From contig DASZTW010000005.1 of assembly GCA_035547835.1 (NCBI GenBank), forward strand, positions 310,001 to 374,000: DNA of 64,000 nt, in the 5' to 3' direction. The notes beneath the pieces are model-generated. The model was not told the DNA's origin. It ran no database searches and saw only the letters and a program-made list of their open reading frames with translations. Position numbers and translations under genes: made by a program. Positions 1-64,000 of the stretch are shown one piece after another. This DNA is from Acidimicrobiales bacterium. Lineage in GTDB: Bacteria; Actinomycetota; Acidimicrobiia; Acidimicrobiales; Iamiaceae. Position 1 is the first letter of the stretch. Each line of letters starts with the position of its first letter.

Positions 1-839
1 AGGTCGTCGCGGGCGTCGCACCGGTAGGCCTGCACCACGACACCGGCATCGACGGCTGCGAACTCCTCCTCGGAGAGGAGCTGGCGGAACAAGTCGAGTG
101 TGAGGTCCTTCGACTCGTGGTGCTCCATGTCGAAGTGGACGGTGGCGCCGCGGTCACGGGCGATGCTCAGGATGGGACGTAAGCGCGCCGCGGCTTCGCT
201 CAGACCTCCGGCCCTGCTGAGCGGGTGGTAGTGGACGCTCAGCGCGCTCGGCTTCACGCTGAGGTTGGCCCGCGGCACGACGCCGCTGCCGTCGTGGTCG
301 AGGTGATCGTCGGGCGCCCATCCGGGAGCGGCGTCGGCCAGCGCCGTGATCAGCTCCGATGCTCGCGCCGCGTACCGATCGGCATCCGCCGCCACCACCG
401 TCTTTTCTCCCAGGACGTCGACCGTGGCCGCCCGACCCGCGCTCCACATGCGGGCCACGCGGTCGACGGCCTGCTCTGCGGTCGAGCCGATGATGAACTG
501 CTCCGCCATCGCCCGGATGTTCCGCCGTGCGACGCCGGCCGACACCGACCGGCCGAACGGCACTTTCGCGGCCACGTCGACGCCGTGCTCCACCAACCAG
601 GGCGCGTCGCCGCTGAAGTACTCCTGCAAGTGGCGAGCGATGTCGTCGTCGTCGACCATGGCAGGGAACGCGTCGACGAAGCGGAACAGCTGGGCTCTGA
701 ACGCCGGGCGCGCCATCGCCCAGGCCATCATCCGGTCCGACACGAATGACCGGCGGTACACCCCACTGGTCTCCCGCTCCCCCATGGCCGCAAGCTGGCG
801 TGCCAGCTCGGCGACCCGGGCCTCGGACGGGAGGGTCAC
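1..839 (-). CDS. putA: Proline dehydrogenase domain of a PutA-type enzyme (partial, C-terminus beyond window)
   Basis: FAD-dependent oxidation of proline to pyrroline-5-carboxylate, the first step of proline use. I translated about 279 residues from the minus strand. They carry PRODH hallmarks: DRMMAWAM and AQLFRFVDAFP near the N-terminus, NLSVKPSAL about two thirds along, then the barrel strand HFDMEHHESKDLTLDLF and VVVQAYRCDARDD just before the window edge. The spacing resembles the PRODH module of bifunctional PutA, so a P5C dehydrogenase domain probably follows outside the window; that part is inferred. The GTG at 839 starts 1 nt after the TGA of the thioesterase gene (TGAGGTG), so translation is likely coupled. 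A later ATG at 785 is possible but would remove a plausible N-terminal helix. No stop interrupts the frame to position 1. Confidence 0.85.
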   Translation of the reverse strand, partial: MTLPSEARVAELARQLAAMGERETSGVYRRSFVSDRMMAWAMARPAFRAQLFRFVDAFPAMVDDDDIARHLQEYFSGDAPWLVEHGVDVAAKVPFGRSVSAGVARRNIRAMAEQFIIGSTAEQAVDRVARMWSAGRAATVDVLGEKTVVAADADRYAARASELITALADAAPGWAPDDHLDHDGSGVVPRANLSVKPSALSVHYHPLSRAGGLSEAAARLRPILSIARDRGATVHFDMEHHESKDLTLDLFRQLLSEEEFAAVDAGVVVQAYRCDARDD

Positions 840-840
840 C

Positions 841-1305
841 TCACGCGCCACCCGCAGGGATCACGGCCTGGGTCTGGGTTACCAGCACGACCCGCTTGCC
901 CCGGTCGTCGCGCACGTCGGTCTGCACCACGATGTTCGTGCGGCCCACGTGCAGCGGCGTGCTGGTGCCCACGATCGTGGCGCCGCGCACGCCGCGGAAC
1001 AGGTTCGTCTTCGACTCGATGGTGGCGGTGCTGGCACCTTCGGGCAGGTTCCCGAACGCGCACACCGCACCCAGGCTGTCGGCGAACGACATCAGCACCC
1101 CGCCGTGCAACAGCCCCGCCGTGGTGCACAGGTTCGGTGCCCAGTCGAGCTCCCCGACCACTTCGGTCTTGCTGACGGACCGCAACCGAAGCCCGAGCTC
1201 GACCGCGAACGGCATCAGCGCGACCAGCCGCTCGAGTGCGGCGGGATCCGTGACGGGTTCCTCGGCGGCAGCGTGGTCGGGGCTCACGAGCGGGACCTCT
1301 TTCAC
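841..1305 (-). CDS. PaaI-family hotdog thioesterase
   Basis: Single-domain hotdog protein of 154 aa, expected to hydrolyse an acyl-CoA or aryl-CoA thioester in the cytoplasm. The family core is visible at about residues 63-75: TTAGLLHGGVLMSFADS, with the HGG turn followed by the helix bearing the acidic residue. The C-terminal strands include FRGVRGATIVGTSTPLHVGR, typical of PaaI/YbgC-like folds. The longest frame begins with GTG at 1305. A GTG at 1290 has a better ribosome site (AAAGAGG, 8 nt upstream), so the true start may be 15 nt shorter. It is followed at once by the proline dehydrogenase gene and the two look co-transcribed. The substrate cannot be read from the sequence. Confidence 0.8.
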   Translation of the reverse strand: MKEVPLVSPDHAAAEEPVTDPAALERLVALMPFAVELGLRLRSVSKTEVVGELDWAPNLCTTAGLLHGGVLMSFADSLGAVCAFGNLPEGASTATIESKTNLFRGVRGATIVGTSTPLHVGRTNIVVQTDVRDDRGKRVVLVTQTQAVIPAGGA

Positions 1306-1510
1306 GACGCGTTCGGTTCGCAGCCAGCATGCCGCATCACACCGTCCGCGCGGCGGCCCCGAAGGAAGTCGACCGAAGATGACAACAGGTCCCGGCTCAC
1401 CGACGTAGCCGCTACCTGCGGCGGCACCGCAGTTCTCACCCCGCCTCGATCGTCACTCGCGGTGCGTCTGGCGGCGCTTCCGCGGAACGGGGAAGTCACC
1501 GTCAGAGAGT

Positions 1511-1585
1511 TGGAGGCGGTGGCGGGAATCGAACCCGCGTACAGGGCTTTGCAGGCCCTTGCCTGAGCCACTCGGCCACACCGCC
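1511..1585 (-). tRNA. tRNA-Cys (anticodon GCA)
   Basis: The minus strand folds into a full cloverleaf. The acceptor stem is GGCGGTG/CACCGCC, the anticodon stem AGGGC/GCCCT holds loop CTGCAAA (anticodon GCA), and the T-arm is GCGGG-TTCGAAT-CCCGC. The discriminator T is followed by an encoded CCA. Confidence 0.95.
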
Positions 1586-1709
1586 TGGGGTGGGTCACTC
1601 TAGTGGGCACCGGGTGGGCCACTCGCACGCAACCGGGAGGCGGCACGGCCGCCGGCACGTCCCGGTCTCCCCAGCTGGACCGGGCCTGGCGACGCACGGG
1701 CGCTGCTAG

Positions 1710-1721
1710 ATTGTATGCAAT
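1710..1721. promoter_or_regulatory. Inverted repeat ATTG-N4-CAAT at the HMGL start
   Basis: ATTGTATGCAAT lies between a -10-like TAGATT (1708-1713) and the ATG at 1723, so a bound protein would cover the transcription start. The same arms recur at 2721-2732. The shape resembles GntR/FadR-type sites, but the regulator is unknown. Confidence 0.4.
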
Positions 1722-1722
1722 C

Positions 1723-2748
1723 ATGGAACAGGAACGAAATGGCGCTGACAACGTCGACGGCGAAGCAGCCGCGGCACCAGTCGACGCGACGACCACTCCA
1801 GGAGCTTTGACGCTGCGCGACGTCACGCTGCGCGACGGGCTGCAGGACGAGGGGGTCGTGGCCACCACGGACAAGGTGGCGCTGTACGAAGCGCTCGTCG
1901 CTGCCGGTGTCCGGGACCTGGAGCTCACCTCGTTCGTGCGTCCCGACCGCGTGCCGGCCATGGCCGACGCCGACGAGCTGTGTCACCGCACCGGCACCTC
2001 CCCCACCGCCAACGCGGACGACGTGCCGGTTCGATGGGGTCTGGTCCTCAACACCCGGGGAGCACAGCGCGCACTGGCCGCGGGGTTGCGCGACCTGCAG
2101 TTCGTGGTGTCGGTGTCCGAGCGCCACAACCTCGAGAACGCCGGACGATCAGTCGCCGACTCGTTCGCGGCGCTCCGCGAGATCGTGGCGCTGGCCGGCA
2201 CCGAGGGTGCACGGGTCGAGATCACGCTCGCCACCGCGTTCGGCTGCCCGTTCGAAGGCCCCGTGCCCGCGGGCGACGTCGTTCGGGCCGCGGAAGCGTC
2301 GCTGGCCGCCGGCGTCGCCGGGATCGGCCTGGCCGACACGATCGGCACGGCCGTGCCCACCGAGGTCCGCGCGCAGGTCGAGGCGGTTCGCGGGCTGGCG
2401 CCGAGCACACCGTTGGGCGTGCACTTGCACGACACGCGCGGGCTGGCGATCGCCAATGCCTTCACCGCGATCGAAGCGGGCGTCGACCGGATCGACGGCA
2501 CCGTCGGCGGGCTGGGCGGCTGCCCCTTCGCGCCGGGCGCGTCCGGCAACCTCGCAATCGAGGACCTCGCCCACGCCTTGGAAGCCACCGGCGTGTCGAC
2601 CGGCCTCGACGTCGACCACCTCGTGAGGGCCGCGGAGCTGGCCTGCGTGCTCGTCGGCCGCCCCGTGGCCAGCCATGTCGGCGTCGCCGGGCCTCGCTTC
2701 CGGGGAACCCCCCACGGCCGATTGCGTACAATCGCGACCGATGGCTGA
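1723..2748 (+). CDS. Hydroxymethylglutaryl-CoA lyase-like protein
   Basis: HMGL-like TIM-barrel lyase of 341 aa. It is expected to cleave 3-hydroxy-3-methylglutaryl-CoA, or a related branched 3-hydroxyacyl-CoA, to a CoA ester and a keto acid, using a divalent metal. It starts the barrel with TLRDVTLRDGLQDEG (the metal/substrate DxxLRDGxQ strand), has HLHDTRGLAIAN for the metal-binding histidines, and near residue 265 has GTVGGLGGCPFAPGASGN, which contains the active-site cysteine loop of true HMG-CoA lyases. I chose the ATG at 1723 because it sits 10 nt behind TAGATT, as a leaderless start would; the frame stays open further upstream but that part is low-quality. The stop overlaps the CoA-transferase start by 8 nt (ATGGCTGA), so the two form an operon, probably for leucine or isoprenoid-like acid breakdown. 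Confidence 0.8.
   Translation: MEQERNGADNVDGEAAAAPVDATTTPGALTLRDVTLRDGLQDEGVVATTDKVALYEALVAAGVRDLELTSFVRPDRVPAMADADELCHRTGTSPTANADDVPVRWGLVLNTRGAQRALAAGLRDLQFVVSVSERHNLENAGRSVADSFAALREIVALAGTEGARVEITLATAFGCPFEGPVPAGDVVRAAEASLAAGVAGIGLADTIGTAVPTEVRAQVEAVRGLAPSTPLGVHLHDTRGLAIANAFTAIEAGVDRIDGTVGGLGGCPFAPGASGNLAIEDLAHALEATGVSTGLDVDHLVRAAELACVLVGRPVASHVGVAGPRFRGTPHGRLRTIATDG
2721..2732. promoter_or_regulatory. Second ATTG-N4-CAAT inverted repeat
   Basis: ATTGCGTACAAT lies inside the last codons of the lyase gene, 8 nt before the CoA-transferase ATG. Its arms match those at 1710-1721 exactly while the central 4 bases differ, as expected of a protein site rather than chance coding similarity. Confidence 0.35.
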
Positions 2749-3991
2749 GGACACGCCCGACGACACGGACGCAGACCTGGCGTCCTCACCCGATCCGTTG
2801 GTCGATGGCCCGCTCACCGGCGTGCGCGTCCTCGAGTTGGGGAGCTTCATCGCCGGGCCCTTCGCCGGTCAGTTGCTGGGCGACTATGGCGCCGAGGTGA
2901 TCAAGATCGAGCCGCCGGGCGTCGGCGACCCGATGCGCGCATGGGGTCAGACCCGCGACGGCGACTCGCTGTGGTGGCCGGCCATCGCCCGCAACAAGCG
3001 GTCGGTCACTGTCGATCTGCGTCGCGAGGAAGGCCGCGCCCTCGTTCGTGAGATCGCCGCTTCGTGCGACCTCGTGATCGAGAACTTCCGGCCAGGGCGC
3101 CTCGACGAGTGGGGCCTCGGCCACGCCGACCTGGCCGCCCGCAACCCCCGGCTGGTCACCGTGCACATCTCGGGGTTCGGCCAGGACGGCCCGCGCGCCA
3201 CCGCGGCCGGGTTCGGGTCGATCGGCGAGGCCGTGGGCGGGATCCGTCATACCACCGGCAGCCCCGACCGCGCACCGGCCCGCGCGGGTGTGTCGCTCGG
3301 CGACGCCCTCGCCGCGGTCTTCGGCGTCATCGGCGGCCTTGCCGCGTACACCGCCGCGCAGCGCACCGGCCGCGGCCAAGAGGTCGACGTGGCGATCTAC
3401 GAGGCGGTGTTCGCGCTGATGGAGTCCACGCTCGCCGACTACGAGCTTGCGGGCGTGATCCGGGGTCGGTCGGGCTCCGTCTTGCCGGGCGTCGCGCCGT
3501 CGAACGTCTACCCGACGGCCGACGGGTCGGAGATCCTGATCGCCGCCAACGCCGACACCGTCTACGGCCGCCTGTGCACCGCCATGGACCAGCCCGAGCT
3601 GGCCACCGACGAGCGCTACGCCACCCACAGCGCCCGCGGCGAGCACATGGAAGAGCTCGACGAGCGGATCTCGGAGTGGACACGGTCGCTCACCGCCGAC
3701 AAGGCGCTCGACATCCTCGACGAGCACGGGGTGCCGGCGGGGCGCATCTTCACCGCGCCCGACATGTTGGCCGATCCCCACTTCGAAGCGCGCAAGATGG
3801 TGTTGCGGCGGCGCTCCCACCAAGGGTGGGACGTGCCGATGAACGGGATCGTCCCGAAGTTCACCGCCACGCCGGGTTCCGTCCGCGCCACCGGGCCGGC
3901 GCTCGGGCAGGACACCCGCGACATCCTCACGAATCTGGCCGGCGTGAGCGAGGCAGAGCTCGATCGCCTCCACGACGCCGGCCTCATCTGA
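2741..3991 (+). CDS. CaiB/BaiF family III CoA-transferase
   Basis: Formyl-CoA-transferase-type enzyme of 416 aa that moves CoA between carboxylic acids in the cytoplasm. After an acidic linker of about 24 residues the family start is clear: GVRVLELGSFIAGPFAGQLL, then GAEVIKIEPPG (the CoA-binding strand), FRPGRLDEWGLG, and the GVSLGDALAA stretch, where the family's catalytic aspartate normally sits. The C-terminal lobe (GVPAGRIFTAPDMLADPHFEAR) is complete and the length is normal. The ATG at 2741 lies inside the 8-nt overlap with the lyase gene; an in-frame start at 2675 would lie within that gene and is rejected. The donor and acceptor acids cannot be named from sequence; the pairing with an HMGL suggests activation of a branched dicarboxylic or hydroxy acid. 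Confidence 0.82.
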   Translation: MAEDTPDDTDADLASSPDPLVDGPLTGVRVLELGSFIAGPFAGQLLGDYGAEVIKIEPPGVGDPMRAWGQTRDGDSLWWPAIARNKRSVTVDLRREEGRALVREIAASCDLVIENFRPGRLDEWGLGHADLAARNPRLVTVHISGFGQDGPRATAAGFGSIGEAVGGIRHTTGSPDRAPARAGVSLGDALAAVFGVIGGLAAYTAAQRTGRGQEVDVAIYEAVFALMESTLADYELAGVIRGRSGSVLPGVAPSNVYPTADGSEILIAANADTVYGRLCTAMDQPELATDERYATHSARGEHMEELDERISEWTRSLTADKALDILDEHGVPAGRIFTAPDMLADPHFEARKMVLRRRSHQGWDVPMNGIVPKFTATPGSVRATGPALGQDTRDILTNLAGVSEAELDRLHDAGLI

Positions 3992-4013
3992 CCAACTGCC
4001 TAGGGGGCACCAC

Positions 4014-4598
4014 ATGGCTGAGAACAAGGAGTTCGAGATCCGGGGGGTCAATCACGTCGCGCTGGTCTGCCGCGACATGGCCCGCACGGTCGACTTCTAC
4101 CAAGGCGTGCTCGGCATGCCCCTGGTCAAGACCATCGAGTTGCCAGCCGGCATGGGCCAGCACTTCTTCTTCGAGATCGGCAACGGCGACTGCGTGGCGT
4201 TCTTCTGGTTCCCCGACGCGCCCGACGGGGCGCCCGGCGTGTCCGCACCGACTGGCCTGCCGGCCGACGGGGGCCTGACGAGCGCGATCGGGTCGATGAA
4301 CCACTTGGCGTTCGACGTGCCCGACGAGAAGTTCGACGAGTACTACGAGCGGCTGAAGTCCAAGGGCGTCGCGGTGTCCGAGCCGATGCTCCACGACGAC
4401 AGCGAGTGGGGCGTGTCCGACAAGATGTACGACGGCGTGTTCGTGCGGTCGATGTACTTCTTCGACCCCGACGGCATCCTGCTCGAGTTCGCGTCGTGGA
4501 CCCGCCGGCTCGGCGAGGGCGATGTCAGCCACGAGCCGCGCACTGCGGCCGACCTCGAAGCAGCCCGAGCCGCGGCCGCCGCGCAACCGGTCGGCTGA
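4014..4598 (+). CDS. VOC (glyoxalase/dioxygenase) family protein
   Basis: A 194-aa vicinal-oxygen-chelate protein with two beta-alpha-beta-beta-beta units. Likely metal ligands are the histidine of VNHVALVCRD near residue 13, the histidine of SMNHLAFDV near residue 93 and the glutamate of DGILLEFASW near residue 161. Such proteins act as lyases, epimerases or extradiol dioxygenases, and the exact reaction is not visible. It follows the CoA-transferase by 22 nt and is preceded by AGGGGGCACC, a good ribosome site, so it is probably the third gene of the lyase operon. An epimerase role for an acyl-CoA intermediate would fit, but that is inference. The C-terminus ends in an alanine/arginine-rich tail. 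Confidence 0.75.
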   Translation: MAENKEFEIRGVNHVALVCRDMARTVDFYQGVLGMPLVKTIELPAGMGQHFFFEIGNGDCVAFFWFPDAPDGAPGVSAPTGLPADGGLTSAIGSMNHLAFDVPDEKFDEYYERLKSKGVAVSEPMLHDDSEWGVSDKMYDGVFVRSMYFFDPDGILLEFASWTRRLGEGDVSHEPRTAADLEAARAAAAAQPVG

Positions 4599-4626
4599 AC
4601 GCCCGTCGCGCCGACTCGGTCGCGGC

Positions 4627-6015
4627 TCAGATCCACTTTCCCGGATTGAGGATGCCCGCGGGGTCGAGCGCAGCTTTGATCGCCCGGGTCACATCCACCA
4701 CGTCTGGGCCGAGCTGCGCGCCCAGGTGACGGGCCTTGAGCGACCCGATGCCGTGCTCGCCTGAGATGGTGCCGCCGAGCGCGAGGGCTGCGTCCATGAT
4801 CTCGTCGAACACCTGCCCGGCCCTGCGCCGCGCATCGTCGTCGGAGGGGTCGAACGTGACCAGCGGGTGGAAGTTGCCGTCGCCCGCATGGCCGATCACG
4901 GGCACGTCGATGCCGTGACGGTCGGCCACTTCGGCCACCGCCGCCACCAAGTCGGGCACCCGGTCGACGGGCACGCCGACGTCTTCGATCAACACCGCGC
5001 CGAGCCGTTCGACGCATGGGATGGCCATGCGCCGCGCCGCCATCAACAACTCGCCTTCCACCTCGTCGTCGCTGATCACCACGTCGACCGCGCCGGCCAC
5101 GCGACACTTCTCGGCCACCGCATCGGACTCCGAGCGCGGACCGTCGAGTTGGCCGACGAGCAACGCGCCGACGCCGGCGCCGAAGCCCATCGGCTGCACC
5201 CGCTCCACGGCCGCGATCGCCGCACCGTCCATCAGCTCGAGGGCCCGCGGCCGGAGCGCGGACACGATCGCGGTGACGGCCCTGCCGGCGTCGACCACAG
5301 AGGCGAACGTCGCCGCGACGGTCGTGAGCTCGGCGACCCGAGGCCGCAGGCGCAAGGTGGCCTCGGTGATCACACCGAGCGTGCCTTCCGAACCGACGAA
5401 GAGGCGCTTCAGGTCGTACCCGGCCACGTCTTTCACTGTCGACCCGCCCAGCCGCACCGCGCGGCCGTCCGCCAAGACGACTTCCAGGCCGAGCACGTAA
5501 TCGGTCGTCACGCCGTACTTCACGCAGCACAACCCGCCCGCGTTGGTCGCGAGGTTGCCGCCGATCGAGCAGATCTCGAACGAGGACGGATCCGGCGGGT
5601 ACCACAGGCCGGCCTCTCGGGCGGCAGCTTTCACCTCGGCGTTCAAGAGACCGGGCTGCACCGTGGCCGTCATGGCGAGCCGATCGATCTCGATGGCGCG
5701 CATGCGCTCGGTCGACAACGTGATGCAGCCGTCGATCGCGCTCGCCCCACCCGACAGCCCCGTACCCGCGCCGCGGGTGACGAGCGGGACCCGATGTTCC
5801 GCGGCCACGCGCACCACGCCCTGCACGTCAGCCGTCGACCCGGCACGAACGACCGCGAGCGGCGAGCCCGGCTGCACGGTCATCGCGCGGTCGTACCGGT
5901 ATTGCTCCATCACGTCGGGGTCGGTGACGACGGCGCCGGCGGGCACGGCCGCCTGCAGCGCGTCGACCACTCGCTCGCGGCGCAACGGACCGAGCGGTGC
6001 GAGGTCGCCGGTCAT
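4627..6015 (-). CDS. FAD-linked oxidase, GlcD/D-lactate dehydrogenase type
   Basis: A 462-aa member of the PCMH-type FAD oxidoreductases that oxidise 2-hydroxy acids such as glycolate or D-lactate. The FAD-binding half shows VTRGAGTGLSGGA near residue 75 (pyrophosphate binding), and FEICSIGGNLATNAGG, VKYGVTTDYVLGLEVVLADG and GYDLKRLFVGSEGTLGVITEATL further on. The C-terminal FAD-oxidase half carries PVIGHAGDGNFHPL and SGEHGIGSLKA, with histidines expected near the active site, and ends with ILNPGKWI, the usual terminus of the family. The ATG at 6015 fits; longer frames run into the alcohol dehydrogenase gene. It lies 28 nt downstream of that gene on the same strand, so an alcohol/hydroxyacid oxidation pair is plausible. 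Confidence 0.85.
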   Translation of the reverse strand: MTGDLAPLGPLRRERVVDALQAAVPAGAVVTDPDVMEQYRYDRAMTVQPGSPLAVVRAGSTADVQGVVRVAAEHRVPLVTRGAGTGLSGGASAIDGCITLSTERMRAIEIDRLAMTATVQPGLLNAEVKAAAREAGLWYPPDPSSFEICSIGGNLATNAGGLCCVKYGVTTDYVLGLEVVLADGRAVRLGGSTVKDVAGYDLKRLFVGSEGTLGVITEATLRLRPRVAELTTVAATFASVVDAGRAVTAIVSALRPRALELMDGAAIAAVERVQPMGFGAGVGALLVGQLDGPRSESDAVAEKCRVAGAVDVVISDDEVEGELLMAARRMAIPCVERLGAVLIEDVGVPVDRVPDLVAAVAEVADRHGIDVPVIGHAGDGNFHPLVTFDPSDDDARRRAGQVFDEIMDAALALGGTISGEHGIGSLKARHLGAQLGPDVVDVTRAIKAALDPAGILNPGKWI

Positions 6016-6043
6016 GGGTTCGCGCTCACTGGCGGCAAGATCA

Positions 6044-7084
6044 TCAGTCGGGCGCGACCACCGCGCGGCCACGCAAGGCACCGGCCTCCAGGGCCGCGTA
6101 CGCGTCGGCGACTCGACTGAGCTGGAACCGATCAACGACATTGCGCACCCGGCCGTCCGCCACGAGCTCGATCACTGCGCGGGCGTCGGCGACATCGGAC
6201 CGCTCGAACGTGAAGACCTCCACATCCTGGGGCAACCCGCCGAACCAGGGTCCGCGGAACGTCCCACCACCCGCGCCGACCAGACCGAACGCGCCGCCGG
6301 GCTCGACGCATGCCAAACCGGCGCGAATCGTCGCGTCGGTTCCCACGAAGTCGAGGACCGCGTCGGCGCCGACGCCTTCGAGCAGCGCACGGACATGTGA
6401 TGCAGTGTCGTCGTCGACGCCGGCGAGCACGTCGTGTGCGCCCAGCTCCGCGGCCAGCTCACGACGACCTGCGTTGACGTCGATCGCCACCACCCGCGCC
6501 GGCGTGAGCGCCCGCAAGATCTGGACGGCGAAGGCACCGAGCCCGCCCGCACCGATCACCACCGCGGAGGCGTCCTCGGCCAGGTGCGGCGCCACACGGG
6601 CGACGGCGTGATGGGAGGTCGCGCCAGCGTCGGTGAGGGGTCCTGCCTCGGCGGGGTCGAGCGTCCCCAACGCCAGGCAGTCCCGCTCGCGCTCCACGAG
6701 CACGTACCCGGCGAGCCCGCCGTCGCGGCCATAGCCGCGACCGACGGCGCCGTGCGGGCACGCGCTCTCGTGCCCGCGCCGACATGCCCGGCAAGTCCCG
6801 CACGACGCCGGTGAGAGCAGCGCGACCGGGTCGCCTTCCCCGACGGCCCGGACGCCATCGCCGACCGCCGCGACCTGCCCGGCGATCTCGTGGCCGAGGG
6901 TGAACGGGACATGCCAGCCAAGGGCGTCCCCGATGCTCTCGGGTACCTGCTGCATGGCCAGATCCGAGTGGCACAGCCCGTTGCCCGCAACTTTCACCAG
7001 CACTTGGCCGGGTCCGGGTGACGGGACCGGGATGTCGACCAGCTCCGCGGGTCGCTCCCACTCGATCACGCGGTAGGCCTGCAC
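6044..7084 (-). CDS. Zinc-dependent alcohol dehydrogenase (MDR family)
   Basis: A 346-aa medium-chain dehydrogenase/reductase that oxidises an alcohol with NAD(P). Catalytic zinc ligands are seen in GLCHSD near residue 37 and LGHEIAG near 63. The structural zinc lobe is complete with four cysteines in the pattern CGTCRACRRGHESAC. The Rossmann motif VVIGAGGLGAFAVQIL follows near residue 170. The start is taken as the GTG at 7084 (VQAYRVIEWERP), since the open frame further upstream overlaps the divergent methyltransferase gene and has no family similarity. The FAD-linked oxidase follows on the same strand. The physiological alcohol is unknown. Confidence 0.85.
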   Translation of the reverse strand: MQAYRVIEWERPAELVDIPVPSPGPGQVLVKVAGNGLCHSDLAMQQVPESIGDALGWHVPFTLGHEIAGQVAAVGDGVRAVGEGDPVALLSPASCGTCRACRRGHESACPHGAVGRGYGRDGGLAGYVLVERERDCLALGTLDPAEAGPLTDAGATSHHAVARVAPHLAEDASAVVIGAGGLGAFAVQILRALTPARVVAIDVNAGRRELAAELGAHDVLAGVDDDTASHVRALLEGVGADAVLDFVGTDATIRAGLACVEPGGAFGLVGAGGGTFRGPWFGGLPQDVEVFTFERSDVADARAVIELVADGRVRNVVDRFQLSRVADAYAALEAGALRGRAVVAPD

Positions 7085-7157
7085 GGTCGGGACGCTATCG
7101 CCGCTGTCGCGGGGCGACCCATGCCGGCCGGCGCCGGCGCTCGTACGCTGCCCGTCG

Positions 7158-7940
7158 ATGAACTTCGACCGCCACGGCGTCGCGGAACGCCTCGCGCGTG
7201 CCGGCTCGGTGCGGGCCGACGAGGAAGCCGGCGCGCTGCTGGCGGCGTCTGGGGACGGAGCGGCACTCGAGGATCTCGTGGCCCGCCGGCTGCGTGGCGA
7301 GCCTCTCGAGTGGGTCGTCGGCTGGGCCAGCTTCGCGGGTCGCCGCTTCGCGCTCGATCCCGGGGTGTACGTGCCGCGACCGCAGTCGGAGGAGTTGGCA
7401 CGGCGAGCCATCGGCGCGCGGTCGGGGCGAACGGGTGGTCGGGTGGTCGACATCGGTACGGGGAGCGGGGCACTTGCCGCCACCATCTCGGCGGCGGTGC
7501 CCAGCGCGGTCGTGATCGGCACGGACCTCGACCCGGGTGCGGTGGCGTGCGCGCGCCGCAACGGCGTCGTGGCCGTGCGCACCGACCTGGCCGACGGTCT
7601 CCGGTCAGGGTCGTTCGACATCGTGGTGAGCGTGGCGCCGTACGTGCCCACCGACGCGATCCGCTTCTTGCCGCGTGACGTGCAGGACTTCGAGCCGCGC
7701 CTCGCGCTCGACGGCGGCCCCGACGGCCTCGCCGTCGTCCGCCGCGTCGTGGCCGCGGCCGGCCAGCTCCTCCGCCCCGGCGGCCAGCTCCTGGTGGAGC
7801 TCGGCGGCGAGCAGGTCGACGCGCTCGGGCCCGACCTCGCGCGTCTCGGCTTCACGGCGACCGAGACGTGGACCGACGGCGACGGCGACGTGCGCGGCCT
7901 CGTCAGCACGCGAGGAGCCACGTCCAGCACCGGCCAGTGA
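7158..7940 (+). CDS. PrmC/HemK-related protein N5-glutamine methyltransferase
   Basis: A 260-aa SAM-dependent class I methyltransferase of the group related to PrmC, which methylates the GGQ glutamine of release factors. The N-terminal helical part contains VARRLRGEPLEWVVGW near residue 43, as in PrmC. Motif I is VVDIGTGSGALAATI near residue 94, followed by VIGTDLDPGAVACARRN. The catalytic NPPY of true PrmC is changed here to SVAPYVP near residue 158, so only the proline-tyrosine pair is kept; PrmC-related paralogues often have NAPY. Glutamine methylation is therefore uncertain. It is divergent from the alcohol dehydrogenase, with 73 nt between them. It could be a paralogue with another substrate. 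Confidence 0.75.
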   Translation: MNFDRHGVAERLARAGSVRADEEAGALLAASGDGAALEDLVARRLRGEPLEWVVGWASFAGRRFALDPGVYVPRPQSEELARRAIGARSGRTGGRVVDIGTGSGALAATISAAVPSAVVIGTDLDPGAVACARRNGVVAVRTDLADGLRSGSFDIVVSVAPYVPTDAIRFLPRDVQDFEPRLALDGGPDGLAVVRRVVAAAGQLLRPGGQLLVELGGEQVDALGPDLARLGFTATETWTDGDGDVRGLVSTRGATSSTGQ

Positions 7941-7977
7941 CAAGGCTGCGCCACCGCTGGGCGTCCCGGTGCGACGC

Positions 7978-8065
7978 GCAGCCGTGGCTGCGGTGAGCCC
8001 GAGGACGCCGCCCAGCGGTGCCGAGGGCCGCCAGGACCGCCCCGCCACTTGCCAGACGCACCACT
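7978..8065. repeat. 88-bp direct repeat, copy 1
   Basis: This copy begins GCAGCCGTGGCTGCGGTGA and ends CAGACGCACCACT. It matches 8142-8229 apart from a few substitutions (for example AGCCCG against AGGAGG, and CCACTT against CCATCT). It contains the small hairpin GCAGCC-gt-GGCTGC. Its right end continues past 8065 into a 13-bp near-perfect stem (8053-8080, CCAGACGCACCAC / GTGGTGTGTCTGG). Confidence 0.85.
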
Positions 8066-8141
8066 TGTGGTGTGTCTGGTGGGTGAGGAGGTGGTCATGG
8101 CGAGTCATTCGGTGCCGCTGGCAAGGACGCACGACGAAGGC

Positions 8142-8229
8142 GCAGCCGTGGCTGCGGTGAGGAGGAGGACGCCGCCCAGCGGTGCCGAGGGCCGCCAGGA
8201 CCGCCCCGCCATCTGCCAGACGCACCACT
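8142..8229. repeat. 88-bp direct repeat, copy 2
   Basis: Second copy, same orientation, starting 164 bp after copy 1. It has the same GCAGCC/GGCTGC hairpin and the same CAGACGCACCACT end, but the mate strand of the terminal stem seen after copy 1 is absent here. Confidence 0.85.
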
Positions 8230-8282
8230 AGCATCGGCGGGTCGCCGACCCGAGCGGCAACGAAGGGATCGGGGGGTCTCGC

Positions 8283-9806
8283 ATGATCGTGTTGCGTCGT
8301 GTCGTGCATCGCCGGGGCCAGACAGCGACCATCGGGTTGTTCGCCACGCTGCTGCTCGCCGCAGCCTGCTCCAGCAGCGGGAGCAACGGCCGCAGAGCAG
8401 AGCGCCCCACTCCGATGTCGTCGACCACCACACCTCGACCCGCCGGCCCGGCCGCGGACCTGTCCCCGCTGACCGGCGGCAAGGGGGTGTTCATCGGGTC
8501 TGCGCTGACATACGACCTGGCCGGCCACGGCTACGTGCAACGGGAGTACGCCGCGGCAGGCACGGCCGCGTCGTACAAAGCGGCAGGCGAGCTCGCCGAG
8601 GACGGCGAGTGGACCTTCCAGCCCGATGCGTCGGCCCCTTACCGCACCCGCGTGCTGGTGCGGGCACCCAAGGACGCCAAGCGGTTCAGCGGCAACGTCG
8701 TCGTCGAGTGGCTGAACGTCAGCGGCGGCGTCGACGCCGATCCCGAGTGGTCGAGCCTCCACGAAGAGATCATGCGCAACGGCGACATCTGGGTCGGCGT
8801 GTCCGCGCAGCGGATCGGGGTGATGGGCGGGCCCGTGCTCGTGGGGGTCAACGTGCCCGGCGCGGAAGCCGCCGGCAAGGGCCTGGTCAAGATCGACCCG
8901 GCGCGCTACGGCACGCTGTCGCACCCCGGCGACGGCTTCGCGTTCGACATCTTCACGCAAGTGGCGAGGGCCCTGCGCGCCGGGTCCGGGCTCGACGGCG
9001 CCGAGCCCGAGCACCTCATCGCGGCAGGTGAGTCACAGTCGGCCTACGCCATGGTCACGTACTACGACGGCGTGCAACCGCTCACGCGCGCGTTCGACGG
9101 GTTCTTCGTGCACAGCCGCGGCGCTGGCTACCTGCCGATCGTCGGCGCCGACCAGGCTGCGGACATCGCCAGCGCCATCGGCCGCAAGCCCGCGCGCTTT
9201 CGCGACGACCTCGACGCGCCGGTGCTCGACCTCCAATCGGAGTCCGACATCACGGGGATCTTGAACTCGTACGCAGCCCGCCAGCCCGACAGTGCCAAGT
9301 TCCGGCTGTGGGAAGTGGCCGGCACCGCCCACGCCGACCAGCACCTCCTCGGGGCCACTGCGTCGTACGTGAAGTGCGGGGTCCCCATCAACAACGGCCC
9401 GTTCCACCTTGTGGCGAAGGCGGCCTTGCGCGCGCTCACCACGTGGATCACCGACGGCAAGACGCCACCCGACACCGCCCGTCGCCTCGAAGTGGCCGGT
9501 AACCCGCCCGCCGTGCAACGCGACTCGCTCGGCATCGCCCTTGGCGGTATCCGCACCCCGCCCGTCGACGTGCCGGTGGCCGCGCTTTCGGGCCAACCGG
9601 GGCCGAACCCGTCCACCATCTGCCTGCTGCTCGGCTCGACCAACCCGATCCCCGCCGCCGAGCTCGCCAAGCGGTACCCGAGCCGCGACGCGTACTTGCA
9701 GGACTACCGGACCGATGCCGACAAGGTCATCGCTGCCGGCTACGTGCTGCCCCAAGACCGCAGCGCGCTCCTGGCTTACGCCGACCCCTCGCTGGTCCAA
9801 GGCTGA
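8283..9806 (+). CDS. Lipoprotein alpha/beta-hydrolase (Abhydrolase_10-like)
   Basis: Secreted, lipid-anchored protein of 507 aa. A basic N-terminus and hydrophobic core lead to the lipobox LLAAAC (cysteine near residue 29), followed by a Ser/Thr/Pro linker. The body resembles the alpha/beta-hydrolase domain-containing family: NVVVEWLNVSGGVDADPEW near residue 140, then the nucleophile elbow LIAAGESQSAYAM near residue 248 (G-E-S-Q-S), and WEVAGTAHADQH near residue 346, where the catalytic histidine could lie. The expected role is hydrolysis of an ester or related substrate outside the membrane; the substrate is unknown. The ATG follows a G-rich ribosome site (ATCGGGGGGTCTCGC). It is transcribed away from the repeat region. 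Confidence 0.75.
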   Translation: MIVLRRVVHRRGQTATIGLFATLLLAAACSSSGSNGRRAERPTPMSSTTTPRPAGPAADLSPLTGGKGVFIGSALTYDLAGHGYVQREYAAAGTAASYKAAGELAEDGEWTFQPDASAPYRTRVLVRAPKDAKRFSGNVVVEWLNVSGGVDADPEWSSLHEEIMRNGDIWVGVSAQRIGVMGGPVLVGVNVPGAEAAGKGLVKIDPARYGTLSHPGDGFAFDIFTQVARALRAGSGLDGAEPEHLIAAGESQSAYAMVTYYDGVQPLTRAFDGFFVHSRGAGYLPIVGADQAADIASAIGRKPARFRDDLDAPVLDLQSESDITGILNSYAARQPDSAKFRLWEVAGTAHADQHLLGATASYVKCGVPINNGPFHLVAKAALRALTTWITDGKTPPDTARRLEVAGNPPAVQRDSLGIALGGIRTPPVDVPVAALSGQPGPNPSTICLLLGSTNPIPAAELAKRYPSRDAYLQDYRTDADKVIAAGYVLPQDRSALLAYADPSLVQG

Positions 9807-9952
9807 CGATCGCCGCCTGCGCGCTGTCCGTCACGCGCTCGATCCGCTGCCGGCTGTGGCGCCATCGGACAGTCGTGTCACTTTCGACTGGCCGAACGCG
9901 CCACGATCGGCGAGGCTGAGGACCTCTGCACAACGGACGAGGTGACCAGAGC

Positions 9953-10699
9953 ATGAAGACGGTCGTGGTGGGCGCATCGAGTGGGTTGGGCCGCTGCATC
10001 GGGACGGGGCTCGCCGCCCGCGGGGCGCAGGTCGCACTGCTGGCACGGCGCCACGATCGGTTGGTCGACGCAGCCAAGGACGCCGGGCCGGGCAGCCTGG
10101 CCATCGCCTGTGACGTCACCGACCCCGATTCGTGCCGCGCCGCCGTCGACGAAGCGGCCGCAGGCCTCGGCGGCATCGACGCCGTCGTCTACACGCCGGC
10201 GATCGGTCCGCTCGCCCGCATCACCGACGTCGATCCCGAGACGTGGCACCGGGTGTTCGACACCAACGTCGTGGGCGCCGCGTCGATCACCGCCGCAGCG
10301 CTCCCCCACCTGCAGGAGTCGCACGGCGTGGCGGCCTACCTCTCGTCGGTGAGCGCGTCGACCACCGACCCCTGGCCCGGCCTCGCGTCGTACACGGTCA
10401 CCAAAGCCGCGTTGAACAAGCTGATCGATGCCTGGCGCGCCGAGCACCCGACCGTTGGCTTCTCGCGCATCACCGTGGGCGACTGCATCGGTGGCGAAGG
10501 GCCGGGGATGACCGAGTTCGCCTCCGGGTGGGACATGGACCTGATGATGGAGCTGCACCCGATCTGGCAGGAGCGGTCGCTGCTGGCGGGTTGCTTCATC
10601 GACATCGACGACCTCGTGACCACCGTGCACCACGTGCTGTCGGCCGGTGCGAGCGTGGCGATCCCGTCGGTGATCGTGCAGCCACGCCCCCAGAGCTGA
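9953..10699 (+). CDS. Short-chain dehydrogenase/reductase
   Basis: Classical SDR of 248 aa. The dinucleotide-binding motif is VVVGASSGLGRCIG at residues 4-17, an acidic residue ends the DVTDPDS region near 57, and the usual NNAG is replaced by YTPAIG. The catalytic serine is in AYLSSVSAST and the Tyr-Lys pair in YTVTKAALN near residues 146-150. The C-terminal part is divergent, with GDCIGGEGPGMTEFASGWDMD. It oxidises or reduces an unknown alcohol/ketone. It stands alone, 146 nt after the lipoprotein hydrolase and convergent with the DUF427-thioesterase gene, with a strong hairpin between them. Confidence 0.8.
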   Translation: MKTVVVGASSGLGRCIGTGLAARGAQVALLARRHDRLVDAAKDAGPGSLAIACDVTDPDSCRAAVDEAAAGLGGIDAVVYTPAIGPLARITDVDPETWHRVFDTNVVGAASITAAALPHLQESHGVAAYLSSVSASTTDPWPGLASYTVTKAALNKLIDAWRAEHPTVGFSRITVGDCIGGEGPGMTEFASGWDMDLMMELHPIWQERSLLAGCFIDIDDLVTTVHHVLSAGASVAIPSVIVQPRPQS

Positions 10700-10794
10700 G
10701 TCCGCGCCCGGCGGCGGCCGACGAGGGAGGCGACGGGAGGCGGGCGCGTAGCACCTGCGCGGACGGGTCGCCCGAGACGCGGGTCACCGTTCGA

Positions 10795-10817
10795 TTCGCC
10801 AGGCTGCGCCTGGCGAA
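10795..10817. terminator. Hairpin between convergent genes
   Basis: TTCGCCAGG-ctgcg-CCTGGCGAA gives a perfect 9-bp stem with a 5-nt loop between the convergent SDR and thioesterase genes. There is no T-run on either side, so termination is an inference from position and stability. Confidence 0.5.
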
Positions 10818-10861
10818 CGGGCGCCGTCTTGATGGGTCGGCTCGCCTATTGGCTCGCCTCC

Positions 10862-12205
10862 TCACAGCGCCGTGCGGTCGTCGCGCGCCGCGTCGACCCG
10901 GGCAAACGGGCGAACCATCCCGTCGACCGAGAACGAAGCCAGCAGGCGGCCCGCTTCGTCGTGCACCCGGCACTCCGAGTGGGTCATGCCGTCGCCGGCG
11001 AACGTCGACAGGTGGTGATACAGCAGCCAGCGGTCGGCGCGGATGTCGGCGTGCAGCGACAGCGAGATCGCGTTGACGGCCGTGGAGAAGGTGCGGTGGG
11101 CATCACGTTGGCCGATGCCGGCGTGCGGGCGCAGCGCAGCCGCGATCGACATGTGTCCGGTGAACTGCGCCAGCAATCCGGCGTGCAACGGCGGATCGTC
11201 GGGCAGCTCGCGGAACCGGACCCAGGCGTCGAGGACCGGCGGCCCGACCGGAGCGTCGGGGTCGTCGGTGTAGGCCGCGTCGACCACCCGAAGGTCACGT
11301 CCCGTGACCCCCATGTCGTGAGGGACGCTGTCATACGGGCCCGCGACCTCGGGCGGGGCAGCCGCGTGGGCGATGACGTCGCCCGCAGTGACATCGAGCA
11401 ACAGCATGCCGACCGCGCAGCGCCGGTCGCCTTGGGTCACGTCGACGGTGAACGTCGTGAACGTGCGCCCCTCGCCCGCCGGGTGCAACTGCAGCTCGAG
11501 CGGCGCGCGGGCGTCGGCGGCCCGCAGCGCCACCAGGTGCGACGACACGACCCGGCGGCCTGGCGCACAGCGGCCCGCAGCCACGATCGCCTGGCCGAGC
11601 ATCTGGCTTGCCTCGACCACCGGACGGCGGTGGTCGTCGCGGATCACGGTCACGTAACGGTGCTCGCCGATGGGGCGGACATCCATGACCTCGAGCAGAT
11701 CCGCGGCGTCCCCCCACGTGGGGAACCACTTGGTGGTGACGTCACGCTCGGGGGTGCCCGCCACCGCGTCGACCACTTCGACGCGCACCCGGTCGTGGTC
11801 GAACGCCACCCGGCCGGCCAGCGCGGCGAGGGGCTCCGGAGGGTCGGTGAACGCCCACAGCACACCGCTGCCGTCCGTCGCATCCGCCACCGGCGACTCA
11901 CCCCATGACGCGCCGGTCCCGGTACTGGCCGCGCCCGCTCCGGGATCGAGCCGGTCGGTGCTCCATTGCTCGACCACGCCCTTGACCGGACATGTCACCG
12001 ATGCCGTGTCGTGACGGAACACGGAGAGCTCGACGTCGTCCGCAGGGAAGCAGAGGATGGGCGCGTCGCCAGCGACTTCCAGGCGCAGCGCGGCCGTGCT
12101 GTCGGCCACCGGTCGGTCTCCCCACCATGCGCGCACCCGGTACGGGAAGGGACGCGTCGCTGCGATGGGCTGGGCACCGGGTGCCACCTGCGTCATCGGC
12201 TGCAC
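10862..12205 (-). CDS. DUF427 domain fused to TesB-like acyl-CoA thioesterase
   Basis: A 447-aa two-part protein. Residues about 20-140 match the small DUF427 fold: PFPYRVRAWWGDRPVADST, then CFPADDVELSVFR, TCPVKGVVEQWS and LWAFTDPPEPLAALAGRVAFD. Residues about 170-440 form a double-hotdog acyl-CoA thioesterase of the TesB type, with VVSSHLVALRAADARAPLELQ, FTTFTVDVTQGDRRC, VLDAWVRFRELP and a C-terminal SECRVHDEAGRLLASFS strand. The enzyme half should cleave acyl-CoA. DUF427 has no settled function, so its presence here is notable. A promoter-like TGTTAGTTT ends 8 nt before the GTG at 12205, which suggests a leaderless start; the ATG at 12196 is the alternative. It diverges from the next gene with only 20 nt between. 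Confidence 0.75.
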   Translation of the reverse strand: MQPMTQVAPGAQPIAATRPFPYRVRAWWGDRPVADSTAALRLEVAGDAPILCFPADDVELSVFRHDTASVTCPVKGVVEQWSTDRLDPGAGAASTGTGASWGESPVADATDGSGVLWAFTDPPEPLAALAGRVAFDHDRVRVEVVDAVAGTPERDVTTKWFPTWGDAADLLEVMDVRPIGEHRYVTVIRDDHRRPVVEASQMLGQAIVAAGRCAPGRRVVSSHLVALRAADARAPLELQLHPAGEGRTFTTFTVDVTQGDRRCAVGMLLLDVTAGDVIAHAAAPPEVAGPYDSVPHDMGVTGRDLRVVDAAYTDDPDAPVGPPVLDAWVRFRELPDDPPLHAGLLAQFTGHMSIAAALRPHAGIGQRDAHRTFSTAVNAISLSLHADIRADRWLLYHHLSTFAGDGMTHSECRVHDEAGRLLASFSVDGMVRPFARVDAARDDRTAL

Positions 12206-12213
12206 GGCGCGCG

Positions 12214-12222
12214 AAACTAACA
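12214..12222 (-). promoter_or_regulatory. Extended -10 promoter, TGTTAGTTT
   Basis: On the minus strand TGn precedes TAGTTT, matching the actinobacterial TANNNT -10, and the GTG of the thioesterase fusion begins 8 nt later. The same 9-mer pattern recurs at 14227, 19669 and 30054. Confidence 0.4.
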
Positions 12223-12225
12223 CCC

Positions 12226-12981
12226 GTGTCGAACAGCGACGACCTTGACGGCCGGGCACCGGGCGGCCATCCGTCCGGCGAGGTCGGCGAGATCCTGTCG
12301 ATCGGCACCACCGACGCCACCACCGTGTTCGTGTCATTCTCGACACGCGATCCCGGCGGCCGCGACGCCCAGTACCTGGCGTGGCACGCCCTCGACCACC
12401 GACCTGAGCAGCACCGCCTCCGCGGGCTGCGCCACAGCTTCCGGCTGGTGTCCACCCCCGCCTGCCGAGCAGCCCGGGCCGCGGCCCAACCACCGTACGA
12501 CGAAGTCGACCACGTGATGGCCTACTTGTTCGCCGATCGGTCGGCGCTCGAACCGTTCCAGTCGCTCGGCAAAGCGCTCGGCGGCGCGGGACGCATGCCG
12601 CTGCGGCTGCCGAGCGTCGCACTGGAGGTCTACGACCGGGCCGGGATGGCCGCGTCGCGCTCCGTCCTCGTCGGCGCGGACGTCGTGCCCTGGCGACCAT
12701 CCACCGGTGCCTACCTGCTGATCGAGCGAGGCAAGGCGTCGCCGGCGAGCGTGTGCGAGGTGCCGGGCGTCGCCGGCGTGTGGTGGTTCCGCCGACCGGC
12801 CGCCGGCCCCACGCCCGCGGCGCAACTCACCTGTTGCTTCCTCGACGACGACCCGGTGGCCGTGGCTGATCGTCTCCACCCCTGGCTCGCCGCACGCCGC
12901 CGAGGCGGAAGCCGCGCTCCCCTGCTCGCGGCCCCGTTCCTGACCCCCGTCCCCTACGAGTGGGACCGCCACCTCCCCTGA
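12226..12981 (+). CDS. Hypothetical protein, possibly EthD-like two-repeat fold
   Basis: A 251-aa soluble protein that I do not recognise with confidence. Near residue 32 it has FVSFSTRDPGGRDAQYLAWH and a following HALDHRPEQHRLRGLRHSF, then a second, looser repeat with AYLLIERGKASPASVCEVPG and GVWWFRRP. The alternating strands and the WH...DH pattern resemble dimeric alpha/beta-barrel proteins of the EthD/antibiotic-monooxygenase kind, as two fused halves; this is inference. There is no signal peptide or membrane segment. The GTG at 12226 is the first sensible start outside the divergent gene. Its promoter must overlap that of the thioesterase fusion. Confidence 0.55.
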   Translation: MSNSDDLDGRAPGGHPSGEVGEILSIGTTDATTVFVSFSTRDPGGRDAQYLAWHALDHRPEQHRLRGLRHSFRLVSTPACRAARAAAQPPYDEVDHVMAYLFADRSALEPFQSLGKALGGAGRMPLRLPSVALEVYDRAGMAASRSVLVGADVVPWRPSTGAYLLIERGKASPASVCEVPGVAGVWWFRRPAAGPTPAAQLTCCFLDDDPVAVADRLHPWLAARRRGGSRAPLLAAPFLTPVPYEWDRHLP

Positions 12982-13003
12982 CCCTTGCAGATCGGGTTTG
13001 GGG

Positions 13004-14194
13004 TCAGACGGTGACAGGGACGCGCATGATGTTGGCGAGGTTGCCGCCCATGATCTTGGCGATGTCGTCGTGGGGCATGTCGGCCGGCAGGTGGTCGGCG
13101 TACGAGCACGGCTCGGCGAGGCCCTCGGGATGGGGGTAATCGGACCCGAACAACACGTGGTCGATGCCGAGCGTCTCGATGATCTTGTCGAGGTGATCCT
13201 CGTGGAACGGGCTGATGTAGACGTTGCGCTTGAACGCCTCCACCGGGTCCTCCTCGAACATCTGCGGCACCTTGCGGTGCACGTCGGCGAGGTGCTCGAG
13301 GAAGGGGATCACCCAGTCGGCGCCGTTTTCGATGAACGCGATCCGCAGGTCGGGGAACCGGGTGAGCAGCCCGTGGCAGGTCATGGCCGCCGCCGTGTCC
13401 TCCGCCGCTCGCTTGCCCATCGTGAGCATCCGGAAGCTGTCGAGGCGGAACGGCAACATCTCCTGCGGGCCGGTCCAGTCAGCCTGGTAGCGGGCGTAAC
13501 CGCTGTCCGACGCGTGCATCGACACGAGGATGTCGTGGTCGACCACGGCCTGCCAGAACGGGTCGAACTCGGGGTACGCGAACGAGCGGGAGCCGCCGAA
13601 GCCGGGCACCGGAGCAGGCCGGATCAACACCGTCTTGGCACCGCGCTCCACGGCCCACTCGAGCTCCTCGATCGCCTTCTCGACGATCGGCAACGTGATC
13701 ACGGGGGTCGTGAAGATGCGGTCCTCGTAGTTGAACTGCCACGTCTCGTACAGCCACTCGTTGAGGGCGTGGATCACCACGTGCGTGGTCACCGGGTCGT
13801 CGCGCAGCCGCTCCTCGAGCAGGCTCGCCAAGGTCGGGAACATCAAAGTGCGGTCGACGCCGAGCTCGTCCATCAGCTCGAGGCGTGGGGCCGGCTCGCG
13901 AAAGGCGGCGGGTGCACGCATCGGCTCGCCGATCACCTCACGGAACGACTTCCCCTCGGGGTTGCCGATGCGGAAGTACTCCTCCTGCGCTCCGGGACGT
14001 GCGACGACCTCGAAGGTGGGATTCGGGATGTAGTCGCTGATCGTGCCGCGCACGACGATCTTCGTGCGGCCCTCGACCTCGACGTAGCGGATCGCTTCTC
14101 GGTACTGCTTGGGCAGATGCCGGGTGAAGGCGTCCTTCGTCTCGTAGAGGTGGTTGTCGGCGTCGAAGATCGGGAAGTCGAGCGTACGTGCCAT
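13004..14194 (-). CDS. Amidohydrolase-2 family metal hydrolase/decarboxylase
   Basis: TIM-barrel amidohydrolase of 396 aa, of the family that includes ACMS and gamma-resorcylate decarboxylases. It opens with FPIFDADNHLYE, where the usual metal-binding DxHxH is reduced to DADNH, and later has ILVSMHASDSGY with a barrel histidine, AFIENGADWVIPFLEHL, and the closing aspartate in VLFGSDYPHPEG. I chose the ATG at 14194: a consensus TACAAT -10 (14207-14202) ends 7 nt before it, so it would be read as a leaderless message. The upstream ATG at 14203 overlaps that -10. The substrate is unknown. It diverges from a second amidohydrolase. Confidence 0.8.
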   Translation of the reverse strand: MARTLDFPIFDADNHLYETKDAFTRHLPKQYREAIRYVEVEGRTKIVVRGTISDYIPNPTFEVVARPGAQEEYFRIGNPEGKSFREVIGEPMRAPAAFREPAPRLELMDELGVDRTLMFPTLASLLEERLRDDPVTTHVVIHALNEWLYETWQFNYEDRIFTTPVITLPIVEKAIEELEWAVERGAKTVLIRPAPVPGFGGSRSFAYPEFDPFWQAVVDHDILVSMHASDSGYARYQADWTGPQEMLPFRLDSFRMLTMGKRAAEDTAAAMTCHGLLTRFPDLRIAFIENGADWVIPFLEHLADVHRKVPQMFEEDPVEAFKRNVYISPFHEDHLDKIIETLGIDHVLFGSDYPHPEGLAEPCSYADHLPADMPHDDIAKIMGGNLANIMRVPVTV

Positions 14195-14207
14195 GTCGCG
14201 CATTGTA

Positions 14208-14223
14208 GCGTCACGTATGACGC
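14208..14223. promoter_or_regulatory. Operator-like palindrome GCGTCA-N4-TGACGC
   Basis: Perfect 6-bp arms with a 4-nt centre, placed directly upstream of TACAAT on the minus strand, that is, in the spacer of the amidohydrolase promoter. A bound dimer would block it. TetR-like spacing; regulator unknown. Confidence 0.5.
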
Positions 14224-14226
14224 AGG

Positions 14227-14254
14227 TGTTAGTTTTCTTTGACACGACTGTTAG
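14227..14254 (+). promoter_or_regulatory. Two TGTTAGTT motifs 22 bp apart
   Basis: TGTTAGTTT at 14227-14235 and TGTTAGTTC at 14249-14257 flank a consensus TTGACA (14239-14244). The first fits an extended -10 for the plus-strand amidohydrolase. The exact 22-bp repeat spacing (two helical turns) could also be a protein site. Confidence 0.35.
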
Positions 14255-14316
14255 TTCGATGCGACGACCACCGCCGGGGGACGAGCGCAACGACGAGCGG
14301 CACGAGGGAGCCCGCC

Positions 14317-15588
14317 ATGCAGATGGACGACATGATCCTGGTCAGCATCGACGACCACATGGTCGAGCCACCGGACATGTACCAGAACCACGTGCCGGCC
14401 AAGTGGCTCGACAAGGCTCCGCGCGTCGAGCGCAACGACCAGGGCAACGACGAGTGGGTCTTCCAGGGCCAGCGCACCTCCACTTCGTTCGGCATGGCCG
14501 CCACGGTCGGCTGGCCGCGAGAGGAGTGGGGGTTCAACCCTGGCTCGTACACGGAGCTGCGGCCCGGCTGCTTCGACGTGCACCAGCGCGTCCGCGACAT
14601 GGATGCCAACGGCGTGCTCGCCTCGATGTGCTTCCCGACCATGGCGGGATGGAACGCCCGCACCTTCACCGAGTCGGGCGACAAGGAGATCGCCCAGATC
14701 ATGCTCCAGGCGTACAACGACTGGGTGCTCGATGAGTGGTGCGCCGCGTACCCGGGCCGGTTCATCCCGCTGTGCATCGTTCCGATGTGGGACGTCGAGC
14801 TGGCGGCCAAGGAAGTCGAGCGGGTGGCCAAGAAGGGCTGCCGCTCGATCAGCTTCCTCGAGACGCCCCACGTGCAGGGCTTCCCCAGCTTCTTGTCGGG
14901 CTACTGGGACCCGATGATGAAGATGATGTCGGACCATGACGTCGTGCTGTCGCTCCACATCGGCGCCGGCTTCGACGTCATCAAGCGACCGCCCGAAGCA
15001 CCCGTCGACCACCTCATGGTCCTGGCCTGCCAGATCAGTGCCATCACGGCGCAGGACCTGCTGTTCGGCCCCACGCTGCGCCAGTTCCCCGATCTCAAAG
15101 TGGCGCTGTCCGAAGGCGGCATCGGCTGGATCCCGTTCTACTTCGACCGCATCGATCGACACTTCCAGAACCAGGCATGGCTGCACGGCGGCGACGACTT
15201 CGGTGGCAAGCTGCCGTCGGAGGTCTTCCGCGACCACATCCTTGCCTGCTACATCACCGACCCGTCCGGCTTGTTGCTGCGAGACCGCATCGGCGTCGAC
15301 ATCATCGCCTGGGAGTGCGACTACCCGCACACCGACACGACGTGGCCCGAGTCGCCCGAGTTCGCCTGGAGAGAGTTCCAGGACGCCGGCTGCTCCGACG
15401 CCGACATCCACAAGATCACCTGGGAGAACAGCACCCGGTTCTTCGGTTGGGACCCGTTCGCGCACACCCCGAAGGACCAAGCCACAGTCGGCGCGCTGCG
15501 GGCTCGCTCGGCCGACGTCGACACGACCCGCCGCTCGCGCGCCGAGTGGAGGGAACGCAACGAGGCCGCCGGCATCGGCGTCTTCTGA
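14317..15588 (+). CDS. Amidohydrolase-2 family protein
   Basis: A 423-aa amidohydrolase paralogous to the divergent one. The N-terminal motif is ILVSIDDHMVEPPDMY, with DDH in place of DxHxH, and VVLSLHIGAGFDV supplies the central barrel histidine. VALSEGGIGWIPFYFDRID and IIAWECDYPHTDTTWP close the fold, with the usual late aspartate. Proteins of this group are widespread in actinobacterial degradation clusters and usually lack an assigned reaction. The ATG at 14317 follows GAGGGAG at good spacing; the frame remains open upstream but enters the promoter region. The next genes on the other strand are acyl-CoA dehydrogenases, so a role in the same pathway is likely but unproved. Confidence 0.8.
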   Translation: MQMDDMILVSIDDHMVEPPDMYQNHVPAKWLDKAPRVERNDQGNDEWVFQGQRTSTSFGMAATVGWPREEWGFNPGSYTELRPGCFDVHQRVRDMDANGVLASMCFPTMAGWNARTFTESGDKEIAQIMLQAYNDWVLDEWCAAYPGRFIPLCIVPMWDVELAAKEVERVAKKGCRSISFLETPHVQGFPSFLSGYWDPMMKMMSDHDVVLSLHIGAGFDVIKRPPEAPVDHLMVLACQISAITAQDLLFGPTLRQFPDLKVALSEGGIGWIPFYFDRIDRHFQNQAWLHGGDDFGGKLPSEVFRDHILACYITDPSGLLLRDRIGVDIIAWECDYPHTDTTWPESPEFAWREFQDAGCSDADIHKITWENSTRFFGWDPFAHTPKDQATVGALRARSADVDTTRRSRAEWRERNEAAGIGVF

Positions 15589-15669
15589 CCCCGCCGTTTC
15601 GGGTCCGGGCCCGCCAGCCGACGGCCGACCCACCTACCACGCTGCCGCCTCGACCGGGCGGCCTGCTTC

Positions 15670-15707
15670 CCGGCCCCGTGCCCCGTCCCCCCGGGGTGCG
15701 GGGCCGG
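15670..15707. terminator. Long GC-rich hairpin between convergent genes
   Basis: CCGGCCCCGTGCCCCG pairs with CGGGGTGCGGGGCCGG (14 of 16 positions) around a 6-nt loop. It lies between the ends of the plus-strand amidohydrolase and the minus-strand acyl-CoA dehydrogenase, so it may stop transcription from both sides. No T-run. Confidence 0.5.
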
Positions 15708-15730
15708 CGAACTCGGGCCCCGCAGGGCCG

Positions 15731-17032
15731 CTAGAGGTTGCCGACCTCGTGCTCGAGGTACGCGGCGTACTTGGCGCGCGCGGCCTCGACCTTTCCGGGG
15801 ATCCATTCGGTGGGCCACATGCCCTCGGTGCCTTCGTAGTCACGCAGCACTTGGCGCGCCACCGTCACCTTGTGCACTTCAGTGGGCCCGTCCGCGAGCC
15901 CCATGACCCCCGCGCCGTGAATCATCCCGAAGAACGGCATCTCGTTCGTGGTCCCCAGCGCGCCGTGCACCTGCATGGCACGCCACGCGATGTCGTGCAG
16001 CACGGTCGGCATGACGACCTTGGCGGTGGCGATGTCCTTCCGCACGCGCTGGTAGTCGTTGTACTTGTCGATCTTCCACGCGGTGTTGAGGACGAACAGG
16101 CGGAACTGGGCGAGCTGCGCGTACGACTCCGCGATGTAGCCCTGCACGAACTGCTTGTCGGCGAGCAGGCTGCCTTGGGTCTCGCGGCTGAGCGCCCGCT
16201 CGCACATCATGTCGATCGCCCGTTGCGACATGCCGATCGTGCGCATGGCGTGGTGGATCCGGCCACCGCCGAGGCGGGTCTGGGCGATCACGAACGCCTG
16301 TCCTTCGCCGCCGAGCAGCGACGCGGCCGGCACCCGCACGTTGTCGTAGTGGATCAACGCGTGCGAACCCTCGTTCATCGGCTCGCCGTACAGGCCGACG
16401 TTGCGCTCGATGCGCACGCCAGGGGTGTCGGTCGGGACCAGGAACATCGACATGCCCTTGTACGGGCTCACGTCGGGGTTCGAGACGGCCATCACGATGA
16501 GGAACGCGGCCGTCTTGGCGTTCGAGGAGAAGTACTTCCAGCCGTTGATGACCCACTCGTCGCCGTCTTGCACAGCCTGGGTCGTGAACTGGGTGGGGTC
16601 GGCCCCGGCGTGCGGCTCGGTCATCGAGTAGCTCGAGAAGATCTCGCCGTCGAGCAGCGGCTGGAGGTAGCGCTCCTTCTGCTCGGGGGTGCCGTAGTGG
16701 GCGATGATCTCGGCGTTGCCGGTGTCGGGTGCCTGGCAACCGAACACGATCGGGGCCCACTGCGAGCGGCCGAGGATCTCGTTGAGCAGCGCCAACTTGA
16801 GCTGGCCGTAGCCCTGCCCGCCGAGCTCGGGCCCGAGATGGGTGGCCCACAGACCTTGCCGGCGGACTTCCTCTTTGAGCGGGTCGATGATCTTGCGGCG
16901 GGTCTCGTCGAGCGGGACGAACTGCAGGTGCGGGAACGCGTGGTCGAGCGGCTCGACTTCCTCCCGCACGAACTCCTCGACCCAGTCGAGTCGTGCCTGG
17001 TAGTCGGGATCAGTCTCGAAGTCCCACGCCAT
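15731..17032 (-). CDS. Acyl-CoA dehydrogenase (ACAD10/11-like)
   Basis: FAD-dependent acyl-CoA dehydrogenase of 433 aa that introduces the alpha,beta double bond. Signatures: LGPELGGQGYGQLKLALLNE near residue 70, SSYSMTEPHAGADPTQF (flavin binding) near 137, and WVINGWKYFSSNA after it. The C-terminal helix reads VMGLADGPTEVHKVTVARQVL, which is typical of the ACAD10/11-like branch. The ATG at 17032 has an excellent ribosome site (GGGAGGAGCGGCCC); the frame upstream of it is promoter DNA. A palindrome CCAGAAT-N3-ATTCTGG lies 22 nt ahead. It follows two other dehydrogenase genes on this strand after 119 nt, so it probably has its own promoter. Substrate chain unknown. Confidence 0.85.
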   Translation of the reverse strand: MAWDFETDPDYQARLDWVEEFVREEVEPLDHAFPHLQFVPLDETRRKIIDPLKEEVRRQGLWATHLGPELGGQGYGQLKLALLNEILGRSQWAPIVFGCQAPDTGNAEIIAHYGTPEQKERYLQPLLDGEIFSSYSMTEPHAGADPTQFTTQAVQDGDEWVINGWKYFSSNAKTAAFLIVMAVSNPDVSPYKGMSMFLVPTDTPGVRIERNVGLYGEPMNEGSHALIHYDNVRVPAASLLGGEGQAFVIAQTRLGGGRIHHAMRTIGMSQRAIDMMCERALSRETQGSLLADKQFVQGYIAESYAQLAQFRLFVLNTAWKIDKYNDYQRVRKDIATAKVVMPTVLHDIAWRAMQVHGALGTTNEMPFFGMIHGAGVMGLADGPTEVHKVTVARQVLRDYEGTEGMWPTEWIPGKVEAARAKYAAYLEHEVGNL

Positions 17033-17054
17033 GGGCCGCTCCTCCCTGTCCCTG

Positions 17055-17071
17055 CCAGAATATGATTCTGG
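17055..17071. promoter_or_regulatory. Operator palindrome CCAGAAT-N3-ATTCTGG
   Basis: Perfect 7-bp arms and a 3-nt centre, 22 nt upstream of the acyl-CoA dehydrogenase ATG. On the minus strand it contains TATTCT, a possible -10, so binding would cover the core promoter. It is the only copy I noticed in the window. Confidence 0.5.
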
Positions 17072-17151
17072 TGACAGAGAGTCCAGTTCCGGGTCGTGGA
17101 CGGCGTCGGCCCTCGCGCCCGCTGACGAACCGAGAGCCCAGGTCCGGCGGG

Positions 17152-18435
17152 TCAGCCCGGCGAGCCCGACGACGGGCCACGTGGCACGTCGCGAAACGGC
17201 ACGTCGCGGTCGAGCGAGCGCTCCCGGGGCATGCCGAGCACCCGCTCGCTGATCACGTTGCGAGCCATCTCCGTGGTGCCACCGCCGATGGCGGTGACCT
17301 GGCGCATCAGGTAGTCGATCCCGACACCGGCGGCCGACCCGTCGTCGTCGGACCACGCCGCCCCTGCGCCGCCGGCGATCTCGAACGCGATCGACGTCTT
17401 GCGCGCCGTCGCCTCGGCCGTGAACAGCCGGCTCACGGCCGCCGCCTGGTCGGACATCGCGCCCGTCGCGATCCCGTCGCGCAACCGGCGGTGGGCGGCA
17501 TCCCGCACCAGGTCGAACATCCGCGCCTCGCCGATCAGGTCACGCACGCCGGGATCGTCGAGCCGACCCACGTCGCGGGCCAAGGCGACGAACGTCGCGG
17601 CGCCCAACCCGCCGTGCACCAGGTCGGATGGGAAGGTGACGTACGGCGAGTTGTGGAGCATCCGCTCGTGGAACATCCACCGCGTGCCGACCGTCCAGCC
17701 ATCGTCGACCTCGCCGACGCGGTCGGCGTCGGGCACCCGCACGTCGGTCATGAACTCCTGGCAGAACTCCTTGTTGCCGTTGAGCATCTCGATGCGGTGC
17801 ACCTCGATGCCGGGCTGGCGTAGCGGCAACATGAAGACGGTCAGGCCTCGGTGCTTCGGCACGTCCCAGTTCGTGCGCGCAAGGCACAGTCCCCAGTCGG
17901 CCCACCACGCACCGGTGGTCCAGATCTTCGAACCGTTGAGGACCCACTCGTCGCCGTCGCGGGTGGCGCTGGTCAGCGCCCCCGCCACGTCGGAGCCCCC
18001 GCTCGGCTCCGACAGCAGCTGCATCCAGATCTCCTCGCCTCGCAAGATGGCCGGCAGGTGACGGCGCTTTTGCTCCTCGGAACCGAAGTCGAGGATCACC
18101 GCCGCGCACGGCGAGTGCGTGGGCGCTTGGAGGCGCGAGGGGGTCTCGAAACCCGACAGTTCCTCGTTCAGCGCGGCTTGGTGCGCGGGGCTGAGCCCCT
18201 GGCCGCCGTACTCGCGCGGGAAGCAGATTCCGGCGAGCCCCGCGTCGAACAGGCGGCGCTGGAGCTGGCGGTCGTAGTCGACTGCGGCGAGCTCCTCTTC
18301 CTCGTTGCGATCGTTGCGCAACGTCATCACGTTGGCAGTGGAGCGTTCGAGGTTGTCCTCGATCCACGCCCGTGCGCGCCGGCGGAAGGCGTCGAGGCTC
18401 TCGCCGGACCCGTGGTCCGTGGGCGCGTTGCTCAC
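17152..18435 (-). CDS. Acyl-CoA dehydrogenase, putative large partner of a pair
   Basis: A 427-aa acyl-CoA dehydrogenase. Seen: FPREYGGQGLSPAHQAALNEE near residue 68, IWMQLLSEPSGGSDVAG (flavin/acyl site) near 128, EWVLNGSKIWTTGAWWADW, and at the C-terminus TAIGGGTTEMARNVISERVLG. The position that holds glutamate in short-chain enzymes is glycine here, so the base may lie on another helix, as in long-chain and steroid-type enzymes. Its GTG overlaps the stop of the preceding dehydrogenase by 4 nt (GTGA). Two such genes fused by overlap are the usual arrangement of alpha2beta2 heteromeric dehydrogenases acting on steroid side chains in mycobacteria; I infer a similar pair here. Confidence 0.82.
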   Translation of the reverse strand: MSNAPTDHGSGESLDAFRRRARAWIEDNLERSTANVMTLRNDRNEEEELAAVDYDRQLQRRLFDAGLAGICFPREYGGQGLSPAHQAALNEELSGFETPSRLQAPTHSPCAAVILDFGSEEQKRRHLPAILRGEEIWMQLLSEPSGGSDVAGALTSATRDGDEWVLNGSKIWTTGAWWADWGLCLARTNWDVPKHRGLTVFMLPLRQPGIEVHRIEMLNGNKEFCQEFMTDVRVPDADRVGEVDDGWTVGTRWMFHERMLHNSPYVTFPSDLVHGGLGAATFVALARDVGRLDDPGVRDLIGEARMFDLVRDAAHRRLRDGIATGAMSDQAAAVSRLFTAEATARKTSIAFEIAGGAGAAWSDDDGSAAGVGIDYLMRQVTAIGGGTTEMARNVISERVLGMPRERSLDRDVPFRDVPRGPSSGSPG

Positions 18436-19574
18436 GCTGCGCTCCCCTCGTTCTGTTCGGCGATGTCCGCCAGCCGCTGGCGATGCTCGGCAGCTGTGCC
18501 GCAGACCGCCGCGTTGACCGTGACGCGCCGCAAGTAGAGGTGCAAGTCGTGGTCGAACGTGATCCCGATGCCGCCGTGGAGCTGCACGCACTCCTGCAAC
18601 AGCTCCGTTCCGTACGTGCCGATGTATGCCTGCGCGGCGCTGACCAGCTCGACCGCGTCGGCCTGTCCCCGCGCGACCGCGGCGGCCGCTTCGTCGGCGA
18701 TGGCGTGGCTTCCTTCGAGCCACATCAACATGTCGGCGAAGCGGTGCTTGAGGGCTTGGTAGGACGCCAGCGGACGCCCGAACGAGTAGCGGTCGAACGC
18801 CCACTCGACGGTCATGTCGAACGCTCGCTGCATGGCGCCGACGGACTCCGCGGCCAGCAGGACGCCAGCCATCTGCAGCTGCCGGCCGACCTGTTCACCG
18901 GCCTCGCCAACCGCGCCGATGAGCGCCGTGGCCGGCATCCGCACCTCGTCGAAGCGCAACCGCGCGAAACGCCGGGTGAGGTCGACCGACTGGAGCGGCT
19001 CGACGGTGAGGCCCTCCGCGTCGGCGGGCACCAGGAGCTGCGTGAGACCGTCGCCGGTGCGGCCCGCGACCACGACGTGCGTGGCTCGGCCACCGGCTTC
19101 GACCGGCCGCGCGATGCCCGTGAGCACGAGGTCGTCGCCCGCGGGCGTGATCGTGACCGAGGCCGTGTCGCCACCTCGTCTCTCTGCACCCGAGGCCGCG
19201 AACCACGAGACGAGCGCCGCACCCGACAGCTGATCGTGCAGCGCTGCCAGATGACCCGCGTCGGTCGACGAGCTCAGCGCGCAGGCCGCCAGGTTGGCGC
19301 CGATCAGCGGTCCGGGCGCGGCGTGACGGCCGAACTCGTAGGCGATCAACGTGAGGTCGACCAGCCCGTGGTCGCTGACCGCGCCGCCACCGTGTGCCTC
19401 GTCGACGAGCAGCGACGTCCAGCCGAGCTCGGCCCCTTGGCGCCAGTAGTCGGGGGTGAACCCTGCAGGGTCGTGGCGCAACGCCCGGAGGTCGGCGACG
19501 CCTGCCCGATCGGTGAGGAAACGATCGGTCGTCTCGCGGAGAAACGCCTGGTCGCCGTTCGGCTGGATCAGCAC
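18432..19574 (-). CDS. Acyl-CoA dehydrogenase, putative small partner of a pair
   Basis: A 380-aa, more divergent member of the family. N-terminal LIQPNGDQAFLRETTDRFL is the standard first helix, ELGWTSLLVDEAHGGG follows near residue 55, while the flavin-binding SEPxxGSD loop is missing and replaced by a short SWFAASGAERRGGD segment. The later AAESVGAMQRAFDMTVEWAFDR and YSFGRPLASYQALKHRFADM helices are well kept, and QLHGGIGITFDHDLHLYLRR near the end is family-typical. Loss of the flavin loop fits a non-catalytic or half-site partner subunit. The frame is open to 19667 (TTG) but that extension looks non-coding, so I use the GTG at 19574. It shares a 4-nt overlap with the next dehydrogenase and diverges from the CoA-transferase operon. 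Confidence 0.8.
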   Translation of the reverse strand: MLIQPNGDQAFLRETTDRFLTDRAGVADLRALRHDPAGFTPDYWRQGAELGWTSLLVDEAHGGGAVSDHGLVDLTLIAYEFGRHAAPGPLIGANLAACALSSSTDAGHLAALHDQLSGAALVSWFAASGAERRGGDTASVTITPAGDDLVLTGIARPVEAGGRATHVVVAGRTGDGLTQLLVPADAEGLTVEPLQSVDLTRRFARLRFDEVRMPATALIGAVGEAGEQVGRQLQMAGVLLAAESVGAMQRAFDMTVEWAFDRYSFGRPLASYQALKHRFADMLMWLEGSHAIADEAAAAVARGQADAVELVSAAQAYIGTYGTELLQECVQLHGGIGITFDHDLHLYLRRVTVNAAVCGTAAEHRQRLADIAEQNEGSAA

Positions 19575-19668
19575 CGGGCTACCTGCCGCTCGCCGCGCGG
19601 AGGTGGTGTCGGTTCGGATGCTCGACGGGCACGAATCCCTCGTTTCCCAACTCGTTTGGTGACGCAAC

Positions 19669-19677
19669 TGTTAGATT
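19669..19677 (+). promoter_or_regulatory. Extended -10 promoter, TGTTAGATT
   Basis: TGn plus TAGATT, 50 nt before the ATG of the CoA-transferase operon. Upstream, CTCGTTT occurs twice in direct orientation at 19639-19645 and 19651-19657, exactly 12 bp apart, at the place of a -35 region. Confidence 0.45.
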
Positions 19678-19727
19678 ACTTCCTTCGCAGCCCACGCCGT
19701 CCACCCGGCACCCCATCGGAGGCCTCC

Positions 19728-20945
19728 ATGACTGCCGTGATGCAAGGCGTTCGCATCCTCGAAGTGGCGGAACAGACGTTCGTGCCCGCCGCGTCGGCCC
19801 TGCTGTCGGACTGGGGCGCCGACGTGATCAAGATCGAGCACGCCGTGCGAGGCGACGCGATGCGGGGGCTCGCCTCGACCGGCGTGGCGCTGATCCCCAC
19901 CGACGTGCACGTGCTGCTCGAGCACTCCAACCGCGGCAAGCGCAGCCTCGGGCTCGACCTGTCGACCGACGAGGGACGAGCGATCCTCTATCAACTCGCC
20001 GCGACCGCCGACGTCTTCCTCACCAACAAGTTGCCCGGCGTGCGCGAGCGACTGCGCATCCGCGACGACGACATTCGCGCGCACAACCCGAACATCATCT
20101 ACGTGTGCGGCACCGGCCAAGGCGAGCGGGGGCCCGACGCCGACAAGGGCTCCTACGACGCACTCGCGTTCTGGGCGCGCGCCGGCGCGGCCTACGGCGT
20201 GCAACGACCCGAGCACACCAACGTGCCGTCGCCACCCGGGCCGGGCTATGGCGACTCCATCGGGGCGATGACCATCGCCGGCGGCATCATGGGCGCGCTG
20301 TTCCACCGCGAGCGTACCGGCGAGGCCACCACCGTCGACGTCTCGCTGTTCGGCACCGGCTTGTGGGCCATGGGCCAATCCGTCGCGCTGTCGCTCGTGC
20401 TCGACCAACCGCTGCCTTCGCCGTCCGACGACGCACCGCGCGCCAACCCACTCGTCGCCAACTACCTCACCAAAGACGGTCGCTGGCTGGCGCTCTGCTG
20501 CCTCCAGGCCGGCCAGTACTGGAGTGGGCTGTGCGACGCGATCGGACGACCCGAGCTCGCCGACGATCCACGGTTCAACAGCCATGACCTGTTGATGGAC
20601 AACCACCGCGAGGTGAAGGCGATCCTGCGCGAGGCGTTCGGCGCTCGCACGCTCGAAGAGTGGCGGGATGCGCTGGCGGGCTTCGCCGGGCAGTGGACCG
20701 TGGTCCAGCACTCGCTCGAAGCCGCCAACGACCCGCAGTCCGGAGCGAACGGCTACATCCAGGACTGTGTGACGGCCAAGGGCATCCCGTTCAAGCTGGC
20801 GGCCGCCCCGGTGCAGTTCGGCGGTGAGCCGTCGCCGGCGGGGCGCGCGCCCGAGCTCAACGAGCACGGCGACGAGATCCTCGCTGAGCTCGGCCTCGAC
20901 TGGGACACGGTGGTCGATCTCAAGGTCCGGGGCATCGTGGCGTGA
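19728..20945 (+). CDS. CaiB/BaiF family III CoA-transferase
   Basis: A 405-aa family III CoA-transferase. MQGVRILEVAEQTFVPAASA opens the protein, GADVIKIEHAVRGDAM is the CoA-binding strand, LEHSNRGKRSLGLDLSTDEG and DVFLTNKLPGVRERL follow, and the catalytic-aspartate region reads PGPGYGDSIGAMTIAGG near residue 178. The start at 19728 has a textbook GGAGG 6-7 nt upstream. It begins a tight plus-strand operon: its stop overlaps the double-TetR gene by 4 nt (GTGA), then come a P450 and an acyl-CoA ligase whose start also overlaps. That makes it a likely CoA-loading step for the compound handled by this operon, whose identity is unknown. Confidence 0.85.
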   Translation: MTAVMQGVRILEVAEQTFVPAASALLSDWGADVIKIEHAVRGDAMRGLASTGVALIPTDVHVLLEHSNRGKRSLGLDLSTDEGRAILYQLAATADVFLTNKLPGVRERLRIRDDDIRAHNPNIIYVCGTGQGERGPDADKGSYDALAFWARAGAAYGVQRPEHTNVPSPPGPGYGDSIGAMTIAGGIMGALFHRERTGEATTVDVSLFGTGLWAMGQSVALSLVLDQPLPSPSDDAPRANPLVANYLTKDGRWLALCCLQAGQYWSGLCDAIGRPELADDPRFNSHDLLMDNHREVKAILREAFGARTLEEWRDALAGFAGQWTVVQHSLEAANDPQSGANGYIQDCVTAKGIPFKLAAAPVQFGGEPSPAGRAPELNEHGDEILAELGLDWDTVVDLKVRGIVA

Positions 20946-22273
20946 CCACCCGTCCCAGCCAGTCGAACAGCGCGCGCGCCCGCGACGGCGTGATCGTGCG
21001 GCGCGCCCCGTTCTCGGAGAACCCCACCGTTGGCGCCCGCGGCCAGCAGACCCAGCAGCGCATCCTCGACGCGGCCCTGCGGGTGTTCGCCGAGGAGGGC
21101 TACCACCAGTGCAGCGTCGACCGGATCACGACACGGGCCGGCTGCTCGCGGGTGGCCTTCTACCAGTACTTCTCCAGCAAGGAGGACGTGTTCCGCCACT
21201 TGTCCGGACAAGTCGCCCGCCAACTCCGGGCTTCGACCGAAGCGCTCGATCCCATCGGCCCCGACGAGGCCGGCTGGCAGAGCTTGCGCAGTTGGGTGGC
21301 GCGCCACGGCGAGATCTACGAACGGCACCAGCCGGTGTACAACGCGTTCGGCGCTGCAGCCGAGACCGACGAAGAGGTCGCGTCCGGGGCGGCGCGCTGG
21401 GGCGAGCGCAACGTCGCGACCATCCGCTCGCGGTTGACCACCATGACCCTGCCGCCGCGGCAGCTCGACCCCCTGATCCTCCTGTTGAGCTCGTGGATGA
21501 CCCACACGCTCGACCTCAGCACGATCCTGCGCGTGGCCGCCCCCGAGGCGTACCCGAAGGATCGGCTCGAGGTGGCGCTCACCGATGTCATCCACCGCTC
21601 GCTGTTCGGCCTCGCCGCGAGCGTCAACATGCACGCTCCGGCGGCCACGCCTCCCCCGCGGCTCGACTTCGGTCCGGCCTTGCGCGAGCTCTTCGCGGAC
21701 GCCCGGACGCAACCCACCGAGCCCTCGAACGGGCGGCGCGCCCTGGCCGCGCTGCTGGCGTCGAGCCGCGACGTCTTCATCAACCGCGGCTACCACGGCA
21801 CCCGGGTCGACGACCTCGTCGAGGCCGCAGGCGTGTCGCACGGCGCGTTCTACCGCTACTTCCCCAACAAGGAGGCGTTGGTCCGCGCGCTCACCGCCAC
21901 GGCGATCCAGAGCGTGTCCCGCACCTTCCTCGAGCTCCCGCAGCTCGAGGGGCCCGACCACTCCGGCGACCGGGCCGCGCTGCGGCGCTGGCTGCGCCGC
22001 TACAACGCCAGCCAGTCGGAGGAAACCGGCATGATCCGCGTGTGGGTCGAGGGGTCGCTCCGCGACGCCACGCTGACAGCCGAGCGGGCCGCGTTGTTCG
22101 ACTGGGGCCGCCGGCGCGTCGCCCGCTTCCTCGCACCCCGCAACTTCGGCGACGTCGACACCGAAGCGCTGCTGATGGTGTCGCTGCTCAGTGCGTTCGG
22201 CGCCGAGAGCCGCCCCGCGGCCACCGTCGACGCCGCCGCACACATCATCGAGCGTGGGCTCCTCGGGCGATGA
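20942..22273 (+). CDS. Tandem double TetR-family regulator
   Basis: A 443-aa protein made of two complete TetR monomers in one chain. The first DNA-binding domain spans about residues 36-85 (RILDAALRVFAEEGYHQCSV, then RAGCSRVAFYQYFSSKEDVF) and is followed by a ligand domain to about 230. The second DNA-binding domain spans about 265-315 (DVFINRGYHGTRVDDLVEAA, then GVSHGAFYRYFPNKEALVRA) and has its own helical domain to the end. Ordinary TetR proteins are near 200 aa and dimerise; this one could bind DNA as a covalent pseudo-dimer reading two unlike half-sites. The GTG overlaps the CoA-transferase stop by 4 nt, so it is co-expressed with the operon and may autoregulate it. The ligand is presumably an acyl-CoA or the substrate, by analogy only. 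Confidence 0.88.
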   Translation: MTTRPSQSNSARARDGVIVRRAPFSENPTVGARGQQTQQRILDAALRVFAEEGYHQCSVDRITTRAGCSRVAFYQYFSSKEDVFRHLSGQVARQLRASTEALDPIGPDEAGWQSLRSWVARHGEIYERHQPVYNAFGAAAETDEEVASGAARWGERNVATIRSRLTTMTLPPRQLDPLILLLSSWMTHTLDLSTILRVAAPEAYPKDRLEVALTDVIHRSLFGLAASVNMHAPAATPPPRLDFGPALRELFADARTQPTEPSNGRRALAALLASSRDVFINRGYHGTRVDDLVEAAGVSHGAFYRYFPNKEALVRALTATAIQSVSRTFLELPQLEGPDHSGDRAALRRWLRRYNASQSEETGMIRVWVEGSLRDATLTAERAALFDWGRRRVARFLAPRNFGDVDTEALLMVSLLSAFGAESRPAATVDAAAHIIERGLLGR

Positions 22274-22313
22274 CCGCACAATGCCCGTCCACCCGACCGA
22301 TCGGGAGACTGCC

Positions 22314-23525
22314 ATGACCACCACTGCCGCCGTCGAGTTCGACCCGTTCTCCGACGACTACTTCAACGACCCGAGCGAGGTCTACCGCCGACTCCGCGAC
22401 GAGGCGCCCGTCTACTACTCCGAGCGGTACGACTTCTACGCGGTGTCGCGCTTCGCGGACGTCGTGACTGCGCACCGCAACTGGAAGCAGCTGTCGAGCG
22501 CGCATGGCGTCGACCTGTCGACGTTGACCAAGGACCCGGCGCTCATCAAGAGCTTCCGCAGCATCATCATGATGGACCCACCCGAGCACGATCTGCTGCG
22601 TGCGCTGGTCAGCCGGGTGTTCACCCCGAAGGCCGTGACCGGCCTGACACCCATGGTCCGCGAAGTGGTCGCCGCCCAGCTCGACCAGCTCGGCGATGCC
22701 AACCACTTCGATGCAGTTGCCGACTTCTCCGCCTGGTTTCCGGTCGAGATCATCTCCCGCATGCTCGGCGTGCCCGAGGGTGAGCGGCAGCAGATCCGCC
22801 ATTGGATCGACGTGAGCTTGCATCGCGACCCGGGCGACATGGAACCCACCGAAGAAGGCCGGCAGGCAATGCTGGAGACCGGCGCCTACTTCTACGAGCT
22901 CGCCGCGAGCAAGCGCCGCAACCCCGGCGACGACATGCTGTCGCGCCTCACACAAGTCACCGTCGACCGCGGCGACGGCGTCGAGACGGGCCTCGACGAC
23001 AGCGAGATCGCTGGTTTCGCCACCTTGTTGGGCGGGGCAGGCGCCGAGACGGTCACCAAGCTCGTCGGCAACGCCGTGGTGTTGTTCGCACGCCATCCCG
23101 AGCAATGGCAAAAGGTGGTCGACGACCCCGACAAGATCCCGCGGGCGGTCGAGGAGATCCTTCGCTACCTGCCTCCCTCGCAATACCAAGGTCGCTTCTC
23201 GATCGCCGACGTGGAGCTCGAGAGCGGCACCATCGAGGCCGGCCACCCCGTGCTGTTGATCACCGGCGCGGCCACTCGCGACCCGCGCGCGTTCGACCGC
23301 GCCGACGAGTTCGACGTGGAGCGCGAGCCCAATGTCGCGATCGGCTTCGGCCACGGCATCCACAGCTGCCTCGGCGCCGCCCTCGCGAGAGCCGAGAGCC
23401 GCTTAGCCATCGAGGAGCTTGCCCGCCGCTGGCGACGCCTCGAGGTCGACGAAGCAGGGCTTCGGCGAGTACAGATGTCGAATGTGGCGGGCTACTCGAA
23501 CGTCCCGGTGACGGGGATCTCGTGA
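22314..23525 (+). CDS. Cytochrome P450
   Basis: Soluble bacterial P450 of 403 aa, expected to hydroxylate a hydrophobic substrate with O2 and electrons from ferredoxin. The I-helix oxygen-activation motif is GGAGAETVTKLV near residue 240. ExxR appears as EEILR near 280, and the heme loop FGHGIHSCLG near residues 345-354 supplies the cysteine ligand (about C352). MDPPEHDLLRALVSRVFTP is the C-helix with its heme-propionate contacts. No redox partner is encoded nearby. The ATG at 22314 follows GGGAG; an upstream ATG at 22281 is in frame but lacks such a site. The stop overlaps the acyl-CoA ligase start by 4 nt, so hydroxylation and CoA activation are tied together. Confidence 0.9.
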   Translation: MTTTAAVEFDPFSDDYFNDPSEVYRRLRDEAPVYYSERYDFYAVSRFADVVTAHRNWKQLSSAHGVDLSTLTKDPALIKSFRSIIMMDPPEHDLLRALVSRVFTPKAVTGLTPMVREVVAAQLDQLGDANHFDAVADFSAWFPVEIISRMLGVPEGERQQIRHWIDVSLHRDPGDMEPTEEGRQAMLETGAYFYELAASKRRNPGDDMLSRLTQVTVDRGDGVETGLDDSEIAGFATLLGGAGAETVTKLVGNAVVLFARHPEQWQKVVDDPDKIPRAVEEILRYLPPSQYQGRFSIADVELESGTIEAGHPVLLITGAATRDPRAFDRADEFDVEREPNVAIGFGHGIHSCLGAALARAESRLAIEELARRWRRLEVDEAGLRRVQMSNVAGYSNVPVTGIS

Positions 23526-24979
23526 CGCAACAGGCGCCGAGCCTCGGCCGCAAGATCGCCGAGCAGGCGGCCGTGCGCCCACACGACGAGGTCTACGTCC
23601 ACGTCGCGCTCGACGGCACGGAGCAGACGCTCACCTGGGAGACCTTGCACCGGCGGTCGAACCAGGTCGCGGCTGCGCTCGCCGACAAGGGCCTCGGCCT
23701 GGGCGACCGGATCGGCATCGCGCTGCGGAACTCGCCTGCCTTCACGTACACCGCGTTCGCGGCGTGGAAGGTGGGGGCCATACCGATCCCGATCCGGTGG
23801 GACCTCCCCGACTGGGAACTGCAACGCCTCCGAGAAGTCGTCGACCCGCGGGTGTTCGTCGGCGCAGACGACCTCGAGTGGATCGAGTCCACGACCGACC
23901 TTCCGCCAGCCGACCTGCCCGACGTCACATCGCCACGTGCGTACGGCATCTGCAGCAGCGGCTCGACGGGCACGCCCAAAGTGATCGTCGTCGCCGCTCC
24001 TGGTGAGTTCAACGACATGTACGCAGGCTCGATCGTCGACACGTGGGAACCGGCACCACGGCCGCAGACCATCGCCGTGCTGGCGCCGATGTACCACGTC
24101 AACGCCTTCGTGACCTTGCAGTACCTGCTCGCCGGCGACCGCCTCGTGGTCCTCGAGAAGTTCGAGGCAGCACGCGTCGTAGACGTGATCGAACGGCACC
24201 GGATCACCACGTTCACGGCCACACCCACGATGCTCCAGCGGATCGCCGATCTCCCTGGTGTCGACGAGCGCGACTTGTCGAGCTTGGTGTGGATCCTCCA
24301 GGGCGCGGCCCCGATGCCGCCGTCGCTCGTGCACAGATGGGCGTCGCTCATCGGCGCCGAGCGCATCGTGATGGCCTACGGCATGACCGAATCCATCGGC
24401 ATCACCGCGCTGCGCGGCGACGAGTGGATGACCCACGAGGGCAGCGTGGGCAAAGGGTTCCGCGGTACCGAGATCCGCATCCTCGACGAAGACGGCAAGC
24501 AAGTGCCCACCGGTTCGGTCGGGTCGATCTACCTGCAGTCGCCGACGTATGGCGGCTCCACGTATCTGGGTCAGGCACCGCAACTCGACGAGCGCGACGG
24601 GTTCCGCACGGTGGGCGACGTCGGCTACGTCGACGACGACGGTTACCTGTACCTGGTCGACCGCCGCGTCGACTTGATCATCAGTGGCGGCGCCAACGTC
24701 TTCCCCGCAGAGGTGGAGACTGCGCTGATCGACCACCCAGCGGTGGCCGACGTCGTGGTGGTCGGGTTGCGCGACCCCGAGTGGGGTCGGCGGGTGCACG
24801 CGATCGTCGAGCCTGCCGATCCCGGCACGCCGCCGACGGCAGGCGAGCTGATCGCATATGCCAAAGGCCGCCTCGCTGCCTACAAGGTTCCCAAGACGAT
24901 CGAGTTCGTCGAGCGGGTGCCGCGCAGCGAAGCAACCAAAGTGAACCGGCAGCGGCTGGTCGAGGCCCGCGGCGGCTGA
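23522..24979 (+). CDS. AMP-dependent acyl-CoA synthetase/ligase
   Basis: ANL-superfamily ligase of 485 aa that activates a carboxylic acid as acyl-AMP and then transfers it to CoA. The P-loop is ICSSGSTGTPKVIVV near residue 142. The core motif YGMTES is near residue 283, the hinge and ATP-ribose aspartate sit in FRTVGDVGYVDDDGYLYLVDR, and SGGANVFPAEVETAL near residue 398 is family-typical. The catalytic lysine is in SEATKVNRQRL close to the C-terminus. The GTG at 23522 overlaps the P450 stop by 4 nt. The gene ends only 5 nt from the convergent livF stop, so there is no room for a separate terminator. The substrate is inferred to be the acid produced or used by the P450 pathway. Confidence 0.85.
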   Translation: MTQQAPSLGRKIAEQAAVRPHDEVYVHVALDGTEQTLTWETLHRRSNQVAAALADKGLGLGDRIGIALRNSPAFTYTAFAAWKVGAIPIPIRWDLPDWELQRLREVVDPRVFVGADDLEWIESTTDLPPADLPDVTSPRAYGICSSGSTGTPKVIVVAAPGEFNDMYAGSIVDTWEPAPRPQTIAVLAPMYHVNAFVTLQYLLAGDRLVVLEKFEAARVVDVIERHRITTFTATPTMLQRIADLPGVDERDLSSLVWILQGAAPMPPSLVHRWASLIGAERIVMAYGMTESIGITALRGDEWMTHEGSVGKGFRGTEIRILDEDGKQVPTGSVGSIYLQSPTYGGSTYLGQAPQLDERDGFRTVGDVGYVDDDGYLYLVDRRVDLIISGGANVFPAEVETALIDHPAVADVVVVGLRDPEWGRRVHAIVEPADPGTPPTAGELIAYAKGRLAAYKVPKTIEFVERVPRSEATKVNRQRLVEARGG

Positions 24980-24984
24980 CGCGG

Positions 24985-25710
24985 TCAGTGGGATCCGGCG
25001 GCGAGCAGTCGTTCGGAGATGTCGCCGAGCGCAGCAGGCGAGCCGTCGTAGACCACTTCACCGTGCTGCAACAACACGACGGAGTCGGCGATCTGCATGG
25101 CGTGGCCGACGTACTGCTCGATGATCAGCAACGCGGTGCCCGCGCTGCGGACCTGGTCCAGCAAGCCGTACACCTCGTCGACGATGATCGGGGCCAACCC
25201 GAGCGAGAGCTCGTCGACCACCAGCAACCGCGGCGGCCGCACCAGCACCCGGGCCAGCGACAACATGCGCTGCTCGCCGCCCGAGAGCGTGCCGGCACGC
25301 TGCTTGCGGCGGTCGCCAAGGCGGGGGAAGAGCTCGAACGCCCGCTCGAGACCGGCGGCCACACCCCGTCGCCCCAAGCTGCGTTGGAAGTCGAGGGTGA
25401 GGTTCTCCTCGACCGACAGCGACGCGAACACCGACCGGCCTTCCGGCGCGTGGACGATGCCGAGCGGCGCGATCCGCCACGCTTTGAGATTCGTGATGTC
25501 GTGACCATCGAAGCGCACGGCGCCGGACGTGACCGGTACCAAGCCGGTGACGACCCGGGCGAGCGTGGTCTTGCCGGCACCGTTGGCACCGAGCAGCGCG
25601 ACGACTTCGCCCTCGCCGATCGAGAACGACACGTCGAACACGGCGCGGAACGGCCCGTAGCCCGCGTTGACCGAATCGAGCTCCAGCAGCGGCGCACCCG
25701 GCGCGGTCAC
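24985..25710 (-). CDS. livF: Branched-chain amino-acid-type ABC transporter ATPase LivF
   Basis: A 241-aa ATPase subunit of a HAAT-family importer at the inner face of the membrane. Walker A is LLGANGAGKTTLARV near residue 39, the signature is GTLSGGEQRMLSLARVL near 138, and Walker B is LLVVDELSLGLAP, where DE carries the catalytic glutamate. The HAPEGRSVFASLSVEENL segment is typical of LivF. The GTG start overlaps the livG stop by 4 nt. It is the last gene of a minus-strand operon that starts with an SDR and two binding proteins. The same subunits could also serve the second permease near 61 kb, which lacks its own ATPases in this window. Confidence 0.9.
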   Translation of the reverse strand: MTAPGAPLLELDSVNAGYGPFRAVFDVSFSIGEGEVVALLGANGAGKTTLARVVTGLVPVTSGAVRFDGHDITNLKAWRIAPLGIVHAPEGRSVFASLSVEENLTLDFQRSLGRRGVAAGLERAFELFPRLGDRRKQRAGTLSGGEQRMLSLARVLVRPPRLLVVDELSLGLAPIIVDEVYGLLDQVRSAGTALLIIEQYVGHAMQIADSVVLLQHGEVVYDGSPAALGDISERLLAAGSH

Positions 25711-26486
25711 GACTCGCTCCCGGATGTGGCCAGCTCGCCCAAGTAGGCCTCACGCACCCGCCGGTCGTTCAGCACCTCTGCGGTCGGGCCTTCGGCGATG
25801 ACGGTTCCGAAATCGAGCACATAGATCCGCTCGACGAACTGGCGCACCATCTCGACGTCGTGTTCGACCAGCAGGACCGCCGCGCCGCGTTCACGATGCA
25901 CGTTGCGCAGCGTCTCGGTGAGCGCCGCGGTCTCGCTGCGGTCGAGCCCCGAGGACGGCTCGTCGAGCAGTAGCAGGCGCGGCTCGGTCATCAAGGCTCG
26001 GCCGACCTCGACGAGTCGGCCGCGACCAAGGCTGAGCGACTCGATCGGCCGATCGGCGCAGTCATCCAGACCGAGCAGCGCCAAGGTGGCGTCGACCCGT
26101 TTCCTCGCGTCGGGCTTGGGACGGCTCAGCCCGACCACGTCGCGCCACACCGCGCACTTCCCGTCGCGCATCTGGTCGGCGAGCAACAGGTGCTCGCGGG
26201 GCGTCATGCCAGTGAACAGCTCGATGCGTTGGAAGGTGCGCCCGAACCCGAGGCGGGCCCGCTTGAAGGTGGGCATGCGACCAAGGGTCTGCCCGCCGAG
26301 GTGGACCGAGCCCTGGTCGGGGCGCAACACGCCGAACATGCAGTTGAACAGGGTGGTCTTGCCGGCGCCGTTGGGTCCGATCAGACCGACGAGCTCGCCA
26401 TCGTCGATGCGAAGGCTCACGTCGTTGAGCGCCTTGATGCCCGAGAAGCTCAACGAGATGTTCGACGCGTGCAAGAGCGCGCTCAT
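25707..26486 (-). CDS. livG: Branched-chain amino-acid-type ABC transporter ATPase LivG
   Basis: A 259-aa ATPase paired with LivF. Walker A is LIGPNGAGKTTLFNCMFG near residue 35, GRTFQRIELFTGMTPREHLL is the Q-loop region, and Walker B is RLLLLDEPSSGLDRSE with the switch histidine in LLVEHDVEMV. The signature reads LSLGRGRLVEVGRAL, where LivG proteins normally have LSYGQQR; the conserved LSxG is kept but glutamine is lost. It starts with ATG overlapping the permease stop by 4 nt. The C-terminal ALLxxEV tail specific to this family appears as EAYLGELATSG. Confidence 0.9.
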   Translation of the reverse strand: MSALLHASNISLSFSGIKALNDVSLRIDDGELVGLIGPNGAGKTTLFNCMFGVLRPDQGSVHLGGQTLGRMPTFKRARLGFGRTFQRIELFTGMTPREHLLLADQMRDGKCAVWRDVVGLSRPKPDARKRVDATLALLGLDDCADRPIESLSLGRGRLVEVGRALMTEPRLLLLDEPSSGLDRSETAALTETLRNVHRERGAAVLLVEHDVEMVRQFVERIYVLDFGTVIAEGPTAEVLNDRRVREAYLGELATSGSES

Positions 26487-28516
26487 CGGGCTTCACTCCC
26501 CTCGCCGATGCCAGCAGCTGTGGGCTGCGGATCCGGCGCACCGTCGGCCACGGCGACCGGCTCGGGGGGCGTGGCGACCGGCGACGGGGAACCCCGGTCG
26601 AGCAGTCGCTGGAGGCGGTTCATCGTGAGCCCGTTGTAGTACTGCAGCACGCCTTCGGGGTGTTGCGCGAAACCGATGGCGCCGAGGCCGAACAGCACGA
26701 TCTGCCACTGCTGGGAGATGTGCAGCGCTTGGAGGATCTCGGGGGAGAACGTGAACGCGCACGCCGCGGCGATCGCGCCCAGCACGGTGCGCGTGCCCAT
26801 GATGACCACGAGCACCAACCACAGCAGCGCGCCGACGACGGTGAAGTTCGCGTCGTAGTTGGCCGCACCTTCCCGCATGCTCAACAGCGCCCCGCCCAAG
26901 CCCGCCAGCGCGGCCGACACGGCGAACGCGAGGATCCGCAGTCGCGTCGGGCTGACGCCCATCGACGCGGCGGCGACTTCGGACGTGTCGAGCGCCCGCA
27001 AGCTCCGACCGACCAGACCGCGGCGGATGCGCGCGACGACGAACGACGCCAGCGCCAAGATCACGAAGCACAGCAGCATGTAGCTGCGATCGTCGGTGAA
27101 GTTGATCGGGCCGAGCTGCGGGCGCGGCACGGCAATCGGCAACTGCCCGCCGCTGGCCCAGTCGAACTTGCGAATCACGCTTTCGAAGAACATCGCGAAC
27201 GCCAACGTCGCGAGCGCCAGATAGATGCCGCCGAGCCGGAGCGCCGGGATGGCCAAGATCGCGCCCACGAGCGCGGCGAGCACCACGCCGATGACCATCG
27301 CCGGCAACACGCCCATGCCCTGTTTCGTGGCGAGCTGGCCGGCGGTGAACCCGCCGATGGCCGCGAACGAGCCCTGCGCCAGCGAGATCTGGCCCGCCAT
27401 CCCGGTGAACACCGTGAACGACAAGAAGATGACGGCCAGCGCGGCAGCCTTGGTGCCGAGGCCGACCCAGTAGTTGTCGGCGGCGAAACCGAAGTACAGC
27501 AGCGCGCCGGCGACCACCGCCACGCCCATGATCCGGGTGGCAAGGGTGAGGGCCGGGCTGCGTTCGTCGGTCACGTCGCCGGCAGACGGCGGGTCGACAC
27601 CGGCAAGGGGATCCGCGTGGCCGGTGTCGCGCTGCAACGACGGCTTGAAGATCAAGACCACGAACAGCAACACGAATGGCAACGACGGACGCAGGCCCTG
27701 CGAGACGATGCTGTTCGCCGGCAACCAACGAGCCAGCAGCTGCGCACCGATGCCGAGGCCGAGCCCACCGACCACTGCCAGAGGCAGGCTCGACAGGCCG
27801 GCGAACACGGCAGCAGCGATCGCCACCACGATCAACAAGAAGAAGTTCTGCGACGACAGCTGCGGATACAGCGGGCCGAGCAGCGCACCGGCGAGCCCGG
27901 CAAACAAGCTCGACAGCATCCACCCTGCCGACGACACCCGATCGGAGCTGATCCCTGCGAGCTCGGTCATGCGGGGGCTCTCGACGACCGCGCGCATTCG
28001 GAGCCCGATGGCCGTGTAGCGAAACAGCGCCGTCAGCACCACCAGCGCGCCGAGGGTGGCCACGATCGTGGCGATGTCGTCCCGGAAGAAGCCGTAGCTA
28101 CCGAGGTGGTACGTGGTGTCGCCGGACCCGACGATGCCCTCGACCCCGTACAGCGGCGCGGAGCCGAAGTCCAGCGCCAGCTTCACGATCTCGGGCAGGG
28201 CGAGCAACAGACCGATGGACACCGCCAGGCGCGCCACATGTGGCGCCGTGCGCAGATGGCGGAACACCGCCCAGTACAACAACACCCCGAGCAGCGGCGC
28301 GAACAGCACGACCGCGACGAGCACGGCCGGTGGGATCGGCCACCCGTGCTTCACACGAAGCTCGTAGTACAGCGCCGCCGAGGCGTACGCCTGCGCACCG
28401 AACGCCAGGTTGAAGACGCCCGACACCTTGTAGGTGAGGACGAACCCCATCGCGATGAGCGCGAAGACGCAACCCACCGGGAAGCCCTGGATGAACGAAC
28501 TGACGATGTCGTGCAC
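26483..28516 (-). CDS. Fused LivH-LivM permease
   Basis: A 677-aa integral membrane protein joining both permease subunits of a branched-chain amino-acid-type importer. Residues about 1-300 are LivH-like (GFVLTYKVSGVFNLAFGAQA, and GLRMRAVVESPRMTELAGIS as the ATPase-coupling loop). A hydrophilic linker of about 35 residues (HADPLAGVDPPSAGDVTDER) leads to the LivM-like half at about 330-640 (MAGQISLAQGSFAAIGGFTA, and VGRSLRALDTSEVAAASMGV as the second coupling loop). Each half has about eight membrane helices. The start is GTG at 28516, 44 nt after the binding-protein stop. The proline-rich C-terminal tail of about 35 residues is cytoplasmic and unexplained. Confidence 0.88.
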   Translation of the reverse strand: MHDIVSSFIQGFPVGCVFALIAMGFVLTYKVSGVFNLAFGAQAYASAALYYELRVKHGWPIPPAVLVAVVLFAPLLGVLLYWAVFRHLRTAPHVARLAVSIGLLLALPEIVKLALDFGSAPLYGVEGIVGSGDTTYHLGSYGFFRDDIATIVATLGALVVLTALFRYTAIGLRMRAVVESPRMTELAGISSDRVSSAGWMLSSLFAGLAGALLGPLYPQLSSQNFFLLIVVAIAAAVFAGLSSLPLAVVGGLGLGIGAQLLARWLPANSIVSQGLRPSLPFVLLFVVLIFKPSLQRDTGHADPLAGVDPPSAGDVTDERSPALTLATRIMGVAVVAGALLYFGFAADNYWVGLGTKAAALAVIFLSFTVFTGMAGQISLAQGSFAAIGGFTAGQLATKQGMGVLPAMVIGVVLAALVGAILAIPALRLGGIYLALATLAFAMFFESVIRKFDWASGGQLPIAVPRPQLGPINFTDDRSYMLLCFVILALASFVVARIRRGLVGRSLRALDTSEVAAASMGVSPTRLRILAFAVSAALAGLGGALLSMREGAANYDANFTVVGALLWLVLVVIMGTRTVLGAIAAACAFTFSPEILQALHISQQWQIVLFGLGAIGFAQHPEGVLQYYNGLTMNRLQRLLDRGSPSPVATPPEPVAVADGAPDPQPTAAGIGEGSEAR

Positions 28517-28560
28517 TGCGAAGTTCTCCCCGAGCCGTCACGGCGCCGCGCGCCGGACCG

Positions 28561-29970
28561 CTAGTGGGCTTCCTTGAACGTGAAGGGCTTGTTGGTGGCG
28601 AAGGTGACGTGCACGGGGGTCTGCCACACGTCGGGCTTCTGGCCGTCGAAGCACACCCAGGGCTTGCCGTTGTCGTCCCACACGCCCACGAACTTCCCGT
28701 TCGGCCCGACCTTGACGAAGTTGGCGCACTCGAACGGCCCCCGGTTCGTGGCGACCTTCGGGTCGCCGTGCTGGCGCGTCCAGTCGATCGGCGGGTTCCA
28801 GCCGTCGCCGACGTACCAGCTCTGCGTGTTCCAGGCGTTGATCAAGTTGGCCCAGGTGAAGTCCGGGCCGGCGGCCTTGAGCGCGTTCACGAACTGCAGA
28901 CCCGAGATCCAGCCCTGGGCGGTGAGCTCGGCGACCTGGATGTGGTGAGCCTTGGCGTACGCGACGTACTCCTTGACCGCGGCAGCCTGCGGCTGGTGCT
29001 CGAACGCGGTGATGTTCGCCAACATGATGTCGCCTTCGAGGTACTTGGCGTTCTTCGAGACGAACGTCTGGTCGTACATGTTGGCGTGCATGAAGGTGAC
29101 CTTGTCGCGGATCCCCTGCTTGACCATCTCCTTGGCCACTGCGAAGTCGCCGTTGTAGTCCATGCAGGTGACGAGGAAGTCGACGCCCTTCGACTTCATC
29201 TGCGAGACCTGTGCCGAGTAGTCGGTCTGGCCGAACTGCAACGACGAGTCTGCGAACACGACGTGTGCCCCGACGTCGTTGCCGAACTTGGTGAACGAGT
29301 CCTGCGTGCCCTTCGCGCACCCGGCTGCCTGGGGCACGCCATACGCGAGCACGCCAACCTTCGTGGCCTTGACCTGCTTGGCCACCCACGGCGCCATGTG
29401 TGGCTGCGGCGCGCAGTCGCTGAAGCACACCGGGCCGATGTTCGGGAAGAAGTTCTTGGGCCCGGCCCACTCGGGGTTGATGTTCCAGCCGAAGGTCGGG
29501 ATGCCGGCGGCTGCCAGCTTCGGCGCACCAGTGAACAGCTCGACCGCCTCGAAGACCGCGTACACGTTGTCCTGGCTCAACATCGCGTCGGTCTCGGTGG
29601 CGTTGTTGGCGGTCTGGTCATCACGCTCGGACGCCAGCTTGATCTTGCGGCCCCAGACGCCGCCCTTGGCGTTGATCATGTCGAAGTAGCCCTGCAGCCC
29701 CTTGTTGTACTGGCTGAGGTCGGTCCCGAGCGGGTTCGTCTTCGACACGATCGACCCCACGCGGATCTCCGTGTCGCTCACGCCCGGCGCGGTCACCGCC
29801 TGGTGCTTGGAGTAGTCCGAGCCGGAGTACGTGGTGACCGGCCCGTTCGACCCCGAGCCGGTGTCGGTGGTCGAGGACCCCTTCGAGGCGTTGCTGCACG
29901 CGGCAGCCACGAGGAGCAGCAACAGCACGGCCGCAACGGTGCGACCGCGGCCGGACATCAAGCGGTTCAT
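28561..29970 (-). CDS. ABC transporter substrate-binding lipoprotein (Peripla_BP_6), copy B
   Basis: Lipid-anchored binding protein of 469 aa for the adjacent LivHM-G-F importer. The signal peptide ends in the lipobox LLVAAAC near residue 22. The mature part begins with TAPGVSDTEIRVGSIVSKTN, the normal first strand of the family, and has GGVWGRKIKLASERDDQTAN and VKQGIRDKVTFMHANMYDQT. It closely resembles the next gene, copy A, over its whole length, including the cysteines in GPVCFSDC and VTCMDYNGDF. The ATG at 29970 is preceded by GGGGGATCC. Unlike its neighbours it is separated from copy A by 304 nt containing a promoter-like TGTTAGACT and a long palindrome, so it can be expressed on its own. 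Ligand unknown; amino acids, amides, urea or aromatic acids are all possible. Confidence 0.85.
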   Translation of the reverse strand: MNRLMSGRGRTVAAVLLLLLVAAACSNASKGSSTTDTGSGSNGPVTTYSGSDYSKHQAVTAPGVSDTEIRVGSIVSKTNPLGTDLSQYNKGLQGYFDMINAKGGVWGRKIKLASERDDQTANNATETDAMLSQDNVYAVFEAVELFTGAPKLAAAGIPTFGWNINPEWAGPKNFFPNIGPVCFSDCAPQPHMAPWVAKQVKATKVGVLAYGVPQAAGCAKGTQDSFTKFGNDVGAHVVFADSSLQFGQTDYSAQVSQMKSKGVDFLVTCMDYNGDFAVAKEMVKQGIRDKVTFMHANMYDQTFVSKNAKYLEGDIMLANITAFEHQPQAAAVKEYVAYAKAHHIQVAELTAQGWISGLQFVNALKAAGPDFTWANLINAWNTQSWYVGDGWNPPIDWTRQHGDPKVATNRGPFECANFVKVGPNGKFVGVWDDNGKPWVCFDGQKPDVWQTPVHVTFATNKPFTFKEAH

Positions 29971-30045
29971 CAGTGGGATCCCCCGATCTTCGTCGTCTGG
30001 CTGGCCAGCCAACGGCCCGATGCATCGAACAGCTTCAGGGTGCGC

Positions 30046-30054
30046 AGTCTAACA
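30046..30054 (-). promoter_or_regulatory. Extended -10 promoter, TGTTAGACT
   Basis: TGn plus TAGACT on the minus strand, about 76 nt before the copy B ATG. The palindrome at 30080-30102 lies immediately upstream of the expected -35. Confidence 0.4.
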
Positions 30055-30079
30055 GCGGTGTCACCCCCCGACCAGGCCC

Positions 30080-30102
30080 ATTTTCGACACGGCGTCGAAA
30101 AT
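30080..30102. promoter_or_regulatory. 23-bp palindrome ATTTTCGAC-N5-GTCGAAAAT
   Basis: Perfect 9-bp arms around ACGGC. The arm-spacer-arm layout (arms ending in GAC, 5-nt centre, arms starting GTC) matches the ATCTGAC-N5-GTCAGAT operators at 49.2 and 64.0 kb. There is no T-run, so I favour an operator over a terminator. Confidence 0.5.
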
Positions 30103-30274
30103 TGGCATCGGCCGGCCGACACGCATGACCCCAGTGTTCTTGTGGGCCGTGGTGAGGCTGGCCTCCGCCTGGCCGGCGCAGCGACTGGCGCAGGTCGACC
30201 CCGCGCCGCCGCGCGAGTGAGCAAGCGGACCAAGCGGTCCGAAATGTCTAACACCAACGTCATGTCGCGGGCGC

Positions 30275-31690
30275 TCAGCCTTGGCGCTGGGCGTCCTTGA
30301 ACGTGAAGGGTTTGTCGGTGTCGAAGCGGACGTTGACCGGCTGATACCACTGGTCCCGGTTGGCCCCGTCCCAACACACCCACGGCTTGCCGTGGTCGTC
30401 CCACACCCCTTTGAAGTCGCCGTTGGGCTGGACGCGGACCACGTTCGTGCACTCGAACCTCGGCGCGTGCGCAGGGTCGCCCGGGTTGCCGTGTTGGCGA
30501 CTCCAATCGGTCGGAGGCACCCATCCGTCGGCCGTGTACCACGTGGTGGTGTTCCACGCCTGGACCAGGTTCTTCCAGGTGAAGTTCGGTCCGGCCGCCT
30601 TCAACGCGCTCACGAACTGCATCCCGGCCACCCAGCCCTGCGCGGACAGCTCGAGGATCTTGACGTCGTGCGCCTTGGCGTAGGAGATGAACTGCTTGAC
30701 CGAGGCCGGCTGGGGCTGGTGCTCGAACGCAACCACCCCCGACGTCACGACCAGGTCACCGCTGAAGTACCGGGCGTTCGCCTTCACGAAGTCCTGGTCG
30801 TACATGTTCGGGTGCATGAACGTGACCTTGTCGCGGATGCCCTGCTTGACCATCTCCTTGGCCACCGCGAAGTCGCCGTTGTAGTCCATGCAGCTCACGA
30901 GGAAGTCGACGCCGGCGGCCTTCATCTTCGACACTTGGGCCGAGTAGTCGGTCTGGCCGAACTGCAACGACGTGTCGGCGAACGCCACGTGCGCGCCGAC
31001 GTCGTTGCCGAACTCCTTGAACGCGCTCGAGATGCCCTTGCCGCAACTGGCCGACTGTGGAACGGCGTACGCCAACACGCCGACTTTCGCTGCGTGCACC
31101 TTTTGAGCCATCCACGGCGCGACGTGCTGGAAGGGCGAGCACTGGTTGAAGCAGATCGGCGCCACGTTGGGGAAGAAGTTCTCGGGCCCTTGCCACTCGG
31201 CGTTGATGTTCCACCCGAAGGTGGGGATCCCGGCCGCCGCGAGCTTCGGCGCGCCGGTGAACAGCTCGACCGCGACGAACGCGGCGTACACGTTGTCTTG
31301 GCTCAACAGGGCATCGGCTTCGGTGGCGTTGTTGGCCGTCTGGTCGTCCCGCTGGGACACCAGCTTGATCTTGCGACCCCACACGCCGCCTTTCGCGTCG
31401 ACGTAGTCGAGGTAGGCCTGCAGGCCCTTGTTGAACTCGTTCATGTCGGTCCCGAGGGGGTTCGTTTTCGACACAATCGACCCCACGCGGATCTCCGTGT
31501 CGGTCACGCCTGGTGCGCTCACGGTCTGGTGCGTGGAGAAGTCGGACCCCGCGTACGTGGTGACCGCCCCGCCGCCTCCGGTGTCGATCGCGCCGCCACC
31601 TTTCTTCGCGTTGCTGCATGCCGCGGCAACGACGAGCAGCACGACCAGGGCCGACACAGCGCGGCCTCGCATGGACATCGACCGGCTCAT
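30275..31690 (-). CDS. ABC transporter substrate-binding lipoprotein (Peripla_BP_6), copy A
   Basis: Binding lipoprotein of 471 aa, paralogous to copy B along its full length. The lipobox is VVAAAC near residue 25; the mature N-terminus has SAPGVTDTEIRVGSIVSKTN, followed by GGVWGRKIKLVSQRDDQTAN and SSLQFGQTDYSAQ-like strands. Differences concentrate in the middle (NQCSPFQHVAPW against SDCAPQPHMAPW), where ligand contacts lie, so the two may bind different ligands for one permease. The ATG at 31690 follows GGGGGAGG. It lies 93 nt after the SDR gene. A recent tandem duplication explains the pair best. Confidence 0.85.
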   Translation of the reverse strand: MSRSMSMRGRAVSALVVLLVVAAACSNAKKGGGAIDTGGGGAVTTYAGSDFSTHQTVSAPGVTDTEIRVGSIVSKTNPLGTDMNEFNKGLQAYLDYVDAKGGVWGRKIKLVSQRDDQTANNATEADALLSQDNVYAAFVAVELFTGAPKLAAAGIPTFGWNINAEWQGPENFFPNVAPICFNQCSPFQHVAPWMAQKVHAAKVGVLAYAVPQSASCGKGISSAFKEFGNDVGAHVAFADTSLQFGQTDYSAQVSKMKAAGVDFLVSCMDYNGDFAVAKEMVKQGIRDKVTFMHPNMYDQDFVKANARYFSGDLVVTSGVVAFEHQPQPASVKQFISYAKAHDVKILELSAQGWVAGMQFVSALKAAGPNFTWKNLVQAWNTTTWYTADGWVPPTDWSRQHGNPGDPAHAPRFECTNVVRVQPNGDFKGVWDDHGKPWVCWDGANRDQWYQPVNVRFDTDKPFTFKDAQRQG

Positions 31691-31783
31691 CGAGCCTCCC
31701 CCGTTGATCCGATGGTGCTGCGACTGCGGGTGCCGCGCGACGGTAGCTGACCCCGGCCGCGCCGGCCTTGGATCGTCACCTCG

Positions 31784-32563
31784 TCAGGTGTTGCGGCCAC
31801 CGTTGACGCCAATGACCTGGCCCGTCACGTAGCCCGCATCATCGGACACCAGCCACGAGCACGCGCCGGCGATGTCCTCGGGTCGGCCGGCCCGGCGGAC
31901 CGGAGTCAGGGCGGCGTGGTGCTCGACGGTGTCGCCGAGCAGCCCCTGCGCCTCCGACTCGCGCAGCATGGGCGTGTCGACGAAACCTGGCGGGATGGTG
32001 TTGACCGTCACGCCTTTGGGCCCGAACTCGAGTGCCAACGCCTTCGTCAGGCCGATCAGTCCGGCTTTCGACGACACGTAGTGCGTCATGTACTGCTGGC
32101 CGCCCTGGGCGCTCGACGAGGAGATGTTCACGATCCGACCCCAGCCCGCCGTCAACATGTCGGGCAGCACCGCTTGGCAGAAGTAGAAGGGCCCGTTCAA
32201 GTTGACCGCCATGATCCGGTCCCACAAGTCGTCGGTGATCTTGAGAAACCCGGTGGTCGCGCTGATGCCAGCGCTGTTCACCAGGACGAGGACCGGCCCG
32301 AGTGCGCCACGTGCTGCTGCCACCGCTTGATCGACCTGCGCTCGGTCGGACACGTCGACGCCTCCGAGCGCCACGGCCTCACCACCAGCCTCGGTGATCT
32401 CCCCGGCCACCGCCTCGGCGCCGTCGTCGGACAAGTCGACGACGGCCACCGCGAAGCCGTCGCGGGCGAGTCGCAACGCGATGGCCCGGCCGATCCCGGA
32501 CGCGCCGCCCGTCACCAGCGCCACACGCCGTTCACTCGCGCCATCGTTCGCGTCATCGGTCAC
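31784..32563 (-). CDS. FabG-like short-chain dehydrogenase/reductase
   Basis: Classical SDR of 259 aa. The cofactor loop is ALVTGGASGIGRAIA near residue 16, DLSDDGAEA at the second strand suggests NAD(H) preference, the NSAG motif is in VLVNSAGISA, the catalytic serine in IVNISSSSAQGG, and the Tyr-Lys pair in YVSSKAGLIGLTKAL. The C-terminal SDDAGYVTGQVIGVNGG is standard for 3-oxoacyl reductase or 3-hydroxyacyl-CoA dehydrogenase-type SDRs. The GTG at 32563 begins the gene. It is the first gene of the transporter operon on the minus strand, which suggests the imported compound or its CoA ester is oxidised by it. Confidence 0.85.
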   Translation of the reverse strand: MTDDANDGASERRVALVTGGASGIGRAIALRLARDGFAVAVVDLSDDGAEAVAGEITEAGGEAVALGGVDVSDRAQVDQAVAAARGALGPVLVLVNSAGISATTGFLKITDDLWDRIMAVNLNGPFYFCQAVLPDMLTAGWGRIVNISSSSAQGGQQYMTHYVSSKAGLIGLTKALALEFGPKGVTVNTIPPGFVDTPMLRESEAQGLLGDTVEHHAALTPVRRAGRPEDIAGACSWLVSDDAGYVTGQVIGVNGGRNT

Positions 32564-32646
32564 GTCACGGCCTCCTCGCCGGCGGGGGGTTGCTCGGTGC
32601 GGCGACCGGGCGACTCGTGGTTCGTCCGGGCCACGGCCGCGAATCT

Positions 32647-32665
32647 AGTTCTCATTTGGGGAACT
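32647..32665. promoter_or_regulatory. Possible operator AGTTC-N9-GAACT
   Basis: Five-bp inverted arms in the 201-nt gap between the divergent SDR-transporter operon and the CocE-like hydrolase gene. Short arms and a long spacer make this weak. Confidence 0.25.
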
Positions 32666-32764
32666 GTGCTTTTCACGCTCGGAGAGCGGGACGCGCCGTC
32701 AGATGGCGGGCTCGCCGGGCGCGACGGTGGGATGCGAAGATCGGACATTGTGGACACAAGCGGC

Positions 32765-35140
32765 ATGCGCAAGGGCGTCCACCGGGCGACCACACGATGG
32801 CGTGCGGTCGCGGCGGTGGTCTTGTTGGGATCGACTCTCGGCGGCATCGCCGCGCCCGCGACCGCGTCGCCCTCTTCACCGTCTGGCCGTCCCGCGTTCG
32901 CGGCGCATGGGAGCGTCGAGCAGGTGTACGCCACGGGGGTTCGGCCATCGGCCCGCGTCGCATTGCTCGACCACCGCGGCGCGACGGTCGCCACCCGGCG
33001 AGCGAACTCGTTGGGCGGCGTGCTGTTCCGCGGCGTGGCACCCGGTGAGGGGTATCGGGTGCGCCCCCAAGGCGGGGCGGCGTCCCCACCCCTCGAAGTG
33101 CTGCCGCCGGACGCCGCGCCACCGAACCTCGACGTCTACGACCAGACGCTGCCCACCCACGGCTACGGCTATCTGACCACCCGGGACGGCACGAAGCTGG
33201 CGATCGACGTGCACCTCCCGACCGATGTGCTCGATGCGCTACCGATCCCCGGCGGCGTGAAGATCCCCCAGCAGCTGAGGGACGCCTTGAACTCGGTGGC
33301 GCTGAACGGGCTACGGCTGCCCGGCGACATCCAGCTCCCGCAACTGCCCGTCGGCGGCCCCTACCCGACCCTGATCGAGTACGGCGGCTATGGCTTCGCC
33401 GACCCAGCCGGTCCCCAGAACGGGATCGCCACGGTCGCCAACCTCATGGGCTTCGCCGTGGTCGACGTGAACATGCGCGGCACCGGCTGCTCGGGCGGCG
33501 CCTTCGACTTCTTCGAACCGCTGCAGGACCTCGACGGTTACGACGTGATCGAGACGGTGGCCCGCCAACCCTGGGTGCTGCACCACAAGGTCGGCATGCT
33601 CGGCATCTCCTACGGCGGCATCAGCCAGCTGTTCACCGCCCAGCTCAACCCGCCGAGCCTGGCCGCCATCTCGCCGCTGTCGGTCATCGACTCGACCCAG
33701 ACGACCTTGTATCCCGGTGGGATCTTGAACACCGGGTTCGCCCTCGCCTGGGCGAAAGAACGGGTGCACGACGCGTTGCCAGCATCGCCCACCGGCGGCC
33801 AGAAGTGGGCCTACGACAAGATCCAGCACGGCGACACGATCTGCAAGGCCAACCAGGCCCTGCATCCCGAAGCCGTCGACCTGCTCGCCAAGATCAAGGC
33901 GAACTCGCATTACGTGGCGTCGGTGGCCGACCCGCTGGCCCCGATCACGTTCGTGCACAAGATCAAAGTGCCGGTCTTCCTCGCCTGCCAGTGGGAAGAC
34001 GAGCAGACGGGCGGTCACTGCCCGGATCTCGCGTCGCACTTCACGGGCACGGACAACAAGTGGTTCACGTTCACGAACGGGTTCCACATCGACTCGCTCG
34101 ACCCGGTGACGTTCAACCGCTGGTACGACTTCCTCGAGCTGTTCGTGGCGAAGCAACCACCGATCTACAACACCGCGCTGATCAAGGCCACGGCGCCGCT
34201 CGTGTACCAGACGGCGATGGGGATCGACGGCCTGAGCCTGCCCGACGACCCCGTCCAGGGTGCGCTGACGTACAAACGGGCCTTGGCGATGTTCAAGCAG
34301 CTGCCCCCGGTCCGTGTCGTGTTCGACAACGGCGCGGGTGGCTCGAAGCCGGGCCTCCCCTACCCCACCTCAGAGCGCTCCTTCGCCACCTTCCCGCCGC
34401 GCTCGACCCGGGCGGAGACCTGGTATCTCAGCAGCGGTGGCGCGCTCACCAACTCTCGGCCGACCCGCGCCGCGGCCGACGGCTTCACGTGGGATGCCGG
34501 GGCTCGCCCGCTCACGGACTACGCCGGCGCCGACCCCTGGCAGGCGCTGCCCGCGTTCACGTGGCGCCAGGCCCCCAAGGGCAGCGCCGTGTCCTACGTG
34601 ACGTCGCCCCTCGCCCAGGACACCACCGTCGTCGGGGCCGGACGCGTCGACGTGTGGGTGCGGTCGTCGTCGCCGAACGTCGACTTGCAGGCCACCATCA
34701 GCGAGGTGCGTCCCGACGGCAAGGAGACGTTCGTACAGAACGGTTGGGTGCGCACGAGTGAGCGCGCGCTCGACGGGTCGAAGAGCACGTTGCTCCAGCC
34801 GGTGCTCAGCTTGCGGGCGTCCGACACGTCCGCGATGCCGAAGGGTCGCTACGTCAAAGTGACGATCCCGCTGTACTACCAGGGCCACCAGTACCGGGCC
34901 GGTTCGCGCATCCGCGTCACGATCACCGCACCGAACGGCGACCAGCCGGTGTGGTCCTTCGCGGTGACCAGCCCCACCGGCACCGCGCACGTGGCGATCG
35001 CCCACTCCCCGTCGATGCCGTCGCAATTGGTCCTGCCGGTGATCCCCGGCGTGGTACCCAAAGCCGGGCTGCCTCCGTGCCCCGGCCTGCGCGGCGAGCC
35101 TTGCCGGCCGTACGTCGCCATCGCCAACCGTCCTGCCTGA
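32765..35140 (+). CDS. Secreted CocE/NonD-type X-Pro dipeptidyl-peptidase-like hydrolase
   Basis: A 791-aa exported serine hydrolase. The signal peptide RWRAVAAVVLLGSTLGGIAAP-type segment ends at about residue 36 (ATASPS). A beta-rich region of about 80 residues follows. The peptidase S15-like alpha/beta-hydrolase domain starts at YGYLTTRDGTKLAIDVHLP, with VDVNMRGTGCSGG and the nucleophile elbow GMLGISYGGISQLF near residue 280. The C-terminal jelly-roll (PF08530-like) contains GRVDVWVRSSSPNVDLQATI and YRAGSRIRVTITAPNGDQP. Such enzymes cleave esters, amides or X-Pro peptides outside the cell. The ATG at 32765 puts the signal peptide at the N-terminus; an ATG at 32732 in the same frame is possible. 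It stands alone. Confidence 0.82.
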   Translation: MRKGVHRATTRWRAVAAVVLLGSTLGGIAAPATASPSSPSGRPAFAAHGSVEQVYATGVRPSARVALLDHRGATVATRRANSLGGVLFRGVAPGEGYRVRPQGGAASPPLEVLPPDAAPPNLDVYDQTLPTHGYGYLTTRDGTKLAIDVHLPTDVLDALPIPGGVKIPQQLRDALNSVALNGLRLPGDIQLPQLPVGGPYPTLIEYGGYGFADPAGPQNGIATVANLMGFAVVDVNMRGTGCSGGAFDFFEPLQDLDGYDVIETVARQPWVLHHKVGMLGISYGGISQLFTAQLNPPSLAAISPLSVIDSTQTTLYPGGILNTGFALAWAKERVHDALPASPTGGQKWAYDKIQHGDTICKANQALHPEAVDLLAKIKANSHYVASVADPLAPITFVHKIKVPVFLACQWEDEQTGGHCPDLASHFTGTDNKWFTFTNGFHIDSLDPVTFNRWYDFLELFVAKQPPIYNTALIKATAPLVYQTAMGIDGLSLPDDPVQGALTYKRALAMFKQLPPVRVVFDNGAGGSKPGLPYPTSERSFATFPPRSTRAETWYLSSGGALTNSRPTRAAADGFTWDAGARPLTDYAGADPWQALPAFTWRQAPKGSAVSYVTSPLAQDTTVVGAGRVDVWVRSSSPNVDLQATISEVRPDGKETFVQNGWVRTSERALDGSKSTLLQPVLSLRASDTSAMPKGRYVKVTIPLYYQGHQYRAGSRIRVTITAPNGDQPVWSFAVTSPTGTAHVAIAHSPSMPSQLVLPVIPGVVPKAGLPPCPGLRGEPCRPYVAIANRPA

Positions 35141-35231
35141 GCCGGCCCGTCCAGCGCTCCACTCCCGTCGGGGAACCCGCCGCGCGCGGACGGCGGGGAA
35201 GTGCGGGAGCGTCCGCACACCGCCGCACACG

Positions 35232-35257
35232 GCCGTGTCACACCGCCGTGTCACACC
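35232..35257. repeat. Two tandem copies of a 13-bp unit
   Basis: GCCGTGTCACACC occurs twice head to tail after the hydrolase gene, and a third, degenerate CCGCACACC unit lies just before. No function is apparent. Confidence 0.5.
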
Positions 35258-35313
35258 GCCGCGGCCCGACCTGGTGCCGCCACATCCCGTCGCGCCATCG
35301 CCTCCGAACGCGA

Positions 35314-35340
35314 GAAACCCCCTGCTGAGCAGGGGGTTTC
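35314..35340 (-). terminator. Rho-independent-type terminator of tRNA-Gly
   Basis: A perfect palindrome with 13-bp arms (GAAACCCCCTGCT / AGCAGGGGGTTTC) and a single central base, directly 3' of tRNA-Gly on the minus strand. The stem closes with GTTTC, giving a short T-run. It could also stop plus-strand transcription from the hydrolase gene. Confidence 0.8.
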
Positions 35341-35342
35341 GA

Positions 35343-35418
35343 TGGAGCGGACGACGGGATTCGAACCCGCGACCCTCACCTTGGCAAGGTGATGCTCTAC
35401 CAACTGAGCCACGTCCGC
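35343..35418 (-). tRNA. tRNA-Gly (anticodon GCC)
   Basis: Complete cloverleaf on the minus strand. The acceptor is GCGGACG/CGTCCGC, the anticodon stem TCACC/GGTGA holds loop TTGCCAA (anticodon GCC), and the T-arm is GCGGG-TTCGAAT-CCCGT. The discriminator T is followed by an encoded CCA. Confidence 0.95.
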
Positions 35419-35466
35419 GTGAGGCGACCACTATAGCGAGGCCCGCCGGAGCGGCCGAACAGCGGA

Positions 35467-36408
35467 TCAGGCCGGGGGACCCGAAGCGACCGACGCGACC
35501 CGCTCCCGGACCCGCTTGGCGATGTCGTGGGCGATCGGCACGTCGAAGATGCGGTCGATCTGCACCCGCGTCGCCGCCCACGTGAACGCCAGCGCGGCAG
35601 TCTGGTGATCCTGCCAGCCCTGGACGACCAAGTCGCTCACGTAGATCGTCTCCACGATGTCGGGCTGCCACTGGCGTCCGTTGATGATGGCGACGCGGCG
35701 GTCGGTGACCATCACGATGCCGGGCACCTCGTTGAACATGCCTTGTGCGACGAGTTCGACGTGCTCACCGGAGTCGAGGCGGGACGCCGCGACGGTGAGC
35801 GATGGGACCGCCGAGTGGTAGCTGGCGGGGCTCAGCCGGAGCACCGCTGCGGACATCCCGGTGGGGTCGTCGATGACGGGGATGGGCCCCGTGACGACCG
35901 GCCCGCTCGGGGTGAACGAGCCCATCGGCGCCGGCCGTTCGACTGGCGCGACGCCGGGCGGGGGCGGCGCGGGCGCGACCGCGCCGGGAGGCGGGCCGAC
36001 GGGGGGCGGGGGCGGCGGCGTGGCGCCCGCACCCGGCGGCGGGGGTGGCGCCGACGGACCCCGGCCCCAGGCCGTCGGTGGGCCGGGCGGCGGCGGGCCA
36101 GGCGGTGCATACGCGGACGGGGGCACGCCGGCCGACGGCGGGACTCCCGTCAAGGGAGGGACCGGCGTGGCTGGCGGGAGCCCAGCGGTCGGCGGGCCTT
36201 CGGCTGCCACCTCCGACCGCGGCAGGTCCTCGCCAGCCCCGCCCCCAGGATCCGGCGACGGCTGGTCCTGGTCGGTCTCGCTCGCAGCCAGGTCGGGCGC
36301 GGGAGGCGGTTCGCGGTCCCAGGGCGGCGTCGGCGTTCCGTCACCAGTCCCCGGGGGCGGGTCGGTCACCGATTGCGGTTCGCTCGGATCCTGGGGTTCA
36401 TCGGTCAT
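35467..36408 (-). CDS. Proline-rich protein with C-terminal PH-like domain
   Basis: A 313-aa protein in two parts. Residues 1 to about 175 are low-complexity and proline-rich, acidic at first (MTDEPQDPSEPQSVTDPPPG) and then with runs of proline. Residues about 200-310 look like a bacterial PH/YokE-like domain: SGEHVELVAQGMFNEVPGIV, then MVTDRRVAIINGRQWQPDIV and ETIYVSDLVVQGWQ, which are the strands and the TDRR turn of that fold. There is no signal peptide or membrane helix, so a cytoplasmic or membrane-peripheral role is likely. The function is unknown. The ATG at 36408 has GAGGTGGAG upstream. It lies just behind tRNA-Gly's 5' side with no obvious operon partner other than the membrane protein 92 nt upstream. 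Confidence 0.65.
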   Translation of the reverse strand: MTDEPQDPSEPQSVTDPPPGTGDGTPTPPWDREPPPAPDLAASETDQDQPSPDPGGGAGEDLPRSEVAAEGPPTAGLPPATPVPPLTGVPPSAGVPPSAYAPPGPPPPGPPTAWGRGPSAPPPPPGAGATPPPPPPVGPPPGAVAPAPPPPGVAPVERPAPMGSFTPSGPVVTGPIPVIDDPTGMSAAVLRLSPASYHSAVPSLTVAASRLDSGEHVELVAQGMFNEVPGIVMVTDRRVAIINGRQWQPDIVETIYVSDLVVQGWQDHQTAALAFTWAATRVQIDRIFDVPIAHDIAKRVRERVASVASGPPA

Positions 36409-36500
36409 ACGTGTGCTCCACCTCGGGGCCCGCTGAGGAGGTTCGACGTCGAGCTCGACATCACCTCACCGTACCGGAGGGTCTTCCACCCCCCGATCGG

Positions 36501-37259
36501 TCAGATGTCTGACGGCTCGTCGTCAGGGTGCGCCGGCAGGGAGATCTCGAGGTTGGCGTAGCGGCTCTCCCGCCGCCCACGACCGCGCCGGCCGCTGCGG
36601 AACGCGCCCGCGTCGGCTGCGTCCTCCGCGGGTGGCGCGGCGCCGCCGGGCACCACCGCGACGCGGGTGTCCGCAGCTTCGGGGGCGGCCCAGCCATCGT
36701 CGTCGTCCACGGACGCCTGCTCGGCGTCCGCAGCGGAGGACCCGGCGCCCGGCAGCGTGAGCGCGGCGCCTTTGGCAGCCGCACCCCTCGGGGGTCGAGT
36801 GCGCGCCCAGTAGCGCCAGGTGAGCACGGCCATCAACAGGGCCACCAGCACGAGGCCCGCCACGATGGCCCACACCTTCCAGTTGGTGGTCCGGTGCTTG
36901 TCGGCGCTGTGGTCCGCCTTGGTGACCGACGCCGCGATCGTGCTCGTGGTCGTGGTCGGGTTCACCGATCCGTTGACGAGGTCGACCGTGGTCGTCACGC
37001 TGACCGAGCTCGGCGTCCCGCCGGAATCGGTGCCGTCGGAGGTGCCGGTCTGCGCGCCCGCGCGGGCCGCGGCCAGACACAGTCCGACCACCACGGCCGT
37101 GACGGCGACAACCGTGAGCAGGCGGCGCGAACGAGCAATGGAGATGCTGGGGTGCAATGCCTCGAGTCCTCTGAAGCGAAGGGCCCAGTGTAGGGCCGGG
37201 ACACCTCGCGGCTGGGTCAAGGCGCGGACCCCAGGTCTTTGGTGGCGCCGCCTTCCCAT
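36501..37259 (-). CDS. Hypothetical membrane protein with signal peptide and one further helix
   Basis: Up to 252 aa, unrecognised. A hydrophobic stretch LLTVVAVTAVVVGLCLAAARA ending at AGAQ looks like a signal peptide. It is followed by a Ser/Thr-rich exported region of about 45 residues, a second helix VWAIVAGLVLVALLMAVLTW, and a cytoplasmic tail rich in alanine, aspartate and arginine. The topology is type I: a short outside part and a long inside tail of about 95 residues. The start is uncertain; the ATG at 37259 gives 45 extra basic residues before the signal, whereas a TTG at 37157 would give a normal signal peptide. It is divergent from efeO. Confidence 0.55.
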   Translation of the reverse strand: MGRRRHQRPGVRALTQPRGVPALHWALRFRGLEALHPSISIARSRRLLTVVAVTAVVVGLCLAAARAGAQTGTSDGTDSGGTPSSVSVTTTVDLVNGSVNPTTTTSTIAASVTKADHSADKHRTTNWKVWAIVAGLVLVALLMAVLTWRYWARTRPPRGAAAKGAALTLPGAGSSAADAEQASVDDDDGWAAPEAADTRVAVVPGGAAPPAEDAADAGAFRSGRRGRGRRESRYANLEISLPAHPDDEPSDI

Positions 37260-37283
37260 CTGGTGTTGTATTTGCCACCTCTA

Positions 37284-37302
37284 GTCTGTTAGGCACTCCT
37301 TA
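37284..37302. promoter_or_regulatory. Possible IdeR/DtxR iron box at efeO
   Basis: Aligned to the IdeR consensus TTAGGTTAGGCTAACCTAA, the 19 bp here agree at 12 positions, including a central GTTAGGC and a right half CCTTA. Placed 38 nt before the efeO ATG. Iron control fits the genes but the match is partial. Confidence 0.4.
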
Positions 37303-37339
37303 TCTCGATGTTCAGGACGAGCAGACAGGACACACTCTC

Positions 37340-38542
37340 ATGAACCTCAGGTTCCGATCCGACCCGCGCGGGTCTCGACCCAAGTTGGCAGCGGCGGGCC
37401 TCCTCGTCGGCGCCGCCGCGATGCTCGGTGCATGTGGCTCGTCGGGGTCTGGTGGATCGGCAGGCCAGAGCGGGGACGGCGCGAAGCCCCTGAAGGTCGT
37501 GCTGACCGACCAGGGTTGCGGCAGTGTCGACCTGCACGCGAACGCCGGTGACATCTCCTTCGAGGTCACCAACAAGGCGAAGACCACCGGCGAGTTCGAG
37601 GTCATCAGCCCCGGCCCACACCTCGTCGCGGAGCGTGAGGGCATCCCCGCCGGCGACACCGTGACCTTGAAGGCAAGGGTCACCAAAGGCGTGCACCAGC
37701 TCGTGTGCACCACGCCGGCCAAGGACCGCGGGAAGCTCACGGTCACCGGTGAAGGTGGCGGCCTCGATCCGAAGGTGACCGCCGCGCTGCAACCCGCGAC
37801 GACGAGCTACAAGGCGTATGCGGTGCAAGAAGTCGACGCATTGCTCGCCGGCACGCAGCAGTTCGTGGCCGCCGTCAAGGCCGGCAACCGCGACCAGGCC
37901 AAGGCTCTGTACGCCACGACAAGGGTCCACTACGAGCGGCTCGAGCCGATCGCCGAGCTGTTCCCCGACCTCGACGCGGCGATCGACGCGCGCGCCGACG
38001 ACTTCGGCCAAAAGGAGCAGGACCCGAAGTGGACGGGCTGGCACCGGCTCGAATACGGGCTGTGGGACAACCAGCCCATGCCGTCGCTGTCGGGCCAGGC
38101 CGACAAGTTGCTGAGCGACACCACGGCGCTCGTCGCCAAGATCAAGACGCTGACCATCGACCCGTCGGTCGTGGCCAAAGGCGCGGCCGGCCTGATCGAG
38201 GAAGCGGCGCAGACCAAGGTGACAGGCGAGGAGGAGCGCTACAGCCACACCGACGTGGCGACGCTGGTGGCGAACGTCGATGGTGCCGAGAAGATCATCG
38301 ACCTGCTGACCCCTGCGCTCGGCGACGTGAAGGACGGTCCGGCGCTGCTGCAGCAGTTGAAGGAGGACTTCGCCTCGTTGACGGCGGTCACCGACCGGAT
38401 GAAGGACGCCGCGGACCCCAGTGGCTACCAGCCGTACGACAAGGTGAGCGACAACGACCGCGCGTCGCTCAAGGCGGGCTTGAGCGACCTGAGCGAGGAG
38501 CTCGCCACCGTGCCCGGACTGCTCGGGCTGGCGGTGAGCTGA
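37340..38542 (+). CDS. efeO: Iron uptake lipoprotein EfeO
   Basis: A 400-aa exported EfeO with both usual parts. The lipobox LGAC lies near residue 32. Residues about 50-135 form the cupredoxin-like domain (LKVVLTDQGCGSVDLHANAG and GVHQLVCTTPAKDRGKL). Residues about 150-400 form the imelysin/M75 domain with the GWHRLEYGLW metal motif near residue 235 and GEEERYSHTDVATL further on. EfeO delivers iron to the EfeU permease with EfeB at the cell surface. The ATG at 37340 follows ACACTCTC, a poor ribosome site. efeB follows after 13 nt, but no efeU permease is present on either side. Confidence 0.9.
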   Translation: MNLRFRSDPRGSRPKLAAAGLLVGAAAMLGACGSSGSGGSAGQSGDGAKPLKVVLTDQGCGSVDLHANAGDISFEVTNKAKTTGEFEVISPGPHLVAEREGIPAGDTVTLKARVTKGVHQLVCTTPAKDRGKLTVTGEGGGLDPKVTAALQPATTSYKAYAVQEVDALLAGTQQFVAAVKAGNRDQAKALYATTRVHYERLEPIAELFPDLDAAIDARADDFGQKEQDPKWTGWHRLEYGLWDNQPMPSLSGQADKLLSDTTALVAKIKTLTIDPSVVAKGAAGLIEEAAQTKVTGEEERYSHTDVATLVANVDGAEKIIDLLTPALGDVKDGPALLQQLKEDFASLTAVTDRMKDAADPSGYQPYDKVSDNDRASLKAGLSDLSEELATVPGLLGLAVS

Positions 38543-38555
38543 CCGGGATGCGGCG

Positions 38556-39833
38556 ATGAGCTCGGAACTCGGTGGTGCACGTGTCGGGCGCCGCGGCGTG
38601 CTCGCCGGGCTGGGTGCCACCGCGGCCGGCGTCGGTCTGGCGGCCTGCGGTACGACCAGCGCGAGCGCACGCCCCGGTCCGGGCTATCCCGACGACCTCA
38701 ACGGCGACGGGTTCGGCACCGACCGCATTCCGCGCTTCGGCCGCCATCAGCCCGGCATCACCACCCCGGCGCCCGGTCACGCCATCGTGGCGGCGTTCGA
38801 CGTGGTCAGCGTCGCCCGGACCGACCTGGTCGCCATGTTCAAGGCGCTCGACCAGGAGATCGACTCCCTCATGCGCGGGGGCAAGGTCGCCGCCAGGAGC
38901 GACCTGTTCCCACCGACCGACAACTTCGTGGTCGGCCCGGCGCGCCCCGCCGACGGCCTTTCCGTCACGGTCAGCGTCGGCGCGTCGCTGTTCGACGACC
39001 GCTTCGGGCTGGCCAGCCGGCGCCCGGCCACGCTGCGCCCCATGCCGAGCTTCCCGAACGACCAGCTCGATCTCGCCCGATCCCACGGCGACGTCGCCGT
39101 GCAGATCTGCGCCCACACCCCCGATGCCTGCCAACACGCGTTCCGGCAACTGATGCGGGCCACTCGTCGCCAAGCTGTGTTGCGCTGGATGCAGGAGGGT
39201 TTCATCCAGCCCAACACGCTCGGCGCAGGCCGGTCGTCGTCGCGCAACCTCCTCGGCTTCAAGGACGGCACCGCCAACCCCGGCACGGGCGACCGGGAAC
39301 TGATGGACGAGCTCGTGTGGGTGGCGGCAGGGGCACGCGGCGAGCCGGCCTGGGCAGCGGGCGGCACGTACCACGCGATACGCCTGATCCAGATGCACGT
39401 GGAGTTCTGGGACCGCACCCCACTGCGCACGCAGAACGAGCTGATCGGTCGCGACAAGGCATCCGGTGCGCCGCTCGACGGAAGCCGAGAGACCGACACT
39501 CCCGACTTCGCGAACGACCCCCAAGGCAACGTGTTCCGGCTCGACGGCCACATCCGGCGCGCCAACCCGCGCACTCCGGCCACCGAGAAGAACCGCATCT
39601 TGCGGCGCGGGTTCAACTACTCGCGCGGGTTCTCCGCCAACGGCCACCTCGACCAGGGACTCGTGTTCCAGGCGTTCCAAGCCGACCTCGACCGCGGCTT
39701 CATGGCCGTGCAGGAACGGCTGAACGGCGAAGGGCTAGAGGAGTACATCACGCCGGTCGGCGGCGGGTTCTTCTTCGCGTTGCCCGGCGTGCGGGACCAT
39801 GGCGACTGGCTCGGTCGCACGCTGCTCACCTGA
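38556..39833 (+). CDS. efeB: Dyp-type heme peroxidase EfeB
   Basis: A 425-aa Tat-exported deferrochelatase/peroxidase. The Tat-like signal is GRRGVLAGLGATAAGVGLAAC, with a twin arginine near residues 12-13 and a possible lipobox cysteine. The Dyp GxxDG motif is LLGFKDGTANP near residue 235, with the distal aspartate. The proximal heme histidine lies in DGHIRRANPRTP near residue 330, and the arginine of GFNYSRGF follows. It takes iron from heme or oxidises Fe(II) for EfeO. It is translated 13 nt after efeO. The lack of EfeU means the pair must work with a permease encoded elsewhere or with another import route. Confidence 0.92.
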   Translation: MSSELGGARVGRRGVLAGLGATAAGVGLAACGTTSASARPGPGYPDDLNGDGFGTDRIPRFGRHQPGITTPAPGHAIVAAFDVVSVARTDLVAMFKALDQEIDSLMRGGKVAARSDLFPPTDNFVVGPARPADGLSVTVSVGASLFDDRFGLASRRPATLRPMPSFPNDQLDLARSHGDVAVQICAHTPDACQHAFRQLMRATRRQAVLRWMQEGFIQPNTLGAGRSSSRNLLGFKDGTANPGTGDRELMDELVWVAAGARGEPAWAAGGTYHAIRLIQMHVEFWDRTPLRTQNELIGRDKASGAPLDGSRETDTPDFANDPQGNVFRLDGHIRRANPRTPATEKNRILRRGFNYSRGFSANGHLDQGLVFQAFQADLDRGFMAVQERLNGEGLEEYITPVGGGFFFALPGVRDHGDWLGRTLLT

Positions 39834-39878
39834 CGGCCGGAACGCCGGGTCGCGTTCGGACCGGGCAGGCGCTCGGGC

Positions 39879-41855
39879 TCATCGACGCTCGGCCGCCAAG
39901 CGCTCGAACACGTCGAGCGCGCCGGGATCCACCAGCGCGCCGCGGCTCGCGGCTTGGTCCGCGGGCATGCCCGCCAAGATCCGCTTGACCGGCACTTCGA
40001 GCTTCTTGCCCGACAACGTGCGCGGCACGGCGGGAACGGCTTCGATCCGGTCGGGCACATGGCGGGGCGAGAGCTGCGTGCGCAGCGCGGCAGCGATGCG
40101 AGCGCGCAGATCGTCGTCGAGCACCGCTTCTGGCGCGAGGCGGATGAACAGCAGCAGCTCGCCTACCCCGTCGCCGGCGTCGTCGAGGTGCACGACGAGG
40201 CTGTCGGCCACTTCCGGCAGTTCCTCGACCGCGGCATAGAAGTCGCTGGTGCCCAACCGGACGCCGCCGCGGTTCAACGTGGAGTCGCTGCGGCCCGAGA
40301 TCACGCAGGTGCCGTCGGCGGCGATCGTGATCCAGTCGCCGTGGCGCCAGACACCGGGGAAGTCCTCGAAGTAGGCCGCTCGATAGCGCGAGCCGTCGGC
40401 GTCGCCCCAAAAGCCGACGGGCATCGAGGGCATCGGTTCGGTGATCACCAGCTCGCCCTGCTCCCCCACGACCGGGTGGCCGTCGGGATCGAACGCCGCC
40501 ACGGCGCAGCCGAGGTATCGGCAGCTGATCTCGCCGGCGCGCACCGGGGTGAGCGGCGAACCGCCGACGAACGCCGTGCACACGTCGGTGCCTCCCGACA
40601 CCGACGACAACAACACGTCGGCTGACACGGCGTCGTACACCCACTCGAAGCCTTCCGGCGGCAGCGGCGCACCGGTGGAGCCGATCGTGCGCAACGCACG
40701 CAAGTCGAACGACTTCCCCGGCCGCAGACCCGCCTTCCGGCACGCCATGAGGAACGGAGCCGAGGTCCCGAAGAACGTGACGCCGAGGTCAGCCGCCATG
40801 CGCCACAACCCGTCGACGCCATGATGGCCAGGGTCACCGTCGAACGACACGATCGACGCGCCGACCATCGGCCCCGATGCCAAGTAGTTCCACATCATCC
40901 AGCCGGTGGTCGAGAACCAAAAGAAACGATCGCCCGGCTGCAGATCGCCGTAGAGGCCGAGCTGCTTGGCGTGCTCGAGCGTGATGCCACCGTGTCCGTG
41001 CACGATCGCCTTCGGTAGCCCGGTGGTACCTGACGAGAACAAGACGTACAGCGGGTGGTCGAACGGCACTTGCTCGAACTCGAGGCGCGCTTCGTCGGCG
41101 CCGCCGAGGAGCACGTCCCAACCGATCGCGCCCGGGACCCGACCCGGATCCTGTTCGAGGTACGGGAGCACCACCGTGTGCCGGACCGACGGGAGCCCGG
41201 CGCGGATCGCGGCCACTTCCTCGACACGATCGACCGCCTTGTCGCCATAGCGGTAGCCGTCGACGACGAACAGCACCGAGGGCTCGATCTGAGCAAACCG
41301 GTCGAGCACGGACCGGGTGCCGAACTCCGGCGCGCACGACGACCAGACGGCGCCGAGGCTGGCGGTGGCGAGCAGGGCGACAAACGACTCGGCGATGTTC
41401 GGCACATAGCCGGCAACCCGATCACCCCTGCCGATGCCGAGGCGGGCCAGGCCCGCACGGCACGCCGCGACCTCGCGGCGGACATCGCCCAGCGTGAGCA
41501 CCACCGGCTCTCGTGACTGCGACAGGGACCACACGATCGGTGCCGTGTCCGCGACGCCCGGCGCCGCCAGGACCTGCTGCGCGTAGTTCAGCTCGGCGCC
41601 CGGGAACCAGGTCACGTCCGGCATGGGTCCGCCCGCCAGCACGTGGGCCGGTGGCGCGGAGAAGGCGATCTCGAACTCATCCGACAGCGATCGCCAGAAC
41701 TCGGCGAGGTGATCGATCGACCAGCGCCACGCCGCTTCATGGTCGAGGAGCTCGACGCCGTGGTCGGACTCGAGCCGGTCGAGGAAGCGACCCAGCCGGG
41801 TGGCCGCGCGCGCGTCGCGTCGCGGGGTCCACAACGGAGCAGGGCGCGCGGTCAT
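39879..41855 (-). CDS. Acetoacetyl-CoA synthetase
   Basis: A 658-aa ANL ligase with the length and layout of acetoacetyl-CoA synthetases. N-terminal PAPLWTPRRDARAATRLGRF and FPGAELNYAQQVL are typical of the ACAS N-domain. The P-loop is YVLFSSGTTGLPKAIVHGHG near residue 264, FWFSTTGWMMWNYL follows, and VSGGTDVCTAFVGG near 390 replaces the usual YGxTE, as in this family. The C-terminal lysine is in RTLSGKKLEVPVKRIL. It converts acetoacetate to acetoacetyl-CoA, linking ketone bodies such as those released by an HMG-CoA lyase to central metabolism. The ATG at 41855 is preferred over an in-frame one at 41876. It diverges from icmF across 107 nt. Confidence 0.88.
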   Translation of the reverse strand: MTARPAPLWTPRRDARAATRLGRFLDRLESDHGVELLDHEAAWRWSIDHLAEFWRSLSDEFEIAFSAPPAHVLAGGPMPDVTWFPGAELNYAQQVLAAPGVADTAPIVWSLSQSREPVVLTLGDVRREVAACRAGLARLGIGRGDRVAGYVPNIAESFVALLATASLGAVWSSCAPEFGTRSVLDRFAQIEPSVLFVVDGYRYGDKAVDRVEEVAAIRAGLPSVRHTVVLPYLEQDPGRVPGAIGWDVLLGGADEARLEFEQVPFDHPLYVLFSSGTTGLPKAIVHGHGGITLEHAKQLGLYGDLQPGDRFFWFSTTGWMMWNYLASGPMVGASIVSFDGDPGHHGVDGLWRMAADLGVTFFGTSAPFLMACRKAGLRPGKSFDLRALRTIGSTGAPLPPEGFEWVYDAVSADVLLSSVSGGTDVCTAFVGGSPLTPVRAGEISCRYLGCAVAAFDPDGHPVVGEQGELVITEPMPSMPVGFWGDADGSRYRAAYFEDFPGVWRHGDWITIAADGTCVISGRSDSTLNRGGVRLGTSDFYAAVEELPEVADSLVVHLDDAGDGVGELLLFIRLAPEAVLDDDLRARIAAALRTQLSPRHVPDRIEAVPAVPRTLSGKKLEVPVKRILAGMPADQAASRGALVDPGALDVFERLAAERR

Positions 41856-41880
41856 GGCTGCATTCTGGCCGACCACCCGC

Positions 41881-41920
41881 GACGGCGACCGCAGCCTCGA
41901 GGGTGGGCAACGTCGCCGTC
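41881..41920. promoter_or_regulatory. Inverted repeat in the icmF/acetoacetyl-CoA synthetase promoter region
   Basis: GACGGCGAC at 41881-41889 and GTCGCCGTC at 41912-41920 are perfect 9-bp inverted copies with 22 nt between. Nearer icmF, CAAC-taac-GTTG lies at about 41948-41959. Either could be a shared control site of the divergent pair; evidence is positional only. Confidence 0.3.
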
Positions 41921-41962
41921 ACGCAGCTCGCAATTACTTTGACGTCCAACTAACGTTGCGGG

Positions 41963-44900
41963 ATGCCCCCCGAGGCGCCCCAGCGCAACTCCCCCGTCAA
42001 CCCGGTGCGGTTCGTCACCGCGGCCAGCCTGTTCGACGGCCACGACGCGTCGATCAACATCATGCGCCGCATCTTGCAGAGCCAAGGCGCCGAGGTGATC
42101 CACCTCGGCCACAACCGCTCGGTCGGCGAGATCGTGTCGGCGGCGATCCAAGAGGACGTGCAGGGGGTGGCCGTCTCGTCGTACCAGGGAGGGCACGTCG
42201 AGTACTTCAAGTACCTGGTCGACCTGCTGCGCGAGCAGGGCGCCGGCGACGTCCGCGTGTACGGCGGCGGCGGTGGAACGATCATCCCGGCGGAGATCGC
42301 AGAGCTCCACGCCTACGGCGTGGCCCGCATCTTCTCCCCCGAGGACGGGCAGCACCTCGGTCTCCCCGGGATGATCCACCAGATGGTGCGCGAGTGCGAC
42401 CGCGACCTCGCAGCCGACCTCCCGCCGTCGTTCGATGGCCTGCTGGCCGGCAGCGTGCACGACCTCGCCCGCACGATCTCCGGGCTCGAAGCCGGCAAGT
42501 ACGACGGGACTGCGCTCGCCGAGCTCCGTCGGGCCGCAGCGCGCCGAACGGTCCCGGTGCTCGGCATCACGGGTACGGGCGGCTCGGGCAAGTCGTCGCT
42601 CACCGACGAGCTGCTGCGGCGCTTGCGCCTCGACCAGGAAGACAAGGTTCGTGTGGCGGTGGTGGCCATCGACCCCACCCGACGCAGAGGCGGCGGCGCG
42701 CTGCTCGGCGACCGCATCCGCATGAACACGGTCGACTCCCCCCAGATCTACTTCCGGTCGCTGGCCACCCGGTCGGCCACCCAGGAAGTGCCCGAGTCGA
42801 TCGACGACATCGTGGCGGCGTGCAAGGCGGCCGGCTTCGACCTCGTGGTGGTCGAGACCCCGGGCATCGGCCAAGGCGACGCGGGGATCGTTGGCCACAC
42901 CGACGTGTCGCTGTACGTGATGACGCCCGAGTTCGGTGCCGCGTCGCAGCTCGAGAAGATCGACATGCTCGACTTCGCCGACGCGGTGGCGATCAACAAG
43001 TTCGATCGTCGCGGCGCCGACGACGCCCGGCGCGACGTCGCGCGCCAGCTCGTCCGCAACCGGGAGGCGTTCGGCGCCAAACCCGACGACATGCCGGTGT
43101 TCGGCACGATCGCCAGCCACGTCAACGACGACGGTGTCACGGCGCTGTACGAGTTCCTCCGCGACGAGCTCGTCGGCCACGGCCTCGCCATCGGCGAGGG
43201 GTCCGGCACGCTCGCGCCCGTCGACCACAAGGTGACCACGTCGTCGACCGTGATCGTGCCGCCCAACCGGACCCGCTACTTGTCCGAGGTGAGCGAAGCG
43301 GTCCGGTCGTACCACGCCACCACCGAGACACAGGCGCTCGCCGCCCGCCGCGCACAACAGGTGCATGCCGTCGAGGCGCTGCTCGCGTCCCGGTCGCCGG
43401 AGCCCACGGGCACCGTGGCAGCCGGCCCGACGAACAGTGGCGAACTGGCTGCGTTGGCGTCCACGGTCGACGCGGAGCTGAGCGACGCCACCCGTGCGCT
43501 GCTCGACGACTGGCCCGCGTTGCGCGAGTCGTACTCCGGCGACGAGCGGGTCACCGTGGTGCGCGACCGCGAGATCCGCACCCAGCTCACCACCGAGTCG
43601 CTCAGCGGCACCCACGTGCCCAAAGTCGCGCTCCCCCGCTTCGACGACCATGCAGAGCTCGTGCGCTTCCTGCGACGCGAGCACTTGCCCGGCCACTTCC
43701 CGTTCACGGCAGGGGTGTTCGCGTTCAAGCGCGAGAACGAGGATCCGACGCGGATGTTCGCCGGTGAAGGCGACGCGTTCCGCACCAACCGACGCTTCCA
43801 CCTGCTCGCCGAAGGCCAGCCCGCCACCCGCCTGTCCACCGCGTTCGACTCGGTCACGCTGTACGGCTTCGACCCCGCGGAGCGTCCCGACATCTACGGC
43901 AAGGTCGGCACGTCAGGGGTGTCGATCGCGACCCTCGACGACATGAAGGCGCTGTACGACGGGTTCGATCTCTGCGACCCCACCACCTCGGTGTCGATGA
44001 CGATCAACGGCCCGGCGCCCACCATCCTCGCCATGTTCCTCAACACGGCCATCGACCAGCGCCTCGCGAGACTGCGCGAGGACCACGGGCGTGAACCCAC
44101 CGCAGAGGAAGCGGCAGCGGCGCGAGCGTGGGTCCTGCGCAACGTGCGGGGCACGGTGCAGGCCGACATCCTCAAAGAGGACCAGGGCCAGAACACGTGC
44201 ATCTTCTCGACCGAGTTCTCGCTGAAGATGATGGGCGACATCCAGGAGTGGTTCGTGGCCAATGAGGTCCAGAACTTCTACTCGGTGTCGATCTCCGGCT
44301 ACCACATCGCCGAAGCGGGCGCGAACCCCATCAGCCAACTCGCCTTCACGCTGGCCAACGGCTTCACGTACGTCGAGGCATACCTCGCGCGTGGCATGGA
44401 CATCGACGACTTCGCGCCGAACTTGTCGTTCTTCTTCTCGAACGGCATGGACCCCGAATACTCCGTGCTCGGGCGAGTGGCACGGCGCATCTGGGCGGTG
44501 GCGATGCGCGACCGCTATGGCGCCAACGAGCGGTCTCAGAAGCTCAAGTACCACGTGCAGACCTCGGGCCGTTCGCTGCACGCCCAGGAAATGAACTTCA
44601 ACGACATCCGCACCACGCTGCAAGCCCTGATCGCCATCTACGACAACTGCAACTCGTTGCACACCAACGCCTTCGACGAAGCGGTGACGACGCCCACCAA
44701 CGAGTCGGTCCGCCGGGCGATGGCGATCCAGATGATCATCAACCAGGAGTGGGGCCTCGCCAAGTGCCAGAACCCGCTCCAAGGCGCGTTCATCATCGAT
44801 GACCTCACCGACCTGGTCGAAGAAGCGGTGCTGTCCGAGTTCGATCGCCTCACCGAGCGGGGCGGTGTCCTCGGCGCCATGGAGACCGGTTACCAGCGCG

Positions 44901-45280
44901 GCCGGATCCAGGACGAGTCGCTGCTGTACGAGTCCCGCAAGCACGACGGCACGCTGCCGATCATCGGTGTCAACACGTTCCGCAACCCGGCGAGCGACGC
45001 AGGCGACCTCGCCCACGACGGCGTGCCGGGCCACGACGGCAAGCCGCTCGAGCTCAGCCGAGCCACTGAGGCCGAAAAGGAAGGCCAGCTCGCCCGTCTC
45101 CACGAGTTCCACCAGCGCCACGCGGCAGCGCGCGAGCCCGCGATCGATCGCTTGAGGGCCGCCGCGCTCGCGGGCGACAACGTGTTCGCCGTGCTGATGG
45201 AGGCCGTGCGCGTGTGTTCGCTCGGCCAGATCACCAACGCCCTGTTCGACGTCGGTGGCCGCTACCGCCGCAACGTCTGA
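41963..45280 (+). CDS. icmF: Fused isobutyryl-CoA mutase IcmF
   Basis: A 1105-aa adenosylcobalamin mutase carrying its own chaperone. Residues about 15-145 are the B12-binding domain, with the ligand motif [13 protein letters not shown] (D25, H27; serine in place of the usual glycine). Residues about 195-480 are the MeaB-like G-protein: P-loop [13 protein letters not shown] near 201-213, [31 protein letters not shown], and NKFD for guanine recognition. Residues about 560-1105 are the mutase barrel with [54 protein letters not shown] and [19 protein letters not shown], matching IcmF rather than methylmalonyl-CoA mutase. It interconverts isobutyryl-CoA and n-butyryl-CoA, or acts on related branched acyl-CoAs. 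No separate small subunit is needed. Confidence 0.93.
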
Positions 45281-45291
45281 GCTCGGCGACG

Positions 45292-45332
45292 TTCGGAGAG
45301 ATGCGGGGTCATGGGACCCGAAACGCTCCGAA
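45292..45332. terminator. Nested hairpin after icmF
   Basis: TTCGGAG and CTCCGAA form the outer stem; GGGTC and GACCC form an inner hairpin. It lies in the 54-nt gap between the convergent icmF and DUF7064-like genes. No T-run, so termination is inferred. Confidence 0.4.
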
Positions 45333-45334
45333 GG

Positions 45335-46468
45335 TCAGGCCGGGGCGCCGTCGAACCAGTCGGCGAAACCGCTCGGGACGTGGGGACCGATCACCACCTG
45401 TTCGAAGACGCCTTGGCCGACGTCGCCGTTCCAGTGCACCTTGCAGAGCTGGTGGACATGGAAGTTCTCCGGGGCAAGGGGGTCGAGGTCGTCCAGCTTC
45501 CAACGGTTGCCCGTGTCGGCGTACTCACCCAGGTAACGGCCGTGGCCCCACACGGGATCCGTGTAGCCCACGCCCTTCATGTGGAAGTCGACCAGCGGCT
45601 CATAGCCCAACTCGTCGACGGCGCCGTCGCGCCAGTGGAAGCGCACGGTGGAGCCCGCGGCGCGGCGGGTGCCCGGCCGCCAGTGCACGTCGACGTCGAC
45701 CCGATGGGCGTGACGCACCGTGGCCCAGGCCTCCTCGCCGTACGTGGCCGCACCCGGTGCCAGCGCCGGCGACACCACGCCCGACTCGAACGACCGCAGA
45801 CCCTCGGCGTTCTCCGACACTCCGAAGAACGAGCAGCGGTCCGCGAAGTTCGTCGGCCCCCACAACCAACAGATGCCGGTGGGGTGCAACGGAGGGGCGC
45901 CACCCGGCGGCTCGCCGATCGGCCGTAGACCCCACGAGCGGTCGCGGGTCCCGAACGTCGACGACGGGTCGAGGTCCATGTGGTTGCCATCGATCTCGAT
46001 CCATCCCGACCAGGTGCCCGACTGTGCCAGGCGGGTCGAGTCCATCGTGACCTTCTGACCGCTCATCATCGTCTGGCGCGGCTCCTCGATGGCCGGCGTT
46101 CGTGCCGCGAACGTGAGATCGGCGCGCAGCCCGTGACGAGGGGCGTCGACCGTGTACCGCAACGTGCGCAACGGCTCGACCACCTCGACCTCGATCGGAC
46201 CGAGCTTGGTGGTGTGGCGTTCGGCCGGGATCCGCTGCGAGGCCAGCACGGCGTACTGCTCCCCGTCGATCGCGATGCTGAAGGCCGCGTCCATCACGTC
46301 GCGGTTGGGATAGTGACCGAGCGCGCCGACGAAGTAGAAGGGCGCCGATGCGGTGGCGTCGTAACCGCAAAAGAAGTACCGGTCGTACACGTTGGGATCG
46401 GCTGACGCGGGTTGGGCGACCGGCGCACCCGCCTGATGGATCGGCAGATCGTCGTACGGGCTGAGCAT
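45335..46468 (-). CDS. DUF7064-like / AttH-CrtC-type lipocalin-fold protein
   Basis: A 377-aa cytoplasmic protein. NVYDRYFFCGYDATASAPFY begins a beta-rich domain, with RTLRYTVDAPRHGLRADLTF in the middle and the marker TFGTRDRSWGLRPIGEPPGG near residue 172. The arginine/aspartate/tryptophan turn (RDRSWGxRP) is shared by the uncharacterised DUF7064 and hydroxyneurosporene synthase-like proteins. Related proteins are common in actinobacterial lipid and steroid gene clusters, but no reaction is established, so I name none. There is no signal peptide. The start ATG at 46468 follows GGGGGAACGACG. The gene is convergent with icmF and divergent from aqpZ. Confidence 0.55.
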   Translation of the reverse strand: MLSPYDDLPIHQAGAPVAQPASADPNVYDRYFFCGYDATASAPFYFVGALGHYPNRDVMDAAFSIAIDGEQYAVLASQRIPAERHTTKLGPIEVEVVEPLRTLRYTVDAPRHGLRADLTFAARTPAIEEPRQTMMSGQKVTMDSTRLAQSGTWSGWIEIDGNHMDLDPSSTFGTRDRSWGLRPIGEPPGGAPPLHPTGICWLWGPTNFADRCSFFGVSENAEGLRSFESGVVSPALAPGAATYGEEAWATVRHAHRVDVDVHWRPGTRRAAGSTVRFHWRDGAVDELGYEPLVDFHMKGVGYTDPVWGHGRYLGEYADTGNRWKLDDLDPLAPENFHVHQLCKVHWNGDVGQGVFEQVVIGPHVPSGFADWFDGAPA

Positions 46469-46678
46469 CGTCGTTCCCCCGGGTGCTGACGCAGGATGCG
46501 ACGGCCGCTGGCCGTCGGCTGGTGCACCCTACGGCAGTCCAGAACCCGGTTGCGCGCCACCGACACGAGGTAACCGCGTTCCATTGGATTTGGTCCCATT
46601 TGGCGCCGGTCCACCACTTTGTCGGGCCGGCATGTCACAGTCATCTGAGCCCGTCCACCGACACGTCGGAGGAGTTGC

Positions 46679-47410
46679 ATGCCCGAACAAACGAGAAAGC
46701 TCGTCGCCGAAGCAATCGGGACCGCACTGCTGGTGTTCTTCGCATGTGGTGTGGCCGCGTTGAGCTTCGGATTCAAGGTGACCGGTACCGCACCGTCGGC
46801 CGGCGTGGTCGCCACCGCGCTCGCCTTCGGCCTCGTGCTGTTGGTCCTCGTCTACGCCATCGGCCCGATCTCGGGCTGTCACGTCAACCCCGCGGTCACC
46901 ATGGGCTTCTTGGTGTCCAAGCGGTTCACCGTCCAAGAAGCCGTGCAGTACTGGGTCGCCCAGTTCATCGGGGGCATCGCCGGTGCAGCCCTGCTGTGGG
47001 CTGTCTTCGCCGGCACCGCCGACTACCACGTGAAGACACAGGGCCTCGGCGCCGACGGCTACGGCAAGTTGTCGATGACCGGCCTCAACGCCGGCGGCGC
47101 CTTCCTGGCCGAAGTGATCCTCACGTTCCTGTTCGTCTACGTGGTGCTGGCGGTCACGGGCCGCATGGCTTCCGCACCCGCCGTCGCCGGGGTGGCCATC
47201 GGCTTGGCGCTGGTGGTCGTCCACCTCATCGGCATCCCGCTGACCGGTACGTCGGTGAACCCTGCTCGCTCGCTCGGCCCGGCATTGTTCGTGGGCGGCG
47301 ACGCGCTGAAGCAGATCTGGCTGTTCATCATCGCCCCGCTCGTGGGCGGGGGCCTCGCCGCCGTGGTCCACGAGATCCTGGCTCCCGCCGAGGCATCGCG
47401 GGCCGCCTGA
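46679..47410 (+). CDS. aqpZ: Aquaporin Z-like water channel
   Basis: Six-helix MIP-family channel of 243 aa in the cytoplasmic membrane. Both NPA boxes are present: GCHVNPAVTMG near residue 78 and TGTSVNPARSLGP near residue 195. The selectivity filter looks water-specific: the histidine of VVVHLIGIPLTG and the arginine after the second NPA are kept, as in AqpZ rather than glycerol facilitators. The ATG at 46679 has a strong GGAGGAG 6 nt upstream. It is a single-gene unit with a strong terminator 30 nt after its stop. Confidence 0.92.
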   Translation: MPEQTRKLVAEAIGTALLVFFACGVAALSFGFKVTGTAPSAGVVATALAFGLVLLVLVYAIGPISGCHVNPAVTMGFLVSKRFTVQEAVQYWVAQFIGGIAGAALLWAVFAGTADYHVKTQGLGADGYGKLSMTGLNAGGAFLAEVILTFLFVYVVLAVTGRMASAPAVAGVAIGLALVVVHLIGIPLTGTSVNPARSLGPALFVGGDALKQIWLFIIAPLVGGGLAAVVHEILAPAEASRAA

Positions 47411-47438
47411 ACTACTCGCCGGACCATCCGTTTCACAA

Positions 47439-47492
47439 CCGGGGCCGGATCGACCCGCCGCACGGCGGGCATCCGGCCCCGGTGCCGTTTTT
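47439..47492 (+). terminator. Rho-independent terminator of aqpZ
   Basis: A perfect 12-bp outer stem CCGGGGCCGGAT / ATCCGGCCCCGG (47439-47450, 47471-47482) encloses a 7-bp inner hairpin CCCGCCG-ca-CGGCGGG. A TTTTT run follows at 47488-47492. Confidence 0.9.
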
Positions 47493-47518
47493 GCGCCACC
47501 GGGCAGGGCCGTGGCTGC

Positions 47519-49159
47519 TCAGGTGGTGACGCCGCGCTCGGCGAGCGCGTGCTCCTTGGCCCAGCGATAGTCGGCCTTGCCCGACGGCGACCGCTGGATG
47601 TGCTCCACGAAGATCCACGCCTTCGGGAGCTTGTAGCGAGCGACGTGCCGGGCGGCATGCGATTCGAGCTCCGCCGCCGAAGCCGTACGCCCCTCACCCA
47701 GCTCCACGAGTGCGACCACGGCGTTGCCCCAGCGCTCGTCGGGCCGGCCGCACACGGTCACGTCGTAGACCGCCGGATGGCCGGCGATGGCTTGTTCGAC
47801 CTCCTCGGCGAAGATCTTCTCGCCACCGGAGTTGATGGTCACCGAGTCGCGGCCGAGCAGCTCGATCGACCCGTCGCCCAACAGCCGCGCACGGTCACCC
47901 GGGACGGAATAGCGGATGCCGTCGATCTCCGGGAACGTCCGCGTCGATTTCTCCGCGTCGCCGAGGTAGCCGAGCGGCACCCATCCCGACTGGGCCAGCC
48001 AGCCATTGCCGTCGTGGCCGGCCGGCAACAGCGCGGAGAGGTCCTCACTGACCACCACCGCGCCGGGCGCAGCCGAGAAGCGGCCCGTCGACACGGCGTC
48101 GCGGGTCGACAGGTGGCTGCCTTGCGCGCCGGTCTCCGAGGCGCCGATCGCGTCGCTCACCATCAGGCTCGGCAACTGGGCGAGCAGCCGCTCCTTGATC
48201 GACGGGGTCAACGCCGCGCCGCCATTGCCGACCACGGCCAGCGACGACAGGTCGTACGAGTTTCGCTCCATCTCCTCGACCAGTGGGCGCGCCACGGCGT
48301 CGCCGACCGTGGTGAGGCTGACCGCGCGCTCGCGCTCGACGGTGCGCAGCACGTCGGGCGGGTCCATACGGGTGTTGTCATGCGGCAAGACAACCGTGCC
48401 ACCACCGTGCAGCGCGATGAACGAGCCCCATTGCGCGGCGCCGTGCATGAGCGGCGGGATCAGCATCATGCGCAGGCCGTCGCCCGACGCGGCGCGCGCG
48501 GCGAGGTCCTCATAGGAGCTGACCGGGTCCCACACCCCGGGGACCTGGCCGCCCATCGCAGAGAGGAAGATGTCGTGCTGACGCCACAGCACGCCTTTCG
48601 GCATCCCCGTCGTGCCGCCGGTGTAGAGGATGTACAGGTCGTCGGGCGACGGGTCGACCGGCGGCGCGTCCGACGGCGCCGAAGCCAGCGCCTGCTCGTA
48701 GTCGACCGCGCCCGGGAGGAGGTCGTTGCCCGATCCGTCGTCGACTTGCAGCAGCACTTCGAGGTCGGGCAGCGAGTCGCGCACCTTGGCCAGGGTCGGC
48801 GCGAACGCCGCGTGGTACACGACCGCTCTGGCGTCGGAGTTGGCGAACAGGTAGCGCAGCTCATCTTCGACGTAGCGGTAGTTCACGTTGAACGGTGCCA
48901 CCCGCGACTTGAACGCGCCGAGCAGACCTTCGAGGTACTCGTTGCCGTTGTAGAGGTAGAGCGCGACGTGGTCCTGGCCCGACTCGTGGTTGGCGAGCTC
49001 GGACCGCTCGCGACGCACCCCGAGCCCACGGTCGTGCAAGTAGTTGGCGAGGCGCCGGCTCCGGCCCGCGAGCTCGGCGTGGGTGATCCGGCGATCACGC
49101 CACACCACGGCCTCGCGATCGGGCACCGCCTCGGCCACCACCTCGTGGGTGCGGGCCAT
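47519..49159 (-). CDS. Acyl-CoA synthetase, FadD19-like
   Basis: A 546-aa ANL ligase activating a carboxylic acid to its CoA thioester. The P-loop is YILYTGGTTGMPKGVLWRQ near residue 183, VNYRYVEDELRYLFANSDA near 90, SSLAVVGNGGAALTPSIKE and DAIGASETGAQGS in the middle, and VTINSGGEKIFAEEVEQAI near 425. The catalytic lysine motif RSPSGKADYRWAKEHA near the C-terminus is the one found in FadD19-group ligases, which in mycobacteria act on sterol side-chain acids; I infer a bulky or branched acid here, not a specific one. The ATG at 49159 is preferred: a perfect palindrome (49171-49191) starts 12 nt upstream and the longer frame runs through it. It stands alone on the minus strand. Confidence 0.85.
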   Translation of the reverse strand: MARTHEVVAEAVPDREAVVWRDRRITHAELAGRSRRLANYLHDRGLGVRRERSELANHESGQDHVALYLYNGNEYLEGLLGAFKSRVAPFNVNYRYVEDELRYLFANSDARAVVYHAAFAPTLAKVRDSLPDLEVLLQVDDGSGNDLLPGAVDYEQALASAPSDAPPVDPSPDDLYILYTGGTTGMPKGVLWRQHDIFLSAMGGQVPGVWDPVSSYEDLAARAASGDGLRMMLIPPLMHGAAQWGSFIALHGGGTVVLPHDNTRMDPPDVLRTVERERAVSLTTVGDAVARPLVEEMERNSYDLSSLAVVGNGGAALTPSIKERLLAQLPSLMVSDAIGASETGAQGSHLSTRDAVSTGRFSAAPGAVVVSEDLSALLPAGHDGNGWLAQSGWVPLGYLGDAEKSTRTFPEIDGIRYSVPGDRARLLGDGSIELLGRDSVTINSGGEKIFAEEVEQAIAGHPAVYDVTVCGRPDERWGNAVVALVELGEGRTASAAELESHAARHVARYKLPKAWIFVEHIQRSPSGKADYRWAKEHALAERGVTT

Positions 49160-49170
49160 CGTGAACTCGA

Positions 49171-49191
49171 CATCTGACACAGCGTCAGATG
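49171..49191. promoter_or_regulatory. Operator CATCTGAC-N5-GTCAGATG
   Basis: Perfect 8-bp arms around ACAGC, 12 nt upstream of the FadD19-like ligase ATG and next to a -10-like TAACAT on the minus strand. The inner 7-bp arms and spacing are identical to the site at 63976-63996. Confidence 0.7.
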
Positions 49192-49259
49192 TTAGGCCGT
49201 CGGGCGGTGCGAAGGTGCGGGGCTGAGGCCCACGCGAGCCGGCCGGCCGCGGTGAGGCG

Positions 49260-50459
49260 CTACCTGGTGGAGCCCTTGGTCGCGTGGGTGAGCGCCTGGT
49301 CGAAATCGGCGAGCACGTCGTCGGGGTGCTCGAGGCCCACCGACACCCGGATCGTGCCCGGGCCGATCCCGTTTGCGGCAAGCTCCTCGGGCAGCAGCCC
49401 GACATGGGTCGTGGAGGCCGGGTGGGTGACGAGCGTCTCGGGGCCGCCGAGCGACGGCGCCATGAACGCCACTTCGACGCTCTCAACGAACCGGGCGCCG
49501 ACCTCGTCGGCCGACGCTTCACCCGCCGGCTGCACATCGAAGGAGATCTGGCTGCCGGGCAGGCGCATCTGGCGCTCGACCAGGCCGTGCTGGGGATGCG
49601 AGGCCAGGCCGGGGAAGCGCACCTCGGTCACACGGTCGTCGGCTTCGAGCGCCTCTGCCAGCCGTTGCGCCGTCTCGCACTGGCGGTGCAGGCGGGCGGG
49701 CAGCGTGCGCACGCCGCGCAACGCGTTGGCCGCGTCGTACGCCGAAGCGGTGGCGCCTTGGAGGATGGCGAAGCCGTACAGCCACTGGATCAGGTCCGCC
49801 GACCCCGCGACAACCCCCAGCGTGGCGTCGTTGTGGCCGGCGATGCCCTTGGTCGCTGAGTGCAGCACCAGGTCTGCCCCGTGGCGGAGCGGCTGCTGGC
49901 CGAGCGGCGTGGCGAACGTGGAGTCGACCACTTTCATCGGGCCCTTGATCGCACCGAGCGCGTCGAGATCGACGAGGTCGAGCTTCGGGTTGGCCGGTGT
50001 CTCGGCCCACACCACCTGGGTGCGACCGGGGATCACCGCCGCGGCCCACGCGTCGGGATCGGTGCCGTCGACGAAGGTCACGTCGATCCCAAACCGCGGG
50101 CACACCGCCTGGAACAGCAGTTGCGTGCCCGAGTACAGCTGGCGTTGCGCGACGACATGGTCGCCCGACGAGCACAGCGCGAGGATGATGCCCGACACCG
50201 CACCCATGCCCGACGCGTACGCCCGGGCCGCTTCGGCTCCTTCGAGCTCCGCGATCACGGACTCGAAGTCGGCGACGGTCGGATTCCCATAGCGGGTGTA
50301 GAAGCGGCTCGGCGCCACGGAAGTGGCCTGCTGGCGGGCGTCGGCAACCGACTCCGTCGTGAACGTCGACGACGGATAGATCACCGGCGCCAAGCTCGTC
50401 TCGCCAGGTCGGCGGCCACCTCGGATGGCGGTGGTCTCGGGATGCAAGTGATCGGTCAT
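49260..50459 (-). CDS. Cys/Met-metabolism PLP enzyme (homoserine sulfhydrylase / cystathionine gamma-synthase type)
   Basis: A 399-aa PLP enzyme of the Cys/Met family. YTRYGNPTVADFESVIAELE near residue 54 and ARAYASGMGAVSGIILALCS are typical, WAETPANPKLDLVDLDAL is the PLP-aspartate region, and the Schiff-base lysine is in LVLHSATKGIAGHNDATLG near residue 200. The C-terminal GPETLVTHPASTTH is the family signature. It would use the O-acetylhomoserine made by MetX with sulfide or cysteine, so sulfhydrylase or cystathionine gamma-synthase activity is expected; motifs do not separate these. The ATG overlaps the metX stop by 4 nt (ATGA), and both lie behind the SAM riboswitch. Confidence 0.85.
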   Translation of the reverse strand: MTDHLHPETTAIRGGRRPGETSLAPVIYPSSTFTTESVADARQQATSVAPSRFYTRYGNPTVADFESVIAELEGAEAARAYASGMGAVSGIILALCSSGDHVVAQRQLYSGTQLLFQAVCPRFGIDVTFVDGTDPDAWAAAVIPGRTQVVWAETPANPKLDLVDLDALGAIKGPMKVVDSTFATPLGQQPLRHGADLVLHSATKGIAGHNDATLGVVAGSADLIQWLYGFAILQGATASAYDAANALRGVRTLPARLHRQCETAQRLAEALEADDRVTEVRFPGLASHPQHGLVERQMRLPGSQISFDVQPAGEASADEVGARFVESVEVAFMAPSLGGPETLVTHPASTTHVGLLPEELAANGIGPGTIRVSVGLEHPDDVLADFDQALTHATKGSTR

Positions 50460-51712
50460 TGGGTGGCTCCGGTGATTTCCAACTCGTCGAAGAACGCGGT
50501 GAGGGCAGCGCCGACTTGGCGGTGCTCGATCAGGAAGGCGTCGTGGCCATGGGGACTGTCGATCTCCGCGTATCTCGCCGGCACGCCCGACCGCCGCAGC
50601 GCGTCGGCGATGTAGTGCTGCTGGTACGACGGATAGAGCACGTCGCTCGACACGCCCATCACCAACGTGGGGGCCGTGATCCGAGTGAGCGCGAGGTCGA
50701 TGCCGCCGCGGTCGCGGCCGATGTCGTGGAGGTCCATGGCCTTGGCCAACACGAGGTAGCTGTTGGCGTCGAAGCGGCGGACCAGCTTGTGGCCATGGTG
50801 CTCGAGGTAGCGCTCCACCTGAAACCGCTGCCACATGTCGAACGACTCGTCGATGGGTTCGACCACGTCGCGCCCGAAACGGTCGGTGAAGACGTCGTCG
50901 GTGCGGAAGGTGATCTGGCTCATCATGCGGGCGAGCGACAAGCCCGCGTGGGGACCTTTGCCGGGTGGCGCGTCGTAGTAGTCGCCGCCGTTCCAGTTGG
51001 CGTCGAGCGCGATGGCTCGGCGACCGCAGCTCCACCAGGCGATCTGCTGTGCCGTGGCGGCCGCGCAGGTGGCGATGGCCACGACCGAACCGACGCGGTC
51101 GGGCCACATGACGCCCCACTCGAGCGCCTGCATCCCGCCCATCGAGCCGCCGATCACCGAATGCCAGCGAATGATGCCGAGCACCTCGGCCAACCGGGCC
51201 TGCGTGCGCACCATGTCGCGGATGGTCACCACCGGGAACGACGGGCCGTACGGCGCGTTGCGATCCGGTCGGTGCGATGCCGGGCCGGTGCTGCCCTGAC
51301 AGCCGCCCAACACGTTCGGACAGACGACGAAGTAGCGGTCGGTGTCGAGCGGCCGGCCGGGGCCGATGATCGCATCCCACCAACCAGGGGTGGCCTGACC
51401 GGGCCCGGTGCGACCGGCCGCGTGGGCGTCGCCGGTCAGCGCATGACACACGAGGATGGCGTTCGAGCGGTCCGCGTTCAGCTCGCCCCACGTCTCGAAC
51501 GCGATGGTGATCTCGCGGAGCTGTCCGCCGCCTTCGAGCACAAACGGTCGGTCGACGGCCATCTGCAGGAACTGCCGGTCGGCCGTCGGGTCGCTCGGCC
51601 GCCAGGCACCCGACGCAGGCAGGGTGGAATCACGGGGGCGTCGCCACGCGTCAGGCGCGAGGTGGTTGCCGTCGTCGGCCCACGCCGGGCTGCTCGCCAC
51701 GTCCTCCTCCAT
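50456..51712 (-). CDS. metX: Homoserine O-acetyltransferase
   Basis: Alpha/beta-hydrolase-fold acyltransferase of 418 aa, the first committed step of methionine synthesis. Seen: ITIAFETWGELNADRSNAIL near residue 70, VCHALTGDAHA, ICP-type VVCPNVLGGCQGSTGP, the nucleophile elbow SVIGGSMGGMQALEWG near residue 190, and at the end PTLVMGVSSDVLYPSYQQ (aspartate) and DSPHGHDAFLIE (histidine) completing the triad. The family can use acetyl- or succinyl-CoA; acetyl is the common case. The longest start is ATG at 51712; a GTG at 51700 is better placed behind GGAGGAG and may be used. Expression is probably lowered by SAM through the upstream riboswitch. Confidence 0.92.
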   Translation of the reverse strand: MEEDVASSPAWADDGNHLAPDAWRRPRDSTLPASGAWRPSDPTADRQFLQMAVDRPFVLEGGGQLREITIAFETWGELNADRSNAILVCHALTGDAHAAGRTGPGQATPGWWDAIIGPGRPLDTDRYFVVCPNVLGGCQGSTGPASHRPDRNAPYGPSFPVVTIRDMVRTQARLAEVLGIIRWHSVIGGSMGGMQALEWGVMWPDRVGSVVAIATCAAATAQQIAWWSCGRRAIALDANWNGGDYYDAPPGKGPHAGLSLARMMSQITFRTDDVFTDRFGRDVVEPIDESFDMWQRFQVERYLEHHGHKLVRRFDANSYLVLAKAMDLHDIGRDRGGIDLALTRITAPTLVMGVSSDVLYPSYQQHYIADALRRSGVPARYAEIDSPHGHDAFLIEHRQVGAALTAFFDELEITGATQ

Positions 51713-51740
51713 CTCGAATCAGGGGAAGGACACCCGAAGC

Positions 51741-51760
51741 GAGGCGGCCGGAGCCGTCTC
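51741..51760 (-). promoter_or_regulatory. Hairpin in the metX leader (possible expression platform)
   Basis: GAGACGGC-TCCG-GCCGCCTC on the minus strand, an 8-bp stem with one G-T pair, lies between the SAM-binding core and metX. It could act as terminator or ribosome-site control. Confidence 0.4.
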
Positions 51761-51785
51761 GGACACTTCGTTGCCGCCGGTTGGC

Positions 51786-51871
51786 GGCCACATCCCCGTC
51801 GCAGCGGGAGAGCACCTTGGGTGTCCGGTCCCAGGTTGCCGGACCCGGTCGCCCGGGTCGCTCATGATGCC
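51786..51871 (-). ncRNA. SAM-clan riboswitch (SAM-I/IV-like) upstream of metX
   Basis: The minus-strand leader has the conserved core in order: ATCATGAGC, a short P2 hairpin GACCCGG-GCGA-CCGGGTC (51859-51842), CGGCAACC (51841-51834), a P3 stem ACCTGGG / CCCAAGGT, GGTGC, and a P4-like stem TCCCG/CGGGGA. The 5' GGCATC can pair with the 3' GATGTGGCC to close P1, with a bulge. P2 is an uninterrupted stem with a GNRA-type loop and no kink-turn, unlike classic SAM-I, so I place it in the SAM-I/IV variant group. The downstream genes metX and its sulfhydrylase partner fit. Confidence 0.75.
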
Positions 51872-51922
51872 AGGGCCAGATTGCAGCAGGCCCAGGCCGA
51901 AGCCGTCAAGCCGAAAGGCCCC

Positions 51923-52702
51923 TCAAGCCGGCAGCGCGCCGATGACAAGGAACATCAGTGCCGTCCCGCTGATGGTGGTCAGCAGCGTGGCCCACGAAGG
52001 GTGATTGGCGTGCGCTTCCGGGAGGATGTCCGCCGCGCCGATGTAGAGCAAGAAGCCGGCGAACGCGCCAAGCGACACCAGCAACACCTTCTGCGGCACG
52101 TCGACGGCCAACGTCAGCGCCGCGCCGGCGAGCGGCGCCAGCGCGTCGAGTGCGAGGAGGCGCAGCGCTCGTGTGCGATCGTTGCCGTGGCGCAGCATCA
52201 GGCCCACGGTGTTCAGTCCGTCGGCGAAGTCGTGGGCGACGACCGCGAGCGCCACGGCGACGCCGACCCGCGTGTCGACTTGGAACGCGAGGCCGATCCC
52301 GAGGCCGTCGGCGAAGCTGTGCGCGCACAGGGCAAGGGCCGACGCCAGCCCGACCGTGGGGTGCCCGTGGTCGTGCCCGTGGGCCGCGACCTGATCGAGG
52401 CCGTGGGCGTGCTCGTGGTGCTCGCCGTATTCGTCTTCGTGCGCGGCGTGGATCAGCAGCGACTTCTCGAGGACGTGGAAGGCCAAGAACGCCACGACCA
52501 GCGCGCCCATCGGGAGCCGCACCGAGACGTCGAGATGGCGAACCAGATCGAATATTTCCGGCAACACGTCGAACGCGACCACACCGAGGATGACGCCGGC
52601 GGTGAAACCGAGCACCAGATGCAACCGGTCGCGAAAGCGCAGCGCGAACAGCCCGCCTGCCGCGGTGGATGCGACCGTCGCCAACGCCACGAGGATCACC
52701 AC
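51923..52702 (-). CDS. ZIP-family metal transporter
   Basis: A 259-260-aa membrane protein with about eight helices, expected to bring Zn(II) or a similar divalent metal into the cytoplasm. Helices 4 and 5 carry the ZIP metal-binding motifs ALCAHSFADGLGIGLA and AVVAHDFADGLNT. Between helices 3 and 4 is a histidine-rich loop (HAAHEDEYGEHHEHAHG, later AHGHDHGH). A -10-like TAGAGT ends 7 nt before the GTG at 52702, so a leaderless start there is likely; the frame also permits GTG at 52711, which overlaps the -10. A Zur-type box covers the promoter. It lies upstream of the met genes but has its own control. Confidence 0.85.
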   Translation of the reverse strand: MVILVALATVASTAAGGLFALRFRDRLHLVLGFTAGVILGVVAFDVLPEIFDLVRHLDVSVRLPMGALVVAFLAFHVLEKSLLIHAAHEDEYGEHHEHAHGLDQVAAHGHDHGHPTVGLASALALCAHSFADGLGIGLAFQVDTRVGVAVALAVVAHDFADGLNTVGLMLRHGNDRTRALRLLALDALAPLAGAALTLAVDVPQKVLLVSLGAFAGFLLYIGAADILPEAHANHPSWATLLTTISGTALMFLVIGALPA

Positions 52703-52723
52703 GTGCGGCACTCTAGCCAGAAG

Positions 52724-52738
52724 TCAGAACGATTCTCA
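52724..52738 (-). promoter_or_regulatory. Zur-type zinc operator
   Basis: On the minus strand TGAGAATCGTTCTGA matches the actinobacterial Zur pattern TGAnAATnATTnTCA apart from two positions, and is itself a near-perfect inverted repeat. It spans the -35 and spacer ahead of TAGAGT (52715-52710). The methyltransferase gene's TGA stop (52738-52736) lies inside it. Confidence 0.65.
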
Positions 52739-54517
52739 ATCTCTAACTGGGACCGGCGCGCGGCGAGGCAGCCGAGCGAGCCACCACCCCACCACGGGAT
52801 GGTCGGGCGCGAGCCCGTAGGCCTCGGCAGCGGCGGACGCGAACGCGGCGAGCTCGTGGGCATCGAGCGCGGCGGTGGCCGCGTGCCAGCTCGCGTCGAT
52901 CGTGGGGAGCGGCACGGCCAGCACTTGGCGCGCCGCGAGCTTCACGGCATCGGCCGACCGGGCCGTGCCAGCGGTCTCGCGGAACGCCCATGCACTGGCC
53001 GGGGGGGCGGTGAGCGCCGCGGCGATCCGCGACACATCGGCGAGATCGAACGGCTCGACGCTGATGACGGGGACCGATGGCACGAGCACCCCGGTGCGGT
53101 CGGCCACTGCTTCGATCACACGGGTCTGGGTGGCCACCAGGATCTTGGGTTGGCGCCGCGCGTCGACCCAGCGTGCGAGGTCGGGCGCCTCCGCTCGCAG
53201 GGCAGCCAGGTCGACCACGGGTCGGAGCCAGCGTCGTCCGGCGAACCGGAACGGGGTCGCGGCCCAGCGGTGGCGGCCAGGATCGATCATCCCGACCGTG
53301 ATCAGCGGCGCGAAGCGCGCCACGTCGAGATCATGACCGCCCGGGGCCTCGCACACGAAGGGAGCGAGGCCGTAGTACTGGTCGCGGAACCCGGCGGTAG
53401 CGGTGGCCAGGTCGCCGACCACACCCGGACGGTCGGCGGCCGGTGCGCGCAGGTCGACCCGTGGCACCCCGAGCACGTCGACCACCAGACCCGCCCACTG
53501 CTCGCCGCGGGCCGAGCCGGGGTCGGCGGGCACCGGGTCGATCGGCGTCACGTCCGGCCCGGACCACCGACGCACGATCCCGTCCTTGTCGTGGTCGAGG
53601 GCGATCACGGGCGCGCACGTGCGAACGGCGGCCTCGAACACCCGCTCGGGCGCCACCCACATCCCGTGCAATCGTGCACCGTCGACGGCCGCCGCTCTTG
53701 CCGGGCCGGCGTCTCGGGCCCCCAGCACCGACAGCGGCTGCACCAAGACGACGCGTCCGGCGGGCGCAACCGCCCGGCGGCCGGCCACCAGGAACAGCGC
53801 GGCCGAGTCCGTGTAGCCGCGCACCAGGGCACCCCACACCCGCTTGAGCGCGGCGCGGCGATCGGCGTCATGCCGGGTGGCTTCGGCGAGCTGGCCGAGG
53901 AAGGGTGGGTTGCCGATCACCAGGTCGGGGTGCCGGCCGGCCCGGTGCAGCAGTTCGGGCACGAGCAGCGCGTCGCCGACGACGAGGCCCGGCACGCCCC
54001 GGTCCGGCACGTGGCCCGACTCGAGCGCGGCCCACAACACCAGCGCCGCTTCACTGACCGCGACGGCGCCAGGGTCGACGTCGACGCCGCCGACCCGCTC
54101 GGCGACAACCTCGCCAGGATCGACGCCGGCGCGCGCCAACCATCGGGCCGCAGCGAGAAGGAACGCGCCGCCACCGCACGACGGATCGACGATCGTCCAC
54201 GTGCGGGCGAGAGCGGCCGGGACGCGGTCGACCGCGGCGGCCATCAGCCCGTCGGCAACCGGCCGGGGTGTGTACACGACACCCCCGGCGCGCTTGTGAT
54301 CCGCGGACAACCCGCCCTCATAGAGGGACCCGACCGCATCGGGCGCCTGGTCGCGGGTGACGTCGGCCAGCGCGGTTGCCCACGAGTCGGGCACGGGCAC
54401 GGGCCGTTCCGACAAGAGCCGGGGGGCGGACCCGGTGAACTGGTCGACGTCGACACCGAAGCGGGCCGCGAGCAGCCGGGCGGCGGCGGCCACGCCGCCC
54501 AGCGATGCAGCGCTCAC
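52736..54517 (-). CDS. N6-adenine DNA methyltransferase (Eco57I-like), apparently orphan
   Basis: A 593-aa class I methyltransferase of the N6-adenine DNA type. Motif X is GGVVYTPRPVADGLM near residue 78, motif I DPSCGGGAFLLAA near 110, and the catalytic motif IV IGNPPFLGQLAEATRHD near 205. The C-terminal half (about 330-560) is rich in RFAGRRWLRPVV and RQPKILVATQTRVIEAVADR, the layout of a TaqI/Eco57I-type target-recognition region. There is no nuclease domain in the protein and no restriction gene beside it. So it may be a lone modification enzyme or the methylase part of a split system. The GTG at 54517 begins 25 nt after the glutathione peroxidase stop, suggesting co-transcription with general repair and stress genes. 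Confidence 0.8.
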   Translation of the reverse strand: MSAASLGGVAAAARLLAARFGVDVDQFTGSAPRLLSERPVPVPDSWATALADVTRDQAPDAVGSLYEGGLSADHKRAGGVVYTPRPVADGLMAAAVDRVPAALARTWTIVDPSCGGGAFLLAAARWLARAGVDPGEVVAERVGGVDVDPGAVAVSEAALVLWAALESGHVPDRGVPGLVVGDALLVPELLHRAGRHPDLVIGNPPFLGQLAEATRHDADRRAALKRVWGALVRGYTDSAALFLVAGRRAVAPAGRVVLVQPLSVLGARDAGPARAAAVDGARLHGMWVAPERVFEAAVRTCAPVIALDHDKDGIVRRWSGPDVTPIDPVPADPGSARGEQWAGLVVDVLGVPRVDLRAPAADRPGVVGDLATATAGFRDQYYGLAPFVCEAPGGHDLDVARFAPLITVGMIDPGRHRWAATPFRFAGRRWLRPVVDLAALRAEAPDLARWVDARRQPKILVATQTRVIEAVADRTGVLVPSVPVISVEPFDLADVSRIAAALTAPPASAWAFRETAGTARSADAVKLAARQVLAVPLPTIDASWHAATAALDAHELAAFASAAAEAYGLAPDHPVVGWWLARLPRRAPVPVRD

Positions 54518-54542
54518 GGGATCCGACGACCCTCCGTGTGGG

Positions 54543-55031
<489 letters not shown>

Positions 55032-55081
55032 GGGTGTACCTCCAGGTTTCTCGGCGTCCGATCAGTATGCCGAAGGCGAGG

Positions 55082-55378
55082 TCACCGGCGCGATCCCCGG
55101 ATCCGCCCGTCGACCACCGTCACCCCTTCGGCCCGCAATCGACGGCTCTGCTCGCGCACCAAGTGCGGCGCCAAGCGGCCTGATGCCGGCACCACGCGCC
55201 ACCAGGGCAGCCCGCCGGAGCGCTCGCGGAGCAGCGCGCCGACCGCTCGTGCGTGACCGGGCCAGCCGGCTTCCATGGCGACTTCGCCGTACGTCACGAG
55301 CTCGCCCGGCTGCAGGCCCGCGATGACCGAGCGCGCGGCGGCCTCGAACGCGTCCCGGTCCCAGGCCCCCGTCAGCAT
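55082..55378 (-). CDS. Alkyltransferase-like protein (ATL, MGMT family)
   Basis: A 98-aa DNA-binding protein built on the O6-methylguanine methyltransferase fold. The helix-turn-helix is LVTYGEVAMEAGWPGHARAV near residue 28, and the region that holds PCHR in active MGMT reads LPWWRVVPASGRL near residue 52, so the alkyl-accepting cysteine is replaced by tryptophan. ATL proteins bind O6-alkylguanine and hand the lesion to nucleotide excision repair. The ATG at 55378 gives the standard ATL length; the longer open frame upstream covers the divergent hydrolase promoter. It diverges from the next gene across 34 nt. Confidence 0.88.
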   Translation of the reverse strand: MLTGAWDRDAFEAAARSVIAGLQPGELVTYGEVAMEAGWPGHARAVGALLRERSGGLPWWRVVPASGRLAPHLVREQSRRLRAEGVTVVDGRIRGSRR

Positions 55379-55412
55379 CCGCCACTTGTAGCCGACGTAC
55401 GCTCGCCGTGCG

Positions 55413-56252
55413 ATGGACGACCGCCGTACGCAGGAGCTGCACGCACTGATCGATGAGTGGCCGGTCACCCACGCGGCGGTCGGGGCCGCGCGCCGCGACG
55501 CAGCGGGCCACACGAACCCGGCCGTCATCCACGGCGACGACGCCCTGGGATTCGAGTTGGCTTCGGTGACGAAGTTGCTGACCGCCACCGCCGTGCTCGT
55601 TGCCTGCGAAGAGGAGATCGTCGGCCTCGACGACGCGGTCGACGGAGTGGCCGGGGCGACCGTGCGACACCTGCTCGCCCATGCATCGGGCCTCGGCCCC
55701 GACGGTCAGGTCCTCGCCCCGCCAGGCACCCGCCGCATCTACTCCAACGCGGGGTTCGACTTGCTCGGCGAGATCGTGACCCGGGCCAGTGGTCTGCCGT
55801 TCGCCACCTATCTCACCGAGGCCGTGCTCACCCCGCTCGGCATGCACGCCACGCGCCTCGACGGATCGCCCGCGTCCGGCGCGGTGTCCACCGTTGCCGA
55901 CCTCCGACGCTTCGCTGCCGAACTGCTGGCGCCTGACCTGCTCGCAACCTCCACGGTGGCCACTGCCAGCACCGTGGCGTTCCCCGGTCTGGCCGGCGTG
56001 TTGCCGGGCTATGGGCGCCAAGCACCCAACGACTGGGGGCTGGGGTTCGAGCTGCGCGCCACGAAGTCACCCCACTGGACCGGCGAGCGGAACTCGCCGG
56101 CCACGTTCGGCCACTTCGGCCGAGCGGGCACCTTCTTGTGGGTGGACCCCGTGGCTGGTGTCGCGCTGGTCTGCCTCACCGACCGGCCGTTCGGTGCGCG
56201 GGCGCTCCCCCGGTGGCCGGCCCTGTCCGACGCGGTCCTCGCGGCCGGCTGA
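55413..56252 (+). CDS. Serine hydrolase of the beta-lactamase / class C family
   Basis: A 279-aa penicillin-binding-like hydrolase. The nucleophile motif is ASVTKLLTATAVLVA (SxxK, near residue 50), the second motif RIYSNAGFDLLGEIV (YxN) near residue 110, and the third HFGRAGTFLWVDP near residue 245, where HxG replaces KTG. No signal peptide is visible, so a cytoplasmic esterase or peptidase is more likely than an exported beta-lactamase. A short version of the fold (about 280 aa, typical proteins near 350-400) lacks the extra C-terminal part. The gene ends 6 nt from the convergent dehydrogenase stop. Confidence 0.8.
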   Translation: MDDRRTQELHALIDEWPVTHAAVGAARRDAAGHTNPAVIHGDDALGFELASVTKLLTATAVLVACEEEIVGLDDAVDGVAGATVRHLLAHASGLGPDGQVLAPPGTRRIYSNAGFDLLGEIVTRASGLPFATYLTEAVLTPLGMHATRLDGSPASGAVSTVADLRRFAAELLAPDLLATSTVATASTVAFPGLAGVLPGYGRQAPNDWGLGFELRATKSPHWTGERNSPATFGHFGRAGTFLWVDPVAGVALVCLTDRPFGARALPRWPALSDAVLAAG

Positions 56253-56258
56253 GGTCGC

Positions 56259-58064
56259 TCAGAGCTGCTCGGGCGAGACCGCGAACAGCCCCTCGGCGCC
56301 CGCGGTGGCCGGCGCCGCCAAGCCGTGCACCGCCGGGAGCAGGTGGTCGGCGAAGAACCTGGCGGTGTCGACTTTGGCGGCGAGGAACCCCGCGTCGTGC
56401 GATGATCCGCCTGCGTCGAGCAGGCTCCGGGCGGCCGCGGCGGACCGGCCGAGCAACCACCCGCCGACCGTGAGGGAGAGCATCCGCAAGTACGGCGCGG
56501 CGCCAGCCAGCAGGTCGTTGACGTCGGCGACACCGTGCTCCAACAGCCAAGCGGTGGTCTGCTCGACCGTGTCGACTGCCTCGGCGAGGCGGCCACCGAT
56601 CGCCGCGAGGGCGTCGTCGCCCGAACCGGTGAGCTCCGCGGCCGTGGCCCGCATCCGTGCGACCTGGTCGGCCACCACGCCGCCGGCCCGCATCGGCAGC
56701 TTGCGCCCGACGAGATCGATGGCCTGGATGCCGTTCGTGCCTTCGTAGATCTGCGTGATCCGCACGTCCCGCAAGTACTGGGCGACACCGGTCTCCTCGA
56801 TGAAGCCCATGCCGCCGTAGATCTGGATGGTGAGGTTGGCGACGTCGACGCCGACGTCGGTGCCCCAGGCCTTGACCAAGGGGGTGAGCAGCTCGACCAG
56901 TTCGCCGGCTCCTTCGCGACGGGAGGCGTCGGGGTGATGCCGCCACAAGTCGATGTGCTCCGCCTCGAGGTAAGCCATGGCCCGCAACGCCTCCACCGAC
57001 GCCTTCTGGGTCAAGAGCATGCGACGGACATCGGGGTGCTCGACGATCAGCGAGCGCGTGCCGGGCTCGGCCCCCACGGCCCGACCTTGCTGGCGTTCCT
57101 GCGCGTACCGCCGCGCGTCCTGGTACGCACGTTCCGCCACGCCGAGCCCCTCGATGCCCACGCCGAGGCGGGCGTTGTTCATCATCGTGAACATGTATCG
57201 CATGCCGGCGTGCTCCTCGCCGACGAGGTAGCCCACGGCACCGTCGGAGTTGTCGCCGTACGCCAGCACACAGGTGGGGCTGGCCTTGATGCCCATCTTG
57301 TGCTCGATGCTGACCACGTGGACGTCGTTGCGCTCGCCGAGCGAGCCATCGTCGCCCACCAGGAACTTCGGCACGATGAACAGCGAGATCCCCTTGGTGC
57401 CCGGCGGGGCGTCGGGTGTGCGGGCCAGCACGAGGTGGATGATCTGCGGCGCCAGGTCGTGCTCGCCGAACGTGATGAAGATCTTCTGGCCCGTGATGCG
57501 GTACGTGCCGTCGCCCTGGCGGACGGCCTTGGTGCGCAGCGCGCCGACGTCGGAGCCGGCCTCGGGCTCGGTGAGGTTCATGGTGCCGGTCCACTCGCCG
57601 CTGACCATCTTCGGCAGGAACACCTGCTGTTGCGTCTCCGAGCCGTGGGCGACCAACGCCTCGATGGCGCCCTGGGTGAGCAGCGGCGCCATCGCGAACG
57701 CCATGTTGGCGCTGTTGAGCAGCTCCTGGAGCACGATGCCGACCAGGTGCGGGAACCCGCCGCCGCCATAGCCGGGGTCGAACGAGACGCCACCCCACCC
57801 CGCCGCGACGTACTGGTCGTACGCGGTCTTGAACGACTCGGGGGTGCGCACTTCGTCGCCCTCGAGGATGCTCCCCTCGAGATCACCGGTTCGGTTGGTG
57901 GGAGCGATGACCTCGCTCACGAAGCGGCCGTATTCCTCGATCACGCCTTGCACGCTCGCGGGATCGGCGTGGGTGAACGGTTCGAGCTTCGACAGCGCTT
58001 CGAGATCGACGATCTGGTCGAGGAGAAAGTCGATGTCCTGCAACGGGGGAAGGTAGTCGGACAT
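56259..58064 (-). CDS. Acyl-CoA dehydrogenase, FadE5-like with C-terminal extension
   Basis: A 601-aa acyl-CoA dehydrogenase of the long FadE5 type, which in mycobacteria acts on a wide range of fatty acyl-CoAs. Seen: GWGGVSFDPGYGGGGFPHLV near residue 88, TGTMNLTEPEAGSDVGALRT (flavin) near 155, ITGQKIFITFGEHD, and QIYEGTNGIQAIDLVGRKLP near 430, where E is the catalytic base. After residue about 460 comes the extra helical domain (PF12806-like), ending in AVSPEQL. The ATG at 58064 is close behind a TACGCT -10-like element, so the message may be nearly leaderless. It lies downstream of the transporter operon but a hairpin separates them. Confidence 0.88.
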   Translation of the reverse strand: MSDYLPPLQDIDFLLDQIVDLEALSKLEPFTHADPASVQGVIEEYGRFVSEVIAPTNRTGDLEGSILEGDEVRTPESFKTAYDQYVAAGWGGVSFDPGYGGGGFPHLVGIVLQELLNSANMAFAMAPLLTQGAIEALVAHGSETQQQVFLPKMVSGEWTGTMNLTEPEAGSDVGALRTKAVRQGDGTYRITGQKIFITFGEHDLAPQIIHLVLARTPDAPPGTKGISLFIVPKFLVGDDGSLGERNDVHVVSIEHKMGIKASPTCVLAYGDNSDGAVGYLVGEEHAGMRYMFTMMNNARLGVGIEGLGVAERAYQDARRYAQERQQGRAVGAEPGTRSLIVEHPDVRRMLLTQKASVEALRAMAYLEAEHIDLWRHHPDASRREGAGELVELLTPLVKAWGTDVGVDVANLTIQIYGGMGFIEETGVAQYLRDVRITQIYEGTNGIQAIDLVGRKLPMRAGGVVADQVARMRATAAELTGSGDDALAAIGGRLAEAVDTVEQTTAWLLEHGVADVNDLLAGAAPYLRMLSLTVGGWLLGRSAAAARSLLDAGGSSHDAGFLAAKVDTARFFADHLLPAVHGLAAPATAGAEGLFAVSPEQL

Positions 58065-58102
58065 GCGCCCCAGCGTATGCATGCACCGGCACGCCCGTTT
58101 CA

Positions 58103-58120
58103 GGGGCGCCGGCGCGCCCC
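58103..58120 (-). terminator. GC-rich hairpin after the transporter operon
   Basis: GGGGCGC and GCGCCCC form a perfect 7-bp stem with a 4-nt loop, 12 nt downstream of the last gene of the operon. No T-run. Confidence 0.45.
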
Positions 58121-58131
58121 GTCACGGCCGG

Positions 58132-58851
58132 TCAATCGGCGAAGGGGTCGCAGAGGCGGCAGGCGCCGAGCTGCTCACCATCGGTGATCCGCCGGATCCC
58201 GGTCTTGCCGGCCACGACCACGCAATCAGGTCGGTGGGCGACCGTGCCACGGTTGGTGGCCACCAACACCCGCGGCGCGGCGGCCGCCCGGGCTGACTCG
58301 CCGGCGACGGGCTCGCCCTCCGACCGGTCCCCGCCCGGCACCGCCGGGGCAGCCACCGGGGCTTCCTCGCCCACAACGAGATCACGGCCCGCCACGGCGC
58401 CGACGCCGCGCGCCGCGCCGTTCGTGCGGTCATGGGCAGGCGTCGCCATGGAGCGAAGCGTGGTCTCCAGCCGATCGATGGCGTCGATCACGCGGCTGGC
58501 CTGGCGCCGCTGCTCACGCACCGCCTCGGTCATCCAGTGGGCGAAGTAGAAGAAGCCGCCGGCGAACACCAGCGCCAACCCGAGCAGGCCGCCGGAGATC
58601 AGGTACGGGATCTGCTGGAACAGGTAAGGCGAATGGGCCGCGCCGTACCAGCCGACGAACACCAACAAGATGCCGATCGGCGCCAGGATCCCGCCGATGA
58701 TCATCAACGTGCGCTCGGTGAACTTCATCCGCTTGGCTTGCGTGCGGATCTGAGCGATACCGGCCGACAAGCGCTCGAACCGCTGCGCTTGCGGTTCCTG
58801 CGCGTCGGCGCCCGCCGGTTCGATCGTCGGGTCGGGCACGGCGACGGTCAT
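58132..58851 (-). CDS. Two-helix membrane protein with C-terminal His/Cys motif
   Basis: A 239-aa protein that I cannot assign. A hydrophilic N-terminus of about 60 residues may form a coiled coil (RFERLSAGIAQIRTQAKRM). Two membrane helices follow (TLMIIGGILAPIGILLVFVG and ISGGLLGLALVFAGGFFYFA), then an amphipathic segment AVREQRRQASRVIDAIDRLE, an alanine-rich linker, and a small C-terminal domain. The latter has AHRPDCVVVAGK and later LGACRLCDPF, so one His and three Cys could hold a metal, similar to zinc or Ada-like modules. The ATG overlaps the preceding stop by one base (TGATG), so it is coupled to the anchored protein and belongs to the transporter operon. Confidence 0.6.
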   Translation of the reverse strand: MTVAVPDPTIEPAGADAQEPQAQRFERLSAGIAQIRTQAKRMKFTERTLMIIGGILAPIGILLVFVGWYGAAHSPYLFQQIPYLISGGLLGLALVFAGGFFYFAHWMTEAVREQRRQASRVIDAIDRLETTLRSMATPAHDRTNGAARGVGAVAGRDLVVGEEAPVAAPAVPGGDRSEGEPVAGESARAAAAPRVLVATNRGTVAHRPDCVVVAGKTGIRRITDGEQLGACRLCDPFAD

Positions 58852-60476
58852 CAGCTGGTACCTCCAGGTGGTGCGTCGAGATGTTCGGGGCACGCCCCGC
58901 CGGCGGCCGCCAGCGTGCGGTCAGCGAGGCGTGTCGCGCCGAACCAGGCCGCCGCGCCGATCAGCAACAGCAACAGGATCGAAGCCGCCACCGCCAGCGG
59001 GTTGGTGCCGAAGGAGATGAGGCTGGTTGGCCCGGCCTGCACCGGCGAGGGCTTGGCGAGCGTCGGAGCCGGCGTCGTGAACTGGCCGCCGTCCCCTGCC
59101 AGGTCGGGCGACGGTTCGCCGGGTGTGCCGAGATCGGATGACGGGAGCTCGCCACCGCCGGAGCCCCCCGTGGACGACGCGAGCGGGCCGAGCTCGAACG
59201 CAGGCGTGGCGATGGTGGACACGTCGCCGAGGCCGAGCGCCACGTTGAAGATGTGGTGGGCCTTGACCATCTCGACCAGCGCTTGCGGCGACGTGTTCAG
59301 CGGGACGCCGGGGATGGGGTCCGACGGCAGCTGCTCGCTCGGGATGAGCGCCAGCAGCTGCGACATCACCGGAGTCTTGTGCCCGTCGTAGTCGAGCGTC
59401 ACCGACAGGCCGTCCGCCAACCGCTCCCCCTGTGCGCCGTCGATGGTCTCGACCGGCTTGGTGAGCGTGATCGTGATCCCGCCGGTGGCCAGGAGGTCGG
59501 TGAGCTTCTGGGCTCCGCCGCCCACGGTGCCGAGCAACTTGTTCAGCCCGCTGACCACGGGCGCCAGCTTCGGTGACAGACCGCTCAAGTCGAGCTTGCC
59601 GGCGCCGAGCTGGTCGAGCAGTGGCCCGAGGGGGTTCGACGCCGCGGTGGTTGGCGTCTCGGCAGGCTGCGACGCGAGATGCACGCCGGTGCCGTCGAGC
59701 GTGGCCGGCAGGCCGAGGAACTTCACGCCCGACGCGGAGCTGGTGCCCGCTGTGGCCGCCTTGTTGCCGTCGCTGGTGGCGACCAGGTCGGTGACCAGTG
59801 CGTCGATGTGCACCAGGCCGCCGAGGATGTCGACGCCGTGCAGCTCGACCCGGGCTCGGCTGACCGCGTGCCCATCCTCGATGCCGCTGACCGAGTGCGA
59901 CACCATCGCACCGACGCTGATGAGGCCGGGAACGGTCAGCGCACCGTGATCGGCGAGACTCTGCGCGCTGCCCGCGTCGGTGCTCGACGCCATGCGCGCC
60001 GTACCGTCGGTCTGCTCGGCGGTGGTCGGGCCAGACGGGTAGAAGGCCTGGGTGCGGATCGGGTAGCCGGGGATCGGCACGTCGTACCCGGCTTCGGCCA
60101 CGACCGGCCCGAGATCCGACAGCAGCGCGCCGGGATACAGGACGCTCGCCAGCGCGTAGCCGCTCGGCCCGTTGCTGAAGTTGGTCGACGCCTCGGGCAG
60201 GCTGACGCCGAGGATCGGCGAGGGCGTGCCCGGGATGAGGCCGGGGCTGTCGTAGCTGAAGGCCACGCCGGCAGCCCTCGACTTCACGATGTAGCCCCCG
60301 AGGTCCGGCGTGGTGCCGGTGGCGTCCGCAGCGCCACCTGACCCGCCCGACCCGCCAGGGTCGGTCTGCGCGCCCGCGCTGCTACCGGCCACGGTGGCAC
60401 CGATCAGCAGGGCGGCGCCCAGCGCCGTGAGCAAGCGACCGGCCCGGCGGCGGGAACGACCTTCACGCCGGCGCAT
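58851..60476 (-). CDS. Exported protein with C-terminal membrane anchor, unknown function
   Basis: A 541-aa unrecognised protein. It starts with a basic signal peptide (RRAGRLLTALGAALLIGATV, cut near AGAQ) and ends with one hydrophobic helix NPLAVAASILLLLLIGAAAW and a short tail, so most of it lies outside the membrane. The outer part is rich in Gly, Ser, Thr and Leu with beta-type stretches (YIVKSRAAGVAFSYDSPGLI, RARVELHGVDILGGLVHIDA) and a Ser/Gly/Pro-rich stalk before the anchor. No cell-wall sorting motif is visible. The ATG at 60476 overlaps the permease stop by 14 nt, and its own stop overlaps the next gene. The operon position suggests a surface accessory of the importer, but that is only inference. 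Confidence 0.6.
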   Translation of the reverse strand: MRRREGRSRRRAGRLLTALGAALLIGATVAGSSAGAQTDPGGSGGSGGAADATGTTPDLGGYIVKSRAAGVAFSYDSPGLIPGTPSPILGVSLPEASTNFSNGPSGYALASVLYPGALLSDLGPVVAEAGYDVPIPGYPIRTQAFYPSGPTTAEQTDGTARMASSTDAGSAQSLADHGALTVPGLISVGAMVSHSVSGIEDGHAVSRARVELHGVDILGGLVHIDALVTDLVATSDGNKAATAGTSSASGVKFLGLPATLDGTGVHLASQPAETPTTAASNPLGPLLDQLGAGKLDLSGLSPKLAPVVSGLNKLLGTVGGGAQKLTDLLATGGITITLTKPVETIDGAQGERLADGLSVTLDYDGHKTPVMSQLLALIPSEQLPSDPIPGVPLNTSPQALVEMVKAHHIFNVALGLGDVSTIATPAFELGPLASSTGGSGGGELPSSDLGTPGEPSPDLAGDGGQFTTPAPTLAKPSPVQAGPTSLISFGTNPLAVAASILLLLLIGAAAWFGATRLADRTLAAAGGACPEHLDAPPGGTS

Positions 60477-62502
60477 GGACCGGCCCTTCCACGATCGGCT
60501 CCCCCGCTCCCGGGAGGTCGCCAGCGGGCAGCGTGGCCGTGGGCTGCGACGACGACGATCCGGCAGTGGCGTTCCGTCGCCCGCCGTGGGCCCACTCGAA
60601 GAACAGACCGGCGAGCCCGTTGGGTTGGCGGCCGAGCGCAATGGCGCCGAAGGCGATCACGGCGAACGGCAGAGCCTGGTAGTCGGGATAGCGGCTGGCG
60701 ATGAACGGCAGCAGCGCGAACAGCGATCCGCCGAGCAGCGCTCCGGTCACGGTGGTGACGCCGCCGACCATCGCGAACAACAGCAACACGATGTTGTTGA
60801 TCGGGTCGAACTGGATGCTGCCCGCGGTGGCCCCGAGCCCGCCGTACAGCGAGCCGGCCACCCCCGCGACGAACGCCGACACGGTGAAGACGGCGAGTTG
60901 GGTGCGGCGCGTGTCGAGGCCGAGGGTGGCGCACGCGGCCTTGCTGTCGCGCACGGCGGCGAGGCGTCGGCCGAACGGACTTCGACGTATCGCCAACACC
61001 CCGATGGCGAACACCACGAAGACGACCCCGGCGAGGACGAAGAACGCCTTGTCGCCCGAACAATCGATCCCGAACAACTGCAGTCGGCCGACGGCGACGT
61101 CGTGCTTGCCGAAGATGTGCGGGTTGTCGAGCAGCAAGTCGCGTGACACCACCGCGAAGCCGAACGTGACGAGCGCGAGGTACAGCCCCTGCAGCCGCAT
61201 GGCCGGCAGCGCGACCAGCACACCGAGCGGCACCGCGACGAGGCCGGCGAGGAGCATGCCCCAGATGCTGTTGCCGCCGAAGTACGTGCCCATCGCCCAC
61301 GCACCGATGGCCATGAACACGTACTGGCACAACGAGATCTGGCCGCTGAAACCGGTGAGCAGCACGAGTGAGAGCAACAAGGTGGCGAAGATCAGACCGC
61401 GGGTCATGTCGGTGAGGTGCTCGGCCGGCACGACCCGACTCAGCAGCACGACGAGACAGATGAACACGACACCGCTGACGGCCGAACGGCGCAGGCCGGG
61501 CACGTTCGGGGAGCGGACGCCGACGACGCGGCCGACGGTCAGCCGCGCGGCGGGCACCAACAGCAACGCGAAGAACAAGAACACGCCCGGCAGCGCGTTG
61601 CGAAACGAGCTCCACACCTGTCCTTGCGGCAGCGCGAAGAACGCGTGGTTGCGCAAGAGCCCGAGGGCGATGGCACCTGCGAACGTGAGCGGGATGCTCT
61701 TGAGCTTGCCGACCACCGCCGCGCCATACGCACCCGCCACGAAGAAGGTGAGGTTGACCGGATCGAGGTTCGTACCGCTCGCCAACAGCACACCGGCCAC
61801 CGCAGCCAGCACCGAGCCCAACATCCAGCTGAAGCGGGCGATCGTGACCGGTCGAGCGCCGTTGAGCGCAGCGAGATTCGGGTTGTCGACGACCGCCCGC
61901 ATCGCGACGCCGGTGCGGCTCCGGTAAAGGAGGGAGCGCAACCCGAGCGCGACCACCACGGCCAACACCAGCGCCGCCACGTTGTCGTACGTGGGGTGGG
62001 CCTTCCAGATCGTCAAGATGTGGTTGTCACCCAGCAGGGGTGACAGCACGGCTGCCGTCCGGGGCGGCCAGGCCTGCTGCGCGATGCCGATGAGCATCAC
62101 CGTGAGGGCGATGGTCACGACGATCGAGGTCTGGATCGACGAATCGGCGAACGACCGCATGACGCGTTCGAGCACAAGGCCGAGCAGCGGCGCCAGCACG
62201 AACACGACGATGAGGAGGGCCGGAACCGTCGGCAGGCCGTGCTGCACCGTCAGCGAGTAATACGCGTAGCCCGCTGCCATCCCCACCGCGCCGTGGGCGA
62301 AGTTGAACACGCCCGTCGTGGCGTACGTGAGCACCAGCCCGCTGGCCGCGATCGCGTACACGCACCCTTCGGCCACGCCGATGACCGTGAAGTTGAACAG
62401 CTGCCCCATGTCGGGCGCCGTCCAGAAGATGCGGACGAGGTACGCCACCAGCACCACCGCGCCGATGACTTGGGCCCGGGTGCGGGGCACGAAGCGGCTC
62501 AT
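60463..62502 (-). CDS. Fused LivH-LivM permease, second system
   Basis: A 679-aa membrane protein fusing both permease halves. The LivH-like half (about 1-320) has GLVLTYATTGVFNFAHGAVG near residue 50 and GVAMRAVVDNPNLAALNGAR as its coupling loop. The LivM-like half (about 350-650) has LLTGFSGQISLCQYVFMAIG and GRRLAAVRDSKAACATLGLD. It is only distantly like the 26-28 kb fusion, so they are separate systems rather than a recent copy. The ATG overlaps the binding-protein stop by 4 nt. No livG or livF follows; the next two genes encode unknown membrane proteins instead. The ATPases must come from elsewhere. Confidence 0.88.
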   Translation of the reverse strand: MSRFVPRTRAQVIGAVVLVAYLVRIFWTAPDMGQLFNFTVIGVAEGCVYAIAASGLVLTYATTGVFNFAHGAVGMAAGYAYYSLTVQHGLPTVPALLIVVFVLAPLLGLVLERVMRSFADSSIQTSIVVTIALTVMLIGIAQQAWPPRTAAVLSPLLGDNHILTIWKAHPTYDNVAALVLAVVVALGLRSLLYRSRTGVAMRAVVDNPNLAALNGARPVTIARFSWMLGSVLAAVAGVLLASGTNLDPVNLTFFVAGAYGAAVVGKLKSIPLTFAGAIALGLLRNHAFFALPQGQVWSSFRNALPGVFLFFALLLVPAARLTVGRVVGVRSPNVPGLRRSAVSGVVFICLVVLLSRVVPAEHLTDMTRGLIFATLLLSLVLLTGFSGQISLCQYVFMAIGAWAMGTYFGGNSIWGMLLAGLVAVPLGVLVALPAMRLQGLYLALVTFGFAVVSRDLLLDNPHIFGKHDVAVGRLQLFGIDCSGDKAFFVLAGVVFVVFAIGVLAIRRSPFGRRLAAVRDSKAACATLGLDTRRTQLAVFTVSAFVAGVAGSLYGGLGATAGSIQFDPINNIVLLLFAMVGGVTTVTGALLGGSLFALLPFIASRYPDYQALPFAVIAFGAIALGRQPNGLAGLFFEWAHGGRRNATAGSSSSQPTATLPAGDLPGAGEPIVEGPVHAPA

Positions 62503-63947
62503 CCGTTGGCGAACCCGCTCGCCGGATAGAGATGGACCCACTTGCCGTTCTTGACACCCACGACGGCGAACGCCTGGCTGGTCGTCTTGTTCGCGGGGTC
62601 GCGGTCCGTGAGGATGCCGCCGGCCGTGTAGTGGTGGATGCCCTTCAGCGCGTTGGTGACCTTGGCACGAGTCGGCGCGCCACCGGCTGCCTTCAGGCCT
62701 TGCACGCACAGTTCGGCAGCAGTCCAGCCCATGAGCGCGAAGAAGTCGGCGTCGCGGCCGGGTGCGCTGCGGGCGTACCACTGGGCGAAGGTCTGCGTCG
62801 CCGCGGTGCCACCTTCGATGATGTCGTAGTTGATGCCGATGATGGTGCCGTTGGCCGCGTCGCCGGCGAGCTTCAGGAACTGCTGACCGTACGCCTGCGC
62901 GCCGTAGAACGGGACTTTGAGCTGCTTGACGAACGTGGGGTTGGCTTGGACCGCTCGAGCGAGCTTCGCCATGCCGTTGACCTCGAGCGTCGTGATCAGC
63001 GCATCGGCGCCGCCGCTCTGCATCTTGGACACGTAGCCGGTGTAGTTGGTCTCCGTGATCGGCGCTTCGAGGGTCATCGTCTGCAACCCCGCGGCCTGCG
63101 CGTCGTTGATGTACCCGATCGATCGCTCACGGGCGTCGTTCTGGGCCGGCGTCATGACCGCCACTTTCGTGATGTGATACGTCGACTTCAGGTAGCGCCA
63201 CATGGCGACCGTGCCGTTGGAGTGCGAGGCGACGTTGACCGGGTTCGGTGAGAACCCGTTGGACATCGTGGCCGACGCGTCGCCGATGGTGAGCGCGCAC
63301 ACCGGGATGTCGGTACCGCCGAGCACGCTGGCGGAGCCGTTGTCGACCACGGTCGTGTTGCCGGCGAAGCCGAACACCTGGCCCATGAGCTGCTGCGCCG
63401 CGGCACGGTTGGTGGCCGTGTCGAGGCGATCGTCCGCGGTCACCAGCGAGAGCTTGCGACCACAGACCCCGCCTTGCGTGGCGTTGATGTAGTCGAAGTA
63501 CGCCTTGGCGCCGGCCCGACCGGTCTGGCCGAAGTCGGGAACCGGCCCGGTGATCGTCGAGATGTTGCCGAACTTGATCTCGGTGTCGGACAGCCCCGGC
63601 GCCTTGGTGCCGGCGACGGCCGAGCAGCCGGACCCCCCGCTCTGGGCGGCGCTCGGCCCGCCGGTTCCGCCACCTGATCCACTGGACCCACCAGACCCAC
63701 CGGACCCACCGGTCGCGCCCGAGGTGGAGCCCTGCGCACCGGTGGCGACCGTGGCGGTGGGGCCACCGGCACCTGAGTCCGTCGCGCCTGCGGTGGACTG
63801 GGCGGCACCGCCGCCTCCACCGCCCCCGCCCCCGATCGCGGCGCGCGTCTGGGCCTTGTCCAAGCGGGCTCCACAGCCTGCTGTGGCGACGAGGACCAGC
63901 GCGGCGACGAGTGCGAGGAGCGCGTACCTCCGCGATGCGCGACCCAA
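62499..63947 (-). CDS. ABC transporter substrate-binding lipoprotein, second system
   Basis: A 482-aa Peripla_BP_6-type lipoprotein. The lipobox VATAGC lies near residue 25. A low-complexity Gly/Ser/Ala stalk of about 80 residues follows before the binding domain (KAPGLSDTEIKFGNISTITG), which then shows FDYINATQGGVCGRKLSLVT and PFYGAQAYGQQFLKLAGDAA. The unusual stalk would hold the domain away from the membrane or across a thick envelope. The start is a TTG at 63947, supported by a strong GGGGAGGAA site 7 nt upstream. The stop overlaps the permease start by 4 nt. A 21-bp operator lies 29 nt ahead of the start. Ligand unknown. Confidence 0.85.
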   Translation of the reverse strand: MGRASRRYALLALVAALVLVATAGCGARLDKAQTRAAIGGGGGGGGGAAQSTAGATDSGAGGPTATVATGAQGSTSGATGGSGGSGGSSGSGGGTGGPSAAQSGGSGCSAVAGTKAPGLSDTEIKFGNISTITGPVPDFGQTGRAGAKAYFDYINATQGGVCGRKLSLVTADDRLDTATNRAAAQQLMGQVFGFAGNTTVVDNGSASVLGGTDIPVCALTIGDASATMSNGFSPNPVNVASHSNGTVAMWRYLKSTYHITKVAVMTPAQNDARERSIGYINDAQAAGLQTMTLEAPITETNYTGYVSKMQSGGADALITTLEVNGMAKLARAVQANPTFVKQLKVPFYGAQAYGQQFLKLAGDAANGTIIGINYDIIEGGTAATQTFAQWYARSAPGRDADFFALMGWTAAELCVQGLKAAGGAPTRAKVTNALKGIHHYTAGGILTDRDPANKTTSQAFAVVGVKNGKWVHLYPASGFANG

Positions 63948-63975
63948 CGCGTTCCTCCCCGAAAGCTGACTCTGG

Positions 63976-63996
63976 TATCTGACCCCCTGTCAGATA
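63976..63996. promoter_or_regulatory. Operator TATCTGAC-N5-GTCAGATA
   Basis: Perfect 8-bp arms around CCCCT, 29 nt upstream of the binding-protein TTG start. Inner arms and spacing equal those of the FadD19-like ligase operator at 49171-49191. Confidence 0.7.
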
Positions 63997-64000
63997 TCGT

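Follow-up and report, generated by a model that had tools for sequence, protein, structure and literature searches.

A 443-aa protein encoded in the window, the stretch of 64,000 nucleotides from an Acidimicrobiales bacterium that was analysed, appears, with a probability of roughly three in four, to be a single-chain double-TetR repressor which reads an asymmetric DNA site, regulates its own operon and controls the promoters of the catabolic cluster around it. Most likely, the two unlike TetR halves of the polypeptide would pack together like the protomers of an ordinary TetR dimer, and the packed halves would present a single DNA-reading face with two different recognition helices. This face would recognise the site WA-N-TGACR-N4-Y-GT(T, less often C)AGAT, which is the predicted operator consensus. 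The protein would bind the promoter of its own operon as well as those of the surrounding amidohydrolase and Liv-transporter genes, and it would probably be released by a pathway intermediate, either a CoA-thioester or an acid. TetR regulators of such catabolic clusters are often released by pathway intermediates of this kind.

The double domain is visible in the protein itself. The TetR_N profile PF00440 matches two stretches of the chain with 119.6 bits against a cut-off of 24 and a whole-protein E of 4.7e-35, which is above the gathering score and places the protein in the TetR/AcrR family. The matched stretches lie at about residues 40-86 and 270-317; the helix-turn-helix (HTH) of the N-half covers about residues 37-86 and that of the C-half about residues 269-317. 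These belong to two complete TetR units, with the HTHs 230 residues apart and a domain of about 110-150 residues after each, and this is the double-TFR architecture of the Mce3R type. The two recognition helices are unlike each other, CSRVAFYQYFSSKED (SRVAFYQYF) in one half and VSHGAFYRYFPNKEA (SHGAFYRYF) in the other, and an N-terminal arm, RRxPF..NPxVGxRG, with several residues invariant among the relatives, precedes the first HTH. The original prediction of two TetR units in one chain, with different recognition helices, was therefore right on both points. Within the family the recognition helices are conserved at 0.89 and 0.91, the ligand domains at about 0.45 and the linker at 29%. The Mce3R-type architecture also has, within the chain, a four-helix bundle with one ligand domain; AlphaFold, run on the 443-aa chain from an alignment of six rows, returned a poor model, with a mean pLDDT of 45 and a pTM of 0.30, and a wider alignment (A3) placed every relative on the C-half.

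The gene is likely the second of an operon with the order CoA-transferase III, double-TetR, P450 and acyl-CoA ligase, and its GTG start codon shares bases with the TGA (20943-20945) that ends the CoA-transferase gene. Three dehydrogenase genes (15731 to about 19575) are oriented opposite to this operon. The gene content, and NCBIfam likenesses to IpdE2, PimC/PimD and BaiB which are all below cut-off, make the cluster look like one that may degrade a cyclic or branched carboxylic acid by way of CoA-dependent steps. The features are collected below.

Table 1. Genes, predicted operators and the direct repeat in the window. The operators were assigned by the motif TGACR-N4-YGTTAG.
Feature	Position	Strand	Basis and remarks
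Amidohydrolase	13004..14203	-	PF04909
Predicted operator TGACGCAGGTGTTAG	14218..14232	+	Motif; in the gap of the two divergent amidohydrolase genes
Predicted operator TGACACGACTGTTAG	14240..14254	+	Motif; same gap, 22 bp beyond the 14218 site
Amidohydrolase	14317..15588	+	PF04909
Third acyl-CoA dehydrogenase	15731..17029	-	Domain and NCBIfam searches
Acyl-CoA dehydrogenase, partner of the next	17152..18435	-	Domain and NCBIfam searches
Acyl-CoA dehydrogenase	18432..19667	-	Best NCBIfam IpdE2, below cut-off; start probably nearer 19575
Direct repeat CTCGTTT, two copies	19639..19657	+	Exact; copies at 19639-19645 and 19651-19657
Predicted operator TGACGCAACTGTTAG, then ATTA	19660..19674	+	Motif
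CoA-transferase family III, first gene of the operon	19728..20945	+	PF02515, E 8e-87
Double-TetR regulator	20942..22273	+	GTG start, 443 aa; ORF, PF00440 and alignment
Cytochrome P450	22314..23525	+	PF00067
Acyl-CoA ligase, AMP-binding	23540..24979	+	Best NCBIfam bile acid-CoA ligase BaiB, below cut-off
Liv-type ABC transporter genes (two ATPases, permease fusion, solute-binding protein)	24985..30012	-	Solute-binding protein PF13458; others by reading and homology
Predicted operator TGACACCGCTGTTAG	30049..30063	-	Motif; upstream of the Liv-type genes
Predicted operator TGACGTTGGTGTTAG	30248..30262	-	Motif; second site upstream of the Liv-type genes

The window holds five exact sites of the motif where 0.03 would be expected, none of 100 shuffles reached five, and every one of the five lies upstream of some gene or operon of the cluster. 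The site at 19660 stands between the operon of the regulator and the divergent acyl-CoA dehydrogenase genes. The original prediction had placed a non-palindromic site at the head of the regulator's own operon, near 19640-19680, and this seems likely, in the form of an asymmetric inverted quasi-repeat, TGACR-N4-YGTTAG. Strictly taken, its statement that there is no clear palindrome is correct, but it overlooked the quasi-palindrome TGACGCAACTGTTAG, which is the conserved element. The operator that it had proposed instead, the direct repeat CTCGTTT, is exact in the window and ends 2 bp before the predicted operator begins, yet none of 18 related double-TetR loci has the pair. Because it is not conserved, the repeat was discarded as an operator, and it is probably a chance occurrence. 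The predicted operator overlaps a possible extended -10, TGTTAGATT, of the CoA-transferase operon; no full sigma-70 promoter was found.

Two further sites in the same genome would fit a common regulon. One (L158:3051-3065) is flanked by divergently transcribed sulfatase and CoA-transferase genes, the latter a second one of family III, and the other (on L160) lies ahead of a second periplasmic binding protein.

The common element was first spotted by eye in the upstream sequences of the relatives, as TGAC, six bases and GTTAG, usually followed by AT. In 26 of the 27 loci listed it precedes the double-TetR gene or its operon by no more than 2.5 kb, mostly within 150 bp; a few of these loci overlap or are near-copies, so that not all are independent. 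A substitution scan over 587 kb found 74 matches to the consensus against 1 in the reversed sequence. Other bases gave zero or close to zero matches at nearly every fixed position, with the exception of C at position 13 (28 matches), and the spacing was strict as well: a spacing of 6 gave 81 matches and other spacings 0-2. Among 80 distinct sites, a set selected in part by the motif itself and including some near-duplicate loci, 56 are intergenic according to a crude gene caller which counts 91% as coding. At two loci (L087:8032 and L008:2667) the operator, with a -10-like TTAGATTA, ends about 10 bases ahead of the double-TetR start codon, which suggests that the mRNA may be leaderless there.

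The neighbourhoods of the relatives share part of the cluster. An amidohydrolase and an acyl-CoA dehydrogenase pair are the commonest neighbours, and many relatives have a homologue of the amidohydrolase at 14317 diverging from the double-TetR gene. The conserved CoA-transferase and P450 neighbours that had been foreseen do recur, together with the ligase, at some loci (L078, L081 and L085), but are not the commonest.

The motif also tracks the gene. Genomes with a close homologue have a mean of 7.25 sites (n=24) and those without one 0.82 (n=34), with p=9e-10, a value which is too small because the genomes are related. In all seven families or genera that include both kinds (f1/g2, f1/g9, f6, f13, f15, f19 and f27), positives exceed negatives on average. 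An exception within g2 is G014, where no double TetR was found despite seven motif sites and where the gene has perhaps been lost in assembly gaps. That some other regulator within this regulon reads the motif, in place of the double-TetR protein, is highly improbable. Related single TetRs are present in the sampled genomes, and a few homologue-negative genomes do have sites (seven in G014, four in G026 and four in G042, which also has control matches), perhaps from missing contigs or from another reader. Against this, the motif stands at the double-TetR gene's own promoter in nearly all loci and follows the presence of that gene, and the sampled single TetRs with a recognisable nearby site mostly have a symmetric palindrome. 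Paralogues were seen in three genomes (G162, G027 and G068), with two or three double TetRs each; G162 has three and 18 motif sites.

The counts of palindromes bear on how the two halves would be arranged. Two chains could instead pair into separate symmetric N-N and C-C TetR units, each with its own palindromic operator, an arrangement which is possible in principle and was considered and rejected for Mce3R (PMC11667970). TGAC palindromes do exist in the genomes sampled, but they hardly track the gene: the symmetric YTGACRNNNNYGTCAG has a mean of 9.2 in homologue-positive and 6.4 in homologue-negative genomes (p=0.05). Palindromes of the GTTAG type are practically missing: CTAACRNNNNYGTTAG is almost absent, and CTAAC..GTTAG occurs in 1 of 58 genomes. 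The conserved site combines two unlike half-sites, with the spacing fixed at 6 bp. The paired arrangement is thus distinctly improbable. The palindrome YTGACRNNNNYGTCAG was found in 53 of the 58 genomes of the order, whether or not a double TetR is present, and looks like a widespread ordinary TetR-type operator.

The asymmetry of the site can be measured. Loci chosen by the protein carry 15 sites of the form TGAC..GTCA, 31 of TGAC..GTTA and none of TAAC..GTTA, where exchangeable halves would predict 20, 21 and 5. Exchangeable half-sites are rejected with p=6e-4 in these loci, and with p=1e-9 in a larger set which was partly selected by the motif. The outer base G15 is present in 30 of 31 sites and its mirror, C0, in 7 of 31, which is background; the discordant sites number 23 to 0, and none of the 31 has the mirror C0 alone. 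Several loci, mostly of a close clade, carry TGAC..GTCA sites as well, and even there the G extension is at one end only in 12 of 15 (p=0.017).

Such asymmetry might be made by promoters, if a homodimer read TGAC..GTCA and overlap with a -10 box turned the right half into GTTAG(AT). In many sites GTTAGATTA does resemble an extended -10 directed at a gene, and GTTAGAT is found in 39 of the 80. But where just one flank of the site has a gene, 15 sites are directed at the gene and 12 away from it by crude gene calls (e.g. L093:5983), and in three close relatives (L077, L078 and L079) the site is reversed ahead of the double-TetR gene. The one-ended G extension of the TGAC..GTCA sites is inexplicable by any -10. 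Based on these three observations the asymmetry is not simply that of a -10 box, and the promoter explanation is unlikely. A single chain with two different reading heads remains the preferred reading, and the conserved asymmetric motif would be its non-palindromic operator.

Of the 397 genomes that were sampled in the order, about two dozen have relatives of full or nearly full length, at 26-60% identity, and a sample of the phylum gave no match outside the order at E<1e-25; a scan of genome contigs with the single sequence as query gave distant relatives only. A tree of the halves groups 24 of 26 N-halves in one clade (SH-aLRT 97) and all 26 C-halves in another (SH-aLRT 92), with a set of single-domain TetRs as the sister group of the C-halves. 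The N-halves of two divergent members (L069 and L070) fall elsewhere with weak support. Because N-halves and C-halves lie in separate clades the fusion would be old, and the tree seems to fit one fusion event followed by vertical descent. Other double TetRs, in which about 190 residues separate the HTHs, were seen on Spirochaete MAG contigs (L031, L032, L034, L035 and L037) and are probably a separate fusion.

We lean, with some reserve, towards an old fusion of two different TetRs, separate from Mce3R and widespread in one actinobacterial order, which kept one lopsided operator while each half specialised on its own half-site. If true, palindromic reading of DNA would have turned directional here along an evolutionary path of its own, independent of Mce3R and beside living single-domain sisters which carry palindromes. 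What appears to be new, as judged from sequence, is a double-TetR family separate from Mce3R, which has a defined regulon and a predicted operator that is conserved and whose asymmetry can be measured. No description of the family or the motif was found in the open literature, a scope that leaves most subscription journals outside. Mce3R is the sole double TetR for which a structure was found in the literature consulted, and the generality of asymmetric-site reading had been in doubt. The present family, an independent case, makes it possible to test how a symmetric reader becomes directional: its natural sites number in the dozens, their asymmetry can be measured, the regulon is defined, and single-domain sisters carry palindromes. 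The predicted fusion-specific operator would help to map regulons in little-studied actinobacteria and to build orthogonal switches.

The best PDB match of the protein is Mce3R (9b7y). Mce3R (Rv1963c of M. tuberculosis) was solved in 2024 as a single-chain pseudo-dimer on a non-palindromic site, with a structure, mutant and EMSA (PMC11667970). The original idea that a fused pseudo-dimer could read a non-palindromic site is therefore sound in general, though not new, because it was established for Mce3R (PMC11667970). Both proteins have two TetR units with two different HTHs in a chain of about 400 aa (PMC11667970, PMC2277422), and they share divergent genes and a setting of lipid or sterol catabolism; the non-palindromic operators and autoregulation of Mce3R (PMC11667970, PMC2277422) have predicted counterparts here. 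The similarity is low, however, and confined to HTH-level matches, with no full-length colinear similarity of the kind expected of a Mce3R orthologue. It is with its C-half that the profile aligns to Mce3R residues 5-117, so that the C-half here best resembles the Mce3R N-half; given the HTH-only similarity and the mismatched order of halves, a shared fusion event is not indicated. The predicted operator is a quasi-palindrome of 15-18 bp with fixed spacing, whereas the 25-bp sites of Mce3R are described without palindromes. The neighbours also differ: amidohydrolase, dehydrogenases, CoA-transferase, P450 and Liv transporter here, mce genes for Mce3R, and no mce genes, hence no mce/yrbE operon, among the neighbours examined.

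A total of 204 double TetRs have been predicted in actinomycetes (cited in PMC11667970). They have the same architecture, and the present protein may well belong to them or lie close to them; PMC11667970 gives an operator and regulon for Mce3R alone. Closer at hand are single-domain TetRs of the same order with the helix SHGTFYLYF (e.g. L193:15808-16521), the sisters of the C-halves, which have a similar recognition helix in a single TetR unit. Some have a perfect palindrome upstream, ACCTGAC-N6-GTCAGGT, and this or a near form was seen at 4 of 19 loci examined (L218:1393, L220:1476, L198:2605 and L160:7265). These sisters, with the helix SHG.FYxYF and TGAC palindromes, suggested that TGAC is read by the C-half. 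The assignment was given up, since CTGAC, the half-site of the sisters, has features in common with each of the two half-sites here. Lastly, the engineered single-chain TetR (PMC1797012) likewise has two TetR units per chain, but it was made by man from one repressor, whereas the present protein is natural and has two distinct halves.
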